DNA from: Deltaproteobacteria bacterium
GTDB lineage: Bacteria > Myxococcota_A > JAADFL01
NCBI GenBank assembly: GCA_013152945.1
Contig: JAADFL010000095.1
Span: 1 to 63,613, forward strand
Direction: 5' to 3'
DNA: 63,613 bases
The notes beneath the pieces were generated by a model. The model ran no database searches and was not told where the DNA came from. It saw nothing but the letters and a program-made list of their open reading frames with translations. Made by a program: the position numbers and the translations under genes. Positions 1 to 63,613 of this stretch are shown piece by piece; the stretch's first letter is position 1; each line of letters starts with the position of its first letter.

Positions 1-1560
1 AAACATCTCGAGTTCATTTCCTATCGTTTTTTGGATATCTAACAATACATTATCAATATTCGATAGCACGTCACTCAAATTCTCTCTGGATCTATCCATA
101 AGTTTGGATGCCTCGAAACCAATATTTTTAAGCGTACTAGATTGATCCTGGAATGTATTCTGGGCCTGCATTAATATCTCTATAACACCTTCCTTTGTAT
201 CTTTTAGCATCTTCACTTCTTCCTCTATTCTTTTGTCCAGCGCCTTCGAAAGTTCTTCCCTCATATTCTTAAATGCGTTTGATGCATTTTCAGCACTTTC
301 TTTAAATGCATCCCTTTGTGCCTCCATAGCATGTATACTTTCTTCAACTGCCTCATTAATCTTGCTGGATACTTCTTCTAATACATGCTTTGTCTCATCC
401 CGGTAACCATCCAATATAATTTTTAAATCCTTTGCAAAACTTTCCATTTTATTCATTGTACTAGTTTGAAAAAACTCTATGGTTTTTACCGCACTTGCAA
501 TACCCTTGGTTATATCACCTAGCTCACTCTTTAGCATCTTCACTGCATCAGAGGTACTTTTAATCAATACCGCACTTTCGTCTAGCCGCTCCCCAATCGG
601 TTCAAAAACCTCTTTTCTTAAATCTGCCAATAAATTTTTCAATATTGTTTCATGTTGTGATGCCATTATTGCTTGGATATTTTCTAATCTATTTAACATA
701 CCTACTAAAGCGGGCCTCAGCTCATCTTTAAATACATTTTCTATACTTTTCGAAATGATTTCACCGATGGTCTCTGGCCTAAAATTTCCTAAGCTTTCAC
801 CGATCCTTACTGCAGCAATTGACAGTCTTTCTGCAGCCTCCTTTTGCACTCTGATATTCTCTGACTGCAGTTCTCTATCTTCGCTGCCTTGCCTCAAGAC
901 GAGAAGAGGATCATCCATGATAATATATTTCTCATAAGCTCCTAAAATTCTTTTCCTATAGCTTTCTCGCACCCAACTACAAAAAGCCAACCAAAATATG
1001 AATATGGCAGCGGTTCCCAATCCAGCTAATGATGTATTGAAAGCTATTTTCATTCCATCTATTAAGTTGAAAGCACCTCTAAACATGTCTCCTGTTAATT
1101 TTTCATTACCAATATCAATGAAATTAGTAGGAATTTCTTGTAATCCAAGCACAATACCAGCAAATGTACCTAAAACTCCAAGTGCTATCAGCAACATAGG
1201 TGCAAAAGACCAGAAACTTCTTTTATAGGAGGTAACTAATTTCTTTGGATATCGTAATAGCAACAGCTTGCCTTCTCTGACACCAATATAAAGCATGTTA
1301 TTTTTGACCATTGTCACTAGATGAGTGTTAACCCATTCAATAAAATTTTTATCATATTTATTAATTGCTAAAAGGAACCAGTTTCTTCTTTGCTCTATTT
1401 CTCTCGACAGCGCTTTAATCCGCTTAATATTAATGCCCTTTTTCAGGGAACCTATAATGTATAATGTATAAACAAGTTCAAATACCCCAAAACTCAAACC
1501 AAATCCCATTATCATAGTAGGCGTCAACCGATCCCTGATAAATAAAGATACACCGTGCAT
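1..1560 (-). CDS. ZorA-like MotA/TolQ/ExbB proton-channel protein, 3' end outside window
   Basis: An uninterrupted minus-strand frame runs from ATG at 1560 to the left edge, giving 520 visible residues. Predicted membrane segments lie near residues 13-37, 117-140 and 170-197. Residues 128-140 read GVLGTFAGIVLGL, the glycine/threonine-rich helix of MotA/TolQ/ExbB channels, followed by AFNTSLAGLGTAAIF. From about residue 225 onward the chain is charged, helical and coiled-coil-like with no stop. A MotA-like channel with a long cytoplasmic helical tail is the architecture of ZorA from Zorya anti-phage systems, where it forms an ion-driven motor with ZorB. The next genes, including any ZorB, would lie beyond position 1. 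It starts 3 bp after the upstream small ORF, so the two are co-transcribed. Alternative: a generic TolQ/ExbB-type channel of another envelope system. The base composition is AT-rich, unlike the genome to the right. Confidence 0.65.
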   Translation of the reverse strand, partial: MHGVSLFIRDRLTPTMIMGFGLSFGVFELVYTLYIIGSLKKGINIKRIKALSREIEQRRNWFLLAINKYDKNFIEWVNTHLVTMVKNNMLYIGVREGKLLLLRYPKKLVTSYKRSFWSFAPMLLIALGVLGTFAGIVLGLQEIPTNFIDIGNEKLTGDMFRGAFNLIDGMKIAFNTSLAGLGTAAIFIFWLAFCSWVRESYRKRILGAYEKYIIMDDPLLVLRQGSEDRELQSENIRVQKEAAERLSIAAVRIGESLGNFRPETIGEIISKSIENVFKDELRPALVGMLNRLENIQAIMASQHETILKNLLADLRKEVFEPIGERLDESAVLIKSTSDAVKMLKSELGDITKGIASAVKTIEFFQTSTMNKMESFAKDLKIILDGYRDETKHVLEEVSSKINEAVEESIHAMEAQRDAFKESAENASNAFKNMREELSKALDKRIEEEVKMLKDTKEGVIEILMQAQNTFQDQSSTLKNIGFEASKLMDRSRENLSDVLSNIDNVLLDIQKTIGNELEMF

Positions 1561-1563
1561 TAT

Positions 1564-1902
1564 TCACTTTCCTTTCAACAGTTGTTTCAGTTCGTTTTCT
1601 GTCATAAAATCTTTTAGCACCCTTACCGGAATATGAGCTGCATATTTGATTATCGCACCGTTGATTTTTAAAGGTGTTTTTAATATTATTGAAATAAGTT
1701 CTTCGCTCTTATCGTAATTTTCATCATATTCCAACGTTATTTTATCTTTATAATCTCTAATTAATCTTACTTGTAAAAATGACTTTATATCTCTAAAAAG
1801 ATTTGTTATGGTATCGCCAATTTCTAGGAAAACACCCGTTCTTTTCCATGCCTTATTGAATAAATATATCTCAAAAACCAGATTCTCGAATTCATTACTC
1901 AT
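1564..1902 (-). CDS. small hypothetical protein upstream of the ZorA-like gene
   Basis: A 112-residue protein with no family I recognise. It is charged, has no signal peptide or membrane helix, and has hydrophobic blocks around residues 6-30 and 68-98 that look like an alpha/beta soluble domain. Its TGA stop is 3 bp before the ATG of the MotA-like gene, so translation is probably coupled and the product may be a cytoplasmic partner or accessory of the channel. Upstream lies a ~630-bp AT-rich stretch without a clear gene, so the promoter of this pair should be there. The function is unknown; only the pairing is visible. Confidence 0.6.
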   Translation of the reverse strand: MSNEFENLVFEIYLFNKAWKRTGVFLEIGDTITNLFRDIKSFLQVRLIRDYKDKITLEYDENYDKSEELISIILKTPLKINGAIIKYAAHIPVRVLKDFMTENELKQLLKGK

Positions 1903-2531
1903 CTAATTACTCCAAGCTTATAAATCCAGACTTGCTACCAGATGCCCCCTCTACAACAATTTTCGCTGATCATTTTCTGCTTCCACGTGCCCATATTTAC
2001 TGATTAATTTAAGCTTATTTCTCATGTACAGTGCACTTCCTCCCGTCATTGAACAACCTCGTAAGCTTTTTGACATGGCAACCCATCGCAATCTGACTGG
2101 CTGCTCAAAATTAGTGGACATCTCCAAATCCAAACTCTTGGCTTTAGCTCAATATATTCATTATCTCTCGTGAAATAGAAATAAATATCCCCCCAATTTC
2201 TGATTAATAATGATACCTCTTCTCCATGAACCTGTAAACATCATACTGCTCCTCCAGTCTGAAAAACTTTACCCGTAGCTGGAGCACAGCAAATGTTTTA
2301 GGTTACAAGCTCTATTTCGCAGTGCTATAATGATATTATTTATTAGCTCTTTCCGTTTTTTTATCTTGGTAATCTTCCTTAATGCGTGCCTGTATACTAT
2401 ATCCTCTTGCGCCATAGCTCGCATCCATAGATGACGACATGAACAAGTGATTCTAACGCGCTACATACCTGCCCCTCTCGTTGACTAAAAAACTCTTGAA
2501 CCTGTCTCCGGTGGCAATAAGATATCAATTG
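1903..2531. other. AT-rich stretch without a supported gene
   Basis: I see no convincing coding frame, RNA gene or ordered repeat here. A 60-codon minus-strand frame at 1951-2133 has no recognisable domain and no good ribosome binding site. The stretch lies between the ZorA-like pair and the TPR/DUF2325 remnant and probably includes the promoter of the ZorA-like pair plus decayed sequence. Confidence 0.4.
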
Positions 2532-3061
2532 TCATAACAAGTCTTTTATCAAAGCTTTGATTAGTTCATCTTTACTGTTTCGCCTACCCATATTGATTAA
2601 TGGGATACCCCCACCTGTTCTGCTTTCCTTTTAGCAGCTGGAGAATCCATGTGCCCAATAAAGCAATATACTATGACTGCCGCCGTATTACGTCCAATCG
2701 AAGATGAAATATGCTCTGAACCAGGTGCTTTACCATACGATGTTGTAATCCATTCCATCTTGGAAAGAGCGAGTTCACCACGCAATACCTCTTTCCACTC
2801 CTTTTCGTCAGGAGATCCGACAATCACCAGCTTTTTGCCTGCAACCTTCCCTCTTAATCCTTTTATCTTTACCTCTAACCTCTCTTTTCTTATGCTTCTT
2901 ATCTCTTTGCTGTTGTCATGTGCTTTTATTACGTCCTCCTCAACATTTTTAACTGTATTTAGGTCAGGATAGATAGTCAACGCATGCTGAATATTGAGCT
3001 CCGCAGAATCTATATTTCCAGCCAATAAATCTTTATAAGCCCCAATATCTCTGCCTGCAAC
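2532..3061 (-). pseudogene. TPR/DUF2325-like remnant, truncated at its 5' end and frameshifted
   Basis: The open frame spans 3061-2597 and carries a helix pair of TPR character (AYKDLLAGNIDSAELN), a charged linker, then an alpha/beta domain starting KKLVIVGSPDEKEW and ending IVYCFIGHMDSPAAKRKAEQ. That matches the layout of DUF2325 proteins: a VxIVG start and a late H before an AK..A helix. The frame stops early with VGVSH, but changing the length of the G5 run at about 2609-2613 by one base opens a frame that continues IPLINMGRRNSKDELIKAL and stops at 2532. This is just the end a DUF2325 domain should have. At the other end an in-frame stop precedes codon 3061 and no ATG or ribosome site is present. 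A dispersed repeat begins about 40 bp away. I read it as a decayed gene fragment; a base-calling error in the G run is the alternative for the frameshift. Confidence 0.6.
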
Positions 3062-3100
3062 TCACCACTTTCTTCGTCTTTGCCTATGTCCACTGTCTTC

Positions 3101-3418
3101 GGATTCTCCCTTCCGGATTCTCCCTTTCCCGATTCTCCCTTCCGGATTCTCCCTTCCGTGGTTGATTTTCCGGGGGCCGGATATAGACGTGATATCAATA
3201 AAATACAAGGAGTGAAAAAACCGGGACTCTGCACGATATGATTGCCGGGCGTGTCACCCGTTTTTTTAGGGAATGCTTTAGGTGGAAAGCCGGCCTGGTC
3301 CGGCAGACAAAAACACAAATTGTCAGGATTGAATCTCGCATGGGCGGTTCGCGGACCACCCCAACAACTCCATGAAATGACAGCAAGTTCTTGATGCCTT
3401 GAAAATCAACCTGGGTGC
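3101..3418 (+). repeat. dispersed ~300-bp hairpin repeat, copy A
   Basis: It starts with short tandem GGATTCTCCCTTCC-type units, then a conserved body, a hairpin near 3342-3361 (GGGCGGTTCGC opposite a near-complement), the block CTCCATGAAATGACAGCA, and ends in AATCAACCTGGGTG. It is closely similar by eye to copies at 6905-7258 and 8626-8914, all in the same orientation, with a shorter relative at 37584-37771. It lies between the 5'-truncated TPR/DUF2325 remnant and the cassette array. It has no transposase and resembles a non-autonomous repeat. Confidence 0.8.
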
Positions 3419-3454
3419 CCGTGGTTGGACCATTCATAAAGTTATCCTCCTTAA
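3419..3454 (-). other. possible start of a third gene cassette, interrupted by repeat copy A
   Basis: Just past the attC site in gene direction there is a strong ribosome binding site (AAGGAGG, 3446-3452) and an ATG at 3437. This is the arrangement expected for the next cassette's gene. After about seven codons the frame enters repeat copy A. Because the tails of the repeat copies vary, I cannot fix the exact junction. Confidence 0.35.
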
Positions 3455-3527
3455 GCCGAACGACAAAGCTCACCTGCCGCTATGGAGCGCTAGCGGAATA
3501 GCGGTCAGGTGGAGCGCATTGTTAGCC
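3455..3527 (-). repeat. attC: attC recombination site of the OLD-nuclease cassette
   Basis: Read on the minus strand the 73-bp site opens with GGCTAAC (R'', 3527-3521) and closes with GTTCGGC (R', 3461-3455). Between them ACCTGACCGCTAT pairs with ATAGCGGCAGGT, leaving a single unpaired A, the extrahelical base diagnostic of attC sites. The TAA stop of the upstream gene falls inside R'', as in classic integron cassettes. Confidence 0.85.
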
Positions 3528-5633
3528 ATTGAATATACAATCAAATATTATTTCTAGTTCTGGATGATCTCCACTTTCAGTATGAATCAACTCGCAAAGA
3601 CCAACAACCTGTTCTCTATTGCTGACTTTGTTGCAAAACGACTGAGCTTTTGTTGGTTTGTCTTTTCCTGTTACATCTGGTGGATAATAATCTTCAATTG
3701 TACCTTTTTCTAGAATTTGTATATTGTTGTTACGCAACTCATTTAATAAGGCTCTTTTTTTCTCCAATACATCACTTCGAGATGAGTCTTTAAGAATTTC
3801 TATTCTGGGTTCAGTTTTTTCAAACTTGAAAAATTCTTCCAGTGCTTGGATTTGTGCCTCAACATCTCCCTTTTTCCTTGCTTCTCTTATGCTATTAAAA
3901 ATTTTTTTCCTATACTCACGCTGCAATTCTTCTTTTAATAGCCTGTTGCTTGGCTCTGGTTTTAAATTTTCCTCATCAATTATTTTATCAACTATGCTAA
4001 GTAGTTCTTCACGTAATTTCTTTGCTTTTTCGGATGGTTCGAGTTTATTAAAACCACGAATGATAACATCTAGGTCTGATATTAAATGAACATTAGTTTC
4101 GAATAATTTAAAAAAATTTCTATACCGCTGAAAACTTCCTTTTCCGTTTATTTTCACCAAACTCGTGCTTTTTCCTTTGAAATCCCAATGCTGATTAAGT
4201 AATTTAGCAACATGAGGAAAGACAATTAACTCGCTATCTCCTTCTACCAACACGATATTACTAGAGAAGAAAGCGTGATTACTTGTTTCAAAGGAAATCA
4301 GCTGAAACTTATCTTTTTCCGATAGTTGATTAAGATCAATATAAAGGCATTCTCCGTAGGGTTTCGGAACACCTTCTCTCTTGTCTTTTTTCTTGATTTT
4401 AATGAATGTTTTTGTTTGATCAGCAGCAAAAAATAATGGAGAATGAGTTGTTACAACTACTTGATGTCTTTTTGAAATTATTGATAAGGCTTCAAATAAG
4501 ATATTCTGAGCTTTTGGGTGAAGATAAAGCTCAGGCTCTTCGAAAAGGAATAAGAATTTATCTTTTGTATTCTTTTTAGCTTCTTCCTCCCGCTTCCATG
4601 TAGCATCTTGCGACAGTTGCACATAGCTTCTAAGTATTGTAAAAGCAATTGCCCTTTTAAAGCCATCCCCTTTGTGGTCAATGGGACCTCTTACTCCATC
4701 ATCAGCGATTAAATTAGCATTGGACAACACCGTTTTGATTTCTGGTGGTGGAATTTCAAGCTCTACTGTGACATTTTGAAATGTTTCTTGAAGATTATCT
4801 TGGATGGTTTTTTCAATAGCCACTACTCTATCCATTCTTTCATCTAAAATGGTTCCATCATCTTGTGTTACGCGATTTAGTTTTTTTCTTAAATTTTCGA
4901 ATGTTTCCTTCGCTTCTGTGAGATCATCTTCAATTACATCGAGTAAAATATTTAATAGTTTCCCAAAAGACGCACTTTCTTTTGTTTTTAAATCATCTGC
5001 TAAATCTTTAACAGCTGGTATGTAAATAGGTTCTGGCAGTAATGCCCTAATACTATTATCAATTCCTGTCTCCAAAGGAATATCAACTTCCTCTAGTTGC
5101 TCTGGTGGTAATGTTTCAATAAACTCATCAAGAAGCTCTTTTGCTCTTTTCTGGGTATTAATTTCATCTACTTTGCCTGCTATTTCAGGATAAAAGGTTC
5201 TGATAGTATCCTTCAGCTCCTTCCCTTTTTTACCTTTCAATGCTTCATTAATCTTTTCTTTTCTGAAGTTTAATTCTTTAGGAGCATGCGTAACTATCCT
5301 CAGTTTTGAAGTTCCATCAGTAGAGTATCGCCTTGCTAATTTTATTCGACCATCATCAACAAATTTTTCAATTTTTCTACGATGTTCTTCTCCAAGTTTC
5401 GATAATACTTCTTCAGTTATCTCACAAAGTTCAACTGTAATAAGAATATCCGCCTCCGGATCATAAAATTCATTTTTTGATAACTTTGTTCCCCGAATAA
5501 AAAGGAGCAAGCACTGAAGCAAGGAGGATTTCCCTGCATTATTTTCCCCGACCACACAGACAAAACTTGAAATTGGAGAATGTGTGTCTCGTAATCCCTT
5601 ATAGTTTATTACTTTGATTCCACTTATTTTCAT
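3522..5633 (-). CDS. OLD-family ATP-dependent endonuclease (ABC-type ATPase plus TOPRIM)
   Basis: The protein has 703 residues. It has an N-terminal P-loop ATPase of the RecF/SMC-like ABC type: Walker A GENNAGKSS at 29-37, Walker B FLFEEPELYLHP near 362 and the switch motif THSPLFF near 394, with a helical coiled insertion at about 90-290. A TOPRIM domain follows, with NIVLVEGDSE near 464 and a DLD pair near 521. OLD nucleases of this layout cut DNA and often act in phage defence. It is encoded as an integron cassette: the TAA stop lies in the R'' box of its attC, and 26 bp separate it from the upstream cassette's ORF. It has no adjacent UvrD-like helicase, so it is not a canonical Gabija pair. 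The C-terminal ~150 residues are charged and not assigned. Its codon usage is AT-rich, in line with recent acquisition. Confidence 0.9.
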   Translation of the reverse strand: MKISGIKVINYKGLRDTHSPISSFVCVVGENNAGKSSLLQCLLLFIRGTKLSKNEFYDPEADILITVELCEITEEVLSKLGEEHRRKIEKFVDDGRIKLARRYSTDGTSKLRIVTHAPKELNFRKEKINEALKGKKGKELKDTIRTFYPEIAGKVDEINTQKRAKELLDEFIETLPPEQLEEVDIPLETGIDNSIRALLPEPIYIPAVKDLADDLKTKESASFGKLLNILLDVIEDDLTEAKETFENLRKKLNRVTQDDGTILDERMDRVVAIEKTIQDNLQETFQNVTVELEIPPPEIKTVLSNANLIADDGVRGPIDHKGDGFKRAIAFTILRSYVQLSQDATWKREEEAKKNTKDKFLFLFEEPELYLHPKAQNILFEALSIISKRHQVVVTTHSPLFFAADQTKTFIKIKKKDKREGVPKPYGECLYIDLNQLSEKDKFQLISFETSNHAFFSSNIVLVEGDSELIVFPHVAKLLNQHWDFKGKSTSLVKINGKGSFQRYRNFFKLFETNVHLISDLDVIIRGFNKLEPSEKAKKLREELLSIVDKIIDEENLKPEPSNRLLKEELQREYRKKIFNSIREARKKGDVEAQIQALEEFFKFEKTEPRIEILKDSSRSDVLEKKRALLNELRNNNIQILEKGTIEDYYPPDVTGKDKPTKAQSFCNKVSNREQVVGLCELIHTESGDHPELEIIFDCIFNG

Positions 5634-5643
5634 TTTTTCTCCT

Positions 5644-5728
5644 GGCTAACGTCATGGGTCACTTGCCGACATGACGCAAGCCCGAAGGGTGCAGCGGAAT
5701 GGCGGTCAAGTGCACCCGCTTGTTAGCA
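5644..5728 (-). repeat. attC: attC recombination site between the two defence cassettes
   Basis: On the minus strand this 85-bp site runs from TGCTAAC (5728-5722) to GTTAGCC (5650-5644). Inner arms CACTTGACCG and CGGCAAGTG pair with one extrahelical A, the same feature as in the other site. The loop region differs in length and sequence. The upstream reading frame continues through the site and ends inside it. Confidence 0.88.
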
Positions 5729-6615
5729 TTTTTTCTTTCTTTTATTTGAGAAAGTGCAAGCAACTTAGCAACTTCAATCGCAATATGTGCGCTGAAATGA
5801 CATGATGGCGTATTAAAATTAGGTAAGTAAACCTTTGCTGAGGCATCACCATATATATGATTCCTCACTTTACATTCAACCCATGTCCAGATCTCTGAAT
5901 CTCTCTCATTCTCATTCAAAAAGATTATACTAAATCCACTTGATTTTGTTTCGGTCATTAACTTTGCAACTTCCTGAAAAACGGGATTGTTCTTATAATC
6001 TGCTTCTATCTCGACATTAAGAAACCAGTCCTCTATAATTGTCCTTTTTTGAAAGTGGTCGAGTTGGTCAAATTCTTCTTCAGAATAGCCGCAGTCAGTG
6101 GGGTTAAATCCTAAATTAATTGCTCTAATCAATTCTTGTGTAGATAAAACTTCACCAATTAGGGCGTCTGCTATAGTTAAATAAACAGAGCCAGATAATC
6201 CCTTAAATTGTTCCGAGCCTAAAATAAAATAAGGAAATGACGATCCGTGAGCAACTCGGAGTTTAAGTTCTAAAAAATCTCGTCTCCCCTTTCTATCTAC
6301 CTTTTCTTCAGAAATTATATAATTTGTTCCTACATTAAAACCTTGCAGTAGACCATCAAATTCTACACAGGCGATTGGTTTATCTTTTTTATCGCAGATA
6401 ACAAAGTCAATACTTGTCTTTTTGAGTTTGTCATATTCTTCTTCCGTAATTTTGAATATTCTCCCATTTTCATCGATAAGCTCATCTCTGGCAGTAAATA
6501 CATTAAGAAAGGGGATATTGTGATAAATATTTAATTTTTGCCCCCAAGTTTTCTGCAATTTTCGATAATATTTCTTTTCTTCGTTGCTACCGAAAACTGT
6601 TTTGCGAACACCCAT
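5659..6615 (-). CDS. cassette-encoded PD-(D/E)XK-like (DUF2726-like) nuclease candidate
   Basis: A soluble protein of 318 residues. Residues 11-35 (NEEKKYYRKL onwards) and the core IDFVICDKKDKPIACVEFDG (68-87) resemble DUF2726/PD-(D/E)XK domains: Asp70, Glu85-x-Asp87 and a basic stretch KVDRKGRRDF at 105-114 are candidate active-site residues. The C-terminal half has alternating beta and helix character and is not assigned. The last ~20 residues (KRVHLTAIPLHPSGL...) are encoded by the attC itself, so the original protein probably ended near residue 298 and the tail is a consequence of cassette structure. ATG at 6615 lies 24 bp inside the cassette start. It precedes the OLD nuclease gene in the same array; whether the two act together is unknown. 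Confidence 0.6.
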   Translation of the reverse strand: MGVRKTVFGSNEEKKYYRKLQKTWGQKLNIYHNIPFLNVFTARDELIDENGRIFKITEEEYDKLKKTSIDFVICDKKDKPIACVEFDGLLQGFNVGTNYIISEEKVDRKGRRDFLELKLRVAHGSSFPYFILGSEQFKGLSGSVYLTIADALIGEVLSTQELIRAINLGFNPTDCGYSEEEFDQLDHFQKRTIIEDWFLNVEIEADYKNNPVFQEVAKLMTETKSSGFSIIFLNENERDSEIWTWVECKVRNHIYGDASAKVYLPNFNTPSCHFSAHIAIEVAKLLALSQIKERKNANKRVHLTAIPLHPSGLRHVGK

Positions 6616-6841
6616 TTTAATTTACACCTAATATTTTATGCTAACTCCTTATTCTACCCAATCTCCGTTTATCCGGTACGAGCCCTTGTCAATCCAGGAA
6701 ACTAGACATCTTTATATAATTCCCATCCCCCATAGTCAAAGGATAATACAAGGAAAAATCACTTGACCAGCATCAGGTTGGCAATTACATAACATGAATA
6801 TTTTGGTGTTATGGAGATTGTGTATAATCAGGATGGGAATT

Positions 6842-7021
6842 ATGAATCGAGCCGAGAGAGAACTTGATCGGAAACTTGGTGTTTATGCTGAGCAATTCTC
6901 CTTTCCGAGCGATTCCCCCTTCCAGATTCTCCCTTCCGTGGTTGATTTTCCGGGGGCCGGATATAGCCGTGATATCAACAAAATACAAGGAGTGAAAAAA
7001 TCAGGACTCTGCACGATATGA
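6842..7021 (+). pseudogene. short gene fragment running into repeat copy B
   Basis: ATG at 6842, preceded by a purine-rich GGATGGGAATT, opens MNRAERELDRKLGVYAEQF, a plausible charged helical N-terminus. From about 6905 the frame is encoded by the dispersed repeat and ends at 7021. I read this as the first ~20 codons of a lost gene cut off by repeat insertion or recombination. The family cannot be told from so few residues. Confidence 0.35.
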
Positions 7022-7258
7022 TTGTGCCGGACGCGTCAGGCTGTTTTTAACAGGCCGTTTTAGGTGGAAAGCCGGCCTGGTCCGGCAGGCAGAAATACAA
7101 ATTGTCTGTACTGAATCTCGCATGGGCGGTTCGCGGACCGCCCCTACAACTCCATGAAATGACAGCATGTTCTTGATGCTTTGAAAATCAACCTGGGTGA
7201 GGGTACCCGTACCAGGGTACCCGTACCGAATCAACCTGGGTGAGGGTACCCGTACCGA
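6905..7258 (+). repeat. dispersed hairpin repeat, copy B, with minisatellite tail
   Basis: Same body as copy A, including GTGGTTGATTTTCC, the ATACAAGGAGTGAAAAAA block, the hairpin at about 7124-7144 and AATCAACCTGGGTG. The tail from about 7198 repeats GGTACCCGTACC and AATCAACCTGGGTG units. It separates the cassette array and the 6842 fragment from the XRE regulator gene. Confidence 0.8.
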
Positions 7259-7297
7259 GCTCCTCACATGGGTACTATAGTTTTATTAGGGAGCCAA

Positions 7298-7326
7298 TTT
7301 GCATTTCATGTTCCACTTGCTATAAT
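7298..7326 (+). promoter_or_regulatory. sigma-70-type promoter candidate for the XRE/methylase-remnant/HepT-MntA genes
   Basis: TTTGCA (7298-7303) and a perfect TATAAT (7321-7326) are 17 bp apart and lie about 60 bp upstream of the XRE gene ATG at 7388. Transcription would cover the following four genes, which are spaced by 3 bp or overlap. Confidence 0.45.
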
Positions 7327-7387
7327 ACTCGCTACTGTATTTGCAGAAAGGTTCTTGGTCTGCCATCAAGCAGTGAGGTGCGATTAC

Positions 7388-7615
7388 ATGATTTCGCGTA
7401 AACGGGATTATCCGGCTTTGCTTAAGGAAGTCCGAAGACAACTTGCCTTGAGTCAGGAAGACCTGGCTCGGGAGCTCGGCGTCAGTTACACCACCATCAA
7501 CCGGTGGGAGAACGGACAATCACGCCCTTCAAAAATGGGCCAGGTCCTGTTTGACTCATTCTGCGAAAAGATGACTGAACAAGGCAACCTGGAGTTGCAT
7601 AAAAGCCTCAAATAA
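7388..7615 (+). CDS. small XRE-family helix-turn-helix regulator
   Basis: The protein is 75 residues from ATG 7388, which has a GTGAGG-type ribosome site nine bases upstream; an earlier in-frame ATG at 7268 would add an unrelated hydrophobic leader and is less likely. Residues 10-50 form a Cro/CI HTH: LALSQEDLARELGVSYTTIN then RWENGQSRPSK. It probably binds its own promoter, which has a good TATAAT just upstream. The next gene begins 3 bp after the stop and looks like a remnant of an N-6 DNA methylase, so the regulator may be left over from a restriction-modification operon, or may now control the HepT/MntA pair. Confidence 0.85.
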   Translation: MISRKRDYPALLKEVRRQLALSQEDLARELGVSYTTINRWENGQSRPSKMGQVLFDSFCEKMTEQGNLELHKSLK

Positions 7616-7618
7616 CAG

Positions 7619-7849
7619 GTGGCGAATATGGCTCGCAAGGCAAAACCCAATCGAACGAAACAAGGGAATACCAGAACCCTGCCTGCGCCGCAAAGCGAAG
7701 TGACGCGGCAGGCAGGCGGCGTGCCCTTCAAAGAAAAGATGGCCGAACTATCTGCAGAACTTTATGAGCAGATGGCCGAGGCTGAGGAACTCGACAAGGT
7801 CATTAAAAGAATCTACAAAACCGGGATTTGGAGCTTAATCCATGAGTAA
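7619..7849 (+). pseudogene. 76-codon remnant of a type I N-6 DNA methylase (internal deletion)
   Basis: GTG start at 7619. The first ~30 residues are a basic, proline-rich leader like those before N-6 methylase domains (ARKAKPNRTKQGNTRTLPAP). Residues 35-72 read PFKEKMAELSAELYEQMAEA and then EELDKVIKR, a helix like the extreme C-terminus of HsdM-type methylases. The whole catalytic core (N-terminal helical domain and the NPPY region) is absent. A single large in-frame deletion would give this product. It overlaps the HepT start by 8 bp and follows the HTH gene by 3 bp, the context in which such methylases usually occur. The remaining peptide could still be made; the call rests on short similarity from memory. 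Confidence 0.45.
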
Positions 7850-8258
7850 CTCAGATGAAATCCGCTGGCGACAGCGCCTGGCGAATTTTAGCAAGGCTAT
7901 GGCGCAACTGGAGGCTGCATGCGACCTGGTGGACTACTCCGATCTTGAACGCGCCGGGCTGGTCCAGACCTTCGAGTTCTCCTTTGAGCTCGGATGGAAA
8001 ACGTTGAAAGACCTGCTTTTTTACGAAGGCTACGACGAGAAGACACCACGGGACGTCATCCGCCGGGCTTTCGAGGCCGGCTATCTCGCTGAAGAGGACA
8101 CCGAGACCGCGCTCGATGCGCTGGATAAACGCAATCTCCTCAGCCATACCTACGATGAAGAGATTGCTGAGGAAGCTGTAGAACTCATCAAGGAAAGGTA
8201 CGGCCCCATGTTGCGCCGTGTCCGAGATAAACTGCTGGAGAAGCAGGACCGAACATGA
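7842..8258 (+). CDS. hepT: HepT-like HEPN toxin (HI0074 family)
   Basis: A helical protein of 138 residues. RNLLSHTYD (around 113-121) contains the Rx4H motif followed by Y, the RNase/AMPylation-target site of HEPN toxins paired with MNT antitoxins. EFSFELGWKTLKDLLFYEG and TPRDVIRRAFEAGYL are typical of the HI0074 nucleotidyltransferase-substrate-binding family. The stop overlaps the next gene's ATG by 4 bp, standard for hepT-mntA pairs. In known pairs HepT cleaves RNA and MntA silences it by adding AMP to the HEPN tyrosine; the sequence here keeps both motifs. The base composition is richer in GC than the cassettes to the left, so it was probably acquired separately. Confidence 0.88.
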   Translation: MSNSDEIRWRQRLANFSKAMAQLEAACDLVDYSDLERAGLVQTFEFSFELGWKTLKDLLFYEGYDEKTPRDVIRRAFEAGYLAEEDTETALDALDKRNLLSHTYDEEIAEEAVELIKERYGPMLRRVRDKLLEKQDRT

Positions 8259-8662
8259 ACGATGGGCTGAAAGACAGGCACCGCCGGGCGATCATCGACA
8301 TCCTTGCCACGCATCACCGCGTGGAGCGGGCGGTACTGTTCGGCTCCCGCGCGATGGGTACCTTTACCGCCGCTTCCGATGTGGATATTGCCCTGTTCGG
8401 CGACAGCCTGACCCTCGACGACCAGGCACGCCTTGCCAGAAAAATCGACGAACTGACCATGCCCCAGCGCGTGGATCTGCTCCGCTACCACACCATCAAG
8501 AACAAGAAGCTGCGTGAGCATATCCGAAAACATGGCGTGGAGTGGTTCAGGCGTGACAAGCCTGGTAAGACGTTATCCAGTGGTGGGGATGGGGGTGTAG
8601 GTGGGGGCAATGGTTTCCCTACAAGGGATTCTCCCTTTCCGGATTCTCCTTTCCGTGGTTGA
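8255..8662 (+). CDS. mntA: MntA-like minimal nucleotidyltransferase antitoxin (HI0073 family)
   Basis: A protein of 135 residues. GSRAMGTFTAASDVDIAL (about 29-46) is a perfect GSx10DxD nucleotidyltransferase motif, and the third catalytic acidic residue is likely Asp in PQRVDLLRY. MNT proteins of this size modify and neutralise the adjacent HEPN toxin. The last ~35 residues after the DKPGKT segment are glycine-rich and read into repeat copy C, so the natural C-terminus has been replaced by repeat-derived sequence; the catalytic domain is intact. It forms a two-gene operon with hepT through an ATGA overlap. Confidence 0.88.
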   Translation: MNDGLKDRHRRAIIDILATHHRVERAVLFGSRAMGTFTAASDVDIALFGDSLTLDDQARLARKIDELTMPQRVDLLRYHTIKNKKLREHIRKHGVEWFRRDKPGKTLSSGGDGGVGGGNGFPTRDSPFPDSPFRG

Positions 8663-8914
8663 TTTTCCGAAGGCCGGATATAGGCGTGATATCAACGAAA
8701 TACAAGGAGTGAAAAAAACAGGACTCTGCACGATATGATTGTCTGGCGTGTCAGGCTGTTTTCAACAGGCCGCTTTAGGTGGAAAGCCGGCCTGGTCCGG
8801 CAGACGAAAATACAAATTGTCTGTATTGAATCTCGCATGGGCGGTTCGCTAACCGCCCCTACAACTCCATGAAATGACAGCAAGTTCTTGATGCCTTGAA
8901 ATCAACCTGGGTGA
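8626..8914 (+). repeat. dispersed hairpin repeat, copy C
   Basis: Same body as copies A and B, with the hairpin GGGCGGTTCGC/TAACCGCCC at about 8839-8859 and the AATCAACCTGGGTG end. It provides the last codons of mntA and separates the toxin-antitoxin pair from the endonuclease gene. No further gene is seen between 8663 and 9025. Confidence 0.8.
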
Positions 8915-9025
8915 GGTGGCTGGAGTTGGAAGGCTGGGTTCGGGTGGGGTAGCTGTGGGATTCGTGAAATTCAATCTGCTGCCAACCACTTGACCAATTC
9001 AATTCATCAGGTCATTCTTGGCCAC

Positions 9026-10138
9026 ATGAATATGAAAAAACACCTGCTTTTCGTCGCATTATTCAGTCTCGCGTCCTGGTCCGGCTGCATTCTGGAAAAT
9101 CAGTCTTCCTCTTTGTACGTCAGGATCACCTCGCCTTCCGATAACTCGACCGTTTCCGAAAGCCCTGTGGAAATCAGGGGAAATGTATCATCTCTGATTA
9201 CAGATGTTTGGGTTCAGGAAAATCCCGCCAAGCTCGAAAGCGGCGAGTTCAGCGCCCCGGCTTGGCTCGAGCCCGGTAAAAACGTCGTCAGTGTAAAGGG
9301 ATGGTCAAGAGATGGCCGTACAGTTTCCGATTCGGTAGTCATCTATTTTCATTCCTCGGGTAATGACGCCGATCTGGATACAGAGTCTTTTGAAGACGCC
9401 TTGGATTCAGACGGGCCGGAAATCAGGGATGGACCAGAATACGAAACCATCGAACATGAACCCTTTGCCGGTTGCGAAGGAACGGTTCGACTCGAACCAA
9501 AGTGCAGTTCCCTACAAGGTCTGACGAACCAGGACCTCATCAGCAAGCTGCGTGATATGGTTTCGAGGGGTTACAAGTCACTCGGCTATGACACGGCCCG
9601 TTCCAGGATGTACCAGGACATCGACCTGGTGGATGATAAGGTTCAGGGTGTGTACACCGGGCAATGGATCTTTACAGGCGGAGGCATGCCCGATCCCAAG
9701 AAAATGAACTGCGAGCACACGTGGCCCCAAAGCAAGGGAGCATCCAGCGAACCGGCCCACAGCGACCTGCACCACCTCTTCCCGACAATTCCAAGCGCCA
9801 ACAGCGCCAGGTCCAACCATGAATTCGGGTGGGTTACAGACTCTGACCCGGCCTGGGCCCAGGGTGGAAGCAAGCTCGGTTTCGACAGCACAGGCGAACT
9901 CGTGTTCGAGGTCAGGGACCCGCATAAGGGCGACACGGCCAGGGCCATATTCTATTTTTCAGTAAGGTACGACTACCATGTATCGTTCAAACAGGAAAGT
10001 GCATTAAGGGAATGGCACTTCCTGGATCCGCCGGATGACTATGAAAGGGCCAGAAACGATGCCATAGAAGTTTACCAGCACAACCGGAATCCTTTTGTCG
10101 ATTGTCCGAGCCTGGTATGTTTTATCGATGATTTCTAG
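9026..10138 (+). CDS. lipoprotein endonuclease I (EndA/NucM family) with an Ig-like N-domain
   Basis: From ATG 9026 the product is about 370 residues. A signal peptide KKHLLFVALFSLASWSGC ends in a lipobox, so the mature protein is a lipoprotein. Next comes a beta domain (VRITSPSDNSTVSESPVEIR) of the bacterial Ig-like type, an acidic linker, then the nuclease: NCEHTWPQS near residue 229 and SDLHHLFPT near 249 are the beta-beta-alpha metal site of endonuclease I (the His of EHTW is the general base). This family degrades DNA outside the cytoplasm for nutrients or exclusion. An upstream in-frame ATG at 8990 would bury the signal peptide and is unlikely. Its 3' end overlaps the start of the methyltransferase gene by 11 bp if that gene begins at 10128. 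Confidence 0.88.
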   Translation: MNMKKHLLFVALFSLASWSGCILENQSSSLYVRITSPSDNSTVSESPVEIRGNVSSLITDVWVQENPAKLESGEFSAPAWLEPGKNVVSVKGWSRDGRTVSDSVVIYFHSSGNDADLDTESFEDALDSDGPEIRDGPEYETIEHEPFAGCEGTVRLEPKCSSLQGLTNQDLISKLRDMVSRGYKSLGYDTARSRMYQDIDLVDDKVQGVYTGQWIFTGGGMPDPKKMNCEHTWPQSKGASSEPAHSDLHHLFPTIPSANSARSNHEFGWVTDSDPAWAQGGSKLGFDSTGELVFEVRDPHKGDTARAIFYFSVRYDYHVSFKQESALREWHFLDPPDDYERARNDAIEVYQHNRNPFVDCPSLVCFIDDF

Positions 10139-11426
10139 GCCGGGCACAAAGAAACCTTTGGTACGGCAAAACTTGGAAACACGCGTTCACACTCTTGTAA
10201 CGAAACGAACGGTTGGAGATGCCCGGACAGGCAATATCCTTGTCAAGGGTGATTGTCTGGCCGGAATGAGGGCACTGGAAGACAGGCTCATGGAAAAGAT
10301 CCAACTCGTGTACGCGGATCCCCCGTACAATACCCGGAGAAAGGGACGCGACTACGATGACGACATGGACCCCGGCAAATGGCTCACCATGCTGGAACAA
10401 AGGGCGGTTGCCTGCAGGTCCCTGCTCAAGCCCACGGGTTGGTTTTTCCTTCACCTGGATGCGAACGGACTTGCAAGCGCAAAGCTCATGATGGATCGCA
10501 TAATGGGAGAGGAAAACTTCACCTTTCTCGTGACATGGGAACGTACGCCAAAGTTGACCTTTCTCGGGCAAGGCGCATCCCCTATTGTGCGAAACACGGA
10601 GTTCATACTGGTTTATTCAAAAAACCGTAAAAAGAGAACGAAACTGAAAAGGCTTACCAGGGACATGGAGGCCACGCGAAAGGTATTGAGACAGTACAAC
10701 CTGGAAGTAGTCAGGGACAAGGGCCGCCTCTTGATTGAGGAAGACGGCCCGTCCGGCAAGCCGTTGTCCGTGTTCGAACACGACAATTTCTCGGTGAAGA
10801 GCATTTCCCATGATAAACGGCTTGCATGCTTCGATAGGCTGTACCAGTCCACAAGGATTAATCCATCAAGCACCTTGCAGTCCAGGCTCGCCAAGAGGTC
10901 CAGGCAAGGCCATCTCTATAGTGTCAGGTACACCCCTGACAGGGGCAAAAGAGCAGGCAGGGAAATAGAGGTCCTGCTGTTCAATAACAGGCAACTATGG
11001 CCTGCTGCTGAAAACGCTTTCATAAGACATGGAAAAATTTTCAGGCGCGTGGACATTTCCACGCTCTGGACGAATGAAGAGATATCCGCAGTAGGCATTT
11101 CGAGCCAGGGCGGGGTCAGGCTCATTCGCGGCAAGAAACCAGAGGAACTGCTGGAGCGAATCATCCTGCTTGCAACCAATCCCGGCGACCATGTAATGGA
11201 CCCGTTTGCAGGCAGTGGTACAACCCCGGCAGTAGCACAGAAACTTGGAAGAAAATGGATTGCATTCGAGAAATCCGATTCAGTGGAAAAATTGATTTTA
11301 CCGAGGCTGAAGAGAGTTGTGACGGGCCAAGATAAAAGCGGCGTTATGTACAGAAATCAGGAATACGCCGAGCAATGCTTCGATTATATTGATTTACCCG
11401 GGGAGCCTCTCCCGGGCAAGCCCTGA
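10128..11426 (+). CDS. Mod-type (beta-class) DNA adenine methyltransferase, orphan
   Basis: The protein is about 430 residues. VYADPPYNT near residue 80 is motif IV (DPPY) and DPFAGSGTT near 362 is the SAM-binding motif I; the IV-before-I order defines beta-class N6-adenine methyltransferases such as type III Mod subunits. TGNILVKGDCL and the surrounding fold match Mod N-termini, and the central ~200 residues would form the target-recognition region. No Res helicase-nuclease lies beside it, so it is an orphan methylase or part of an incomplete system. The start is uncertain: ATG 10128 overlaps the endonuclease gene and lacks a strong ribosome site. A GC-rich hairpin (CCCGGGG / CTCCCGGG, about 11397-11417) sits at its 3' end, facing the convergent exporter gene. 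Confidence 0.85.
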   Translation: MISRPGTKKPLVRQNLETRVHTLVTKRTVGDARTGNILVKGDCLAGMRALEDRLMEKIQLVYADPPYNTRRKGRDYDDDMDPGKWLTMLEQRAVACRSLLKPTGWFFLHLDANGLASAKLMMDRIMGEENFTFLVTWERTPKLTFLGQGASPIVRNTEFILVYSKNRKKRTKLKRLTRDMEATRKVLRQYNLEVVRDKGRLLIEEDGPSGKPLSVFEHDNFSVKSISHDKRLACFDRLYQSTRINPSSTLQSRLAKRSRQGHLYSVRYTPDRGKRAGREIEVLLFNNRQLWPAAENAFIRHGKIFRRVDISTLWTNEEISAVGISSQGGVRLIRGKKPEELLERIILLATNPGDHVMDPFAGSGTTPAVAQKLGRKWIAFEKSDSVEKLILPRLKRVVTGQDKSGVMYRNQEYAEQCFDYIDLPGEPLPGKP

Positions 11427-11444
11427 TTTATTACAGGCGGTCTC

Positions 11445-14348
11445 CTACTTCATCACTTCTTTCATCAGGCTCGATGTCTCTTCCTGGAGCTTATCATCCA
11501 GGGGCCTGTACGCGCGGCGCTTTGCAAGGGCAGGTAGTACGATAAAGGTTGCCAGGGCTGCAATAAGCATTGCAGCCGAGGTCAGGCCTCCCACGTTTTG
11601 AAGAGGTTTGGCTTCACCCAGGGTGAGAATAAAAAAACCAGCGGCTACCATCAAGGCATTGGTCCAAATTGCCGGGCCTGTCCTGTCGGCTGTCCGGGCT
11701 GCGGCATATTCGAGCTTTTCATTGTCCACGGCCCGCCAGGCGCTCAACATGTGAATGGCATAGTCTACTCCTGCGCCTAAAACCAGGCTCGCCAGCATTG
11801 CCGTGCCGATATCCAGGTGCACGTGTAAGATGCCCATCCCTCCAAAGACAACAGACAGTGTTACCATGCTCGGGATTATTCCAAGCAGGCCGCTGACAAG
11901 CGACCTGAAGAGCCATGCCATTATGGGAAAGACCAGCAGGAATGCAAACAGCAGGCTCTTTATCTGGTTGTTTCTTGCGCTCCTGGACAGGCCGCGGTTC
12001 ATTACGGGTTGACCGCTTATCCTGTATTCCAATTTGCCGTCGGCCTCGCTCTTGGGACCGACCGGGACCACGAAAGAAGCAAGGCCGAGATCGAGCAGGG
12101 AACTCGTGACTTCCTTTTTGATGGACTTTGTCATACGTGTCTTTTTTATCCCAGAAGGGGCATGATCTTTTGCAAGAAGCGGAATGATCTTCCCGGCAAG
12201 CATCTTTGCTTTTTCCCTGCGCCAGGTATCCCCTATCACCCCGGACAGGGAAAAAGCGAGATCACCTATGAAATCCGGATCATCCGATAGGTTCCCGCAA
12301 ATTTTCAACAACCCTGATGATATCTCTTCCTGCGTAGCGCCCGGTCCCATGCCTGCCACCAAGAAAGATACATTTTTGACGTTGCACTTGTCGGAAGCTT
12401 GTTTCGGCAGTTCGACAGCGCTATCTTTGGACTCGAGAAAATTCGCCAAATCCCCGGCTACCAAGTCGAAAGGCACCTTGGGATAACCTTTGCCGAGTTC
12501 CGTTTTCAACCGGTTCAGGGTTTCCCGGCTAACTTCAATACCATTACCGTGCAGGCAGGCATGGATTCTCAACAGCACCAGGTCTTCAAGATTTCGGCTT
12601 GCCTTAAGCGATTTTTTGCATGAAACCACCCTGTAACTCTTAATCGCCTTTGAATCGAGCCAGGTTTCAACCTTGTTCAGCAAGGCCTCGACACGATCCA
12701 TGTCCGAACCATCGATTTTCACCTGAACCAGTGTGCGATCCTTTTTCGGCGTAATGAACCTGGCAACAGACTCGTCACCCATTATAAACGGATACAAGCT
12801 CCTGATCTGCGCTTTCGTAACAGGCACCCGCTTTTCATCCGCCATGGCATCGTTGAGACTGGCTATCATGTACCCGATGTGCATTACCGACACGACCCCG
12901 GGCATCAATGAAATACTGTCGGCCAACCTCTGAACCTGTCTCAAGACAAAGGGATCCTCCATGTCCCCGTGTACTTCCACCTGCAGAAACTGGTCTCCTC
13001 CGAAATTTTCTTTCAGAAACTTCGATGCCTTGTCCGGCGGACTGCCCTTTGAATAAAACGTTGTAGGCTCCACCGTCGTATCCACGGTACCGCTGAAAGA
13101 CAAGCCGATGAGTGTCACCACGCCCACGAGGGCCAAAACCACGCGGCGGCGGCGGCGAATCGCAAGGCACATCTTCATGGTTAGACGCCGCAAGGTGATT
13201 TCAGAGTTGGATCTCAATCTCTTGATTGACATCAGTCTCACTACTGCAGGCAGGAAAGTAAGGGAGAACAATAAGTTGGCAAGTATGCCCAAAGCCGTGA
13301 AAAGACCGAAGGTCCTCAAGGGTTCGATATTCATCATGAGAAATGAAAGAAGACTTACCGCCGTGGTGAAGCCTGCGGCCAAAATCGTAGGGCCTATTCC
13401 TATCAATGCCCGTTCCAAGGCCACGAGTGTATCTTCATGCCGGGCCAGCATGTAGTACCTGGACAACAGGTGTATGCCGTACGCACTCCCCAGTGCAAAC
13501 AAGATAATGGGCATGCCCCCGAGGACGATGTTGAACTTGACGCCTACAGCCGACATGGCCGCAAGCGTAACGAGTATGCCCATACCCGTGGTCATAAGGG
13601 CCAGGAAGGCGCCGATCAAATCCCTGAAAGACAGCACTATGACAAGCACGATCACCAAGACCGCCCAATGCGTCAGGTGAGCGAGATCGTCCTTGGTCGT
13701 ATTGTAGATATAACTCGAGATAAAAGGTGCCCCTCCCCAGTACTTGGCCTCTTTCGGGAACTCCTTTTTCACCTCTTTCTCGATACGACCGGCTGTTTCT
13801 TTCGGCTTTGAACCGGGTGCAATGAAACAGTACACGACCACCGCACTCTTTCCATCCTCGGAGATGAGGTTGCCTTTCACCGCCTCCCTGGACATTATCT
13901 TTTTTCTAAGCCTTTTTACTTCCTCGCGATTCTTTGGAATGGCCGTAACCAAGGGGCCTGTAACCACGCCGCCCTGTGTTTCGTCCACCACGTAGTCGAC
14001 CACGTTGGTGAGGCTCAATACATGAGAAAGACCGCCCATGTCCTTGAGCCTTTTGGTCAACTTGTCCAACCTGGTCAAGAAGTCCGGGCTCAATACGTCA
14101 TCGGATTTGATGCCCACCAGTGCCACCTGCAGGGACCCGAATTTTTCGTTTATTTCCTTGAACGCCTGAACATCGCTGTCACCCTCGGGAAGAAAGGCGA
14201 GGAGATCATCCTCGGATTCCAGGTTACGTGCGCTGAAATAGGCTGCCACCATTCCAAGCAAGGTGACTACAACCACGGCAATGCTCAGGCGCTTGTCCAG
14301 GAGCAACCGGATGATCAGGTGTACTGTCTTTTGCCAGAGTTTACTCAA
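11445..14348 (-). CDS. MMPL/RND-superfamily membrane exporter
   Basis: The protein has 967 residues and the duplicated RND layout: one membrane helix near 25-42, a periplasmic domain (~50-220), five or six helices (225-370), a second lone helix near 400, a large periplasmic domain (~420-775) and a final helix block (~780-950). The helix blocks carry SSD/MMPL features such as LGSAYGIHLLSRYY and LGAGVDYAIHMLSAWRA. Relatives (HpnN, MmpL, patched-like) move hydrophobic or lipid substrates using the proton gradient. Start TTG at 14348, 6 bp after the AMMECR1 gene stop, with GGAGTAG as the ribosome site formed from that gene's last codons. It is the last gene of the minus-strand operon from 17579. 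The substrate is unknown. Confidence 0.9.
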   Translation of the reverse strand: MSKLWQKTVHLIIRLLLDKRLSIAVVVVTLLGMVAAYFSARNLESEDDLLAFLPEGDSDVQAFKEINEKFGSLQVALVGIKSDDVLSPDFLTRLDKLTKRLKDMGGLSHVLSLTNVVDYVVDETQGGVVTGPLVTAIPKNREEVKRLRKKIMSREAVKGNLISEDGKSAVVVYCFIAPGSKPKETAGRIEKEVKKEFPKEAKYWGGAPFISSYIYNTTKDDLAHLTHWAVLVIVLVIVLSFRDLIGAFLALMTTGMGILVTLAAMSAVGVKFNIVLGGMPIILFALGSAYGIHLLSRYYMLARHEDTLVALERALIGIGPTILAAGFTTAVSLLSFLMMNIEPLRTFGLFTALGILANLLFSLTFLPAVVRLMSIKRLRSNSEITLRRLTMKMCLAIRRRRRVVLALVGVVTLIGLSFSGTVDTTVEPTTFYSKGSPPDKASKFLKENFGGDQFLQVEVHGDMEDPFVLRQVQRLADSISLMPGVVSVMHIGYMIASLNDAMADEKRVPVTKAQIRSLYPFIMGDESVARFITPKKDRTLVQVKIDGSDMDRVEALLNKVETWLDSKAIKSYRVVSCKKSLKASRNLEDLVLLRIHACLHGNGIEVSRETLNRLKTELGKGYPKVPFDLVAGDLANFLESKDSAVELPKQASDKCNVKNVSFLVAGMGPGATQEEISSGLLKICGNLSDDPDFIGDLAFSLSGVIGDTWRREKAKMLAGKIIPLLAKDHAPSGIKKTRMTKSIKKEVTSSLLDLGLASFVVPVGPKSEADGKLEYRISGQPVMNRGLSRSARNNQIKSLLFAFLLVFPIMAWLFRSLVSGLLGIIPSMVTLSVVFGGMGILHVHLDIGTAMLASLVLGAGVDYAIHMLSAWRAVDNEKLEYAAARTADRTGPAIWTNALMVAAGFFILTLGEAKPLQNVGGLTSAAMLIAALATFIVLPALAKRRAYRPLDDKLQEETSSLMKEVMK

Positions 14349-14354
14349 TAGGAG

Positions 14355-15200
14355 CTACTCCACAACATCGCTGCCCGGTTCAAGGATCGTCCCGGGTGAC
14401 AACCTGGTGCCCGGCTTCAGCTTTTGACCTTTCTTGTAAAGTGCCGGTACGCCCCTTGCCTGTTCAACCGGGGATTGTCCGGAGAACACAGCCCCGTTCG
14501 GACCTACCTTTCCTCCCTTGGGACCGACGGCTATTCTGCCGTATTCTCCTTCTCCGAACACAAGGGCCTCGTAAATCTCCACCTTTACATTGTCGGGACC
14601 TTGCTCCCAGCACGAAGGCAGGCTCCCATGCTTCATGCACAGCCTCGAGAGAAACATCTCCTTGTTCGGAAGCTGTTTCCAGACCTGGGGCAGGTAAGTT
14701 GAGCTGCCCTTCCTGGTCGTCAGTATCACGCCATGTTTCAGGGGAATCAACTTTGACAGAAGATCTTTTGGATCCTTGTACTTCAAGGGCTTTGGGGGAG
14801 TGAGCACGGAAACTTCAATCTTGATATCTTTCAGTTCTCCGGGGCCTACTCTCTGAAACCTGGAGTCGTACAAGGCCGCCGCCACTGCCCTTGTAATAAC
14901 GTTTTGGTACAAGGGGGTCGGTGGATTGAACATGCCGATACAACCCCGCAGGCCCGTATTCCTCTTTTCCAATGTCACGAAACAGGCCACATTCGACCTA
15001 AGCCTTGGGTCGAGCTTGCCCGGGTCGATCTTGGGGACCTCGCCGTACTTGACCTTCCAGGTCAAGGTCTGCCTGGCAAGGTTTAACAGGAAATTCTCAT
15101 CCGCCTTCTTTAATCTGAAAGGGCCTGCAATCACCTTGTCCGGACAAGAGGAAAAAAACATTGCAAGAAGAGCCATGAGGACGAAACCCAGTTTACTCAT
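14355..15200 (-). CDS. secreted AMMECR1-domain protein
   Basis: The protein has 281 residues. An N-terminal signal sequence (KLGFVLMALLAMFFSSC) suggests export, possibly as a lipoprotein. Residues ~35-215 form an AMMECR1 domain: KKADENFLLNLARQTL, the invariant LRGCIG (with TGL before it), ALYDSRF and EVSVLTPP. The last ~60 residues (GPKGGKVGPNG, KPGTRLSPGTILEPG) are low-complexity turns. AMMECR1 proteins are normally cytosolic, often with MEMO and radical-SAM partners (the AmmeMemoRadiSam set), and neither partner is adjacent here. It sits tightly upstream of the MMPL exporter and 81 bp after the MFS gene. A clear GGGAGGTG ribosome site precedes the ATG. Confidence 0.88.
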   Translation of the reverse strand: MSKLGFVLMALLAMFFSSCPDKVIAGPFRLKKADENFLLNLARQTLTWKVKYGEVPKIDPGKLDPRLRSNVACFVTLEKRNTGLRGCIGMFNPPTPLYQNVITRAVAAALYDSRFQRVGPGELKDIKIEVSVLTPPKPLKYKDPKDLLSKLIPLKHGVILTTRKGSSTYLPQVWKQLPNKEMFLSRLCMKHGSLPSCWEQGPDNVKVEIYEALVFGEGEYGRIAVGPKGGKVGPNGAVFSGQSPVEQARGVPALYKKGQKLKPGTRLSPGTILEPGSDVVE

Positions 15201-15281
15201 TCGGCACCTCCCGGCGAATAGTATTGTCTCACGGTTTCAAGGGACACTATTCCAAGCAGGGCTTGCTTGTCCAGTTCACAA

Positions 15282-17117
15282 TCAGTGCCCGCCGCCCTTG
15301 GGGACAGCATTCCATATCCTGGTAAGCAGGAAAAATCCTATGATAGCAAAAGGAAGCAGAAACATGGGCCAGTAGCTCCATGACTTGGTGGTAAGGAATC
15401 CAAGGGATATGCTCTGTACGGCCGTGCCCAGGTACACGAAGCCGTCAATCATTCCAACCGCAGTAGCAGCACCCTTACTGCCGCCGAAATCCATGGTAGC
15501 GGTTCCGGACAATAGGCCGTGAGTGCCTATTACTCCGAAAGACACCAGGAAGACAATTATCCCCAGGAGGTAAGGGGTCATGGTCAGAACCGGTCCTGCC
15601 CCGATTCTTCTTTTCTCGCCGGCCCTTGCGCTCGTCTTGTTATCTTTTAATGTAAGGTCCAGCAGTTCGCCGTTTCGGCGCACCTTAATGTTTATCAGTC
15701 CATTGGAAGGCACAATACCGGGTTTCATGGCCTTGGGCCTGGAAGAACACATACACCTGGCAGTATCCCACCTGACTCCTTTACCAATACATTTGGACGG
15801 GATACATGCGATTGTCCTTGCAACATCGGTCCATGTCCTGAAGCCGGTCTTGCCCTGGATCTGGACAATCTCGTCCCCGTTCTTCAAAGGCGATCCTTGC
15901 CTAACCCATCCTACTTTCGGCTCCGTCCCTCCGAGAAAAAAGAACATACCTATCACACAGACAGTAAGCAGCAGGTAAAGGCCTGCCGCAGCCGGCGCCC
16001 TCCTGCTCTGGAAAAACAAGTCACTGACCCAACCCGCGACGTTTCCGCCTATCACGCCGGCCACGAACAACATGCCGCCCCACCCTGCCTGCATAAAAGG
16101 AGCAAGGGCGACCAGGCCGCCGGAGATCAACAGCCATGCCCTTTTCTTGCCTTTTGCCCTTACGGACAACACAAACAACACGGCGGCAACGGCAAAAACC
16201 ACGACAACGAGTTCCCAGTTCCCCCAGGAACCGTGCCTCAACGGATGCTCCCCGGGAAGTGCCCATACCTCCTTGGTATAAAAGGGAAACCAGTGCATTA
16301 CGCCGTTTCGAAGGACTCCTGTGCAGAACTCGATTAATGCCACCGTTATGATGATTGGATGGGTAAGAATCCTCTTGATGAGCTTAAAGACGGGTTCATC
16401 CCCCTTTTGTCCTGAAGATGCATCACCTGTGTCAAAGTCCTCGAAACCGGCTTGGCCCGGACGATCCTTCAGGATGACCAGTTCCACTACAGCCAGGCTG
16501 CCCAGTAAAATACTCGGCAGGAAAAAGACCCACCACGTGGGAGTCGCTTCCTTGGATCCGGGTTTGGAAAGCATTTCCAGGAACCAATCGTTGACTGTAA
16601 ATGCGAAAAATATGCCCGAAGCGATCATGGTTCCGAAAATTCCGGAAAATCCTCCCCTTTCCCGGACATGGAACCAGTGTGCGTTCACCTTAACTATGGA
16701 CACTGCTCCAAAACTTTGAAAGTACATGTTCATACTGTACAGCAAAGCCATGGCAGGTACGAGCGGTATTGTGATCAGTCCCGGGTAAAGCACCTTGATC
16801 CTGATGAACAACCCAAGCAGGAAATTCATTACCGCCGAACCTATGGCAGCCGCCAAAATGCCCTTTTTCCCGCCGAGCTTGTCGACCAGGGGACCATTGA
16901 GCAGGAATGCAAAGGCATAAACCATTGTTCCTGCCCCGAAAATCAGGCCGAAGTCCTCCTTTGTCATTAGGTCGCCGAGGTTGTTCTTTGCTACCGTTAG
17001 ATTGTATCGTCCCATGTAAAGCATGGCATAGGTCAGTCCGAGAGGAAACCAGTTCAAGAAACGTCTTGTCTTAAAGGCCGGAGTGTGTTGAATCACGAGT
17101 TCACTTTCAAGGTTCAA
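15282..17117 (-). CDS. GlpT/UhpT-like MFS transporter with an embedded PDZ-like domain
   Basis: A protein of 611 residues, longer than the ~450 of ordinary organophosphate:phosphate antiporters. The N-terminal half has the OPA-type start (LGLTYAMLYMGRYNLTVAKN), the loop DKLGGKKG and further helices to ~220; the second half resumes at ~250. Between a helix at ~378-396 and one at ~510 there is an insert of about 100 residues: GWVRQGSPLKNGDEIVQIQG then a TWTDVARTI helix and INIKVRRNGELLDLTLK, which is the beta-strand and carboxylate-loop layout of a PDZ domain. TTG start at 17117 with GGAGG five bases before. Neighbours are the editing-domain gene and the AMMECR1 gene in the same direction. A periplasmic peptide-sensing role for the insert is inference. 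Confidence 0.8.
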   Translation of the reverse strand: MNLESELVIQHTPAFKTRRFLNWFPLGLTYAMLYMGRYNLTVAKNNLGDLMTKEDFGLIFGAGTMVYAFAFLLNGPLVDKLGGKKGILAAAIGSAVMNFLLGLFIRIKVLYPGLITIPLVPAMALLYSMNMYFQSFGAVSIVKVNAHWFHVRERGGFSGIFGTMIASGIFFAFTVNDWFLEMLSKPGSKEATPTWWVFFLPSILLGSLAVVELVILKDRPGQAGFEDFDTGDASSGQKGDEPVFKLIKRILTHPIIITVALIEFCTGVLRNGVMHWFPFYTKEVWALPGEHPLRHGSWGNWELVVVVFAVAAVLFVLSVRAKGKKRAWLLISGGLVALAPFMQAGWGGMLFVAGVIGGNVAGWVSDLFFQSRRAPAAAGLYLLLTVCVIGMFFFLGGTEPKVGWVRQGSPLKNGDEIVQIQGKTGFRTWTDVARTIACIPSKCIGKGVRWDTARCMCSSRPKAMKPGIVPSNGLINIKVRRNGELLDLTLKDNKTSARAGEKRRIGAGPVLTMTPYLLGIIVFLVSFGVIGTHGLLSGTATMDFGGSKGAATAVGMIDGFVYLGTAVQSISLGFLTTKSWSYWPMFLLPFAIIGFFLLTRIWNAVPKGGGH

Positions 17118-17168
17118 ACTTTCCTCCTATTGCAAGGCTGCTATTTCAATAATTATGCCTACAACAAT

Positions 17169-17579
17169 CTAAAATTCCTTGAAGACCCTGGCCAACGGCA
17201 CTCCGGGAGCGCTGAAATCCAGGTTGTTGAACCAGCCATATGGAGTTTCGACCACTTGGTACCCGGATCCCTCGATCCGCTCCTTGGCCCTTGACAGCAT
17301 GTCCCGGGCGAATTGCGGATCCGCCTTGGCTTCTGCAAGATGTGAAAACGAGTGCAGGACTATGAGCTTGGTATCCCACTTGCCTGCAAGCCATTTAAGG
17401 TTCTTGACCAACTTGGTCTCCACCTTGGATGCATTATCCTGGTCTTTGGGCTCGATATGTATGAACCCTGCTACCGCCTTTCGCACTTCTCCTTGTTCCG
17501 CGTTTTCGCTTCCCTGGTCAAGACCTCTTGTTGTAGGCACCCATTTCAGCCGGTCGACAAAGAGCATAAGCATCCTCAT
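17169..17579 (-). CDS. free-standing archaeal-type ThrRS editing domain
   Basis: A protein of 136 residues with the fold markers of the tRNA-Thr editing domain (PF08915 type): MLMLFVDRLKWVP at the start, IVLHSFSHLAEAKADPQFA in the middle and PYGWFNNLDFSAPGVPLARV at the end. In archaeal threonyl-tRNA synthetases this domain removes mischarged serine from tRNA-Thr. A stand-alone copy in a bacterium suggests a trans-editing factor, or reuse of the D-aminoacyl-tRNA-deacylase-like fold. ATG 17579 has a GAGGTGA ribosome site and the gene leads the minus-strand operon with the MFS, AMMECR1 and MMPL genes. Nothing else about translation is encoded nearby. Confidence 0.8.
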   Translation of the reverse strand: MRMLMLFVDRLKWVPTTRGLDQGSENAEQGEVRKAVAGFIHIEPKDQDNASKVETKLVKNLKWLAGKWDTKLIVLHSFSHLAEAKADPQFARDMLSRAKERIEGSGYQVVETPYGWFNNLDFSAPGVPLARVFKEF

Positions 17580-17826
17580 TGCATCTCACCTCGTAATCCC
17601 TTCGTGCTTGTAACCTGGCTTTGCAAAGATCAACTATTTCGAACATCCAGGAATCACGCCTCCTGGATTTTTTATCACCGGTTCAAATATCACCAATTCA
17701 AATATCAATGTTAAGGTCGTTTCCATAGGTTTGTAAAGCTGCTTTTCTGCGGGCATACCAAGATTTTGAATAAATTGATATCAGTTTTTGTCTGTCTCTT
17801 TTTCTTTGGTACCGAAAAATAACATG

Positions 17827-19551
17827 TTACAAGCTTGCAAAAGATGCGTCCCTGCGAAAGCTCAGACCGCCGCCCAGGTAGACTACATGCTCAAAACCGT
17901 AATTCTTGAACATCCTTGCAGCTTCGTACGACCTGGTACCCCTTGCACACACGAAAAGTATATTCTCTTCCTTGTTTAAATCACTGATTTTCGAACGCAG
18001 TTTTCCAAGGGGAATGGATAAAATAGGAGCAGTGCTGCTTTCAACCGGGTGACTCCCTGCCTCCGATGGTTCGCGCACGTCGATGATTTTTTCAGCATTT
18101 AACGGCGAAACCGGAGGAATGGGCCTTAGCCCGTCTTGTTCGGCGTTCAACACGGCAGCGCCAAGAAAATGTAGTGCGCTCACAGCACCGCTGTACGGAG
18201 GCGCATAGGCCGTATCCAGGTCCAGCAGGTCTGCTGCGTTTGCAGCTCTTTGAAGCAATGAAGACATGACATCCACTTCCCGCACCACCTCGCCCTGCCC
18301 TATAGCCTGCAATCCAAGCAAGCTCATGTCACTGGTTCGATAGACGAGCTTGAAATGGATTTCCCTGGTCTCAGGGTAGTAATGAGCCTTGTCATTGAAG
18401 GTTCCCCACACGCTGTTGCATTCAATTCCGAGCATCTCTGCCTGTGCCTTTGTCAGGCCGGTGCGTCCCACGTTCAAATCGAATACCTTGACAGCGCTTG
18501 AACCTGTTATAGGACCGGCCTTTCGCCTTCGACCGGCAAGGTTGTCGCCAATTAATCTGCCGTGTCGATTCGCCAATGATCCCAGGGGAAGATATACACG
18601 TTCGCCTGTAAGGCAGTGAACCACGGATATGCAATCTCCTGCTGCATACACATCCGGATGGCTGGTTTGCATGTACTCGTCTACTATTAAAGCCCCATTC
18701 GGCAAGGCATTCAGCCCGGCCTCGACTCCAAATTCCGTACAAGGCACGACCCCCAGCGCACATACTGCTGCATCGGCTTTAACCTTCCGGCCTGATTCGA
18801 GCATCACCTCGACGCCCCGGTCCATCTCTTCAATGGACATGACTTTCTTGCCCAACACCAATTCGACTTCCTGTTCTTTCAACTGGGAGTGAACCAAGGC
18901 GGCCATTTCCTCGTCAAGCACACCGGGCAATACCTGGGGCATCGCCTCTATCAGTGTCACCCGGGCGCCCCACATGGCGCTGAAAGCCTCGGCAGTCTCA
19001 CAACCGATGAAACCTCCGCCGATGACCACGACACTTTCTATTTGCCCGGTTTCAAGACCATGCTTTAGAGTACGTACATCCCGGGGCGTTTTCATTGCGC
19101 GGATTCGCTTCGAATCAACAGGAATATTGAAAGGATCCATGGCCTTTGCGCCCGTGGTCAGCACGAGCTTATCAAAATCGATACGCATTCTCTCGCCTGA
19201 TGCAATATCTATTACTTCCACTAACTTCTCATCAAGGTCCAAACGGTCTGCACAAAGGCCGCATCTTACCTCGACTCCCTTGAAGTTCTCGAAAAAAGCC
19301 TGGTCACGAAGCACATCGTAAGATGTCTTTCGAAGATCTTCCCCTGAATCAATATCTCCTGCAAGCACGTATGGCAAGCCGCATGCACCCACCGAGATCT
19401 CCGCCGTGCTGTCGATTACAAGTATTCGTGCATCGGGCATAAGGCGCCTGGCCCTGCAGGCTGCCCGCATACCTGCGGCGGATGCACCGATTACAACTAT
19501 CCTGGTCCCCTTTGTTTTACCAAGTTCTCCATTCAATTCGCTGTCTGCCAT
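17827..19551 (-). CDS. CoA-disulfide reductase-rhodanese fusion (CoADR-RHD)
   Basis: The protein has 574 residues. FAD-binding site IVVIGASAAGMRAACRARR at 18-36, redox-active Cys57 in GACGLPYVLAGD, NAD(P)H site VVVIGGGFIGCETAEAF, the second FAD motif YAAGDC, then a dimerisation domain and, from about 480, a rhodanese domain with IDVREPSEAG and the active loop CARGTRS. Fusions of this kind reduce CoA disulfides, CoA persulfides or polysulfide and are found in anaerobes that handle elemental sulfur. The gene stands alone on the minus strand with GGAGCTTTAGG before the ATG. A second oxidoreductase of the same family, without the rhodanese part, is at 56117. Confidence 0.92.
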   Translation of the reverse strand: MADSELNGELGKTKGTRIVVIGASAAGMRAACRARRLMPDARILVIDSTAEISVGACGLPYVLAGDIDSGEDLRKTSYDVLRDQAFFENFKGVEVRCGLCADRLDLDEKLVEVIDIASGERMRIDFDKLVLTTGAKAMDPFNIPVDSKRIRAMKTPRDVRTLKHGLETGQIESVVVIGGGFIGCETAEAFSAMWGARVTLIEAMPQVLPGVLDEEMAALVHSQLKEQEVELVLGKKVMSIEEMDRGVEVMLESGRKVKADAAVCALGVVPCTEFGVEAGLNALPNGALIVDEYMQTSHPDVYAAGDCISVVHCLTGERVYLPLGSLANRHGRLIGDNLAGRRRKAGPITGSSAVKVFDLNVGRTGLTKAQAEMLGIECNSVWGTFNDKAHYYPETREIHFKLVYRTSDMSLLGLQAIGQGEVVREVDVMSSLLQRAANAADLLDLDTAYAPPYSGAVSALHFLGAAVLNAEQDGLRPIPPVSPLNAEKIIDVREPSEAGSHPVESSTAPILSIPLGKLRSKISDLNKEENILFVCARGTRSYEAARMFKNYGFEHVVYLGGGLSFRRDASFASL

Positions 19552-19704
19552 AACCTAAAGCTCCTTTCACATGTTGCGCCTACAATCTGCCATATCCGAC
19601 TATCATACAGCATGTTTCATCGCAACCGGGCAAACTGCGAATTTGAATAAACAAGGAAAGAAAAGTGCAATGGCCGGTCAAGGCTAACTATCGGTTATCA
19701 CGTT

Positions 19705-19809
19705 AGAATTTAACCCTCCGTCCCCGTTTGCCCCCCGTTTGCCTTTCACTAGAATTTAACCCTCCGTCCCCGTTTGCTCCTGCCCGTTTGCCCCCCGTTT
19801 GCCTTTCAC
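19705..19809. repeat. tandem repeat with CCTCCGTCCCCGTTTGCC core
   Basis: The block TTAACCCTCCGTCCCCGTTTG followed by CCCCCCGTTTGCCTTTCAC occurs twice in a row between the CoADR and EEP genes. The CCTCCGTCCCC core is the same as that of the arrays at 25561-25803, 61058-61226 and 62283-62312. Confidence 0.8.
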
Positions 19810-19815
19810 CATTAC

Positions 19816-20868
19816 CTAGCGTATCTTTAATTCCGCTATTATTGGCAAGTGATCCGAAAGTCCCGCGCCTTTATTATCAACACCAGCCGTTATCACTTTC
19901 ATACTGGAAAGCGAATAGAACAAATAATCGAGTCTCCTCGATGGCGCCTGCGAAGGAAAAGTCAATGATGGAATATCAGATGATGGACCGGTCCGTCCTT
20001 TCAGGCTGAAGGTTTCGATCGCCTCTGAAAATCCCTTCATGTTTCGCATTATTTGGATCGTTGAATCACCCCTGAAATCAGCTCCTGGCTCATCCGGGAA
20101 CCCGTTTTTCTTCGGTGCCTCCGGCGGTATCGAGTTGAAATCACCGAGGACCAATGTGAGGGGCAGTTCCTGTGATGCTACACGTTTTGTCAACATGCGG
20201 GCTTGCAGCATCCTGTTTTCGATATTGAAAGCTTCGAGGTGCACGTTGAATATACGCATTTTTCCACTTGGGCCCAGGCTTACGTCTACCTGCTGTATGG
20301 CCCTGTGCAGGTAGAACAAGTTGTATAACAGGCTGTTCGTCCCGGGTTGCGGCAGAAGGTACCTCATGTTGTGTTCCAGGGGAAACCTGGATAATACACA
20401 TTGCCCCGAGTGCATCCTGCCATAATGCTGGTTGGGCGGCCAATAAGGATAAGGGATGTACCTATTGTGCCATGTAGTTACGCATGCATAGTTTGAAAGA
20501 CCGGTGGCCTTTGCCAGGTACTCGGCTTCATTTATCCGCCAAGTGCGGTGAGAATCAAAGTCCACCTCCTGCAAGGCTGCAAGGTCGACGCCGCTGTTCC
20601 TGATGAAAAAAGCAATCTTGTCAAGGAAACCCTGTATGGCAACCTTTTCGCGAAGGTCTCCAATGTCGTCGACCGGTCCTCGGCCATAAGCGATATTGAA
20701 AGTCATCACCTTGAGGTTGGAAGGCAACGATTTGGAAGCATCGTTTCCTGAACCCGAAGAGACTACGGGACAATCGGATATTTCTTTTCCAATCGACGGC
20801 CGGCTGGCCCACAGTACAAATATCACGAAAAGAACCAGCACCGAAAAGGCTGTCATCAAAACAATCAT
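19816..20868 (-). CDS. membrane-anchored endonuclease/exonuclease/phosphatase-family protein
   Basis: About 350 residues from ATG 20868; a longer frame opens at TTG 20937 but lacks a good ribosome site. A single hydrophobic anchor (IVLMTAFSVLVLFVIFVLWA) precedes the catalytic domain. The motifs of the EEP fold are all present: VMTFNIAYG, LQEVD, LVLGDFNS and the terminal LSDHLPI. EEP enzymes cleave phosphodiesters in DNA, sphingomyelin or phosphoinositides; the extracytoplasmic location favours a lipid or nucleic-acid scavenging role. It is followed downstream by the repeat array at 19705 and has its own spacing from the discoidin lipoprotein gene, which lies 94 bp upstream in the same direction. 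Confidence 0.88.
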   Translation of the reverse strand: MIVLMTAFSVLVLFVIFVLWASRPSIGKEISDCPVVSSGSGNDASKSLPSNLKVMTFNIAYGRGPVDDIGDLREKVAIQGFLDKIAFFIRNSGVDLAALQEVDFDSHRTWRINEAEYLAKATGLSNYACVTTWHNRYIPYPYWPPNQHYGRMHSGQCVLSRFPLEHNMRYLLPQPGTNSLLYNLFYLHRAIQQVDVSLGPSGKMRIFNVHLEAFNIENRMLQARMLTKRVASQELPLTLVLGDFNSIPPEAPKKNGFPDEPGADFRGDSTIQIMRNMKGFSEAIETFSLKGRTGPSSDIPSLTFPSQAPSRRLDYLFYSLSSMKVITAGVDNKGAGLSDHLPIIAELKIR

Positions 20869-20962
20869 TGCAATTCTCTTGGACAATTCACCAACCGATT
20901 GCCGACAACCGATCAGTAAAAAGACACATCCATGCAAATAATCGCAGCCATCGGCAATGACT

Positions 20963-21499
20963 CTAGTTATAGAAAGTCAATTCGGATATCGTTAAATCTC
21001 CCTGGTCGTTTATCACCGAGGTTACCCTTATTCTCCAGCGATCCGAGGAATGCGCCTCGAAAGAACCCGACCATTTCTCCTTTTGGTTGTCCTTGACTTC
21101 AAGGGCAACAGCCCAATCGTTGGTCACCGGGTCGAAGTACTCGATGAAAAAATCCTTTGGCACACCCTCTTTCTCCTGTACGGCACAAGTGAAAGATGCC
21201 TTCGAGAAACTCCGCGGTTCCGCGTACCTGGCCTCCAGCCAACCCTTCCATGTCGTCTCCGTGGCCATCCATCTGGTGTCGATCTTGCCGTCAAAGGCAA
21301 ACATGGCCCTGTAGCCTTCGCTGAATTGGCTCGAGGCTGTCGCATCCTGCACCACATCAAGCAGATTCCTTTTCTTGATGACCTTGCCGCCGCCACAGCT
21401 CGATAAAAGGGTAAAAATAAAAACAATAGTTGTTGTAAACAATATTCTTCGAACATATTTGATTGTAAAAGTGCGCACACCAAATCCAGTCACAGCCAT
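20963..21499 (-). CDS. lipoprotein with an F5/8 type C (discoidin)-like domain
   Basis: The protein has 178 residues. A signal peptide (FTTTIVFIFTLLSSC) ends in a lipobox, followed by GGG. Residues ~55-178 form a galactose-binding-like beta sandwich: TASSQFSEGYRAMFAFDGKI then DTRWMA is the classic discoidin opening (variable strand, DG, TRW), and WRIRVTSVINDQGDLTISEL is the closing strand pair. Such domains bind carbohydrates or membranes. GGGAGGCG precedes the ATG. It lies between the EEP gene and the sensor gene on the same strand; no operon overlap is seen. Confidence 0.85.
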   Translation of the reverse strand: MAVTGFGVRTFTIKYVRRILFTTTIVFIFTLLSSCGGGKVIKKRNLLDVVQDATASSQFSEGYRAMFAFDGKIDTRWMATETTWKGWLEARYAEPRSFSKASFTCAVQEKEGVPKDFFIEYFDPVTNDWAVALEVKDNQKEKWSGSFEAHSSDRWRIRVTSVINDQGDLTISELTFYN

Positions 21500-21522
21500 A
21501 ATTCGCCTCCCAGTAATTTTTT

Positions 21523-22968
21523 TTACTCTACCGGAAACGCCTTCAGTGCGGCCTTACCGCTGTCGGTCGATATTTCGAATCGCACGGCCTTGCATTTATG
21601 TCTTTCAGCCAGGAGCTTTTCATTGGTCTTAACCTTTGAAATGAACTTATCTTTTGAAATTCCCTTGATAGACTCGTTACACTCTTTCCTGGCTTTTATA
21701 TAATCCTCGAAAAGCTTGTCATAATAGTTTTCTTCACCCACTTGAGGAGCTGCCTTTTCATCGCTTTCGTGGCTTTCCGGCTTTGCGCCCTGTTCCCTTT
21801 CCTGTGCAGTATCCTTTTTCGCTTCTTGGATCGCATCATGGAACAGCAGGGAATCCTCCCAGCTATCTCCTGTTTCATTTTCATCAGGAAGTTCCTTGCC
21901 AAGTAAAATCGCCACCATGGCATTCAGAGAACCTCCGACTGCACCCAAGTCGCCGGGAGCTTCCTGGTCCCACTGGTAGTCCCTGTTTCCATGTATAATC
22001 TCCTGGGCGCCGTTGAACAGGGCTTCCAGCGGTTTTCTCATATTTCTAATGATCAACATGGCCCATCCCAGGAAGGCAAACAGGAGAGCTCCACCGATAA
22101 GATAAAGTTGGCTCTTTGCATGCTCGAGCGGGATATTCGCACGCGTAACCGACCGAAGCATTGCATAGGCTATCTTTTCACCTCCAACAGCCTGATTGAA
22201 ATCACTGAATACCGCCCAGTAGGTACCGGCAGGCAATTTTATCTTCCTGGGAGGCAAGTTGGTTCCTTCTTCCCCTTCGAAAACGGGCAATATCTCTTTC
22301 TTGTGATTATCCATGAATGTTTCCAGGGCCTTTGTATCATTGCCGGACATGGAGGATGCCAATATGCGGTCCTTATGAAGCAAGAAGAATTCGCCGCCCA
22401 GGAGCCTGACATTGTCCTTGGCTGTTTTCTTTCCCAGTGCATTCCCAACCACCAGGACCGCATCCACCTTTCCCTCACGTACAAAAGGCACTACTGATAC
22501 GAGCTGGTATTCTCCATTGAAGTACCAAATTCCCACCCCGGATTTTCCTTGTAATGCCTGGGCCACCATAGGCTCTTTGGATAGATCGGCTCCCTGGTAC
22601 TTGGCGTCGATGTTCCGGCCGATGGCTATTCCCTTGTTGTCGAGCACGATAAACAAATCAGCCTTTACTATGACCTGGGCCAGGACATGGGCTTCCTTGA
22701 AAACAGCGAAATGACGGTCTACAGGATCTTTTACATCAATAGCAGCAATCAATCTCTTTGTGAAGCACTTGGCCTTGACCTCTGTAATCTTGCGTTTAGC
22801 ATCCACTGCCTGCAGCTCATTGTAGATTTTCCGGGATCTGAAGGTGTCGTTTTTTACTCTGTTGTCATTTACTTTGGCAATATCGTTGAAAACATAGTAT
22901 TCATTCACCAGGCCGAATGACAGGAAGGACAAGAGCACCAACAAAATGATCTGTGGTCCAGGCTTCAT
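21523..22968 (-). CDS. MXAN_5187-family transmembrane sensor with Cache-like and HAMP-like domains
   Basis: The protein is 481 residues from ATG 22968. An N-terminal helix (IILLVLLSFLSFGLV) and a second near 285-310 enclose an extracytoplasmic domain of the Cache type (LFIVLDNKGIAIGRNIDA, EPMVAQALQGKSGVGIW). A HAMP-like segment follows (RNMRKPLEALFNGAQEIIHG), then an acidic linker and a conserved C-terminal helix block (YYDKLFEDYIKARKECNESI ... AERHKCKAVRFEISTDSGKA) that I recognise from MXAN_5187-type proteins of myxobacteria. No kinase, methyl-accepting or cyclase domain is present, so output is probably by protein contact. It stands alone on the minus strand with about 200 bp of non-coding sequence upstream, in which I see no feature. 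Confidence 0.75.
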   Translation of the reverse strand: MKPGPQIILLVLLSFLSFGLVNEYYVFNDIAKVNDNRVKNDTFRSRKIYNELQAVDAKRKITEVKAKCFTKRLIAAIDVKDPVDRHFAVFKEAHVLAQVIVKADLFIVLDNKGIAIGRNIDAKYQGADLSKEPMVAQALQGKSGVGIWYFNGEYQLVSVVPFVREGKVDAVLVVGNALGKKTAKDNVRLLGGEFFLLHKDRILASSMSGNDTKALETFMDNHKKEILPVFEGEEGTNLPPRKIKLPAGTYWAVFSDFNQAVGGEKIAYAMLRSVTRANIPLEHAKSQLYLIGGALLFAFLGWAMLIIRNMRKPLEALFNGAQEIIHGNRDYQWDQEAPGDLGAVGGSLNAMVAILLGKELPDENETGDSWEDSLLFHDAIQEAKKDTAQEREQGAKPESHESDEKAAPQVGEENYYDKLFEDYIKARKECNESIKGISKDKFISKVKTNEKLLAERHKCKAVRFEISTDSGKAALKAFPVE

Positions 22969-23169
22969 CAAAAACCCCCATACAAGCGATACAGGCCGCC
23001 AAAATAATTCTGATTGATATTACATATACCAGGCGTAACGGGCAAGAAAATAAAAGACTTATGCTCATAGACTCATATCCATAATTATTTTTTTGACCCT
23101 AAATTCACTGCATGAAGTTTAATAAAAACAAAATTTGAAACAGGAAACAAATGCTGTCAGTCGTATTCC

Positions 23170-23955
23170 TTACATTTCCTTGTTCAAATCGACATCAACA
23201 GCAGTCCAATCCGGAGGACCCGCATCGATATCGATACCGCTCGCCTTCCATGTAAGAGCATTCCCTTTTTTGTCCGCCCCCTTGACAAGGATCTCAACTG
23301 AAGTCGCATTATCCAGGCCGGAGAGATAAACATGACCCGGGTCCAGCTCAATATTCCGGTCGACTATGGTAGGAATGGTTCTTGTCGTGTCCAGCCCCGC
23401 CCCAATCAGGGTCACGGTCAGGTCATTGCCCATGACATCTTTCAATGCTTCCTCGTCAGGAAACAAGAGGTGCACCGTGCCCGGGTTAGAGGAACTCCTC
23501 GCGAGTTTCACCTCTAACTCGAGCCCCTGCTCCTCTGAATTCTTTTCCAGCTTGAAGGGTGCGCTCTCTCCGCCTGACAGTACCTCCATGGAAGAATCAA
23601 CAACCTCCACGTGAAGTTGGAGTTTCCTTCCCAATGGAATGCCCTTTAAAACAAGGAATCTCGATCCAAGGAAACATTTATTGTCCTGGGACATGCCGAC
23701 TTCTTCGACCGAGACGTCACCCACTGCATCAGTGGACCTCGTATCATGCACGAAAGCCACCATCCACGAGGAACCCAGGCAAATCGGGGCGGAACCTCCG
23801 GCCGAGCCTTCGATGAACCTTGCGACCACCCTTACTTGCACAGGTTCCGAGCCGCAAGACAATATCGCCGGCAGTACAATCGACAAACCGACGAAAGGCA
23901 GGATGGAGCACGGCCATCTTGCCATCATTTTCCCGATCCTCATCTTAAATCTCAT
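23170..23955 (-). CDS. hypothetical lipoprotein following the PEGA protein
   Basis: ATG 23955 overlaps the stop of the PEGA gene as ATGA, which fixes the start; a longer frame to 24090 exists but would be antisense-like. About 261 residues. After a charged leader the signal SILPFVGLSIVLPAILSC ends in a lipobox, then GSEPVQVRVVARFIEGSAG. The rest is beta-rich with repeated strand motifs (LVLKGIPLGRKLQLHVEVVD, ELDPGHVYLSGL) and no domain I can name. Translational coupling to the PEGA gene suggests the two products act together at the cell surface. Confidence 0.75.
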   Translation of the reverse strand: MRFKMRIGKMMARWPCSILPFVGLSIVLPAILSCGSEPVQVRVVARFIEGSAGGSAPICLGSSWMVAFVHDTRSTDAVGDVSVEEVGMSQDNKCFLGSRFLVLKGIPLGRKLQLHVEVVDSSMEVLSGGESAPFKLEKNSEEQGLELEVKLARSSSNPGTVHLLFPDEEALKDVMGNDLTVTLIGAGLDTTRTIPTIVDRNIELDPGHVYLSGLDNATSVEILVKGADKKGNALTWKASGIDIDAGPPDWTAVDVDLNKEM

Positions 23956-25346
23956 TGTCCACCCGGCCCTATGAGGATCGTTGCAGCCGACTCCGGCTCC
24001 TTGGGCCACAACGCCCACGTGGTCACACCGGCGACCGTGGCCAGCACAGCGCCGCCGACCGGCACCCAGAACCACCATGACTTGTACCACTTTGTTCCGG
24101 GTTCCCCGGCATTGGTCTTTATCTTACCCGGTTTGGGCGTTATCAAGATCGCACCCGTGGCGGTTTTATTACCTCGTTCCGCTGCACCAGGCTTGACCTC
24201 GAGGTCCGTATCGAGGCCTGCGACGGCGATCATCGCCATGTTCCTCGAAGCAGTGCCTATGGCCTTGTCATCGAAAAAACCTGCTCCTTTAAACGTCCAT
24301 GTCTTGGTCAGAATCGTCTTGCCCTCGACTCCCATCATCCAGACCTTGCTGGATTCATCCCCGATTGATCGTGACATCACGACATATGAACAGCCTTGGT
24401 CTTCCGCTGCCTTTGCCAGCAAGCCCATGGATTCGGTATCCAGGTCAACAGGATCGATATCCCGGTCCAGCCGGGCCAGATTTCCTTTTGAGAACAGCGC
24501 AGGCCCTTTCTTTCGTAGATCGATACTTCTTGCCGTTTCCCCGCCCGCATCTACAGTGATCTTCAGCGAAAATCGCTCATAACCCGGCTTGACGATTGCC
24601 ATACCATAATCCCCGGGTAATAGATTCAGGGACAAGGGTGTGTTTCCCCTATCCACACCGTCGATGTACACCAATGCACCCTGGGGCCGGCTTTTGATTT
24701 TGACCTTTCCGATTCTTGCTCCCGACAGGCCGGCTCTGGCCTTGTTGAACACCTCGACCACATCAGGAGGATAGTGCTCTTCCGTAATCCGCAAATCAGG
24801 AGATATGGAAAGTGCACGTTCCATTGATTTCAAAGCAGCCCGCTTGTTCTGGGCCAATAGCATTACCTGTGCATCCAACAAGTACAACTTCAAGGCAGCA
24901 TCGGAATCAACCAGGCTTGAATCAACATCATCAAGGATCTTTTTGGCCTTTTTCAGCGCCTTGCCGGCCTTTTCAATGTTGAGAAACTGGTATGCCTTTT
25001 GAGCGCTGGACAGAATTTTATCGAGCCTCCTGATTGTCAAGGCTTTTTTGACAGAGGAAGCCGGGCTTTTCCCTGCAAACACAGCCCTGAAGTCATCAGG
25101 ACCGACTATACTCAAACTGGCATTTTTTTCCAGACTCTGGCCGATAACGGACAAAAGCAATGACTGGTCTCCAACTGCCTTTTGCGAATTACCAAGGGGC
25201 AACAAGCAGATGCCCTGTGTTCCATAATCGCTGGAACCGGCCAAAATCATCAATAACCAAATCAACTTGGCGATGGGCAAATTCAGGTTCCTCCAATCAA
25301 TTGATGATATCAAGTGTTTCTCCAGGCGGTCAAGAATAGAAAACAT
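23952..25346 (-). CDS. PEGA-domain protein with C-terminal membrane anchor
   Basis: The protein has 464 residues. An N-terminal hydrophobic segment (LPIAKLIWLLMILAG) may be a signal or anchor. Residues ~100-200 are helical and TPR-like (KALTIRRLDKILSSAQKAYQ and ALKSMERALSISPDL). A PEGA domain lies at about 212-275: KVKIKSRPQGALVYIDGVDR then GNTPLSLNLLPGDYGMAIVK. A second alpha/beta segment follows, and a C-terminal helix WWFWVPVGGAVLATVAGVTT ends near the terminus. This helical-PEGA-anchor layout is common in myxobacterial surface proteins of unknown role. It is coupled to the downstream lipoprotein gene. A conserved ~200-bp direct repeat begins 16 bp upstream of the ATG. Confidence 0.82.
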   Translation of the reverse strand: MFSILDRLEKHLISSIDWRNLNLPIAKLIWLLMILAGSSDYGTQGICLLPLGNSQKAVGDQSLLLSVIGQSLEKNASLSIVGPDDFRAVFAGKSPASSVKKALTIRRLDKILSSAQKAYQFLNIEKAGKALKKAKKILDDVDSSLVDSDAALKLYLLDAQVMLLAQNKRAALKSMERALSISPDLRITEEHYPPDVVEVFNKARAGLSGARIGKVKIKSRPQGALVYIDGVDRGNTPLSLNLLPGDYGMAIVKPGYERFSLKITVDAGGETARSIDLRKKGPALFSKGNLARLDRDIDPVDLDTESMGLLAKAAEDQGCSYVVMSRSIGDESSKVWMMGVEGKTILTKTWTFKGAGFFDDKAIGTASRNMAMIAVAGLDTDLEVKPGAAERGNKTATGAILITPKPGKIKTNAGEPGTKWYKSWWFWVPVGGAVLATVAGVTTWALWPKEPESAATILIGPGGQ

Positions 25347-25361
25347 GCGCGTGTTAGCAGC

Positions 25362-25560
25362 ATTAAAATGTCAGTAGGAAAGGGATCCGTCCCCTTTGGA
25401 CAACCGCATTATAGGGACATCGTCCTTAATTCAATCATGCCCAATTAAATCAAATAAAACCAATTCCCCAAAAGCCCCAAAGGGGCGTAAAATAGCCTGG
25501 GGCAACGCCCCAGGAATTATTGGTACCAAACGATCCCCCCTCGCCCGCTCCGCGGGAAAG
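25362..25560 (+). repeat. direct repeat, left copy, flanking the giant surface-protein gene
   Basis: About 199 bp, from ATTAAAATGTCAGTAGGAAA to GCTCCGCGGGAAAG. It matches 37356-37558 with only a handful of differences (T/A in GTCCCCTTTGG, a short insertion, C/T in GGCAACGCCCC). It contains GC-rich short palindromes such as GGGGCAACGCCCC. Both copies are in the same orientation, 12 kb apart, with the giant gene between. Confidence 0.92.
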
Positions 25561-25803
25561 GGTGGGAGGCTTTGGAGACAGGCTTTGGGGACGGAGGCTT
25601 TGGGGAGGCTTTGGGGACGGAGGCTTTGGGGACGGAGGGGGCTTTTTTTCAAGGAGGCTTTGGGGACGGAGGGGGCTTTTTCAAGGTTGTGGAATTGCAA
25701 TTTGATATTGATGTAATGGCCGGAAATTACGGAAGATTGTCGACCTCCGTCCCCCCTGGCGTCCGTCCCCCCTGGCGTCTCCCCCCTGGCGTCCCCCTGC
25801 CCC
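25561..25803. repeat. tandem arrays with GGAGGCTTTGGGGACGGAGG and CGTCCCCCCTGG units
   Basis: About 25563-25690 holds imperfect copies of a GGAGGCTTTGGGGACGGAG unit; 25741-25803 holds three to four copies of CCGTCCCCCCTGGCGT. The space between is not coding. The arrays sit just after the stop codon of the giant gene and immediately right of the direct repeat. Confidence 0.85.
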
Positions 25804-28800
25804 CTACCGTCGTAGGCGAGGACTCCACCTGGTATTAGCGCCGTTCATCAGAAGCAGGGTCTCTGGGATATCTTTCGGGTCTTTTATTAAGCCTGAACTC
25901 ATGAGGTAGTTCCATGCCCCGAAATCGTTGTACGGGGAACCCAATGGAGGAGTGGCAACAGTGGTTTCACTTGACTGGGGGGTGTAACTGGTTATCGGGT
26001 AGACATGGCTTAACAGAGTATTCTTGTGCCAGGCCTTGGGGCCATAACAATCTTCATAACACGTGTAAAGAGCCGAGTACTCGACGACATTCCCATTAAC
26101 ATCCTGAGAGGTGGAGCTCAACATGATGTACAGGGTCTCCTCGTTCGCGGCTGCCCAGACAAGAGGCCCCTTGCCGTTTAGCAGGAACGTAGAGGTATTG
26201 AGGACGAAACTCGTCCAGGAGGGATTTGTGCCCTTGCGGGGCGTGGTCCTTATGAAAACCCTCGTTTCGGCCGACGAATGTGAGCTTTCTCCTACAACCA
26301 GGATCTCGTCACGATTGTTGTGCGCGGTGGACAAGTTGTTTACATACAGGCCACTGGTTCCCGCGATTGTAGTCGCCGACCAGTTGCCGGACAGTGAATC
26401 CCGCCTGAATTCCTCGAGTCCGGAACCCGGGAGAAAGCCATACACGCGCCAGTATCGGAACCTGCTATCGAACTCGGCAATCCTTGGACTTATCACGACC
26501 TCGTTGCCAGTGGAAACGATCATTTCATCCCGGCCCCATCCCGGTTTACCTCCGTCCGATCCTCGCTCATCCCAGACCGTCGCACTCAAAGCATAGTGAC
26601 CCAGCGATCCTGATGTGCTGATAGCAAGCATCCGGTCCCAACCGTTGACCCCTGTATCGGGCCTGAAATCCAGCCACATCTTCGACTCATCGTCGTTCAC
26701 AAACGGGATTCGAGCTCCCTCACGACTCGAGCAACTGCCCGCGGCAAGATCGCAGGTCGTCATATATACCCCTTGAGTTTGTCCTCCCCCCTCGCAGTAA
26801 TAGAGCATGATTGCGTCTCTCGTGGGAGCGAGTGCAATGGCCCTGCGTTTGACGCAGCCCGAGGTGTCGGAAAAGAGTGCTGCGACATTCGGCGGGTTGG
26901 ATCTATATGCGGATGCATAGATGTCTCCCTCGTTCGTAGCACTGGTCCATACAACGTCTTCGTCAGTCATTCCCGTATCGTAATAACCCGGAGAATGGAA
27001 AAGAAGCACACCAGAACCATTATGCAGAAAGGTCTTCGAGGTGAAGCCATGGAGAGCATATGTCCAGGATTGGTCGCTAAATACTCGTCTGGGAGCCGGG
27101 GAATCGGCACTGGCGATGGCATAATAATTCGAATAAGAATCACTGGATTGTCCAGTCCAGTGACCACTCCCGCCGTTTATCAGCTCGAAGCTCTCCCAGG
27201 GGGGGCCGTCGTTATCCGAGAAAACAGCGTAGTAGGGAGGATTATCCGTGCCGGAAGGCTCCCAGTTGGAATAGATGGTGTTTCCAAGCTCATAGGGGGA
27301 TATCAAGGTACGATCGACTGGTGCGGAAAGCAGCGGGTACACCTCCAGCAAGGAACTCCCTGAGCCACCTTTATCGAGCGCAACACCGGAGATATAAACA
27401 GAGCCGCCCGCGTGTCCCCCGACCCCTAGGTGCTCTGCGGGGCTGTCGAGGTCGTCGTAACTACCCGGCAACTGCATCCGGCGCCACGAAGTCCCGCCGT
27501 CTTCCGAGCGCAGCAACCCGAGCTTGGTCTCTCCGCTTGAGAGCGATAAAGCAATATTGATGTATCCGGCCTCGGCATACACAGAGGGCGGACCTGTTAT
27601 GTCGGCATCGAAACCAGGGGTGTTGATATCATTATAGGCGATGCCGGCGTTATCGCTCAATATTCCAGCACACTTGCCTTGCGCGGCGTCGTAGAATACT
27701 TGTATGACCGCCGTATCATTAGAGGATTCTCCGGCCCGGAAGCAATCCAGTGCCAAACCCTGGACCGAGGTTGCAAGCGCTGAAGAGATCGAACCAAACG
27801 ACAGGCCGCCATTGCCGGAACGAACTTGGAAGACATCTCCATCCACGTTCTCCGGTGCGTTTCTCCATGCCACTATTACGGTGTGGTCTGAAGCACATGC
27901 ACGTACTTCATATGCTTTGTATCCCGGGTTGGCGATACTCGCCGCGCTCCAGGTATCCGTGTCATTGTCATAAGTTTGCATTACGATTTCTTTGGAACCG
28001 GAGTCCTGTGCGAATAGCATGATCTTGCCGCCCAGTGATACCATGTCCAACCCCGCATCCGGATCGTAGGAACCGCTTGGGGCGTACCAAGCTGACATGC
28101 TTTCCGTATGGGTAATGCGTTTACGCTTTACTATCAAGCGGTTGCTGCTATCCTCAAGGAACGCACCCAGCAGGTAGGTGGTGTTCGCATCGTCCGGATC
28201 CTCCAGGCACAGCCCTGCGCCCGAAATGTAACTTCCCGACACCTCGAAGTCACTGTCTCCTTCTTCCCATGTATGTCCATGATCCGGGCTGTAGACATAC
28301 TCGAGCGCATCACCGCCTACCAAGGTCAGCATGTAATTTTCGCAGCGGAAGGAGTCATAGATACTCGGTACGCTGGCGGTGCTCATCGCCATCTTCGAGC
28401 CCTCCCATCTGGAGCATGTAGAAAGAGTGTTACCGAACTGCTCGGAGATATTTTGCGCACCGTTCACGGCCTTTACGCCAAAATAGTAATTCACACCGTA
28501 ATGCTCCATCCCATGCAAAGTAATATTGTTTGCCGTTGGCCCGGTTACGAAAACCGGGGAGTCTCCCTCGTAGGCCCACGTACCGTCCATCAATGACGGC
28601 GAGGTGCCATAGTAGACATAATAGCCGGTTATGCCGCTCTCAGCATCGTGTGACGGTTGCCACGAAACAGATACCTGACGGAAGCCGGCTTCGATGGAAT
28701 CGCTGATGACATCCTGCGGCGGACTCGTATCGAGTAACACCGTATCGGTCGTGAACTGGGTTTCGTTTCCGGCCCGGTCCCTGTATTTGACATAAATGTG

Positions 28801-31800
28801 CTTCGTGCCGTCACCGTCGGATAGCGTGGCCGTGCCGGAAGCATAGGGCATCCACCTGTTTACGCCGGAACCTCCGCTATTGGTGAATTTACTGACATCG
28901 CTTCCATCGACCCACATCCATAAGTCGGATGCGCCGGAGATGTTGTCGAGCGCATGGACCGATAGAGTCACATCCTTCTTGTAGTATTTATCTCCCTCTT
29001 GAACGGAAACGCTGACTGGAGAGGGAGGCTGCGTGTCAAGGATGATACAACGGTTCGAAGCAGTCGACTCGTGGCCTACGAAGTCGCGGACCTTGAGGCC
29101 AATCACCTTGTTTCCGTTGGCGGCCGAGAGAACGAACGCCTTGTTGGGGATATAGGCCTGCCAATTGGCCAGGTCGAAGTCGGCGTTTTCTGCAATTTTG
29201 ACTTCAGCAATCCCGGAACCGTTTTGGTCGTCCGAGGCGGTGATGGCTAGTGTAACCAGGGTGTTGTTGGTTATATTAGCCGGGCATGAAGCACCCCCGT
29301 CAATAGTGAAACTCACGCTTGATGGGGCGCCGACGTCAAGATGGATCTGATCCGAAATCGCCTCGCTGCGGTTGCCTGCAAGATCCTCGAAGCCGACCCA
29401 GACGGTCTTTATCCCGGATGTATTGTCCGCATAGCTGTACGTTACCAGTGTATCGTATGTATAACGTGTTCCGTCGAACGGTGACGAGTCATCGTCCAGG
29501 TATGCATAATGCACTCCGGAAGCAGTGTCCTGGGCTTGCATGGTCACGTAAAACAAGTTGCTGTCCGTGTAATCGTCGTCATCGTCGATCTGGATGTCGG
29601 TAAACACCGGGGCCACCGTATCGAGGTACACATCACTCTCGATGATTGCGCTGGTGTTGCCGACCGCATCCTTGAACCTGGCGAATATCCTTTTCTGACC
29701 ATCGCGGCTGCCGTCGGAGGCATAGTCCTGTAATGTATAAGATACGGGAAAGCTGGGTGGATATGATATGGTAGCGGTTACGGTGGAGAACGCCATGTTT
29801 TCGGATAGCTCGGCGGTGCTCCATGTGCCGCTTGCAGCCAGGGCCGTGATATACAAAGAGCTGCTGTTGGTGTAATAAGTATCCGTGCCACCGGCTTCGA
29901 CCTGGAAAGCTGTGGGAACCGGTGCCACGGTATCGATCAGTATATCGTCGCTTATGCATTGGCTCGTGTTACCTGCCGCATCCTTGAATGTAACGGATAC
30001 CCAAGCTTGGACGTTGTCTCCGCCGTTGACCAGGGTCCACTCCTTGATAGTGGCGTAATCCTCCCATGTTCCCCCGGTGCATGCAGCATTGTTGCTGATT
30101 CTCATTTGGGTAGCGCCATTGGCTGCGATGTTCAGTCTCACGTTCCTGGAAGCCGTATGTGTGTCGTCGCCCCCGAGCGATACGATTTGCAACGAAGCGT
30201 TTTCCGGGGGCGTTTGGTCGAGTTCTATGTCGTCAGTGATGCAGGCCGACGCATTACCCGCAGCATCGTAATAAACGACCGACAACGTAACCGTACCCTC
30301 CGGTTGCGTCGTGGTGAAGGCCTTGGTGCCCGTGTAGTTCTCGGCCGTTCCCCCGTTGCACGTGCCGTTGTCGCTTATCTTCATCCGCGTCGCCCCAACG
30401 GCCGAAAGGTTCAGGAGCAGGTTCGGGCTGTTGGTAACCGGGTCGCCGCCGTCGATTGTCATAGACGTGCTCTGCGGCGGTGTAATGTCATACACGATGC
30501 TGTCGAAAATCGTCCCGCTCTCATTCTTGGCATCGTCCCTAAGCTTGGCAAAAACCGTCTTGGTACCCTCTGATGCACCGAAATCATAGTTTGTTACGGT
30601 GCCTTGCACCGGCACCCACGTGGCCCCGATGAAGTCCTGCGTGTTGCTCAACATCATCTCCGAAGCCGTGCCGTCATGGGTGATGGTCAGGGTACAGGTA
30701 TGCGTCGCGGAGTTGCTATACGTTGCGCCGCCGTCTATCACAATACCCGCGTTGCCGGGGGCTATGGAATCCACCGTGATACTGTCTTGCGCTTCTACCG
30801 GCGCCCCCGTCGGGTTTCCTGCAGCGTCCCGGAACCTCACATACACGGTTCGTATCCCCTCGCCCTCTTCCAGGGACCACGCCACCGACGTATTGTAAGG
30901 CCGCCATGTGGCACCCGCAAATGCGGCGTCGTTACTTATCATCATATAATCCGCACCCTGCGCGGAGATGCCCAGGGTGACGATGCTGCTTTTCGTGAAA
31001 TCGTCGCCATCATTTATAACGACGGTCGGCGATGACGGTGGTTTCTGATCAAACATTATGGAGTCTGTGACGCATTGAGACGCATTCCCGGCCTCGTCGT
31101 AGAACATTACCGAAACAGTCACCAAGCCCTCTGGTTGGGTGGTTGTCAGTGCTTTTGAGGTCGAGTAGCTCTCTACTGTCCCGCCGTTGCAAGTGCTGTC
31201 GTCGCTCACCTTCATGCTCGCCGCACCGGGTGCCCACAACGTCAGCACGAGCGATCGATCATTCGTCACCTCGTCTCCATTGTTGATCGTAACCTGTCCG
31301 CCCTCCGGCGCTATGGAGTCATACACGATGGAGTCTGAGACCACCGGGCTGATGTTCCCGGCGGGGTCCTTGAACCTTGCGTACACCAGCTTGGTGCCTT
31401 GTCCTTCGGTAAGGGTATGCTGGACCATTACCGAGAAGGGCGACCAATCCCCCTGGCCGAGGTCGTGGAAGTCGGACCAGTTACTCACCTGCATCAGGGT
31501 GGATGCAGGCTCGTCTGTCGAGAGGGTAATGTCCACCGAACGGTTCGTTGTGTAAGCGTCTCCTCCGGCGATCACCACCGAGTTTCCTCCTGGGGGCGTC
31601 ATATCCAGAACAATATCATCCCACACTGTCTCGGTCTCGTTACCAGCCTCGTCCCGGAACCTTGCGTACACGGTCTTGGTGCCTTCGGGCAGGGACAATG
31701 TATATGCAATACTTGGAGAAAACGTGGTCCAGACCGCACCGGACAACGCATGCTGGTCTCCCAGCTTCATCGCCGATGCACCGGATGCAGACAGGGTCAA

Positions 31801-34800
31801 CACCACGTTGCGCTGGGTGGTATAGGTCGAGCCATCCTGTATAACAACCGCCGGGTTCTCAGGTGGCTGCCGGTCCAATACAATGGAGTCACTGACCATG
31901 GCGGTCTCGTTTCCGGCATCATCCTGGAACTTGACGTATACAGTGTGGCTGCCGTCTGAATCAGGAAGCAGGAAAGCAACGGATGGTGCGTAATCCTGCC
32001 ATGTTTCGAAGTCCACTCCATTCAGGCTGGTGGCATAACGCGTAGCACCGCCCGCCGACAACCCAAGGATGACGTTCCTGTCGGTCGTGTATTCAGCTCC
32101 ACTGTTTATCACCACCATGGGCGAACTCGGAGCCCCGGTATCGAGGACAACCATGTCGCTCACTGTCTCTGTTTCGTTGAGGAACCCATCTCTGAACTTT
32201 GCATAGATCACCTTTATTCCGTCACCAGGCGAGGTTATCTCGTACTCTGCAGAACCCTCGTACTGCTGCCATGATGCCCCGGAAAAGGATTGGTTCTCCG
32301 CTATAATCATCTCTGTGGCATCCACTGCAGAGAGTGTCAGGTGTATCGTCCGCGTTGGCGTGGTTTCACCTTCATCGACTTCTACAGTGGGATTCTGGGG
32401 AGGGGTCTGGTCGAGCTGAATCGAGTCGCTGACGGTCACGGATACGTTGCCGGCCTCGTCTTTAAACCTGGCGTACACGGTCTTTGCTCCATCACCCGGC
32501 GGCAGTGTCCAGGCGATTTCCGATGCGACCACCTGCCAAGCCGCTCCCGGGAACCCGAGATCATCCGACACCTGCATAGCTGCAGTATCTTCCTCTGGAT
32601 ACGTCATACTGATCAGCACCTGCCTGGAACTGGTCCGCTCGGGGCTCCCCGGAAGGTTGCCCACTATTGCAACACCGATACGATCTTCAGCAGGAGGATC
32701 CGGATCGTACACCACGTGCTGCGTGAGGCAGGCGGTTTCGTTGCCGGCCTCGTCCCTGAACCTGGCCGACACCGACTTTTCGCCAGCAGAGTCGGTAAGC
32801 GGCAGGACGTAGGTATTATCGAATGGGACCCATGAGCCTGTGCAGGTATCGCCTTCGGAGAGGCTCATTTCAGTTGCACCGACCGCGTATAGAGCCAGAT
32901 CGACCCTAGGAACCGTGGTGTACTCACCCTGTAGAATCGTGAAATAGGCCCCCTCGGGTGGTACCCGGTCCAGCACCGTGATAGCCGAAAGCGGGTCGGA
33001 CACGTTACCGGCAGCATCCCTGAACCTGACGAAAACCGTGTGCTGCCCGTCTCGGTCGGACAGGTCGAACCGGGTGTTACCAACATATGCCTGCCACGTC
33101 GCACCCGTAAAGAGCACATCCTCGGCCAACTGCATCTCGGTTGCGTCCGAGGCTTCCAGCAACACCGACACCTGCCTTGTGGCGGTGTACGGAGCCGGCG
33201 TCAAGCTCATGGAGACCGGGCTGGGCGGCGTCGTATCCAGCACCATGCTGGCGCTCACCACGCCGCTCACGTTACCTGCCTGGTCGGCAACCTTGAGGTA
33301 AACAGTCTTTTGTCCGTCACCCGGAATCAACGTGAAGTTTCGCACGGTGGTGTAGGGTTCCCACACCGCTCCCAGGAAGCCCTCGGTCTGGCTTACCATC
33401 ATCCTGTAAGGTTCCAGGAACCCGAGTGTACAACCATTCGCTTCGGGATAGTCCGGGTCACATGGCTCCTGGCCGGACATGGATAAGACAACAAACGGAG
33501 TAGTCGTATATTGTCCGCCGGTACCGATTCGAAGTGAAACAGAACCAGGAGGAGTGGTATCGTAATACACTTGAGCAGTTACAGGCTGCTTTGACTCGTT
33601 GCCGGCCTTGTCCACAAAAACGGCGTACACATGCTTCAATCCATCGGATACCGGAGCTTGGCCGAGCATCCAGTTGTTGTAAGTCCCGGAATATTCGGTA
33701 TTGATGGCACCGCTCATATCCTGATTCCAGGATAGCCTCACCATGGCTATTCCGGATGCCGTGCCGTCTCCTTCTCCTGCGTCGTGCGCATCGAGATGCA
33801 GGGTTACGGCCGGGCTTGTGCAAAATTTCGAGCCATCGTTGATTGTAATGCTGCCTCCATCGAACGGCGGAGGGGTGGTGTCCAGGAATATACCCGCCCG
33901 CAGGACACTCGACTCTTGTCCAGTGCCTGTGAGGAACTTCAGGTACAAGGTTTTGTAACCGTCACCAGACGTGAGTATATGGGTGTACGGAGGCTGGTGC
34001 CCCGGTTCGAACCCGCCTCGCCACGATGTGTCACCCATGGACGGATCTAAGAAAGATTCGTCTTCACTGACCATGAAATCCACGGCGCCTGGCCAGCTCA
34101 AGTCGGTAAGTTCCACGGTCCTGCTGTTGGTGTACCCGGCTCCATTGTTGATGGAGAAGTCTCCTTCCTGCTTTGCCAAGGTAACATCGGGCGCAGTCGA
34201 GGTCGTCGACTCCACCACAGCGACCCTTCCGATTCTGGTCCGCACGTAGCCCTTTTTACGCGCCCAGAGCATGTAGTCCCCAACCCGAAGGTCGTTTATC
34301 TCGTAGTATCCCTCGCTGTTGGTCACCGCCGTCCTGGTCTCGCCTTCAAGCTCGATTACGATGCCGCTGTGATCGAATGCCGAGGCCAAAGACGCCCTGC
34401 CGGCAATGCCGCCGCGCGCCAAGAAGAGCTTTATCTGCCCAAGCTTGGTAACTGCGCCGGGCGACACCGTAACCGACGGGTGGTATACGTCCTCGTAACC
34501 CGGCAATGTCACTAGAAGCGAGTACGAACCGTTCGGTACCGACCGGAAGGACAGCGCACCAGTGGGGCTTGACGAGGTCTGGGTGAAAGTGCCACCCAGA
34601 CCCGAAAGCGTAGCCAGGGCTCCTCCCATATCCTCCCGCTCCTCGAGCCACACGGTTGCATCGAGGTCTCCGGTCGTGTCCAGGAGAACGGTATCGGACA
34701 CCGCGGTCGTCTCGTTTCCAGCCTTGTCCCGAAACTTGGCAAACACCTCTTTGGCCCCATCTCCTGCCGACAAAATGAACTCCACGGTATCGCGAAACGG

Positions 34801-37074
34801 CCGCCAATCCGCGTCCTGGAAGGAGTCGCTCTCCGAAATGAGCATTTCCCGTGCATCTACCGCAGTCAAAGCCAATTCGATCGTCCTTTTGTGCACGGCA
34901 TCCGCGCCGCCTGCCACTATGATGGACGGACCCTGCGGCGGCGTGAGGTCGAGCGTTATTGTATCGGATACACAAGAGCTCTCGTTGCCGGCGGCATCCC
35001 TGAACACCACCGACACTGCGACTTCTCCTTCCTCCTGCCCTGTCAAGAAAACCGTCTGCCTGGCAAATGGACGCCATTCTCCTCCGTTGCAGGAGAGGTT
35101 GTCGCTAACCTTCATCTCGGCGGCACCGACCGCATGCAGTGATAAGGGTAGCTGGCGAGAAACAGAGAAGGGACTCCCGCCGGCTATGGAGAGCGTGGCC
35201 TCCCCGGGAGGCTGAGTGTCCAGCTCCACCCGCATCGTGGAAGTAGTGCTGACGTTGCCGGCCGGATCCCTAAAACGTGCAAACAGGGTCTTTGTGCCGT
35301 CGCCCGGGGACAACTCAAAGACAAGGGAGGATTGGAAATCACTCCAAGTACAGTCATGGAAGTCCGGGTACTCGCTCACCTGGACCTGGTTGACGGCAGG
35401 ATCATCGGTCGATAGCTCCAGGGACACACGGCGGGACGTTGAATACATCCCGTCGCCTTGCAGCTTTATTGTGCCGATTGGGGGCGTAGTATCCAGGACT
35501 ATCGTGTCGGATACCGCGTCACTTTCATTTCCGGCCTCGTCCTTGAACTTAACGTATACCGTCTTCTCTCCGTCCCCCGGCGGTAAAGTCCATAGTCTTG
35601 GAGACACGAAGGGCTCCCACTGGGCTCCGGTAAAAGAACTGGCATCGGACAACAGCATGTAGGCTGCACCTTCCACTGCCAAGGTGAGCAGCACCTCGCG
35701 TTTCGTAACGTACTGTGCACCATCCTCGATTCGCAGGCCTCCGAGGGACGTATCAGGTGGTCGTGTATCCAGCACGACAGTCGCCTCCAACGGCTCGAGG
35801 CTCTGATTGCCTGCGGCGTCGCGGAAAAGCACCATTACCCGTTTTTCACCGTCCTCCGGCGAAAAGGTCTCGGTCTTCCTGACGTTGTAAGGTTCCCACT
35901 GCTCCGTGTCGAACCGACCGTCCAAGGATATCTTCATCTGGGTCACGCCGCTAACCTTGCGAAGATTCTCCCCTTGGTCTACGGCGGAGATCGCCAAGAC
36001 CACGGTAGGGTCTGTCATGTATCCCTTTCCTTCCCCTACTTGAAGGAGCTGACCTATCGGCGGAGTGGAATCCAGCACTATACGACCGGTGCACACGTCG
36101 GTCTCCGTGTCTTCCTCTGTAATGAACTTTACATACACCGTCTTCTCACCATCGCCCTGGGTGAGAATCCAAGGGTGATCGAACTCGATTGTGTCTGCTT
36201 CGATGGGAACCGTCTCCGGTTCAGAGAAATCGGGGTAATTGCTTATGATCATACTTTTTGCGTGGAATGCCCTGACATGCAGCTTCACTTCCCTGGTGGT
36301 CGTGTACGGTTCGGACAGTCCTGTGAACTGTTTTCCGCTGAATATCGCCACTGCACCGGAAGCAGGTTGGAGTGCGAGAACCCCGGCGGAGGCCTGGCTG
36401 CCTTTACGAACCAGAACGGGCTTCTCGGTGCCGGCTACCACATAACCGGTTTTTGCAGCCACTACGTTGTACTCACCCACAGGTATATTCTCGAAGACGA
36501 ACAGCCCGTCCCCTCCTGTCACGGCGCTGGCACGATAATCCACCGGCTCACGGACCGAACCATCATTCTTAAAGCCGGCAGGTACGAGAGAAACGACCAC
36601 CCCTTCGTGAGTGCCCAAGGGAGTTCCTGTTTCGTCCAAGAGCTGCACCGCTCCCTGAAGGGTGCCACGAAAGATGGGCAAGAATATCTCACCCAGGTCT
36701 ACATGCACGCCAGGATCGACCCGTACTCCGAACAGAACATGGTCCCGGTACTCGGACAAGTGGGCTACGTCATGGACCCGTACTTGGTAAACTCCGGGAG
36801 CCACCTTGTTTAGTTGGAACTTGCCTGTTTCCCGGTTTGGAACGGCCTTGCTGCCGGAATCTTCCAAGGACACTTCAATACCCGACACCGAGTTCCTGGC
36901 CTCGAGCACGACCATGCCTGAAATGCTGCCCGTGCTCTTGAGAGCGGTCGGCGTATCCGGGTCGTACGGATTCGTCGGCGAGATTTCCGTGCTGCACGAG
37001 CAATAAATAAGAACGAGAGCAAAGAATGTAAAATTTCGGATGAAACCCAGCGTCCCAGAGTGCTCCGCTTTCAT
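25804..37074 (-). CDS. giant (3756-aa) Ig-repeat surface protein with FN3 and propeller-like C-terminal region
   Basis: ATG 37074 has GGGAGGAG as ribosome site. The N-terminus is a signal sequence with Cys at 25 and 27 followed by NPYDPDTP, a lipoprotein-like arrangement though the lipobox is imperfect. Residues ~50-225 and ~795-960 are carboxypeptidase-regulatory-like beta domains (TGSISGMVVLEARNSV; GGIAGRASLASAF). From ~230 to ~2785 about 25 repeats of roughly 90 residues share the pattern YTxxRxVxLxL...GDGxKTVYVKFRDEAGN then DTTPP. An FN3 domain follows near 2785-2890 (VSVSWQPSHDAES, ITGYYVYYG). The last ~860 residues contain bladed, sialidase-like strands with repeated SEDGGTSW, GVYMT and WS.A motifs. 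The layout suggests an adhesive filament presenting a C-terminal head, but the ligand is unknown. No frameshift is visible over 11.27 kb, so it is under selection. Confidence 0.9.
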   Translation of the reverse strand: MKAEHSGTLGFIRNFTFFALVLIYCSCSTEISPTNPYDPDTPTALKSTGSISGMVVLEARNSVSGIEVSLEDSGSKAVPNRETGKFQLNKVAPGVYQVRVHDVAHLSEYRDHVLFGVRVDPGVHVDLGEIFLPIFRGTLQGAVQLLDETGTPLGTHEGVVVSLVPAGFKNDGSVREPVDYRASAVTGGDGLFVFENIPVGEYNVVAAKTGYVVAGTEKPVLVRKGSQASAGVLALQPASGAVAIFSGKQFTGLSEPYTTTREVKLHVRAFHAKSMIISNYPDFSEPETVPIEADTIEFDHPWILTQGDGEKTVYVKFITEEDTETDVCTGRIVLDSTPPIGQLLQVGEGKGYMTDPTVVLAISAVDQGENLRKVSGVTQMKISLDGRFDTEQWEPYNVRKTETFSPEDGEKRVMVLFRDAAGNQSLEPLEATVVLDTRPPDTSLGGLRIEDGAQYVTKREVLLTLAVEGAAYMLLSDASSFTGAQWEPFVSPRLWTLPPGDGEKTVYVKFKDEAGNESDAVSDTIVLDTTPPIGTIKLQGDGMYSTSRRVSLELSTDDPAVNQVQVSEYPDFHDCTWSDFQSSLVFELSPGDGTKTLFARFRDPAGNVSTTSTMRVELDTQPPGEATLSIAGGSPFSVSRQLPLSLHAVGAAEMKVSDNLSCNGGEWRPFARQTVFLTGQEEGEVAVSVVFRDAAGNESSCVSDTITLDLTPPQGPSIIVAGGADAVHKRTIELALTAVDAREMLISESDSFQDADWRPFRDTVEFILSAGDGAKEVFAKFRDKAGNETTAVSDTVLLDTTGDLDATVWLEEREDMGGALATLSGLGGTFTQTSSSPTGALSFRSVPNGSYSLLVTLPGYEDVYHPSVTVSPGAVTKLGQIKLFLARGGIAGRASLASAFDHSGIVIELEGETRTAVTNSEGYYEINDLRVGDYMLWARKKGYVRTRIGRVAVVESTTSTAPDVTLAKQEGDFSINNGAGYTNSRTVELTDLSWPGAVDFMVSEDESFLDPSMGDTSWRGGFEPGHQPPYTHILTSGDGYKTLYLKFLTGTGQESSVLRAGIFLDTTPPPFDGGSITINDGSKFCTSPAVTLHLDAHDAGEGDGTASGIAMVRLSWNQDMSGAINTEYSGTYNNWMLGQAPVSDGLKHVYAVFVDKAGNESKQPVTAQVYYDTTPPGSVSLRIGTGGQYTTTPFVVLSMSGQEPCDPDYPEANGCTLGFLEPYRMMVSQTEGFLGAVWEPYTTVRNFTLIPGDGQKTVYLKVADQAGNVSGVVSASMVLDTTPPSPVSMSLTPAPYTATRQVSVLLEASDATEMQLAEDVLFTGATWQAYVGNTRFDLSDRDGQHTVFVRFRDAAGNVSDPLSAITVLDRVPPEGAYFTILQGEYTTVPRVDLALYAVGATEMSLSEGDTCTGSWVPFDNTYVLPLTDSAGEKSVSARFRDEAGNETACLTQHVVYDPDPPAEDRIGVAIVGNLPGSPERTSSRQVLISMTYPEEDTAAMQVSDDLGFPGAAWQVVASEIAWTLPPGDGAKTVYARFKDEAGNVSVTVSDSIQLDQTPPQNPTVEVDEGETTPTRTIHLTLSAVDATEMIIAENQSFSGASWQQYEGSAEYEITSPGDGIKVIYAKFRDGFLNETETVSDMVVLDTGAPSSPMVVINSGAEYTTDRNVILGLSAGGATRYATSLNGVDFETWQDYAPSVAFLLPDSDGSHTVYVKFQDDAGNETAMVSDSIVLDRQPPENPAVVIQDGSTYTTQRNVVLTLSASGASAMKLGDQHALSGAVWTTFSPSIAYTLSLPEGTKTVYARFRDEAGNETETVWDDIVLDMTPPGGNSVVIAGGDAYTTNRSVDITLSTDEPASTLMQVSNWSDFHDLGQGDWSPFSVMVQHTLTEGQGTKLVYARFKDPAGNISPVVSDSIVYDSIAPEGGQVTINNGDEVTNDRSLVLTLWAPGAASMKVSDDSTCNGGTVESYSTSKALTTTQPEGLVTVSVMFYDEAGNASQCVTDSIMFDQKPPSSPTVVINDGDDFTKSSIVTLGISAQGADYMMISNDAAFAGATWRPYNTSVAWSLEEGEGIRTVYVRFRDAAGNPTGAPVEAQDSITVDSIAPGNAGIVIDGGATYSNSATHTCTLTITHDGTASEMMLSNTQDFIGATWVPVQGTVTNYDFGASEGTKTVFAKLRDDAKNESGTIFDSIVYDITPPQSTSMTIDGGDPVTNSPNLLLNLSAVGATRMKISDNGTCNGGTAENYTGTKAFTTTQPEGTVTLSVVYYDAAGNASACITDDIELDQTPPENASLQIVSLGGDDTHTASRNVRLNIAANGATQMRISNNAACTGGTWEDYATIKEWTLVNGGDNVQAWVSVTFKDAAGNTSQCISDDILIDTVAPVPTAFQVEAGGTDTYYTNSSSLYITALAASGTWSTAELSENMAFSTVTATISYPPSFPVSYTLQDYASDGSRDGQKRIFARFKDAVGNTSAIIESDVYLDTVAPVFTDIQIDDDDDYTDSNLFYVTMQAQDTASGVHYAYLDDDSSPFDGTRYTYDTLVTYSYADNTSGIKTVWVGFEDLAGNRSEAISDQIHLDVGAPSSVSFTIDGGASCPANITNNTLVTLAITASDDQNGSGIAEVKIAENADFDLANWQAYIPNKAFVLSAANGNKVIGLKVRDFVGHESTASNRCIILDTQPPSPVSVSVQEGDKYYKKDVTLSVHALDNISGASDLWMWVDGSDVSKFTNSGGSGVNRWMPYASGTATLSDGDGTKHIYVKYRDRAGNETQFTTDTVLLDTSPPQDVISDSIEAGFRQVSVSWQPSHDAESGITGYYVYYGTSPSLMDGTWAYEGDSPVFVTGPTANNITLHGMEHYGVNYYFGVKAVNGAQNISEQFGNTLSTCSRWEGSKMAMSTASVPSIYDSFRCENYMLTLVGGDALEYVYSPDHGHTWEEGDSDFEVSGSYISGAGLCLEDPDDANTTYLLGAFLEDSSNRLIVKRKRITHTESMSAWYAPSGSYDPDAGLDMVSLGGKIMLFAQDSGSKEIVMQTYDNDTDTWSAASIANPGYKAYEVRACASDHTVIVAWRNAPENVDGDVFQVRSGNGGLSFGSISSALATSVQGLALDCFRAGESSNDTAVIQVFYDAAQGKCAGILSDNAGIAYNDINTPGFDADITGPPSVYAEAGYINIALSLSSGETKLGLLRSEDGGTSWRRMQLPGSYDDLDSPAEHLGVGGHAGGSVYISGVALDKGGSGSSLLEVYPLLSAPVDRTLISPYELGNTIYSNWEPSGTDNPPYYAVFSDNDGPPWESFELINGGSGHWTGQSSDSYSNYYAIASADSPAPRRVFSDQSWTYALHGFTSKTFLHNGSGVLLFHSPGYYDTGMTDEDVVWTSATNEGDIYASAYRSNPPNVAALFSDTSGCVKRRAIALAPTRDAIMLYYCEGGGQTQGVYMTTCDLAAGSCSSREGARIPFVNDDESKMWLDFRPDTGVNGWDRMLAISTSGSLGHYALSATVWDERGSDGGKPGWGRDEMIVSTGNEVVISPRIAEFDSRFRYWRVYGFLPGSGLEEFRRDSLSGNWSATTIAGTSGLYVNNLSTAHNNRDEILVVGESSHSSAETRVFIRTTPRKGTNPSWTSFVLNTSTFLLNGKGPLVWAAANEETLYIMLSSTSQDVNGNVVEYSALYTCYEDCYGPKAWHKNTLLSHVYPITSYTPQSSETTVATPPLGSPYNDFGAWNYLMSSGLIKDPKDIPETLLLMNGANTRWSPRLRR

Positions 37075-37355
37075 TTCGACTCCTCCCTTGCGCGATTGGA
37101 TCAGACCTTACGCCCACTCCCACGAAAACCAAGAGTACGAGTATCCAGCCCGGTAGAGTAGTGTTGTCTTTTGCCATCGCTGTGAAATCGCCTGTACCCC
37201 CAACCAGGTGCAGACGCCCAACCAATGGGCTGGCGTAAAAGCATCATAGAACTATTTACGACAGGAGCTTTGCTCAAAATTCATAATATTTGGTAAAATA
37301 TTTTATCACTCTCCCATGGCTCCTTCAAGGAAAACCATAAGTGCGTGGTAGCTGA
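37075..37355. promoter_or_regulatory. upstream region of the giant gene, no further features seen
   Basis: This ~280-bp stretch must carry the promoter of the giant gene. I find no convincing paired -35/-10 boxes, RNA gene or ordered repeat. The ribosome site GGGAGGAG is adjacent to the ATG at 37074. Confidence 0.3.
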
Positions 37356-37558
37356 ATTAAAATGTCAGTAGGAAAGGGATCCGTCCCCTATGGACAACCG
37401 CATTATAGGGACATCGTCCTTAATTCAATCATGCCCAATTAAATCAAATAAAACCAATTCCCCAAAAGCCCCAAAGGGGCGGAAATAAAATAGCCTGGGG
37501 CAATGCCCCAGGAATTATTGGTACCAAACGATCCCCCCTCGCCCGCTCCGCGGGAAAG
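37356..37558 (+). repeat. direct repeat, right copy, flanking the giant surface-protein gene
   Basis: Second copy of the 25362-25560 repeat with a short insertion after AAAGGGGCGG. Same orientation, so recombination between copies would excise the 11.3-kb gene with its promoter. It is followed within 30 bp by hairpin-repeat copy D. Confidence 0.92.
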
Positions 37559-37583
37559 AGCGATTTAGGGGAAGAGGACCGCG

Positions 37584-37771
37584 GAAAGCCTACCTCATCA
37601 AGGAGACAAAAAAATAATTTGTTTGGCTTGAATCTCGCAGGGGCGGTTCGCGAACCACCCCTACAACCTCATGAAATGACGGCGTATTTTGGGCACCCAA
37701 AAAATCAACCTGGGTGGGGAGGGTCCGGGTGGGGAGGGTCCGATCAACCTGGGTGGGGAGGGTCCCATCTT
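37584..37771 (+). repeat. dispersed hairpin repeat, copy D (partial)
   Basis: Retains GGAAAGCC, the GAATCTCGCA block, the hairpin GGGCGGTTCGCGAACCACCC at about 37641-37660, CCTACAACCTCATGAAATGAC and a tail of AATCAACCTGGGTGGGGAGGG repeats. The left part of the copies A-C body is missing. It is the only copy found outside the first 9 kb. Confidence 0.75.
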
Positions 37772-37809
37772 AGGTTCCCCTTAATTATTTTCTAATTATT
37801 TTAGTTGTA

Positions 37810-39186
37810 TTATTTTTTGAGCGGCCAAAGAACAGCCGCAGCCACCATGAACACCGGTATCATCAAGACCATGGAGGAAACAAAAACAATGCCCTGTCTT
37901 GTCGTGAACCATAGAATTTCGCCTGTCAATCCCAAAAGCATTACAACAACCGAAAGCCAAATGAAAATCCCGGGCCGAAAAAGTAATGAAACAACGGCCT
38001 TTTTCCTACAGCCCACAGCAAGCGTAATTGCTATAAGCACCGGCAAGATAAGAAAGGGAAAAAGCATGTGTGCCCTTATAAAGATATTATCGTTTAGGGC
38101 CCGGGCAGCAGGAGCTTCTCCCGCTCCGTACAAGCCCTCGTGCATCTCAATATAGACGCCCAGCACGACTGCGCCTATAAAACCCGTTACCCAGGCTGTG
38201 ACAATGCTGTTCCGCACACCTTTTTCCATGGCTGACAAAGGTTCCGGGCCATGCCTCCTCTGTGGTCCGAAAAGTCCGGCCGCAAGAACCAGGAAACCGA
38301 TCTCCTGTAATGTCAGTATCACGTCGTCCAGCGGGATACCGCTTTGACCCGATGCGAAAAGCACAGGCGGCTCCCAACCGGTAATTGCAGTAGAGACATA
38401 AACACCGGTCGCCGCCAATAGACTGACGAGCACAATCCAAAGACCGGTTTCGCTGATGTGGCTCCACAAAGCGTCACGAGACTGATAATGCAAATATGTT
38501 GCGGCAACCGCCGCCAAACCGCTCATCAGGGCAGCCATGACGAGGTGGGAATGAGATGTTACCAGGCCTTCCCGAAAGTCTTGTGGACTCATTTTCGTGG
38601 CGCCGAGCCATGTATTCAAACCAGGAATGGAACTTGTGCCGATGTCGATTGACCAACCGGCAAGATGCCCCAGCGGCCCTGCCACGAGGATTGCCGACAA
38701 GGAGACGAGCAGAAGCAAGAAACCGACGCCCCGCTCTTTTTCCCTCCCGTGTTCTCCGAAATAACGTTTGATCATGCAGGCCACGAGCACCAGCCCGAGC
38801 AATTCCGCCATCGACATGCCAATGACCTGTGCAATAGTGCTGACAGAAATTTCCTTGCTGGCATTGAAGACAGAACCCACACCCGCAAAAAGTACGGAGA
38901 GCATGGCGGCGACGGCAAAGGCATTCCCCTTGGTCAAGTCCAGGTGCAGCACCTTTATTGTTAAAATATAGAAAAGAATCAGGGCAGGGATCATTATCGC
39001 GTGATAATAATTGGCTTCAGGGTAGGTGAAATCTCCCGGAACAAACCAGTGAACATTGAAAAAAGGACTTGAAACAAGAGCTATCACAATCCATGAGACA
39101 GCAAAGAAAACAGCGAAATCAAGCAAAATGCCGGGCTGATTAGAAAGAGCCGTCTTTTTGTCATCTTCGACTATCAATATCCTCAT
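37810..39186 (-). CDS. polytopic membrane protein (heme-copper-oxidase-like) with response-regulator-like N-terminus
   Basis: About 458 residues from ATG 39186, an upstream TTG at 39195 being less likely. The first residues read MRILIVEDDKKTA, the canonical start of a response regulator receiver, then switch at once to about 12 membrane helices (LLDFAVFFAVSWIVIALV onward). His-rich helix motifs NYYHAIMIPALILFY, TSHSHLVMAALMSGL and IRAHMLFPFLILP recall NorB/CcoN-type heme-copper proteins, but the full set of six ligands is not evident, so the family is uncertain. The join suggests a deletion that fused the 5' end and ribosome site of a regulator gene to a membrane-protein gene. There is no electron-transfer partner nearby. 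Confidence 0.6.
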   Translation of the reverse strand: MRILIVEDDKKTALSNQPGILLDFAVFFAVSWIVIALVSSPFFNVHWFVPGDFTYPEANYYHAIMIPALILFYILTIKVLHLDLTKGNAFAVAAMLSVLFAGVGSVFNASKEISVSTIAQVIGMSMAELLGLVLVACMIKRYFGEHGREKERGVGFLLLLVSLSAILVAGPLGHLAGWSIDIGTSSIPGLNTWLGATKMSPQDFREGLVTSHSHLVMAALMSGLAAVAATYLHYQSRDALWSHISETGLWIVLVSLLAATGVYVSTAITGWEPPVLFASGQSGIPLDDVILTLQEIGFLVLAAGLFGPQRRHGPEPLSAMEKGVRNSIVTAWVTGFIGAVVLGVYIEMHEGLYGAGEAPAARALNDNIFIRAHMLFPFLILPVLIAITLAVGCRKKAVVSLLFRPGIFIWLSVVVMLLGLTGEILWFTTRQGIVFVSSMVLMIPVFMVAAAVLWPLKK

Positions 39187-39403
39187 CTCTTTCAACCGTT
39201 CTCCAGAGCATTACTCGGTTCATTCAAACTACATCATAGATTGCAATGCAACAAGAATGCCCTTTCGCCAGGCCGCTGATAGAACGCAGACTCCTGCTCT
39301 TGCCTGGAGTTGTCCTCTATAGTAATGTCCAACAGTCGGAGGTGGACAAAGTAGTACCTTGATTCTAGGACGCAAACTCCAGATATGAACGGAGGATTGA
39401 GAT

Positions 39404-40309
39404 ATGAGCGAATATGACGAAGAAAAGAGCGGCCTGTCGTTTTTGTCAAAGGCCTTGATCGTCCTTGTTTCAGTAGCCGCCGCACTCGCCCTCTTCTATT
39501 ACTTCAGTGCAAGGAATGCCGGCCGTTACAAGCTGATCCTCGATGGGAACAAACTGGTGGTTGAAAAGGGCTTGTTCTTTCCAATAGGCATGGGCCGGTA
39601 CGAACCCGAGGACAAGAGATTCCTCTCCGCGTACGAGCCGATAGAAGTTCCGGCCGAAAGCTCGCCTCCCGCCGACAGGACATTCCACGAACTTGCCGAC
39701 ATCGACGTTGCGCTCCTCAATTACATTCTCGATGTTTCGAAAGACCTGGTCGCAAAAGGAAAGCCCGAGAATTTCGACCAGGCATTGAAGCTTCTCAAGC
39801 GAGTGGATGAATTGCCTGCCCTTTCAAATGCCCAGCGACAAAAAATAAGGGACACGAAAGCAGACGTGTATTATTCCCAGGGCAAGCTGATACTTCAAAA
39901 GGTTGCGGACGAGCTTCGAACCGTCCTCGAGCACTTCAGGGAGGCCAAGAACTCCGGGGGTTCCACAGGCAAGTACAGAGATATCGACCACTGGATAGCC
40001 CTGCTCGAAAGCAAGATACGTTACATCGAATCCGGTGAATCCACATTGCCGCCACAAACCACGCAGCCCCGGCCCATGCAGCATGAACAAATGGAGCAGA
40101 TGAAGCAGCATGTCCGCCCGATGCAGAGATACACTCCGGACGAAAGCCAGGAACCGGTTCAAAAACATATTCAAACCGGTCCGGGAATGGAAACCAGGAT
40201 ACAGGTGCCGCAGCTCGAACCCAAGCAAGAAGATACCGCCAAAAGCAAGGAATCACCCAACAAAGGCACCAAGACGAAAAAACCGGCAATCAAGGGAGAG
40301 ACATTGTAG
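39404..40309 (+). CDS. single-pass membrane protein with helical domain and Gln/Met/Pro-rich tail
   Basis: A protein of 301 residues, not recognised. One membrane helix (KALIVLVSVAAALALFYYF, 16-34) after a short acidic cytoplasmic start, then ~60 residues of beta character, and a helical region at ~95-210 with TPR-like alternation (FDQALKLLKRVDELPALSN, KADVYYSQGKLILQKVADEL). The tail (~215-301) is rich in Gln, Met, Pro and Lys (QHEQMEQMKQHVRP). ATG 39404 has GGAGGATTGAGAT upstream. It is divergent from the heme-copper-like gene, with a ~217-bp intergenic region holding both promoters. An envelope-scaffold role is possible but only a guess. Confidence 0.7.
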   Translation: MSEYDEEKSGLSFLSKALIVLVSVAAALALFYYFSARNAGRYKLILDGNKLVVEKGLFFPIGMGRYEPEDKRFLSAYEPIEVPAESSPPADRTFHELADIDVALLNYILDVSKDLVAKGKPENFDQALKLLKRVDELPALSNAQRQKIRDTKADVYYSQGKLILQKVADELRTVLEHFREAKNSGGSTGKYRDIDHWIALLESKIRYIESGESTLPPQTTQPRPMQHEQMEQMKQHVRPMQRYTPDESQEPVQKHIQTGPGMETRIQVPQLEPKQEDTAKSKESPNKGTKTKKPAIKGETL

Positions 40310-40403
40310 AGCCGCCTTTGGCGAATATGGATAACGAGTTTCGGTTTTCGTTTCATGACCTCGCGAGACAGGGAAGCCCCCGGAACTTAAGTTTTGCATT
40401 ATG

Positions 40404-41219
40404 TCACAGGTCATTGGCACGAGTTGCCCCGGCCGCGACCACTCGTGCCCCGATTCCAACGCCGATTTCACTTGCAGCAGAGCCGTCCCTCTTTGCAATT
40501 TCCAGGTAACCACAGCTTCCAAAGAGTGCGAGCAAGCCGCCTTCTTCAACATCGCTGTAACTTCGAACAACATTGCCCAACCGAAGTCCCATGATGGAAA
40601 CCGTCAGGTTATCCTTTTCGATACCGGTCAAAACAGGATCCGTTTCATGCAAATTGGTCTGAAGATTCCCGAAACGATCGACATGTACGACCCTGGCGAC
40701 TATTTCCCCGCCGTCCACGACCGGCCTTTCAATATTCAGTTCGACAACATCGTCCACACGGGGACCGACCCGATCCATGGGCTCCCCAAGGGCCAGCCGG
40801 GCCGCAACAGGCGCGAAAACATCTCTTCCATGAAATGTCGAAGACACGGATTTCATCACCAGGTCCCGGTTGGTTATCTCCCTTGCCTCGATTTCATTGC
40901 CTGCGGCCCTGGCCGCCGGAATCAGTACGCCGTTGTCCGGGCCGACAAACCTGTAACCCCCGGCCTCAACGGCAATGGGCCGCCTTTGCCCCCCGACTCC
41001 GGGATCGACCACCACAAGGTGAACGGTTCCCTTTTGAAACCAGCGAAAACTGCAACCAAGCATGAAGGCTGCTTCCACAATATTTTGCGGCTCCACCAGG
41101 TGGCTTATGTCCACGAATTGCACATCAGGTACAATCTTCAGGATAACCGCCTTTACCTGCGCCACATAGGAATCTTTCAGACCGAAATCGGTCAGCAAAG
41201 TTATGATCCGGCGAGCCAT
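40404..41219 (-). CDS. SAM hydrolase (SAM hydroxide adenosyltransferase, DUF62 family)
   Basis: The protein has 271 residues, the usual length. It shows the family motifs: IITLLTDFGLKDSYVAQVKA at the N-terminus, VVVDPGVGG, RFVGPDNGVL, FHGRDVFAPVAARLA and VVHVDRFGNLQTN near the C-terminal domain start. Enzymes of this group hydrolyse S-adenosylmethionine to adenosine and methionine, and use water rather than halide in the common bacterial form. ATG 41219 has GGGAGGAG five bases before it. It is followed downstream by convergent intergenic space and preceded, 33 bp away, by the last of three membrane-protein genes in the same direction, so it may be the end of that operon. Confidence 0.93.
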   Translation of the reverse strand: MARRIITLLTDFGLKDSYVAQVKAVILKIVPDVQFVDISHLVEPQNIVEAAFMLGCSFRWFQKGTVHLVVVDPGVGGQRRPIAVEAGGYRFVGPDNGVLIPAARAAGNEIEAREITNRDLVMKSVSSTFHGRDVFAPVAARLALGEPMDRVGPRVDDVVELNIERPVVDGGEIVARVVHVDRFGNLQTNLHETDPVLTGIEKDNLTVSIMGLRLGNVVRSYSDVEEGGLLALFGSCGYLEIAKRDGSAASEIGVGIGARVVAAGATRANDL

Positions 41220-41252
41220 CTTCTCCTCCCTGCATCCAGCCGTGTTACATCG

Positions 41253-41885
41253 TCAGGATATCACGTGCAGCCAATCCCTCATCAGGAACAATACTCTTCC
41301 AATCAGCAATGAAATCCTGGCCATCACCGTGTACCCGAACGACGCGCCGAACCCGGCCATCAACACGAGAACACCGAACTGCGACGTCCATTTCAAAACT
41401 CTCTTCCTCGGCATGGAAAAGAAGAAATACATGAGTGCGCATATTGTACCGACTACCAGGAGCAAGTCACCGGCAACTTGTGCAATGCCGCCGTCGAAGC
41501 CCACCTGCACGGTGCTTTGTACCTGCTTTAAAACTTCGGCATCGATTACCTGGGGTATCTGCACACCGGCGGAAAAGCCGACGATGAAGGCCAATGGAAA
41601 CCTTGCCAGCCAGGCGGTCTTTTCGCCGAGCCTGGCCAACATGAGCAGCATCATTATTACAGGTATAAACTGCAGCCCCGCAAACCAGGCAGCCGGATCC
41701 TTCATTATCGGGTTGACCACTTGCGGCCTTATTACTTCGAACCAGGCGAGGCAAATCAGGTACCCGCCGGTCACTCCCACCATGAGGTGTTCGGCGAACT
41801 TGTACAACGGGTTGTCCTTGTACATGAAGGAAAACACGCAAAGGGTCAATAAGGCCGCAATCCATGTCCATATTACGTCAGCCAT
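41253..41885 (-). CDS. membrane protein 3 of the DUF6754-linked operon
   Basis: About 210 residues from ATG 41885, which overlaps the preceding gene's stop by 8 bp; an earlier in-frame start at 41939 is unlikely. Five to six membrane helices: VIWTWIAALLTLCVFSFM, LMVGVTGGYLICLAWFEVI, LQFIPVIMMLLMLARLG, ARFPLAFIVGFSAG, VAGDLLLVVGTICALMYFFF and GVLVLMAGFGASFGYTVMA. No enzymatic motif is seen. It ends the chain HEAT/FN3/DUF6754 - membrane protein 1 - membrane protein 2 - this gene, each overlapping or within 25 bp of the next, which argues for one membrane complex. Confidence 0.8.
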   Translation of the reverse strand: MADVIWTWIAALLTLCVFSFMYKDNPLYKFAEHLMVGVTGGYLICLAWFEVIRPQVVNPIMKDPAAWFAGLQFIPVIMMLLMLARLGEKTAWLARFPLAFIVGFSAGVQIPQVIDAEVLKQVQSTVQVGFDGGIAQVAGDLLLVVGTICALMYFFFSMPRKRVLKWTSQFGVLVLMAGFGASFGYTVMARISLLIGRVLFLMRDWLHVIS

Positions 41886-42735
41886 GATGCCCGCCTCTCT
41901 TCCATCGGCCCAGGAAAAAGGAAAGATTGCCCAGAACAATCAGGAGCACAATCACTGCATGCGCCAGGCTCTGTGAATCCATACCCCTCATTCCATCCCC
42001 CAACCGGGCCATCATGTTGTTGTCCAGCAACAGGCGCTCATACTCGGCGGCGCCCTTCATGCCGCCTATCAGGCCCTTGCACTGGCCGGCCTGCAGGTAG
42101 GGGTAGAAGTCGGAGGCCATTACCGCGGTTGCGCCCAGCACGAGTTTTGCACCGAACCTGGTAACCGCGTAGCGAATGAAGTACTCCGGTTGAATCGACG
42201 AGGAAATATCCACCACCAGGCCGAAGTCGTCGTAACTGTGAACGTCCTTCATGATCTCGTACGAGTCCAGGACGCGCCCGGTCGAATCGGTAGGAAAGGC
42301 GTCCCTCACTTCCCTTCCCATGAGAAGCAGGGCATTCAATACCGACGGGTTGTAACCCAGAAAAATATAGTCCTTGCCGTACACCTTGTTAAACTTGGCC
42401 GCGGTTCTCTTCAGGTCGTTTTCGGCCAGCCCTGCGCCTGCAGGCATGAAGTTGATGACTACCACCGGAATATCCCTTGCAAAGGCGTGGGTCAGTAAAG
42501 CCCTTGCCACCGGCCCTAGTTCCGCGTCTCCTCCAGGCTCGAAATCATAGGACAAGAGCAGCGGCTTACCCGTGCCTGCCAGGGCCTCGACCGCGTCGAA
42601 TGCCTGTTTCACCGGCTTGGTAGGCCTTACAGGCAGGTTCATCGGGTACAGGAACGGCACGATCACCGAAACCGCAACCAACAGGAAGATCCACCGCCTG
42701 TCAAGGTTCTCGAGCTTGGCGGCCAACGTGCTCAA
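41878..42735 (-). CDS. membrane protein 2 of the DUF6754-linked operon, alpha/beta domain between two helices
   Basis: The protein has 285 residues. TTG 42735 overlaps the preceding stop as TTGA, so translation is coupled. A first helix (RWIFLLVAVSVIVPFLYP) is followed by an extracytoplasmic or cytoplasmic alpha/beta domain of about 200 residues (PLLLSYDFEPGGDAELGPVA, VVVINFMPAGAG, YIFLGYNPS, FGLVVDIS), which looks Rossmann-like, then a C-terminal helix (LAHAVIVLLIVLGNLSFFLG). I do not recognise a named family. The fold of the domain and the single-residue spacing to both neighbours suggest it is a core subunit of the same complex. Confidence 0.8.
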   Translation of the reverse strand: MSTLAAKLENLDRRWIFLLVAVSVIVPFLYPMNLPVRPTKPVKQAFDAVEALAGTGKPLLLSYDFEPGGDAELGPVARALLTHAFARDIPVVVINFMPAGAGLAENDLKRTAAKFNKVYGKDYIFLGYNPSVLNALLLMGREVRDAFPTDSTGRVLDSYEIMKDVHSYDDFGLVVDISSSIQPEYFIRYAVTRFGAKLVLGATAVMASDFYPYLQAGQCKGLIGGMKGAAEYERLLLDNNMMARLGDGMRGMDSQSLAHAVIVLLIVLGNLSFFLGRWKRGGHHG

Positions 42736-43355
42736 CCGTCATCTCCCATATAAGATCTCTCCTTGCCGAAGAGCACCTTTATTGCCGTGGCTGCGATTCC
42801 AAGGCCTACACCGATCATGATTGCCCTCTTTGCAGCGGTGTTCGCATAGTCCAGGAGCCAATTCGCCACCCCGGGCATGCCGCTCCAAAGCAATCTGCCT
42901 ATGGGCACACGTCCCAGCATCACGATGACGGCAGTGAGAAGTAAAACCGTGGCCTCGAGGTTACGGGCCCTGAAGGCCCTGAACGATGCCGATGCAATGA
43001 AGAATGCAAGCAGACTGAACATGGTCGCCTCTGTCGGCATCAGCACGTTCACGAAAATGTCGTTAAACAGGGTACCCCGCTCCATGCCGGTAACAAGACC
43101 GATTCCCGCGGTTGCAAACAATGAAACCAGGGTTACGAGCGAGTACGGCCAGTTCTTGTCCTTTGATGCAACCTTCTGGAGGTGGTGCCTGACAAGGCTT
43201 ATCGTGCCCATCACAAGGGCCCCGGCAAATATGAAGACACCCCACCGGTTGAGTTCCCTGAAAATACCGGCAAGAGACGGGTGGGGTACGAAGTACTGCA
43301 CCAGGCTGAACAGTCCGACCAGGGAGGCAAAGGCAACAGGCAAGATCTTTTTCAA
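42732..43355 (-). CDS. membrane protein 1 of the DUF6754-linked operon
   Basis: About 207 residues if translation begins at TTG 43355, which has GGAGAG nine bases upstream; a longer frame reaches 43448 but would start inside the preceding gene. Five or six helices: ILPVAFASLVGLFSLVQYF, WGVFIFAGALVMGTISLV, YSLVTLVSLFATAGIGLV, MFSLLAFFIASASF, TVLLLTAVIVMLGRVPIG and AIMIGVGLGIAATAI. No motif identifies a family. The gene lies 22 bp after the HEAT/FN3/DUF6754 gene and 4 bp-overlaps the next membrane-protein gene. Confidence 0.75.
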   Translation of the reverse strand: MKKILPVAFASLVGLFSLVQYFVPHPSLAGIFRELNRWGVFIFAGALVMGTISLVRHHLQKVASKDKNWPYSLVTLVSLFATAGIGLVTGMERGTLFNDIFVNVLMPTEATMFSLLAFFIASASFRAFRARNLEATVLLLTAVIVMLGRVPIGRLLWSGMPGVANWLLDYANTAAKRAIMIGVGLGIAATAIKVLFGKERSYMGDDG

Positions 43356-43377
43356 GTTCCAAGTCTCTCCATGAGTC

Positions 43378-46300
43378 TCAAAAAACACCGGACAGCAACG
43401 ACACGAGCGCATCGTGCGCAACCCTTGCCCACGACCAACATCCTGCAATCGCGGCCCAGCCCGCGAGCAGTCCGCCCAGGCCCAGGATGCCGGCCAGCAC
43501 CGCCTTGGTCCAGTCCTGGGCTTTCAAGGTTCCAAGGAGCGACGGATTTTTCCCAAGGTATGCTCCCGCCGCATACAATTCTTCGCCGATAAGGGTATAA
43601 TCACAGGAAGTTATGAAAAAGGGCAACTGGGTCACCCTGTCCGTGGCTGCAATCTGGACCGCACCCGTGGAGGCCCCGGTTTCCGCCAGCAGCAGGGCCT
43701 CGGCATAGAAAAGGCCGATGAACAAGTTTGCGCCGGGTTTTTCCCTGACCATCATTCCCGCGACCGCCGCGGCATAGGCGAATTGCCTTCCCGCGACAAA
43801 AAAAACATCACGCTCGTCGTATGCCTCGGGCTTGCCTGCCGCAAGGCAACCTTCGAACACAGCTTGCTGGGCCGCAGTGAATACCACCGGATCCCTGCAC
43901 GGCACCAGGAGCCTCGTCGCATACTCTGCATTCGTCTTTGCAACCGAAGATAAGATGGAAATGGAGGCGACAGTGCCTATATCCGACATTTCCCCGAGAC
44001 CTGTCGAGTACAGCACTGATTTTCCCATCTCCGTTGCCCTGCCCACAGCCTCTCGTATCGCGTCCAGGCCGGGAATGGGACGAAGGTACATTCCTTCGGG
44101 ATTCCGGCCCGCCTTCCTGGTGAACATGAGCACCAGCCCTGTAAACAAGAGCACTGCTATCAAGATGTGCAGCCTGGACCAAACAAACCACCCGGCTTTC
44201 AAAACCACGGGTCCGAGCACCTGCGAGTTGCTGCACACCATGCCGGAGCAGGCCGCAACCAGGTAGTAAAAGCCGCGGCCCCGGCCTTTCCTGTCTTTGA
44301 ACTCGGAGGATCCCGCGGGCATGGATTGTATCTTCCTGAAAGGCCCGGACTTGTCCGAACTGCGATATAACCGGTATTCGAATCCTGCCGCCGGCTTTCC
44401 TTTGGATCCGGGATCGTCTTGCGAAGGGATCCACTGCAACACCACCCGGCCACCCTTATTGTCGCCCTTCAGAGATACATGCAATCCTGCAACAGGCCCG
44501 GGACCCGGTTGAATGCCTGCTTGTTCGAAGCCTGTTTTTCCCAATCGCGGACCCGGCCCCTCGTTCTTGGCCCGGTCGTTCGTGCCTTCTGCTTCCGCCT
44601 TTGCTGCAGGAGGTCCGGCAATATCCAGGCAAAGGCCGGGCTTCCCCGGAGCCAGGGCCTTGAACGCAATCCATCCAAGGAAAGGCGGCGAGGCGAAAAG
44701 CTGTTTCATTAGGGCATCTCTTGCCTTTGACGAATCCATACCTGCGAGCACGTGCATGGCTTCTTTCCTTGCGACCAGGGAGACATCGGGTGAATCAATG
44801 ATTTTTTCGAGATAAGGAACCACCTTGGGGCCGCATTCCCCCCGAAAGCCTGGACCCGACATGCTTTCCAGGGCCTGAAGGGTAACGGCCCCCGGTCCCT
44901 TGAGAGCCATTTCAGCCAGGACATCGCACGCAGTGGAAAGATTGCCCGAAACAACGCCCCTGACAACACTCGACCTTACCTGTTCATCGTGGTCCAATGC
45001 CATTAGTGCGAGCATGTCAAGCCATCTTGCATACTTCTTTTCAGAAAGCGCTTTTGCAACGGCCCTGCGAACCATTGCATCGCCGTCCAGCAATACCGCG
45101 CTTATAAAGGGCCGGACAAAATCAAAGGCCGAAGGCGGGGCCGCACGAACAAGGCCGGCTATTGCTTCCCGTCTGACGGCCGGATCCCTGTCCCTTACAA
45201 GTGCTGCATCCAGGCGTGCCACGTCCTTTGAAAAAACGAGTTCCAACATCTTGCCCGATATCCGTGCGACATTCTTCCTGTAAACGGCCCCTTGGCTTTC
45301 AGACTCCCTTTTCAAGGCCATGGTCAATGTCTCCAGGTCTTGCTTGCTCCAACCGGACAAAAGTTGCTTAAAACCGTCCAAGGTGAGGCCGGACATGGCA
45401 AAAAAGATTCCAGGGGAGGTGCTTTTATTTTCCCTGTTATCGCGGCTTGGGTCTAAAAAAGAAATAATGGTTTCTTTGTCCATGTCAAGGAGTGCAGCAG
45501 TGCCAATCGGCCCGAAAGTATCCAGGTTCATGAGATTATCAAGGGACCTTACCACAGCGGCTGCCTGGTTCTTACCGCATTTCCGCGCTGTCCTTGCAAG
45601 GAGAACGGACGTGACATCATCGGTTTCATCAAGAAAACCGGATGCGACCTTGCAGCCCTTTTCGCCCGGCACGGGCATGTTCGCCAGCACTATGGCCCCT
45701 GCCCTCTTCTCGTCTTCGAATAGCGCGTCGATGCCGAGTGACGGGTCCTGTTTCAAAAGCTTCAGCGCGAAATCCTGGACACCTCGTGTGCCCACCAGGC
45801 CCAGCTCGTATGCAAGCCCGGCCGTGTAACCGGCTCTTGCGCGGGCCCTTGTTGCCTGCTCGATCCTTTCTCTCTCTTCTTCTAATTGCAGCCTCAAGGG
45901 CATGGAAATGGTCCCTTGCATTTCAATGTCCCGCCTTGCGAGGAACTTATGCTCATAAACGTATTTCCTTGCTTCAAGGGATTGGGCAAGCTTTCTTTCG
46001 AGCACCTCTTCTTTGTGCCCGTCCTTTATGGTTGCGCCTTTAAAGGCCTCGTTCCTGCCATCGCCGGACCCGCCCGCCTGTTCTGAGGAAACCTTTTCCT
46101 TTGACTTCGAACCAGGAACATCCACGTGCCCGGCCTCTTTTGAAACTTCCTTTTCAAGCCTTTGGACAAGAACTGCGTAATTTTTGTCGCGCAGGCTATT
46201 TGCATGTTCGTGCAGCCATTTGCCAAGGCTCTTTCTTGCTTTTGAACCAAGTAAGGAAAAAGACCCTGCAACTCTCTTGAAACCTGTTGTTCCATATCGT

Positions 46301-46533
46301 TTCAGCAAGAGCTGAACCGCAACGTCCTGAACCAAGGGATCCCTATCTTCGAGGGCGCCGGAAAGCACATCCTTGCACCCGGATGCATTGCAGGTCGCAA
46401 GGTAGTACGCCCTTGCAGGTCCTGCAGGAGAACCGGCAGACACGCCATGGCCCGGGTTTATTCGATCACTGCAGCCGGAACCCGGGACCACTGAAGCCGA
46501 AAGAAGAACCAGGGCGGTTATCGAAATTTTCAT
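43378..46533 (-). CDS. HEAT-repeat / FN3 / DUF6754 transmembrane lipoprotein-like protein
   Basis: The protein has 1051 residues. A signal peptide (ITALVLLSASVVPGSGC) ends in a lipobox. Residues ~40-120 and ~260-650 are HEAT-type helix pairs (RDPLVQDVAVQLLLKRYG, DPAVRREAIAGLVRAA, DAMVRRAVAKALSEKK). An FN3-like domain lies at ~680-775 (GRVVLQWIPSQDDPGSK), then a membrane helix (LHILIAVLLFTGLVLMFT) and a C-terminal domain of ~240 residues: MGKSVLYSTGLGEMSDIGTV, PCRDPVVFTAAQQAVFEGCL and FFITSCDYTLIGEELYAAGA, which I recall as DUF6754. The helix is internal, which conflicts with simple lipid anchoring and places the DUF6754 domain on the cytoplasmic side. It leads the membrane-protein operon at 41253-43355. 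Confidence 0.8.
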   Translation of the reverse strand: MKISITALVLLSASVVPGSGCSDRINPGHGVSAGSPAGPARAYYLATCNASGCKDVLSGALEDRDPLVQDVAVQLLLKRYGTTGFKRVAGSFSLLGSKARKSLGKWLHEHANSLRDKNYAVLVQRLEKEVSKEAGHVDVPGSKSKEKVSSEQAGGSGDGRNEAFKGATIKDGHKEEVLERKLAQSLEARKYVYEHKFLARRDIEMQGTISMPLRLQLEEERERIEQATRARARAGYTAGLAYELGLVGTRGVQDFALKLLKQDPSLGIDALFEDEKRAGAIVLANMPVPGEKGCKVASGFLDETDDVTSVLLARTARKCGKNQAAAVVRSLDNLMNLDTFGPIGTAALLDMDKETIISFLDPSRDNRENKSTSPGIFFAMSGLTLDGFKQLLSGWSKQDLETLTMALKRESESQGAVYRKNVARISGKMLELVFSKDVARLDAALVRDRDPAVRREAIAGLVRAAPPSAFDFVRPFISAVLLDGDAMVRRAVAKALSEKKYARWLDMLALMALDHDEQVRSSVVRGVVSGNLSTACDVLAEMALKGPGAVTLQALESMSGPGFRGECGPKVVPYLEKIIDSPDVSLVARKEAMHVLAGMDSSKARDALMKQLFASPPFLGWIAFKALAPGKPGLCLDIAGPPAAKAEAEGTNDRAKNEGPGPRLGKTGFEQAGIQPGPGPVAGLHVSLKGDNKGGRVVLQWIPSQDDPGSKGKPAAGFEYRLYRSSDKSGPFRKIQSMPAGSSEFKDRKGRGRGFYYLVAACSGMVCSNSQVLGPVVLKAGWFVWSRLHILIAVLLFTGLVLMFTRKAGRNPEGMYLRPIPGLDAIREAVGRATEMGKSVLYSTGLGEMSDIGTVASISILSSVAKTNAEYATRLLVPCRDPVVFTAAQQAVFEGCLAAGKPEAYDERDVFFVAGRQFAYAAAVAGMMVREKPGANLFIGLFYAEALLLAETGASTGAVQIAATDRVTQLPFFITSCDYTLIGEELYAAGAYLGKNPSLLGTLKAQDWTKAVLAGILGLGGLLAGWAAIAGCWSWARVAHDALVSLLSGVF

Positions 46534-46549
46534 TGAACTTCAGGCCTTG

Positions 46550-47077
46550 CTAAGGCTTGTGCAAGACTGAAAGGTCTGACTTGAAACCAACCCTGGCTGC
46601 AATGAAATCACGATGGTCGAGGTTGAGTTCACTTGCGATCTGCCTTATCTCGACGTCTTCCTCGCTGCTGACATCATGGTCTGCGGCAGCCACTGCAAAA
46701 AGGCATCTTAAGAGCATGAGCTTTTGCTCGCGGCTCGCAATGTTGTTGAACTCGCGGGTAACGATGAAGTCGTCCGTGCCGCCGAAGACCTCGCCCCTGT
46801 TCCTGGTCATCTCCACCACGAGTGAAGCCTCTCTTACGGTCAGCCCGGCCTCGTTCTCGAGGACTCTTTCCATTGCCTTTGTTTCGACATTGGAGACCTG
46901 CATGTCGGCCCTCGCCACCCTGCTCAAGAGGTATGCAAAACACGCGATGTACCTGGCCTTGGACGGCTCAATGTCGGACAGTTGTGCTGCAAGCCGGCGC
47001 GTGGCCTCTGATTCGGATACATGGACACTATTGGTATTTTCCTTCTTACCAATGCCGAGCAGCTTGAGCAGGCTCAT
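46550..47077 (-). CDS. TerB-family protein
   Basis: About 175 residues from ATG 47077, chosen because GGGAGGTG lies four bases before it; an earlier in-frame start at 47119 lacks one. The all-helical body has TerB hallmarks: YIACFAYLLSRVARADMQVS, KAMERVLENEAGLTVREASL and LLRCLFAVAAADHDVSSEED, where acidic clusters after the helices (VARADxxVS, AAADHDVSxEE) are the metal-binding positions of tellurite-resistance TerB. It lies 17 bp upstream of the HEAT/FN3/DUF6754 gene, so it belongs to that operon. TerB domains also occur as partners of membrane complexes; no tellurite genes are nearby. Confidence 0.85.
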   Translation of the reverse strand: MSLLKLLGIGKKENTNSVHVSESEATRRLAAQLSDIEPSKARYIACFAYLLSRVARADMQVSNVETKAMERVLENEAGLTVREASLVVEMTRNRGEVFGGTDDFIVTREFNNIASREQKLMLLRCLFAVAAADHDVSSEEDVEIRQIASELNLDHRDFIAARVGFKSDLSVLHKP

Positions 47078-47227
47078 TCTCACCTCCCGCCTTTTAAATC
47101 CCGGAGCATAGATTAACAAGTTCGAGCAGGTGGAGTCCAGGGTTGGTTACAAATACTTCTCATGACACCGATCAGCATATTTCTATTGAAACGGTTGAAA
47201 GCATGAGAGACTGGACCGGCACAGGCT

Positions 47228-47839
47228 CTAATTGTTCACGCCGAACAAGGGGGCCAGCCTGCGTAAACGCAACAGGTTTATGAAATTCATGGTTATGTGC
47301 GCCGTCATCGGGGCCAGGAGGTTGCCGGTCAGGAGAGCAAGCCCTCCCAGGACAAAACCCATTGCAAGTGCTGAAATAGTCCATGGCAGGAATTTTTTAT
47401 CCGGCACGAAATGCACTGCGCCGAAGACGATACTTGCGATCACGTATCCGAATTGTGGCTGGACCCCGCCGCGAAACAGCAGTTCTTCCGCAACACCGGA
47501 AACCAGGGAAATATAGGCTGCATCCAACACGCTTATGGGCCCGATCATCTTGATCATCTCTCTCTCAAGCACCCTGGCCCACCTGAAATGCACGTGCATG
47601 AGCCTTGAAACAATGACAGCGATCACTGCAACCAAGAGGCCCAGCAAGGTGTACTCGGCCCACGGGGACCACGGTCCCGTAAAGGCCTTTACAGGCTTGA
47701 TCAACGGAGCGCCCGTGAAGAACACCCCGGGCTCGCGCCGCAACCATCCCCATACCAGGGCCAGGGCAATGAAACCGGCATAGAACAGGGCGATCGAAAC
47801 CCTTGATATGCTCTTTCGGTTGTTCAAGTTATTTCCCAT
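47228..47839 (-). CDS. CPBP-family intramembrane protease (CAAX-prenyl-protease-like)
   Basis: About 203 residues from ATG 47839, overlapping the SpoIID gene's stop by 11 bp. Several membrane helices carry the CPBP signature: AEELLFRGG (first motif, catalytic EE), FGAVHF (second, His) and APMTAHITMNFINLLR (third, His and Asn). Members cleave prenylated or unprenylated membrane proteins, and some protect against self-made peptides. Translation is coupled to the SpoIID gene. A ~150-bp gap without features follows before the TerB gene. Confidence 0.88.
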   Translation of the reverse strand: MGNNLNNRKSISRVSIALFYAGFIALALVWGWLRREPGVFFTGAPLIKPVKAFTGPWSPWAEYTLLGLLVAVIAVIVSRLMHVHFRWARVLEREMIKMIGPISVLDAAYISLVSGVAEELLFRGGVQPQFGYVIASIVFGAVHFVPDKKFLPWTISALAMGFVLGGLALLTGNLLAPMTAHITMNFINLLRLRRLAPLFGVNN

Positions 47840-49541
47840 ATAGTCTCTGAAGACCGGCATTACTGAAATAGTGATCCAGGATCTGCCTGAAATCCTGCCC
47901 TGCCTCTGCCCTGCCGATGGCTCCGATCTGGCTCATGCCCACGCCGTGTCCCCAGCCGCCGCCCCTGAAAACAAAGACCCCGTTCCGGTCCGGGCCCGTG
48001 CATTGCGAACCTGCACATTGATCAATCACGAACATTGCGCTCTTGAGTCCTCCAAACAATCTTCTTATCGGGAGTTCCCTTTGCACCACGGCCGAACCCT
48101 TGTCTCCCAAGATACGCAACAGCACGATCCTGCCTGACACGCCCCTTTCCAGGACATCGAGCTTTTCCACATGTCCCACGTCCAGCTTCTTTGCAACCAG
48201 TGCATCCAGTTCCCGGCTGCTCAGTTTTTTCGTCCACCTGAATGTATCGGCTTTCAAGAAACTCGACTTTGCCTCAAAGGTCAAGGGAGGATGGGCCAGG
48301 AATTCACGCAGGTTCGAATCATTCAATCCATGCCTGAAAGGGTCCCATGATCGATCGCCTGTAGGCCCGTCCGGCCTGCCCCTTAAATTGGGATTGGGAG
48401 GCGACGGCCATGCAGCATCGTTGTTCTCCGTGAAACCTCCACTGACCGCGCTGTACACGGCATCGAGCACCCTGCCAGTGCTGTCTAACAACACCATTCC
48501 CCTGGTGCTGTCCACTGCCTCGCTCGTCCTTTTTTTTTCCTTGGTCACTCCGCCGTACACCTGACAATGCTGGGAAGCGCACAACATGAAAGGATCGGCC
48601 AGGTGCCTTGTGCCGAGTTTTGCAAGGGCTTCGGACCTTGCGCTGCATGCCTGGGCCTTGAGCGCATCCATGGCTGCCCGTGAAAAGATCTCGGAAGGCA
48701 CGGTGCCCTTCAGCCAGTGCTCGAGGGAAACCTCGTTAATAACACTAAGGGCGGCCTTTGAATCTATGGCGACCACGATATCGCCCCTGAAAGCCCTGTC
48801 CTCGAACCCATGCCAGGGGTAACCCCTGCCGTATTCCACGGACTTCACCACCACGGGATTGTCGCCTGCCGCGGGCCTGAACCTGACACCGTCCCGGGCT
48901 TCGAGCAAGGTTGAACCACTCCCGGACAAAGAAACCCGCACCCTGCCGCCCGGCAGCTTCAGCATCTCTTCGAACAAGGAGGCCCTTACCCCTTTTTTCC
49001 TGTACAAGTCCTCTACGGCCTTCATCGCGCCGGCCCTTGAATCATAACCCTTCAGCACTATTGAAAATGAACGGGTATCCAGTGTCTTTCCCGCAATATC
49101 GATCAGGCCGCCCTTTAGATAAGCCCGCGGCGAATATCCGAGCTTCCGCCATTTTTGGAGCGTCGACTTGACGAAATCGATCCTGGAAGGGTCACACGAT
49201 GCAACCTCGACCCAGGTCCGGATCTTTGCCGGCCTTGCCTTGATGATTCGCACGGTTACTTCGGTGCCTGCCTGCATTTCCAGGCCGTTGCCAAGCAGGC
49301 TCTCCACCCTGAACCGGCCTTTACAGGTTACCCTGACAACCGGCTTGTTCTCCATGAGTCCCACTGTAAGCAGGGGAGACCCGTCCGCCGCCATTTTGAC
49401 TTTCGAGCCGTACAGGTCGTCAAGGTTGTGTCCCAGGGACCCGGCCCGGGCAAAAGAGGCATGAAACGCCCCCGGCAAAATGAACATCGTTACAACAAAA
49501 GCGGGCCACAATAAGAAACTTCGCTTTGACATCCTTCTCAC
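47829..49541 (-). CDS. SpoIID/LytB-domain peptidoglycan enzyme
   Basis: A secreted protein of 570 residues with a signal sequence (LWPAFVVTMFILPGAFHASF). Residues ~60-240 carry an SPOR-like or beta-rich region. The SpoIID domain lies at ~260-570: LEHWLKGTVPSEI and ALKAQACSARSEALAK, CQVYGGVTKE, AVYSAVSGGFTENNDAAW and the closing GWGHGVGMSQIGAIGRAEAG. SpoIID proteins cleave glycan strands lacking stem peptides (lytic transglycosylase). GTG 49541 overlaps the TolC gene's stop as GTGA, so these two genes and the CPBP gene form one translationally coupled unit, suggesting cell-wall remodelling linked to export. Confidence 0.92.
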   Translation of the reverse strand: MRRMSKRSFLLWPAFVVTMFILPGAFHASFARAGSLGHNLDDLYGSKVKMAADGSPLLTVGLMENKPVVRVTCKGRFRVESLLGNGLEMQAGTEVTVRIIKARPAKIRTWVEVASCDPSRIDFVKSTLQKWRKLGYSPRAYLKGGLIDIAGKTLDTRSFSIVLKGYDSRAGAMKAVEDLYRKKGVRASLFEEMLKLPGGRVRVSLSGSGSTLLEARDGVRFRPAAGDNPVVVKSVEYGRGYPWHGFEDRAFRGDIVVAIDSKAALSVINEVSLEHWLKGTVPSEIFSRAAMDALKAQACSARSEALAKLGTRHLADPFMLCASQHCQVYGGVTKEKKRTSEAVDSTRGMVLLDSTGRVLDAVYSAVSGGFTENNDAAWPSPPNPNLRGRPDGPTGDRSWDPFRHGLNDSNLREFLAHPPLTFEAKSSFLKADTFRWTKKLSSRELDALVAKKLDVGHVEKLDVLERGVSGRIVLLRILGDKGSAVVQRELPIRRLFGGLKSAMFVIDQCAGSQCTGPDRNGVFVFRGGGWGHGVGMSQIGAIGRAEAGQDFRQILDHYFSNAGLQRLYGK

Positions 49542-51115
49542 TTGATGCTCACATCGAGGTGCTTCAACAATCCGCCTGTAAGATCCAGAAACGTAACAGA
49601 GGCCCTTTCCAGGTCTATCTTGGCCTTGAGTTCCGACAACCTCGCGTTTTCGAGCACGTCCTGGGCCTCGAGCACGTCCCTGGTCGTATTCCTTCCCAGC
49701 TCGAACATGGCCTTTTCAGCCTCTAGTCTCTTTTCCGCGAACATTCTCGACTTGCGGCTTACAACCATCCTGTTTCGGGCCGTCTCCACCGCCCTTATTG
49801 CCGATTCCACCTGGCTCTTGGTGGAAGCCTCGAGCTGCCTCACCCTCACGGAGGCTTCTTTGTAGTCAGCCATGGCCCTCTCAAGTTCTCCCTCTGCCGC
49901 ATCGTTTCCAAGCGGATAGGTGAAAATCAGGCCTCCGCCGTAATTCAGGCCGTCCTGGTCGAACAGGTCTTTCCAGGTGTCGGAATAGTCATCTCCACCA
50001 TTTTGATTGCCCTTGATGTTTGCATAGCCGGTGGTTCCGATTGTCCCGAAAAGGCTAAGGTCCGGCAGGGTCTTGTCCATTTTGGATTCGAGCAATCGTT
50101 TCCTTCTCACCACATCCTGCCTACCGGCTTTCAATAAAGGGTTCAGCTTCAAGGCCATATCCACGGCATCGTGCGTGTCAAGACTCGCGCTCCCTTTCCC
50201 CGGCTTGTCTTTGGCCACGATCAGTACATCGGTCGGCAGGTTCAAGAGCAATGCAAGCGCGCTGGAAGCCTCCTTTACACTTGTTTCTGCAAGGAGAACC
50301 AACTCCTCTCTCGACGCCACCGCCGCCGAGGCCTGGAACACCGAAAGCTCAGGCACCATGTTCACCTCGAAGGCAGCCTTGGCCGCACGCTCCTGCTCCT
50401 TTGCAAGATCGAGGTTGTTCTTCTTTATTTTCAGCTCTTCCCTTGCCAGCACCAGGTTCCAGTACGCCCTTGTCACCTTGGCGAGCACGTTGCTTACCTT
50501 TGCGACTCGGGCGAGAAAAACCTGGTCCCTGTATGACTCGGCCGCCTCAATCTGCGCAAGGTTCGCCTTGAACCCCAGGCCTTTCAACAAGGACTGTGAC
50601 AAGGTCAATCTCAAATCCGTGGTCCAGATCGACCTGTATCCCTTGCCCGGCTCGTACAGGCCGGGCGCCGTCTCCCTTGTCACAAAGGTCTCGTATTCGC
50701 TCCAGCCGTGCTCGAAAGAAAGAGATGCGCTGGTTCCGGTGGAAAAGTACTTGTTCACGCCGACCTTGAGGTCCACCCCCTGTTGGCTGAAGATTTCCTT
50801 GTTGTTTTGAGTAGGCTTGAACATGTCAAGGATTCCCTCTGTCAGGAAATCCCTCCTGGTGCTTCTGTTGTAATTCAGGTTGGACGACAGGAAAGGATTG
50901 AACCGGCCTTCTGCCGTCTCCACCATTGCCTGCGCAGCCTTCAATTCCAACAGGGCCGCCTTTATGTCCGGATTCGCCTTGACAGCCAGGTCGATACACT
51001 CCCGGACAGACAGGGTTCTCTTTTTTTCACCCGCGGCCGAGGCATTCAACGGCTGGGCCGGCAAGAAGACCATGGTTACAAGGAAAAGCAGGGATACGGG
51101 AATGGCCGACCTCAC
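49538..51115 (-). CDS. TolC-family outer-membrane efflux protein
   Basis: The protein has 525 residues, with a signal peptide (IPVSLLFLVTMVFLPAQPLN) and GTG start at 51115 preceded by GGAGGTTG. It has the two-repeat TolC layout: LSVRECIDLAVKANPDIKAA at the N-terminus, then long helices (AVEDL-type), LALLLNLPTDVLIVAKDKPG in the middle and the second copy DAVDMALKLNPLLKAGRQDV. Beta-barrel strands with NLNYNRSTRRDF and LSFEHGWSEYETF carry the aromatic pattern. It is the first gene of the minus-strand operon ending at 47228. No inner-membrane pump or adaptor is in the window beside it, so its partner must be elsewhere. Confidence 0.93.
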   Translation of the reverse strand: MRSAIPVSLLFLVTMVFLPAQPLNASAAGEKKRTLSVRECIDLAVKANPDIKAALLELKAAQAMVETAEGRFNPFLSSNLNYNRSTRRDFLTEGILDMFKPTQNNKEIFSQQGVDLKVGVNKYFSTGTSASLSFEHGWSEYETFVTRETAPGLYEPGKGYRSIWTTDLRLTLSQSLLKGLGFKANLAQIEAAESYRDQVFLARVAKVSNVLAKVTRAYWNLVLAREELKIKKNNLDLAKEQERAAKAAFEVNMVPELSVFQASAAVASREELVLLAETSVKEASSALALLLNLPTDVLIVAKDKPGKGSASLDTHDAVDMALKLNPLLKAGRQDVVRRKRLLESKMDKTLPDLSLFGTIGTTGYANIKGNQNGGDDYSDTWKDLFDQDGLNYGGGLIFTYPLGNDAAEGELERAMADYKEASVRVRQLEASTKSQVESAIRAVETARNRMVVSRKSRMFAEKRLEAEKAMFELGRNTTRDVLEAQDVLENARLSELKAKIDLERASVTFLDLTGGLLKHLDVSIK

Positions 51116-51280
51116 TATTTCAACCTCCGCACCCGACGCAAGCTAGCACTGGTTACCGGCGTTTACAACATTGTCATTATTCTCGAAGAAACTTGAGGAA
51201 ATCTTAAGGACTCAAAACTTGTCTCAGCGCGGCGCGAATCTCATCAATAAAAGGTTAGACCGGTGATAAACACTTGCCTC

Positions 51281-51309
51281 TTTCAAATTTTCGATTCATT
51301 GCCTATAAT
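51281..51309 (+). promoter_or_regulatory. promoter candidate upstream of the radical-SAM gene
   Basis: TATAAT at 51304-51309 with a poor -35 match (TTTCAA, 51281-51286) 17 bp upstream, 95 bp before the ATG at 51404. This intergenic space (51116-51403) is shared with the divergent TolC operon; I see no other feature in it. Confidence 0.3.
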
Positions 51310-51403
51310 CTCTTTTTGGTAGTTAATAACCGGTGCACATGAGCGCCGCTAAAGCTCAGTTTGAAAGATTATCAAGGCAATTTGAACTCGACTGGATACC
51401 CGG

Positions 51404-52837
51404 ATGAAAATAGTCCTTGTCCATCCTGCAGGCTCGAACTGGTTCCCTGGAAAGAAAGACATTACTCCCCTCGCCAATCGAATGGCTCCTTTGGGTTTAC
51501 TCTCCCTTGCAGCTTACCTTGAAAAAAAAGGCGGCCACAAAGTCGGGATATTGGATTGCCTGGGCCCTGACGCAAGCCCTGACACGGACAAAAACACAAG
51601 GACCATCATCGACATGAAACCCGATCTGGTCGGTTTCACCGCGACTACGTCGTCATTTCCCGACGCAGCGTACATGGCTGAATCCATAAAAAGAGAGTTG
51701 CCGTCCGTTATTACCATTGCAGGCGGTGTGCACGTATCATCCCTTGGAGCAACCTTGCTGAAAGAGGCCGGCGGCATGGACATGCTCTGTACGGGTGAAG
51801 GCGAGGAAACCCTGGCAGAGGTCGCATCGGGCAGGGAACCGAAGTCAATAAACGGGCTCGCCTTCAGGGACAACGGCAAAACCAGGCAAAATCCGCCAAG
51901 GGTGCAATTGCCTGAAATGGATTCCCTGCCCTTTCCGGCTTACCACAGGCTGCGCGGTTTTCCACACGAGTACCGGCTCCCCCTTTTCAGTTACACGAAA
52001 ACACCCGGAGCTTCGTTTGTGACGAGCCGGGGCTGCCCTTTTACCTGTTCATACTGCGACCGGTCGGTTTTCGGCCGCTCGTACAGGTTCAATTCCGCTG
52101 AATATACTTTTGAACACTTCAAGTTCCTGAAAAGAGAATTCTCGGTAAGGCATGTTACTATTTACGATGACCTGTTCACTGTCAACAAGAAGCGAATCTT
52201 CGAGCTTTGCGACATGCTTGCATCCAGTGACATGGACATGGAATTCAATTGTGCGGTCCGCATAGGATCAGTCGACATGGACCTGCTTCGCGCATTAAAG
52301 GCCGGCGGATGCCTCATGGTGTCTTTCGGCATTGAATCCGGGCATCAGCCCTTGCTCGATCGCCACAAGGCGGGTGTAAAACTCGAACAGGTAAGGAAAA
52401 CCGTTGCCATGGCAAAACAGGCCGGCCTTTGGGTCAAGGGCCTGTTCATGGTGGGCTTGCCCGGAGAAACAGATGAATCCATCAGAAAGACCGGAGATTT
52501 TGCCCAATCACTGGACCTGGACGACCTGAACTACTCCAAGTTTACACCGTTTCCGGGCGCACCGGTCTGGGCCGACATCGAATCCCACGGGGAATTCATA
52601 CAGGATTGGCGCCTGATGAACTGCCTGAATTTCGTGTTCAGGCCGAATGAAATAGAATCCTTTGACAGGCTCGAAGATTTATACAGGGAACAGGTATCCA
52701 GGTTCTACTCTTCAAAGAGCTGGCGAAAAAAACTTATGAAAAGAGCATTCGTACACCGTAATTCCCTCTGGAGGTTGTTAAGGAATCTACCTGACTTCAT
52801 TGCGGCAAAGAAAAATTTCCAAGGTCACGCAACCTAA
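51404..52837 (+). CDS. B12-binding-domain radical SAM protein
   Basis: The protein has 477 residues. Residues 1-150 form a cobalamin-binding-type domain: MKIVLVHPAGSNW, MAPLGLLSLAAYLEKKG, VGFTATTSSFPDAAYMAESI and TIAGGVHVSSLG. The radical SAM core has CPFTCSYC near residue 212-219 (CxxxCxxC, ligating the 4Fe-4S cluster), then the glycine-rich SAM-binding strand ESGHQPLLDR and a long C-terminal helix region. Such proteins methylate or rearrange unactivated carbons or assist natural-product and lipid modification. It lies 73 bp before the PIG-L gene in the same direction. The cobalamin contact motif DxHxxG is not visible, so true B12 use is uncertain. Confidence 0.9.
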   Translation: MKIVLVHPAGSNWFPGKKDITPLANRMAPLGLLSLAAYLEKKGGHKVGILDCLGPDASPDTDKNTRTIIDMKPDLVGFTATTSSFPDAAYMAESIKRELPSVITIAGGVHVSSLGATLLKEAGGMDMLCTGEGEETLAEVASGREPKSINGLAFRDNGKTRQNPPRVQLPEMDSLPFPAYHRLRGFPHEYRLPLFSYTKTPGASFVTSRGCPFTCSYCDRSVFGRSYRFNSAEYTFEHFKFLKREFSVRHVTIYDDLFTVNKKRIFELCDMLASSDMDMEFNCAVRIGSVDMDLLRALKAGGCLMVSFGIESGHQPLLDRHKAGVKLEQVRKTVAMAKQAGLWVKGLFMVGLPGETDESIRKTGDFAQSLDLDDLNYSKFTPFPGAPVWADIESHGEFIQDWRLMNCLNFVFRPNEIESFDRLEDLYREQVSRFYSSKSWRKKLMKRAFVHRNSLWRLLRNLPDFIAAKKNFQGHAT

Positions 52838-52910
52838 AGTAAAAAAGGATATACAAAGAAAAAACGGGAACAGAAAATACGAAAGGAAGATATTACGAAA
52901 GGAAAATATA

Positions 52911-53786
52911 ATGAACAGGAGAGAATTTCTGGAGGCCCTGGCAACGCTTGGCTCTGCAGTAGGCGCAGGTATTGTTACAAAGGGATGCGCATCGGTTCCT
53001 ATAAGACCTGACGGCTCACCGGAGACCAAGCCCGTCGATTCACTTCTCAAGCAAGGTGCGAGCGTAATGTGGATTGCGGCCCATCCCGACGACGAGTGCT
53101 TCTCCGGTTCTCTGCTTGCAAGAGCCTCCATACATTACGGCAACAAGTTGCACATGCTGGTCTTCACCAAGGGGGACGGAGGCGAGTGTTGCATCAGGGG
53201 CGGGTGCCATCCTGACCTGAAAACCGTGAGGGCCGCTGAAATGGAGCGAGTCGCTGCAATGTACAAGGCTTCATTGAGGCACGAGTCATTCTTCAATGCC
53301 CCGCTTCCGGTCGAAAGTTTTCCCAAAAGACACGAGATATATGCAAAGTGGCTGAAATACAAAGACCCTGTTAAAGTCGCGCTTGAGGAAATAGAAAAGT
53401 TCAAGCCGGAAATAATAGTAACATTCGATCCTTTTCACGGAGCCACGGGCCATCCTGAACACCAACTCGCTTCCAGGGTGGCCACTGCTGCAATCCGCAA
53501 GGCCACTCACCATGTTTTACGCACCTATTACGTGGAAAACCGCTTCTGGCTTTTCCGCATCCTTGGTCTTGCGGATCCGGGACCGGTCACAGAGACATGG
53601 GATGCCAGATCCAGGTGTAAACCCGGGATGACATGCCGGGATTTCATGCTCGAGGCAACAAAACTCCATAAATCACAAGCCAGGGACATGGGCAATGTAA
53701 GGCGTTACTATACACTGTTCGGAACACTAAGCTTAAGGCAAACGGATCCTTTCAAGAATGTATATGAACCGGATGCAAGGACATGA
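52911..53786 (+). CDS. PIG-L family deacetylase, exported
   Basis: About 291 residues from ATG 52911, which has GAAAGGA upstream; longer frames start inside an unrelated AT-rich lead. The N-terminus NRREFLEALATLGSAVGAG resembles a twin-arginine signal and is followed by GC in a lipobox-like position. The LmbE/PIG-L fold is clear: WIAAHPDDECFSGSL (metal His and Asp, catalytic Asp), LVFTKGDGGE, VRAAEMERVAAMYK and GHPEHQLASRVATAAI (third metal His). Such enzymes remove acetyl from N-acetylglucosaminyl lipids or thiols. Export suggests a cell-surface glycan or glycolipid substrate. The gene follows the radical-SAM gene and may be co-transcribed with it. Confidence 0.9.
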   Translation: MNRREFLEALATLGSAVGAGIVTKGCASVPIRPDGSPETKPVDSLLKQGASVMWIAAHPDDECFSGSLLARASIHYGNKLHMLVFTKGDGGECCIRGGCHPDLKTVRAAEMERVAAMYKASLRHESFFNAPLPVESFPKRHEIYAKWLKYKDPVKVALEEIEKFKPEIIVTFDPFHGATGHPEHQLASRVATAAIRKATHHVLRTYYVENRFWLFRILGLADPGPVTETWDARSRCKPGMTCRDFMLEATKLHKSQARDMGNVRRYYTLFGTLSLRQTDPFKNVYEPDART

Positions 53787-53803
53787 TTGTCCCTAACAAG
53801 GCC

Positions 53804-53858
53804 GCAACATGCAACATGTTGACGTTGCATCAATAAGGCCATGCAACATAATGTAACA
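53804..53858 (+). promoter_or_regulatory. inverted-repeat operator candidate upstream of the thiol-redox operon
   Basis: ATGCAAC at 53809-53815 faces GTTGCAT at 53824-53830 as a perfect inverted repeat; the inner CAACATGTTG (53812-53821) is itself a palindrome. Two more half-sites, ATGCAAC (53841) and ATGTAAC (53851), follow. The cluster lies 100-160 bp before the first gene, where a repressor or activator would act. The binding protein is not identifiable from this window. Confidence 0.5.
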
Positions 53859-53961
53859 TACCGCCTTTTTTTAACACGATAAATTTGTATTAATTTCAAG
53901 GAAAACCTGCACGGGAACACCTGGCATGGCAGTTGCTTTGTTTATTGAACCGGAGAACAAC

Positions 53962-54255
53962 ATGAGCGAAATGCTTGCCAACAGGTACCTCATGGATGGA
54001 GATGCAGAAAAGGCAATCGAACTCTACAAGAAGGTCCTGGAAAAAAAGCCTGAAGAGGTCAAGACGAGGTGCAGGCTCATAGCAGCTCTTGCCCTGGTTG
54101 ATCACCTGGAAGAAGCAGTGATACAGTTGAACAATCTTGAAATCGCAAGCGGGCAACACGGAATGTTGTTCTCCGCATGCAGGCAAATATTACCTGATGA
54201 CCTGGTAACTGCAGTGCAGAACAAGCTTCAGGCCTTGGCTGAAAAGAAAAAGTGA
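53962..54255 (+). CDS. short TPR-like protein at the head of the thiol-redox operon
   Basis: About 97 residues from ATG 53962, chosen because GGAGAA lies eight bases upstream; an earlier in-frame start at 53926 lacks a ribosome site. Two or three TPR-like helix pairs: ANRYLMDGDAEKAIELYKKV, PEEVKTRCRLIAALALVDHL and EEAVIQLNNLEIASGQHGML. Small TPR proteins of this kind occur next to thioredoxins as scaffolds. The next gene begins 18 bp after the stop. Confidence 0.75.
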   Translation: MSEMLANRYLMDGDAEKAIELYKKVLEKKPEEVKTRCRLIAALALVDHLEEAVIQLNNLEIASGQHGMLFSACRQILPDDLVTAVQNKLQALAEKKK

Positions 54256-54273
54256 TAACGGAGGATTATCGCC

Positions 54274-54669
54274 ATGGGATGGTTGAAAAGGCTGTTAGGC
54301 GTTGAGGTCGAACCGGTTCCGGTAGTATCGGTGAACGACAATAACTTCAGGACCGAGGTAGTGGAATCCGACTTGCCCGTACTTCTAGATGTGTGGAGTC
54401 CTACCTGCGTGCCGTGCAAGCAACTGGAGCCCATAGTCATAGACCTGGCAAAGAGGTACAAGGGCAGGCTCAAGGTGGCGGAAATCAGCACTGAAACCGG
54501 CAGCAGGGTACTTGGAAGCCTGGGGGTCAGGGGCACGCCGACCGTCATTTACTTCAAGAAAGGCCGCGAGGTGGAACGCGTGGTGGGCCTGCGAGGATCC
54601 CTGTACCACTCGGAGTTCATTGACAACGAGTTACTCGAAGACGAGGGCGAAGCGGCAACAGCAGGCTGA
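54274..54669 (+). CDS. thioredoxin-fold protein with CVPC active site
   Basis: A cytoplasmic protein of 131 residues with no signal. WSPTCVPCKQ at 41-50 is the thioredoxin redox motif (Cys45, Cys48), followed by LEPIVIDLAKRYKGRLKVAE, the cis-Pro strand RGTPTVIYFKKG and a C-terminal helix. It probably passes electrons between the CoADR-like oxidoreductase and the membrane CcdA-thioredoxin protein encoded downstream. The gene is 18 bp after the TPR gene and 7 bp before the DUF6132 gene. Confidence 0.9.
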   Translation: MGWLKRLLGVEVEPVPVVSVNDNNFRTEVVESDLPVLLDVWSPTCVPCKQLEPIVIDLAKRYKGRLKVAEISTETGSRVLGSLGVRGTPTVIYFKKGREVERVVGLRGSLYHSEFIDNELLEDEGEAATAG

Positions 54670-54676
54670 GGTGGAA

Positions 54677-54946
54677 ATGGATAATATTACGCGAGTCAAA
54701 ACCGGTGCCCGGGAAAAAAATCCAGGCGGATACAGAAAACTTGTTCAAAACCGCCTGTTCAAGCCCGGCCTTGCAGCGATGATCGGCGGGCTCCTGGGTT
54801 ATGCTTATTACTATTTCATTGGTTGTGCTTCAGGAAGCTGCCCGATTACAGGCAATCCCTATGTGGCCACCATTTTCGGCGCTTTAATGGCGGTAACGCT
54901 GGTAGGATGGGAGGGCCCGGAAAAGAGGGACGACAATGGGCAATAA
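54677..54946 (+). CDS. DUF6132 family small membrane protein
   Basis: The protein is 89 residues from ATG 54677, with GAGGTGGA as ribosome site. It has two membrane helices: AMIGGLLGYAYYYFIGC and IFGALMAVTLVG. GCASGSCPITGNPY between them is the conserved Cys pair plus CPIT/NPY signature of DUF6132. Proteins of this kind often accompany thioredoxins, rhodanese and YeeE/YedE-type sulfur-transport genes. Position between a thioredoxin and CcdA-Trx gene fits a role in membrane thiol or sulfur handling. Confidence 0.85.
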   Translation: MDNITRVKTGAREKNPGGYRKLVQNRLFKPGLAAMIGGLLGYAYYYFIGCASGSCPITGNPYVATIFGALMAVTLVGWEGPEKRDDNGQ

Positions 54947-54979
54947 GAAAAAGCACCTTGGAAACAAGGCGGTGTAGTC

Positions 54980-56110
54980 GTGGATCTCGGATTGCCGGCA
55001 GCGTTCGTGGCAGGTACATTGACGTTGCTTACGCCCTGTATCCTTCCGATGCTTCCCATCTTGCTTGGAATAATGCTGGGCGCATCGGCCCAGACCGCAC
55101 ACGGCAAGCAACGGGGGAAGCTCGTCTGGTCGGTAGCCCTGTTTTCGATAGGCTTTACGATTGTATTCACCTTGCTTGGAATCGGGGCATCCGGCATCGG
55201 CGACGTGATGAGGGAGCACAGGACCCTGCTCCTTTGGATAGGTTCGGGCATCCTGGCCCTCTTCGGCCTCAAAATGCTCGGGTTGCTAAGGATTCCCTTC
55301 CTGGACCGGACAGTTGCGGTCAAGGCGCCGAATACAGGCCGATCCGGACTCGACGCAGTCCTGGGCGGAATCGTCTTCGGCCTGGGCTGGAGCCCTTGTG
55401 CCGGACCAATCCTCGGTTCAGTCCTGACTGTGGCCGCCGCATCCTCCAGTACTTGGTCATACGGGGCCTTGCTCCTGCTTTCATACAGCGCCGGTATTGC
55501 TGTTCCGCTCCTTGTAATCGCCGGCTTCGGCCAGGCGCTTTTGCCGCGGGTCAAGATGTTGAACAGCAAGCTGCCGCTCATTGAAAAGGTCACAGGGGCA
55601 TTGTTGTTGCTTGGGGCCGTGGGCCTGGCCCTTGGTGCAGGGCTGCCAGCCGGCCTGATGGACGACAATGCCCCAACCACGGGAATATCGCTCCAGGGAC
55701 CCATCGAACCGCCTCTGGGAAAGGAAGCAAGCCCAAGGCTCGTGGAATTCTTCAAACATGACTGTCCTTCGTGCCAAAAATCCAGGACTGCCCTGAACGA
55801 ACTGAAGCATGACTGTATCGGCAGGCGCATTCAGGTCATTGAGGTGGATGTCGAACATCCGGAAAACAAGAAACTTGTGAAAAGCTTCGGCATAAGAGCA
55901 GTTCCCACGTTCGTGGCACTGGATGGGGGCGGCAAGGAGCGCGTGCGATTCATCGGGACAAGGAACCTGAAAGAACTGCGTGCGGTCGCTGCCAGCCTGG
56001 TAGGTGTTTGCGCAGGCGTTGGCCCGGACGGAGCCAATCCGAATACAAGGAAAGGAACATGTCCGAAGGATCACGTCTATGGAAAGGATCCACAACTCTG
56101 CGGAGGTTGA
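54980..56110 (+). CDS. CcdA/DsbD-type membrane thiol transporter fused to a thioredoxin domain
   Basis: A protein of 376 residues with GTG start at 54980. Six helices span ~5-220, with the paired Cys of CcdA in LTPCILPMLPI (first helix) and GLGWSPCAGPILGSV (fourth). From about 250 a thioredoxin fold follows: VEFFKHDCPSCQKS (CxxC), EVDVEHPENKKLVKSFGIRA and VPTFVALDGGGKERVRFIGT, ending in a Cys-rich tail. CcdA moves electrons from cytosolic thioredoxin across the membrane; the extra thioredoxin domain would be the periplasmic acceptor. It starts 33 bp after the DUF6132 gene and ends 6 bp before the oxidoreductase gene. Confidence 0.92.
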   Translation: MDLGLPAAFVAGTLTLLTPCILPMLPILLGIMLGASAQTAHGKQRGKLVWSVALFSIGFTIVFTLLGIGASGIGDVMREHRTLLLWIGSGILALFGLKMLGLLRIPFLDRTVAVKAPNTGRSGLDAVLGGIVFGLGWSPCAGPILGSVLTVAAASSSTWSYGALLLLSYSAGIAVPLLVIAGFGQALLPRVKMLNSKLPLIEKVTGALLLLGAVGLALGAGLPAGLMDDNAPTTGISLQGPIEPPLGKEASPRLVEFFKHDCPSCQKSRTALNELKHDCIGRRIQVIEVDVEHPENKKLVKSFGIRAVPTFVALDGGGKERVRFIGTRNLKELRAVAASLVGVCAGVGPDGANPNTRKGTCPKDHVYGKDPQLCGG

Positions 56111-56116
56111 TTGGCA

Positions 56117-57469
56117 ATGGCGAAAAAGGTGTTGGTAATCGGTGGGGTTGCCGCCGGCATGAGTGCGGCGAGCCAGGCAAAGAGGCGATCCCCTGATACA
56201 GAGGTCGTGGTGCTCGAATCGGGCCTGGATGTATCCTATGGCGCTTGCGGAATGCCGTACAATATTTCAGACCCGAAAAGGGAAATGCAGGACCTGGTGG
56301 TGATTACAGCCGGGCAATTCAGGGAGAAACGGGGCCTGGACGTCCGACTCGAGCACAGGGCCGGGGAAATCGACAGGAGCAACAAAACCGTCAAGGGCAT
56401 GTCACCTGATGGAAATTTCGAGATAGGTTATGACAAGCTGGTGATAGCTACGGGCGCAAGGGCCGTGGTCCCTGATTTGCCGGGAATTGACCTGGACAAT
56501 GTGTACACGTTCCATACCTTGGAAGACGGCAGGCGGCTCAAGCAGGCCCTTAAAAAATTCGACAAGCCGGCAAGAGTGCTGCTTGCAGGCGCAGGTTATG
56601 TCGGGCTGGAACTTGCCGATGCCCTCGCATCCCTGGGCCACCATGTCACAATGATAAAACGTAAGCCCAAGCTTCTCTCGTGGATGGACCAGGCCCTTGA
56701 AGATCGCCTTCTAAAAGAGCTTGAAAAGAATTCGGTAGACCTTGTGACAGGCGCGGGCCTGGATTCGATTGAAAAGTCCGGCGATCTTTTACTCGTCAAG
56801 GCAGGTCCGAACAACTTTTCGGCCGACCTGGCCGTTGTTGCGGTCGGAATAAGGCCCAACAGTGAAATTGCGTCAGCCGCAGGGCTCGACACAGGGCGGT
56901 TCGGCGAGATAATGGTGGACGAGGAATTAAAGACCAATGACCCTGACATCTATGCTGCAGGCGATTGCGCGGATGCGTTCCATGTTGTGACGGGAAAAAG
57001 GGCTTGGATTCCCCTGGCGTTGAGAGCAAACAGGGCCGGCAAGATAGCAGGAGCCAACACAGTGGGCGCAGGCCTCAAGGCCCCGCCTGTTGCAGGCACG
57101 CAGGTTTTCAAGCTGTTTTCCCTGGAAGTCGCAAAGAGCGGCCTTTCGCTCGACCAGGCCCGGGCAGGGAATTTCGAGCCTGTCTCAATTGTCATTCACG
57201 CAAGCAACAGGGGCCATGCTTTTCCGGGCGCGGGGAAAATGTCCGTGGAGCTGGTGGCCGACAAGCGCTCCGGCAGGCTCCTCGGAGGCCAGATAGTTGC
57301 CGAAGAAGGCGCTGCCCACAGGATAGACACCATTGCAGCCGCACTGGCCGCAAAGATGAGTGCCCGCGAGTTCGGGGGCCTTGACCTGGCCTATGCGCCG
57401 CCCTTCGGCCCCACCTGGGATCCGTTGCTGGTGGCGGCCACGCAGCTCATCAAGAAATTGGAGGCATGA
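56117..57469 (+). CDS. CoA-disulfide reductase/NADH oxidase-like FAD oxidoreductase
   Basis: The protein is 450 residues from ATG 56117. FAD site KVLVIGGVAAGMSAASQAKR, redox-active Cys44 in GACGMPYN, NAD(P)H site VLLAGAGYVGLELADALASL, second FAD site YAAGDCADA and the C-terminal dimer domain. The family includes CoA-disulfide reductases, Npsr (NAD(P)H sulfur reductase) and persulfide reductases. Unlike its relative at 17827 there is no rhodanese domain. The operon with thioredoxin, CcdA-Trx, DUF6132 and ferredoxin favours a sulfur or persulfide reductase feeding a membrane thiol relay. An alternative TTG two codons earlier is weaker. Confidence 0.9.
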   Translation: MAKKVLVIGGVAAGMSAASQAKRRSPDTEVVVLESGLDVSYGACGMPYNISDPKREMQDLVVITAGQFREKRGLDVRLEHRAGEIDRSNKTVKGMSPDGNFEIGYDKLVIATGARAVVPDLPGIDLDNVYTFHTLEDGRRLKQALKKFDKPARVLLAGAGYVGLELADALASLGHHVTMIKRKPKLLSWMDQALEDRLLKELEKNSVDLVTGAGLDSIEKSGDLLLVKAGPNNFSADLAVVAVGIRPNSEIASAAGLDTGRFGEIMVDEELKTNDPDIYAAGDCADAFHVVTGKRAWIPLALRANRAGKIAGANTVGAGLKAPPVAGTQVFKLFSLEVAKSGLSLDQARAGNFEPVSIVIHASNRGHAFPGAGKMSVELVADKRSGRLLGGQIVAEEGAAHRIDTIAAALAAKMSAREFGGLDLAYAPPFGPTWDPLLVAATQLIKKLEA

Positions 57470-57471
57470 TC

Positions 57472-57645
57472 ATGGTTGACAACGATCTTTCATCCCTTTC
57501 CCTTGAAGAACTCGAGGCGAAATTGAAAGACCTCAAAGGCAGGATACCGGCACATTCGATAAGGCCGGCAATGATCTCGGAACTGGAGGAATTGGAAGAC
57601 GAGATAGAAAAAAGAAAAAAATCACAAAAAAACGGAATATCGTAG
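57472..57645 (+). CDS. 57-residue acidic helical protein
   Basis: ATG at 57472 lies 2 bp after the preceding stop and is preceded by GGAGGCATGATC, so it is a real small gene of 58 codons. The product is mainly helical and charged: LSLEELEAKLKDLKGRIPAH and MISELEELEDEIEKRKKS. It resembles the short helical proteins found next to redox enzymes but no family is recognised. Its coupling to the oxidoreductase gene suggests an accessory subunit. Confidence 0.65.
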   Translation: MVDNDLSSLSLEELEAKLKDLKGRIPAHSIRPAMISELEELEDEIEKRKKSQKNGIS

Positions 57646-57654
57646 GGACAGGCC

Positions 57655-57753
57655 CTGGTGTCTCTCCAAAACCCGGTGTCTGTCCAAACCCCTGTGGACT
57701 GTTGTAGAGGCAGACTCCCGTGTCTGCCCAAACCCCCTGTGTCTGCCCTGATA
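57655..57753. repeat. short direct repeats of GTGTCTGTCCAAACCCC type
   Basis: Four imperfect copies of CCxGTGTCTGxCCAAACCCC, one of them inverted as GAGGCAGAC, lie between the 57-residue gene and the ferredoxin gene. They are non-coding. Confidence 0.75.
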
Positions 57754-57766
57754 CGGAGAAACAATA

Positions 57767-57973
57767 ATGGCAAAACCCTTTGCAATGGTGATTTTTGAAA
57801 AGTGCAAGCCTTTCGAGTGCAGCCCTGACGGAAAGTGCCCGGCAACCAAGGCATGCGAGTACAAGGTATTGAGGCAGGAGGAGCCCGGCGAACCCCCGTT
57901 CCAGATCGGTCTTTGCAAGGGATGCGGAAACTGCGTAACAGCATGCCCGTTAAAAGCCATCAAGCTGGGATAA
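57767..57973 (+). CDS. small ferredoxin-like Fe-S protein
   Basis: A protein of 68 residues. CKGCGNCVTACPLKAI at the C-terminus is a complete 4Fe-4S binding motif (CxxCxxCxxxCP). Four more Cys occur earlier (FECSPDGKCPATKACEYK), enough for a second cluster, though not in standard spacing. GGAGAAAC precedes the ATG. Placed at the end of the thiol-redox operon, it may donate electrons to the oxidoreductase or carry them elsewhere. The repeat cluster at 57655 separates it from the operon, so a terminator or independent expression is possible. Confidence 0.85.
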   Translation: MAKPFAMVIFEKCKPFECSPDGKCPATKACEYKVLRQEEPGEPPFQIGLCKGCGNCVTACPLKAIKLG

Positions 57974-58004
57974 TTTCCCGGAGCTGGCAAGGTTCAGCCT
58001 GAAC

Positions 58005-60872
58005 TCAATCTCCTTTCTTTTTTGAAAGCAGCTTTTCCACCCTCCTGACCAACTCGTCGATATTGAAAGGTTTTGCCATCAATTCAGCGCCTTTTTCCAG
58101 GACTCCGTGATGAACAATGGCATTGTCCGTGTACCCGGACATGTACAATACCTTTATGCCGGGCCTCCTTGCCTTCAGCTCTTCCACTGTCATCCGGCCG
58201 TTCGGACCGGGCATTACAACGTCTGTGAGTACCATGTCTATGTCGCCCTTGTATTGCCCCGCCAGTGTAATGGCCTCGAGGCCGTCCCTTGCCTCGAGCA
58301 CGTTGTAACCTGCACGCTTCAGCACCCGGGTTGCAAGTCGCCTGACAGGGCCCTCGTCTTCGACCACCAGTATTGTCTCCCCTGCGCCCGGCCTCATGAT
58401 TTCCCCGGTGTCACCGGCGCCTTCCCGGTAACCTTCACCATCCCCCACGCCTTCGAATACAGGCAGGTACACCCTGAACGTCGTGCCCTTGCCGGGAAAA
58501 CTGTCGAGCCAGATATTGCCGTTACTCTGCTTGACGATTCCATAGACCATGGACAGGCCCAGGCCTGTTCCCTTTCCCTGCGGCTTGGTTGTGAAGAACG
58601 GTTCGAACACCTTGGCCCTGGTCTCCTTGTTCATGCCGATGCCTGTGTCAGAGATTGACAACATCACGAACTTGCCGGGCCTTGCTCCAAGGTGCCTCGA
58701 CACAAAATCCCGGTCCAACTCGACCTCCCTGGTGGTGATCGTAAGTGTGCCGCCCTCGGGCATGGCGTCCCTTGCGTTCACAGACAGGTTGATTATCACC
58801 TGCTCAAGCTGGGCCGGGTCCGCCTCGATGGCAGGCAGGTCATCGGCCAGATTCGATACCAACTTGATATCCTCGCCTATTAACCGCTTGAGCATCTTAT
58901 CCAGGTTCCTGACTACTTCATTAAGGTTGATGCTTTTCGGCCTCAACACCTGGCGCCGGCTGAACGCCAGGAGCTGGCGGGTCAGGGAGACAGCCCTCTT
59001 TCCCGCGTCCATGACCTGCTCGAGATCTTCCTTGATCGGATCACCTGGCTTAAGATCCTGTATTATGAGTTCGGTCAGGTTTATTATTACTGTCAGCAGG
59101 TTGTTGAAGTCGTGGGCCACGCCTCCTGAAAGCTCACCGATTGCAACCAGCCTTTGCTGGGCCATTGCCTGCTGCTCTATCTCCCTTTCCCTTGTCACGT
59201 CGCGCATGGTGAGAACCCATAGACTCTCTTCCGGGTCTTCCTGGCCCGCCCGGTTAACCACCCTGGATGACTTACACTCGAAAACTCTCCTGTCATCTTT
59301 CCCATTCTCATTGAGCGGGATCTCGATGGACCTTTTTTCCATTTGTTCGAGGCTCTTGAAGAGTTTTATGCCAAAGGAAGTGCCAAGTGTACGGCCGGGC
59401 CTCCAGCCCAATGCCTTCATAAAGAAATCCTTTGCCCTGTTGTTGTACACCAGCACATTGCCATCCTGGTTCAATAACGCCACGCCTTCCGGGAGGTGCT
59501 CCACCATGCTCTCCAGCCTGTGGCGCTGGGCAGCCACCAGTGCTCGCAGCTTTTCGATTGATACGGATGCCTGTTGCACGACCGTGTTCATGAGCCTTAT
59601 CTGGTCCATGTCAAAGGCATCCGGCCTTTCCGCAGCAACCAGCATCATGCCCACAAGCTCCTTGCCGCTGTTTACGAACAAGGGTACGAGAACTATTGAT
59701 TCCAGGTCTTGCACAAAGCGCGAACCATTGGGTTTGAAATCCTTGTGCCCGCAAAATTTCCTGGTTTGGTCAAGCCTTGTCTCGCCTCCCCCCATTCTCA
59801 CGAAGCTATGAATAAGTTTTTTGGACATGCGCTCTATAAGCTCATCAGGCATGTCTCTCCTTGGATAGTATATGATTTCTTTTACCTCGTCCGTGTACAC
59901 TATGGTAATCAAAAGGTCGTGATCGATAACCGGTCTTAAGCCCATTGCCACCTTTTCAAACAGGTCGTCATAATGCAGGGCTGTGCCGAGCTTCAGGGCC
60001 ATGTCCTTGAGCACCTCCAGCTCAAAGGTGCGTTGCCTGACCTTTTTTTCCAATAGCTCGTTCATATCGTGCAGCATCTTGCGTTGTTTCTCTCCAGCCC
60101 TGACTATTTGGTCCACCCCGGTTACAACGCCTCTCAAAGCCAAAGGTTTTCCCGAGCCGTCCCTCTCCATGGTCATGATGCTTTGGACCCACACGAACTT
60201 GTCGTTCCTGCCGTGGCGTAACCGCAGCCTTGTGGCGGTTTGCCGCCTGCCCTGCAAGAGATCGTATAAGCCTTCTTTCACTGCCTCCAGATCGTCCGGA
60301 TGGATTAACTCGCGCGCCCACTCACGCCCCTTTTCAACAAGGTTTTCAACCTTGTATCCAAGCAGGTCGGACACAGGGCCGTACACCTCAAGCGCTTTCA
60401 AATCCAGGCTGTCCAGCCGGGGATCTTCTCCTTGTTCCAGCAGGATGCGCCAAGCAATCGTGTTGCCTGCTTTGAGGCTCTCGGTCAACAGGACCGCCAG
60501 GCGCTCGCTCTTCCTTGCAATAGCGAGCACGGATTCAAGCAGCATCTCGCGGCTGACATAACCCGTGGGCTCGTTTCCGGCAAATACCAAGAGGTGCCTT
60601 GCTCCCTTGTCCTCCATAAGTGCAAGACCGTCCAGAACAGTCATGCCTGAATCGGCAACCGGAACAGCTTCTAGGGGAAGATCGCTCAACAGCCTGGTAA
60701 AGGGATAGAGGGCCAGAGTGTCCGGACTGAGCATGAAGTTTTCATTGTCTTTTTTTATAATGATCTTTAAACCCTCGGACAACTCGGCACTCACATGCCC
60801 GAGGGTTTTATCCTCTTTTACCACCAGTATTTTTCCCTGGATCTCACCAAGACTCGGAATATTGTCCCGCAT
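58005..60872 (-). CDS. hybrid histidine kinase: CBS-like, PAS, GAF, PAS, HisKA, HATPase, receiver
   Basis: The protein has 955 residues. Residues ~50-115 resemble a CBS pair (PVADSGMTVLDGLALMEDKG, ARHLLVFAGNEPTGYVSREM). A PAS fold lies at ~150-255, a coiled-coil and GAF-like domain at ~270-440, and a second PAS at ~450-560. The dimerisation box GELSGGVAHDFNNLLTVI has phospho-acceptor His587; the ATPase has NARD, SDTGIGM and GTGLGLSMVYG. The receiver (~833-950) has EDE, Asp884 in LTDVVMPG and MAKPF. There is no membrane segment, so it senses cytosolic signals. No response regulator gene is adjacent, and the gene is convergent with the redox operon, 31 bp from the ferredoxin stop. Confidence 0.93.
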   Translation of the reverse strand: MRDNIPSLGEIQGKILVVKEDKTLGHVSAELSEGLKIIIKKDNENFMLSPDTLALYPFTRLLSDLPLEAVPVADSGMTVLDGLALMEDKGARHLLVFAGNEPTGYVSREMLLESVLAIARKSERLAVLLTESLKAGNTIAWRILLEQGEDPRLDSLDLKALEVYGPVSDLLGYKVENLVEKGREWARELIHPDDLEAVKEGLYDLLQGRRQTATRLRLRHGRNDKFVWVQSIMTMERDGSGKPLALRGVVTGVDQIVRAGEKQRKMLHDMNELLEKKVRQRTFELEVLKDMALKLGTALHYDDLFEKVAMGLRPVIDHDLLITIVYTDEVKEIIYYPRRDMPDELIERMSKKLIHSFVRMGGGETRLDQTRKFCGHKDFKPNGSRFVQDLESIVLVPLFVNSGKELVGMMLVAAERPDAFDMDQIRLMNTVVQQASVSIEKLRALVAAQRHRLESMVEHLPEGVALLNQDGNVLVYNNRAKDFFMKALGWRPGRTLGTSFGIKLFKSLEQMEKRSIEIPLNENGKDDRRVFECKSSRVVNRAGQEDPEESLWVLTMRDVTREREIEQQAMAQQRLVAIGELSGGVAHDFNNLLTVIINLTELIIQDLKPGDPIKEDLEQVMDAGKRAVSLTRQLLAFSRRQVLRPKSINLNEVVRNLDKMLKRLIGEDIKLVSNLADDLPAIEADPAQLEQVIINLSVNARDAMPEGGTLTITTREVELDRDFVSRHLGARPGKFVMLSISDTGIGMNKETRAKVFEPFFTTKPQGKGTGLGLSMVYGIVKQSNGNIWLDSFPGKGTTFRVYLPVFEGVGDGEGYREGAGDTGEIMRPGAGETILVVEDEGPVRRLATRVLKRAGYNVLEARDGLEAITLAGQYKGDIDMVLTDVVMPGPNGRMTVEELKARRPGIKVLYMSGYTDNAIVHHGVLEKGAELMAKPFNIDELVRRVEKLLSKKKGD

Positions 60873-61015
60873 CTTTATTTTGCCCCCTTGTTTCAGTCCA
60901 TGAGCATGAAACCGATATTTTTTTCAAACCAGGCCAAGTTTTCGTAGGACAAGTTATCACCGGTGTTTTAACAGCGTCAAGGCAGGACAAGGCAGGGAAG
61001 CGGCACGCGAAAAAC

Positions 61016-61226
61016 TCGTAGTTCGTGGTTCATAGTTCGTTGTTCGTAGTTCGTAGCCGGAGGGGACGAGCCGGAGGGGACGGAGCCGGAGGGGTAGCCA
61101 GAGGGGACGGAGCCGGAGAGAGCCAGAGGGGACGGAGCCGGAGGGGTAGCCAGAGGGGACGGAGCCGGAAAGAGCCAGAGGGGACGGAGCCAGAGGGGGT
61201 GGAGCCGGAGGGGACGGAGGGGCTCA
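61016..61226. repeat. tandem repeats: GTTCGTAGTTC and GGAGGGGACGGAGCC arrays
   Basis: 61016-61056 holds about five copies of a GTAGTTCGTGGTTC-like unit; 61058-61226 holds about ten copies of a GAGGGGACGGAGCCGGAG-like unit with variants. Both are non-coding and lie in the ~430-bp gap between the hybrid kinase gene and the frameshifted gene at 61317. No spacers of CRISPR type are seen. Confidence 0.85.
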
Positions 61227-61316
61227 GATTTCCGCCACCGGGTCGAATTTAAAGGCGGTTTTTTTCCCCGGCGCCCCGATAATTCAATAGAGGCTCATTG
61301 GTGGCTCATTGGTGGC

Positions 61317-61692
61317 TCATCCGATATCCAGGGTTTCGTGCACCTCGATCTCGACCTCGAGGGTCACGTTCAGCGCATCCTTTTTCATCCATGATTGAGC
61401 CTGCATGCTCGATTATCATGTTCACCAGCTTGTCCTTGGGCACCTTCCGGAGATCCGACTCACGTACCAGCACTGCCTCGATCACAGGATGATCCACTTT
61501 TACGAGTTCGAAATCTCCGGGGCTCATTGCCTGCATGGCCTTTACAACCCCGTTCGAACCAACGGAGGCCCGCTTGCCCAAAACCAGGGCGTCGTGGACA
61601 GGCGGCAATTCGCAGTCCCTGAACGCCATTGACAATGAGATATGTTTCTTGCCTTTATCCTCTTCCATTTCCTTGCCTCCAATGCCAAACAT
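61317..61692 (-). pseudogene. hypothetical protein with a homopolymer frameshift near its 3' end
   Basis: As read, the frame gives 128 residues ending in a basic tail (RDPRGRDRGARNPG) at 61306. Dropping one base from the A5 run at about 61380-61384 gives instead LNVTLEVEIEVHETLDIG and a stop at 61317, a natural amphipathic end that continues the beta pattern of EAVLVRESDLRKVPKDKLV. So the normal product is probably about 124 residues. The body is alpha/beta and not recognised (HISLSMAFRDCELPPVHDAL; GDFELVKVDHPVIEAVLV). The start could be 61692 or the Met nine codons later. Base-calling error or a recent mutation are both possible. Confidence 0.5.
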
Positions 61693-61818
61693 AGCTCTAA
61701 ATGCTTAATCCAATTGAATACAAAAAACAGGGTTAAGGTCAAGATGTGAAGTTCCGGGTTCTTGTGCATCATGCAGGTTTGATCTAGATATTTTTTTTTT
61801 GAAAGGAGGGCATTCGCC

Positions 61819-62280
61819 ATGGTGGTTTTCGAGAGTAACAAGGGCAGGAGAATAATCGGCAGGCTCGAGCGGGGAGACAACCTCCTGGAAAGCCTGCTTA
61901 CGACCTGCGAGAAGTTCGATGTAAAGGCCGGGTTTATTCGCGGTCTCGGGGCATTCGAAACCGCGGAACTCACGGAATATGATATTGAAAAAGGAGACTA
62001 CAGGCCTCCTTTTCGCCTGGAGGGCCTTCACGAACTCCTGATGCTGAACGGCAACGTTTCATTCAAGGAAGGACGGCCGTTCCTGCACCTGCATGCTTTG
62101 CTGTCCTCGGTGAAACCAGGGGCCTGTACCGTGTACGGAGGACACCTGCTTTCTGCCACGGTATTTGCCTGCGAGTTCGAGATCGTGACTTCCGATGATG
62201 TGGAACTTGTCAGAAAGGCTGACACAGCAACAGGCTTGTCACTCTGGCAGGAAAGCGGCAAGCTGAAAGCTAAAAGCTAA
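61819..62280 (+). CDS. PPC (DUF296)-domain protein
   Basis: A protein of 153 residues that covers one PPC domain end to end: GRRIIGRLERGDNLLESLLT, VKAGFIRGLGAFETAELTEY, HELLMLNGNVSFKEGRPFLH then LHALLSSVKPG, and VYGGHLLSATVFACEFEIV. The HLHALL histidines and GGH are the conserved metal-binding surface. In plants PPC is joined to AT-hooks; bacterial stand-alone forms are of unknown biochemical function and often form trimers. ATG 61819 follows GAAAGGAGGGC. It diverges from the frameshifted gene on the other strand. Confidence 0.9.
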   Translation: MVVFESNKGRRIIGRLERGDNLLESLLTTCEKFDVKAGFIRGLGAFETAELTEYDIEKGDYRPPFRLEGLHELLMLNGNVSFKEGRPFLHLHALLSSVKPGACTVYGGHLLSATVFACEFEIVTSDDVELVRKADTATGLSLWQESGKLKAKS

Positions 62281-62282
62281 GG

Positions 62283-62312
62283 ATGGAGGGGACGGAGGGG
62301 ACGGAGGTTGAA
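62283..62312. repeat. short GGAGGGGACGGAGGGGACGG array
   Basis: Three GGAGGGGAC units right after the PPC stop. Same core as the arrays at 19705, 25561 and 61058. Nothing else is seen between 62281 and 62402. Confidence 0.7.
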
Positions 62313-62402
62313 TTTATCGTGCGATTTCTGGATGTTTCGACATCTCTACCACGAGCCGCAAGGGCTCCGGTCAAGTGTACACGGCAGCATGTACAGGTGT
62401 AA

Positions 62403-63548
62403 TCACCCGGGCGTGGTCCTTGCTATCCGGTTGGCTGCGAAAAGGCCTGTCAGGTAGCTGTCCTCGAGACCGAGGATGTTGTGATCGCCTATGGTGAAGA
62501 GGTTCTCCCTGGGCATGAGGGGCCTCCACGTGTCGGTGGATATCTGGCATGCGGTCTTCCATGCCACCGTTCCCGTGATCTCGTAATGCTCGTAGTATTC
62601 CGACAGGTCGGGCCCGGTGCTTCCCGAAAAAATTACATCGGCGTCGCCGGGCTGGTGCCAAAGCACCCTGACAGGATGTTCCTCGCGCAGGAATACCGTC
62701 TTACCCGGCATGTAATGGGACCTGCGTGTACCCCGCACGTGCAACGTACAGTAAGGCACCTGCTTGGCGGTGCACTCCACAGGGGCTAGGCCCTCCAGGT
62801 TGTGGCCCGGTACTGCGAGCACGAGGTTCCTGGCCGAGTACAGCTCATCCCCGGCCTTTATCTCGAAACGCTCCTTGTTCTCGAACCCATCAATGGCAGT
62901 GGCCTTTTGCATCATGATGCGATCCCGCCATCCTGCCGTGAGTCGCCTCACGGCGTTGCGGACATCGACGGTGTACGCCGTTATCAGTGAAGGAAACATT
63001 ATGGCCAGGTAAAAGAATGCGTTGACCTCCTGGTAAGTCAGGAACAGCGTAGAGAACAGCAAAGGGCCCACGAAGATCTCGGTGAGTTCCTCCAGGCCTT
63101 GCTCGGCTATGAGCTCTTCTGCGGAGAGTCGCACATATCGCTCGAGCAGTGGATCCTGCTCGAGGAGCGCCTTCTGGCATGTGTCGGGAGTTCTTCTTCG
63201 GAGGCGGTTCACGTGCTCCCTGAATGGGATGAGGAGACGATAGAGGCGGGCGAACGCAGCGGCGCGGGCCAAGTTGGAAGGATGGAACACGTTGATCATC
63301 CGCCGTCCGTCCCAGAAGTACACGTCGCGCATGCGGTTCTCGGCCAGCTTGTCGACGAATTGGAGTACGTGCTTGTAATCCCGCGTCACGTATGCAGCTC
63401 CGTAGTTCAGGCCGTCGACCGATGCGTGCATCCTGCCGCCCAGCCTGTCCGTCAACAAGAGGAACTCCCTGCCGGCCTGGTACAGGGCCCGACCACAGGC
63501 CAGCCCGGAAATGCCCCCGCCCACTATTACGGTCTCGACTCGTCTCAT
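62403..63548 (-). CDS. FAD-dependent amine-oxidase/protoporphyrinogen-oxidase-like protein
   Basis: The protein has 381 residues. The N-terminus VIVGGGISGLACGRALYQAG is the dinucleotide-binding GxGxxG fold, followed by LLTDRLGGRM, the R-G-G contact of amine-oxidase-type flavoproteins. The middle contains membrane-facing hydrophobic stretches and the C-terminus NLFTIGDHNILGLEDSYLTG then LFAANRIARTTPG is the second FAD-contact strand. Related proteins oxidise porphyrinogens, carotenoids or amines; the substrate cannot be told. ATG 63548 lies 3 bp after the stop of the GGDEF-protein gene, so the two are co-transcribed. Confidence 0.85.
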   Translation of the reverse strand: MRRVETVIVGGGISGLACGRALYQAGREFLLLTDRLGGRMHASVDGLNYGAAYVTRDYKHVLQFVDKLAENRMRDVYFWDGRRMINVFHPSNLARAAAFARLYRLLIPFREHVNRLRRRTPDTCQKALLEQDPLLERYVRLSAEELIAEQGLEELTEIFVGPLLFSTLFLTYQEVNAFFYLAIMFPSLITAYTVDVRNAVRRLTAGWRDRIMMQKATAIDGFENKERFEIKAGDELYSARNLVLAVPGHNLEGLAPVECTAKQVPYCTLHVRGTRRSHYMPGKTVFLREEHPVRVLWHQPGDADVIFSGSTGPDLSEYYEHYEITGTVAWKTACQISTDTWRPLMPRENLFTIGDHNILGLEDSYLTGLFAANRIARTTPG

Positions 63549-63551
63549 CAG

Positions 63552-63613
63552 TCACTTCCTTCCGTCACTTCCTTCCCAGGCTACTACGCGGTTCCTGCCC
63601 GACTCTTTTGCCT
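63552..63613 (-). CDS. C-terminal end of a GGDEF diguanylate cyclase, 5' part outside window
   Basis: The last ~20 codons before the stop read AKESGRNRVVAWEGSDGRK. AKxxGRNRV is the conserved end of GGDEF domains that make cyclic di-GMP (the preceding DxALYxAK helix lies off the window). The stop at 63552 is 3 bp from the start of the FAD-protein gene. Active-site state cannot be judged. Confidence 0.75.
   Translation of the reverse strand, partial: AKESGRNRVVAWEGSDGRK

Follow-up and report, generated by a model that had tools for sequence, protein, structure and literature searches.

The window, i.e., the whole stretch of 63,613 nucleotides that was analyzed, belongs to contig C95 of a genome assembly of 4.84 Mb that consists of 218 contigs and is 94% complete. 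Between positions 3,137 and 7,199 it carries two cassettes with one gene apiece, oriented in the same direction, and the elements listed below, among which the attC sites, the cassette limits, the attI core common to four platforms, the intI remnant and its truncation by a dispersed repeat can be read directly from the DNA:

3137 to 3417, plus strand: second copy of a dispersed repeat of about 270 bp, in direct orientation, which closes the array at the other side.
3425 to 3460, minus strand: stub of a third cassette (TTCGGCTTAAGGAGGATAACTTTATGAATGG...), with a ribosome-binding site and an ATG past the R' box of attC2, then cut by the repeat.
3455 to 3527, minus strand: attC2, the site of the OLD cassette (R'' GGCTAAC at 3527-3521, R' GTTCGGC at 3461-3455, extrahelical A; 47.0 bits, E 7e-10; fold).
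3461 to 5649, minus strand: cassette 2 (OLD cassette), from the attC1 crossover to the attC2 crossover, with limits taken from the R' boxes; homologous cassettes elsewhere are limited alike.
3522 to 5633, minus strand: gene for an OLD-family ATPase-TOPRIM nuclease of 703 aa (Pfam AAA_15 2.7e-38, OLD-like_TOPRIM 4.9e-16; PADLOC Old 2e-98).
5644 to 5728, minus strand: attC1, the site of the DUF2726 cassette (R'' TGCTAAC, R' GTTAGCC, extrahelical A; 25.6 bits, E 3e-4; fold).
5650 to 6644, minus strand: cassette 1 (DUF2726 cassette) in the first array position, with the attI crossover G^TTAGCA (6645^6644) as left limit and R' of attC1 as right limit.
5659 to 6615, minus strand: gene for a DUF2726-domain protein of 318 aa, possibly a nuclease of the PD-(D/E)XK type (Pfam DUF2726 3.3e-6, which passes the cut-off of the family).
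6642 to 6666, minus strand: predicted attI core, GGAGATTGGGTAGAATAAGGAG^TTA, with the crossover between 6645 and 6644; GAGATTGGGTAGAA is invariant in four platforms.
6711 to 6739, minus strand: putative cassette promoter Pc (-35 TTGACT at 6739-6734, 17-nt spacer, -10 TATAAA at 6716-6711), aimed at the cassettes.
6810 to 6907, plus strand: intI remnant with promoter region and the first approximately 22 codons (ATG at 6842, MNRAERELDRKLGVYAEQFSF...), divergent from the cassettes and truncated by the repeat.
6919 to 7199, plus strand: copy of the dispersed repeat of about 270 bp that truncates intI.

The part of the window around the array is rich in dispersed repeats.

With regard to the larger of the two genes, the sequence-only reading had proposed an OLD-family nuclease, and this identity is supported by the Pfam and PADLOC matches as well as by the closest solved structure, that of the Class 1 enzyme from T. 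scotoductus (6p74, 7.8e-11). The protein features a Walker A motif (GENNAGKS), a Walker B motif (LFLFEEPE) and the residues E464/E468, D520/D522 and T645-x-E647; both Walker motifs and the acidic TOPRIM residues E464, D520, D522 and E647 are kept in common with its relatives, in a pattern that resembles the one described for Class 1 enzymes (PMC7049728). Class 1 OLDs are defined by the lack of an adjacent helicase or retron (PMC10568477). Because neither a UvrD-type helicase nor a retron is present beside the gene, its neighbors being the DUF2726 gene on one side and the cassette stub plus repeat on the other, the 703-aa protein is, judged by its gene context, a stand-alone Class 1-type OLD. 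It shares with P2 Old, T. scotoductus OLD and YbjD/OldB the single-gene organization, the combination of an ABC-type ATPase with a TOPRIM domain, the acidic residues and the lack of a helicase or retron partner, but differs from these proteins by its location in an integron cassette and by its length, which exceeds those of T. scotoductus OLD (528 residues) and YbjD (552 residues) by about 150-175 residues. The ATPase-TOPRIM architecture is also that of the Class 2 OLD GajA from Gabija systems, and many PADLOC GajA models match the protein; however, they do so with 1e-34 or weaker, i.e., far less well than Old (2e-98), and a GajB-type UvrD helicase does not occur beside the gene in the window. 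When the 5' end of the cassette was used as a query against the genome, the gene proved to be single-copy.

The product of the second gene is far less telling. Its match to Pfam DUF2726 (3.3e-6, weak) covers residues 10-88 and includes the sequence IDFVICD...VEFDG, which is compatible with a PD-(D/E)XK-type active site. Searches of the 318-aa protein gave no PADLOC match at E<=1, no NCBIfam match and no convincing PDB match, and relatives were found neither among 376 further genomes from the phylum nor among viral or plasmid sequences; the predicted structure reached a pLDDT of 35, too low for use. The DUF2726 protein is possibly a second nuclease, and the case for a role in defense, which comes from one weak Pfam match, is weak. 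Of the two defense-type nucleases proposed earlier, one is a recognizable OLD protein, and its neighbor is a weak candidate.

For the OLD protein, an anti-phage function is inferred from homology: as a stand-alone effector, its ATPase domain would gate the TOPRIM nuclease, which would attack nucleic acid once phage infection is sensed. P2 Old and E. coli YbjD confer anti-phage phenotypes (PMC10568477; PMC13261556), the TOPRIM domain being dispensable in the latter (PMC13261556). It is nevertheless conceivable that the cassettes are real and their genes serve other purposes, with OLD acting in housekeeping and the DUF2726 protein in DNA repair or maintenance of the element. The archaeal protein Cran1 is an OLD-family ATPase without a defense function that acts in the cell cycle (PMC12796447), there is little direct evidence of broad defense by Class 1 OLDs (PMC10568477), and the DUF2726 protein remains without a PADLOC match. 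On the other hand, Old is the best PADLOC match of the 703-aa protein, the phenotypes of P2 Old and YbjD speak for defense, and the patchy spread of OLD relatives across phyla described below fits an accessory trait, such that a purely non-defensive role appears rather unlikely.

Upstream of the cassettes, a search for IntI beyond position 6645 revealed a truncated, divergent intI start at 6842 and no complete gene. Of an integrase gene beside attI, once present and now broken, only the first approximately 22 codons are left (6842 to about 6907). A 276-base query comprising positions 6641-6916 matched a second place on contig C73 at 81% over the whole head, and its right part matched the beginning of a long intI gene located on the same contig at 75% over 83 bp (E 1.5e-8). 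The encoded N-terminus reads MNRAERELDRKLGVYAEQFSF in the window vs. MNLAHRSFERILDGYAEFLRK in the long gene on C73. The second intI remnant, also on C73, is interrupted at the corresponding position by a copy of the repeat of about 270 bp that truncates intI in the window. An alignment of heads from four platforms (C95, i.e., the window, two on C73 and one on C66), which also have the leader in common, showed GAGATTGGGTAGAA to be invariant in all four in front of different genes, namely the DUF2726 gene in the window, a Card1-like gene on C73 and a GNAT gene on C66. In three of the four heads it is followed by AAG(G/A)AG and then by the crossover, which reads G^TT both here and at the C73 remnant and GTC on C66; in the fourth, on C73, a reversed attC directly abuts the core. 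Recombination of attI x attC would be expected to produce this arrangement, in which one type of attI is followed by different cassettes. The core with its G^TT crossover is what we regard as the predicted recombination site.

The motif TTGAC[AT]-N17-TATA occurs on the cassette strand in each of the four platforms, 65-75 bp before the core, and was found in 0.02-0.2% of mononucleotide shuffles of each platform. This is the position expected for Pc, and we designate the motif as a putative promoter; a generic promoter scan did not report it since its -10 element ends in A. Because the motif is located in the expected place before the core, cassette 1 would occupy the first position behind the promoter, and both the DUF2726 and the OLD gene would be transcribed from it.

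A profile search of the genome with TIGR02249 yielded one convincing IntI, encoded on C73 (219.7 bits, model positions 2-214 of 315). An alignment with IntI from relatives shows that the protein ends after ...HLAKVREWHKADL and lacks the H-x-x-R box as well as the catalytic tyrosine. Further candidates on C38 and C107 were rejected as weak matches that lack the integron-specific middle part and look XerC/D-like. The same search retrieved no complete integrase, as would be needed for a functional integron, from the 94%-complete assembly; the approximately 6% missing from this fragmented assembly might contain an intact intI. As the only convincing IntI is devoid of its catalytic end, the array should be immobile, frozen in its present state; only an integrase that is supplied from elsewhere in trans, or one encoded in the missing part, could change this. 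The earlier statement that the array has no integrase needs to be amended, as a truncated intI, attI and a putative Pc adjoin the array (6642 to about 6907). In addition to the window cassettes, the genome contains attC-bounded cassettes with a MazF-type pair and the Card1-like gene (C73), the GNAT gene (C66) and a small gene of unknown function (C89).

Taken together, the locus is very probably a decayed integron of conventional layout on the minus strand that holds a cassette with an OLD nuclease gene and one with the gene of a possible second nuclease. The order on this strand would, in all likelihood, be truncated divergent intI, attI and Pc, DUF2726 cassette, attC1, OLD cassette, attC2 and third-cassette stub. 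Each cassette would have been inserted earlier by IntI-catalyzed attI x attC recombination, involving the folded bottom strand of attC and crossover at G^TT. A different origin, the arrival of an attC-bounded cassette cluster without a platform, e.g., by off-target insertion or transposition of a cassette block, would turn the locus into a CALIN element, and two attC sites without an intact intI would indeed be called so by IntegronFinder, whose definition asks for two or more attC sites and no intI (PMC9024848). As in CALIN elements and degraded integrons, a functional integrase is lacking, and no complete one was found in the 94%-complete assembly. However, the beginning of the array coincides exactly with an attI-like core, accompanied by Pc and the start of a divergent intI, all of which the present locus keeps in contrast to CALIN elements. 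This is the layout of an integron, by which an arrival without platform is largely refuted and becomes very improbable.

On the minus strand, attC2 reads GGCTAACAATGCGCTCCACCTGACCGCTATTCCGCTAGCGCTCCATAGCGGCAGGTGAGCTTTGTCGTTCGGC (3527-3455) and attC1 reads TGCTAACAAGCGGGTGCACTTGACCGCC...CGGCAAGTGACCCATGACGTTAGCC (5728-5644). The R''/R' boxes and the single extrahelical A in the paired L arms, on which the sequence-only reading had been built, are present at both sites on this strand: the 5' L arm contains the extra base in attC2 (CACCTG-A-CCGCTAT/ATAGCGGCAGGTG) as well as in attC1 (CACTTG-A-CCG/CGGCAAGTG). Deviations from the consensus by one or two bases are found in the R'' box of attC1 (TGCTAAC) and in the R' box of attC2 (GTTCGGC). 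As had also been stated, the stop codon of the OLD gene (TAA, 3524-3522) resides inside R'' of attC2 and the 318-aa DUF2726 frame reads through most of attC1, which encodes the C-terminal end of the protein.

Strict de novo attC scans of the window found neither site in one case and attC2 only in another, and covariance models were used instead. The model, which represents the canonical stem together with the extrahelical column, was trained on 13 attC sites, 12 from retrieved loci and one from a class 1 cassette (aadA); none stemmed from the present genome because circularity was to be avoided. The stem covariation score of the training set was 0.281, whereas shuffles gave 0.136 and sliding gave no more than 0.075. 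In the 63.6-kb window, this foreign model placed attC2 (47.0 bits) and attC1 (25.6 bits) above the best other place (9.3 bits). Across the 4.84-Mb genome, attC2 ranked first and attC1, which is only moderately strong on this scale, ranked fifth (E 0.025). The five genome-wide matches, i.e., the two window sites and those at C73 8453-8525, C89 222-293 and C66 47180-47248, all adjoin small single-gene units. A model built from the genome's own four attC sites finds only those four and was for this reason not used as independent evidence. Both sites fold better than shuffled sequence, with z values of -2.1 and -2.7 on the gene strand and -2.0 and -4.1 on the other strand. Covariance model, boxes, fold and boundaries thus bear out the description of two single-gene cassettes of the same direction with intact attC, and both window sites are confirmed as genuine attC at the level of sequence models. 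That the palindromes are ordinary hairpins, terminators or REP-like repeats, that lie behind genes by chance might be suspected from the modest genome-wide score of one site (E 0.025) and the richness of the region in dispersed repeats, but is barely credible in view of the independent attC model, the extrahelical A and R''/R' boxes at both ends, the same type of site beside other single genes of the genome and the exact G^TT limits of homologous cassettes in other phyla, the foreign-model result alone refuting it unless the training sites were not attC.

Beyond the present genome, a scan of 84,980 species genomes led to 80 loci with OLD relatives. In seven other genomes (L083, L084, L086, L091, L094, L107 and L157), these relatives are bounded by attC sites or R'/R'' boxes. 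The OLD gene of L083 (Phycisphaerae), L084 (Syntrophaceae) and L086 (Verrucomicrobia) resembles that of the window in that it starts just past G^TTAGCC and has its stop at GGCTAAC or immediately ahead of it, and in L091 (Nitrospira), L094 (KSB1), L107 and L157 (both Chloroflexi) an attC is found just downstream of OLD. Together with the present genome, OLD cassettes thus occur in Planctomycetota, Thermodesulfobacteriota, Verrucomicrobiota, Nitrospirota, KSB1 and Chloroflexota. The cassettes of L083 (Planctomycetota) and L084 (Thermodesulfobacteriota) are 98.6% identical over 2,172 bp within unrelated flanks, an identity between two metagenome assemblies for which contamination remains to be excluded. 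The homology begins at the G of G^TTAGCC, i.e., at the cassette boundary, and ends inside attC. The OLD gene family thus appears to move between phyla in the form of a cassette. OLD relatives without attC (L085, L087, L088 and most others) were classed as non-cassette, and about six changes between the two states are needed on the OLD tree, as would fit genes that have entered integrons and been lost from them repeatedly. Because close relatives in Polaromonas, Acidovorax and Bdellovibrionales are non-cassette, cassette carriage is apparently one of several lifestyles of the OLD family. Whether stand-alone OLDs constitute a recurrent integron-borne defense module that passes between phyla as an intact cassette is a question on which we consider the chances evenly balanced; if true, such passage would explain the spread of an otherwise isolated, patchy gene.

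The sequence-only reading had suggested that integrons move anti-phage genes. This gains from the finding that the OLD gene also occurs as a mobile cassette in other genomes, but the principle is no longer new: integron carriage of phage defense is already known, as reports from 2025, cited in PMC12444791 and PMC12409362, describe anti-phage genes stored in chromosomal integrons of Vibrio (Darracq; Getz) and in mobile integrons (Kieffer). The resemblance lies in small cassettes with an attC of their own, genes of anti-phage type and a first cassette behind Pc. The present case differs by its small, broken array and by a full-size 703-aa OLD in a 2.2-kb cassette, integron-borne defense systems tending toward streamlined size (PMC12409362). 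Integrons are not mentioned in a review on OLD proteins (PMC10568477) or in the work on YbjD (PMC13261556). Relative to what PMC12444791 and PMC12409362 relate of the work from 2025, the part that may be new is that the OLD cassette has spread across phyla.

The locus provides a clean, testable example of a mobile cassette with a candidate anti-phage gene in an integron that belongs neither to Vibrio nor to the clinical ones. With regard to the organism, its genome keeps several broken heads with promoter and attI, four in number, while every intI copy found is truncated. For the family, the recurrence of the OLD cassette in distant phyla, with limits exactly at the recombination point, suggests how Class 1 OLD genes, the anti-phage role of which is still debated, could plausibly spread, and the attC-flanked OLD relatives represent a ready set of candidates for phage assays.

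On contig C73 of the same genome (locus L006), two integron heads stand face to face, enclosing one cassette, and the contig carries a further cassette:
7253-9600: two facing integron heads with one Card1-like cassette between them
7461-8436, plus strand: Card1-like cassette gene
6263-6996, minus strand: cassette with a MazF/PemK-type toxin gene and a putative antitoxin gene, ended by an attC

The match of the enclosed gene to the Card1 endonuclease is weak (0.076), and a stop at 7898/7900 breaks it into two frames. At TTCTACCC, the attC R' box of this cassette is fused directly to the second attI, a junction such as might arise from recombination of the cassette with a secondary attI site in reversed orientation, or from an inverted duplication. 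The MazF/PemK-type cassette is preceded by another head-like junction, CTAACAAGGAG^TTCTGCC.

In Alcanivorax sp. 1008 (locus L114, 3797-8572), a second OLD branch member is flanked by two attC-like sites spaced 4.7 kb apart, and this arrangement perhaps represents a multi-gene cassette.

To the right of the array, the window carries the following genes:
7842-8662, plus strand: nucleotidyltransferase-substrate-binding/HepT-like protein and MNT-type nucleotidyltransferase
10095-11426: Type III-like DNA methyltransferase

The HepT-like/MNT-type pair, with an HTH gene upstream, is toxin-antitoxin-like. No restriction partner of the methyltransferase is visible.

A dispersed, MITE-like repeat of ~270 bp is bounded by short terminal inverted repeats (GGTTGATTTT...AAAATCAACC) and has ~46 matches in the genome, many of which cover the 3' 137 bp only. 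Two integron heads have their intI truncated by this repeat, and a third head is ~200 bp away from it. The window holds these copies of the repeat and one copy of an RNA family:
3137-3417, 6919-7199, 8634-8913 and 37583-37716: repeat copies
37467-37512, minus strand: Acido-Lenti-1 RNA (RF01687)

Since partial repeat copies occur ~70 bp from Acido-Lenti-1 RNA in the window as well as in at least four other places (loci L018, L020, L022 and L027), this RNA family may be a component of the repeat or travel together with it.
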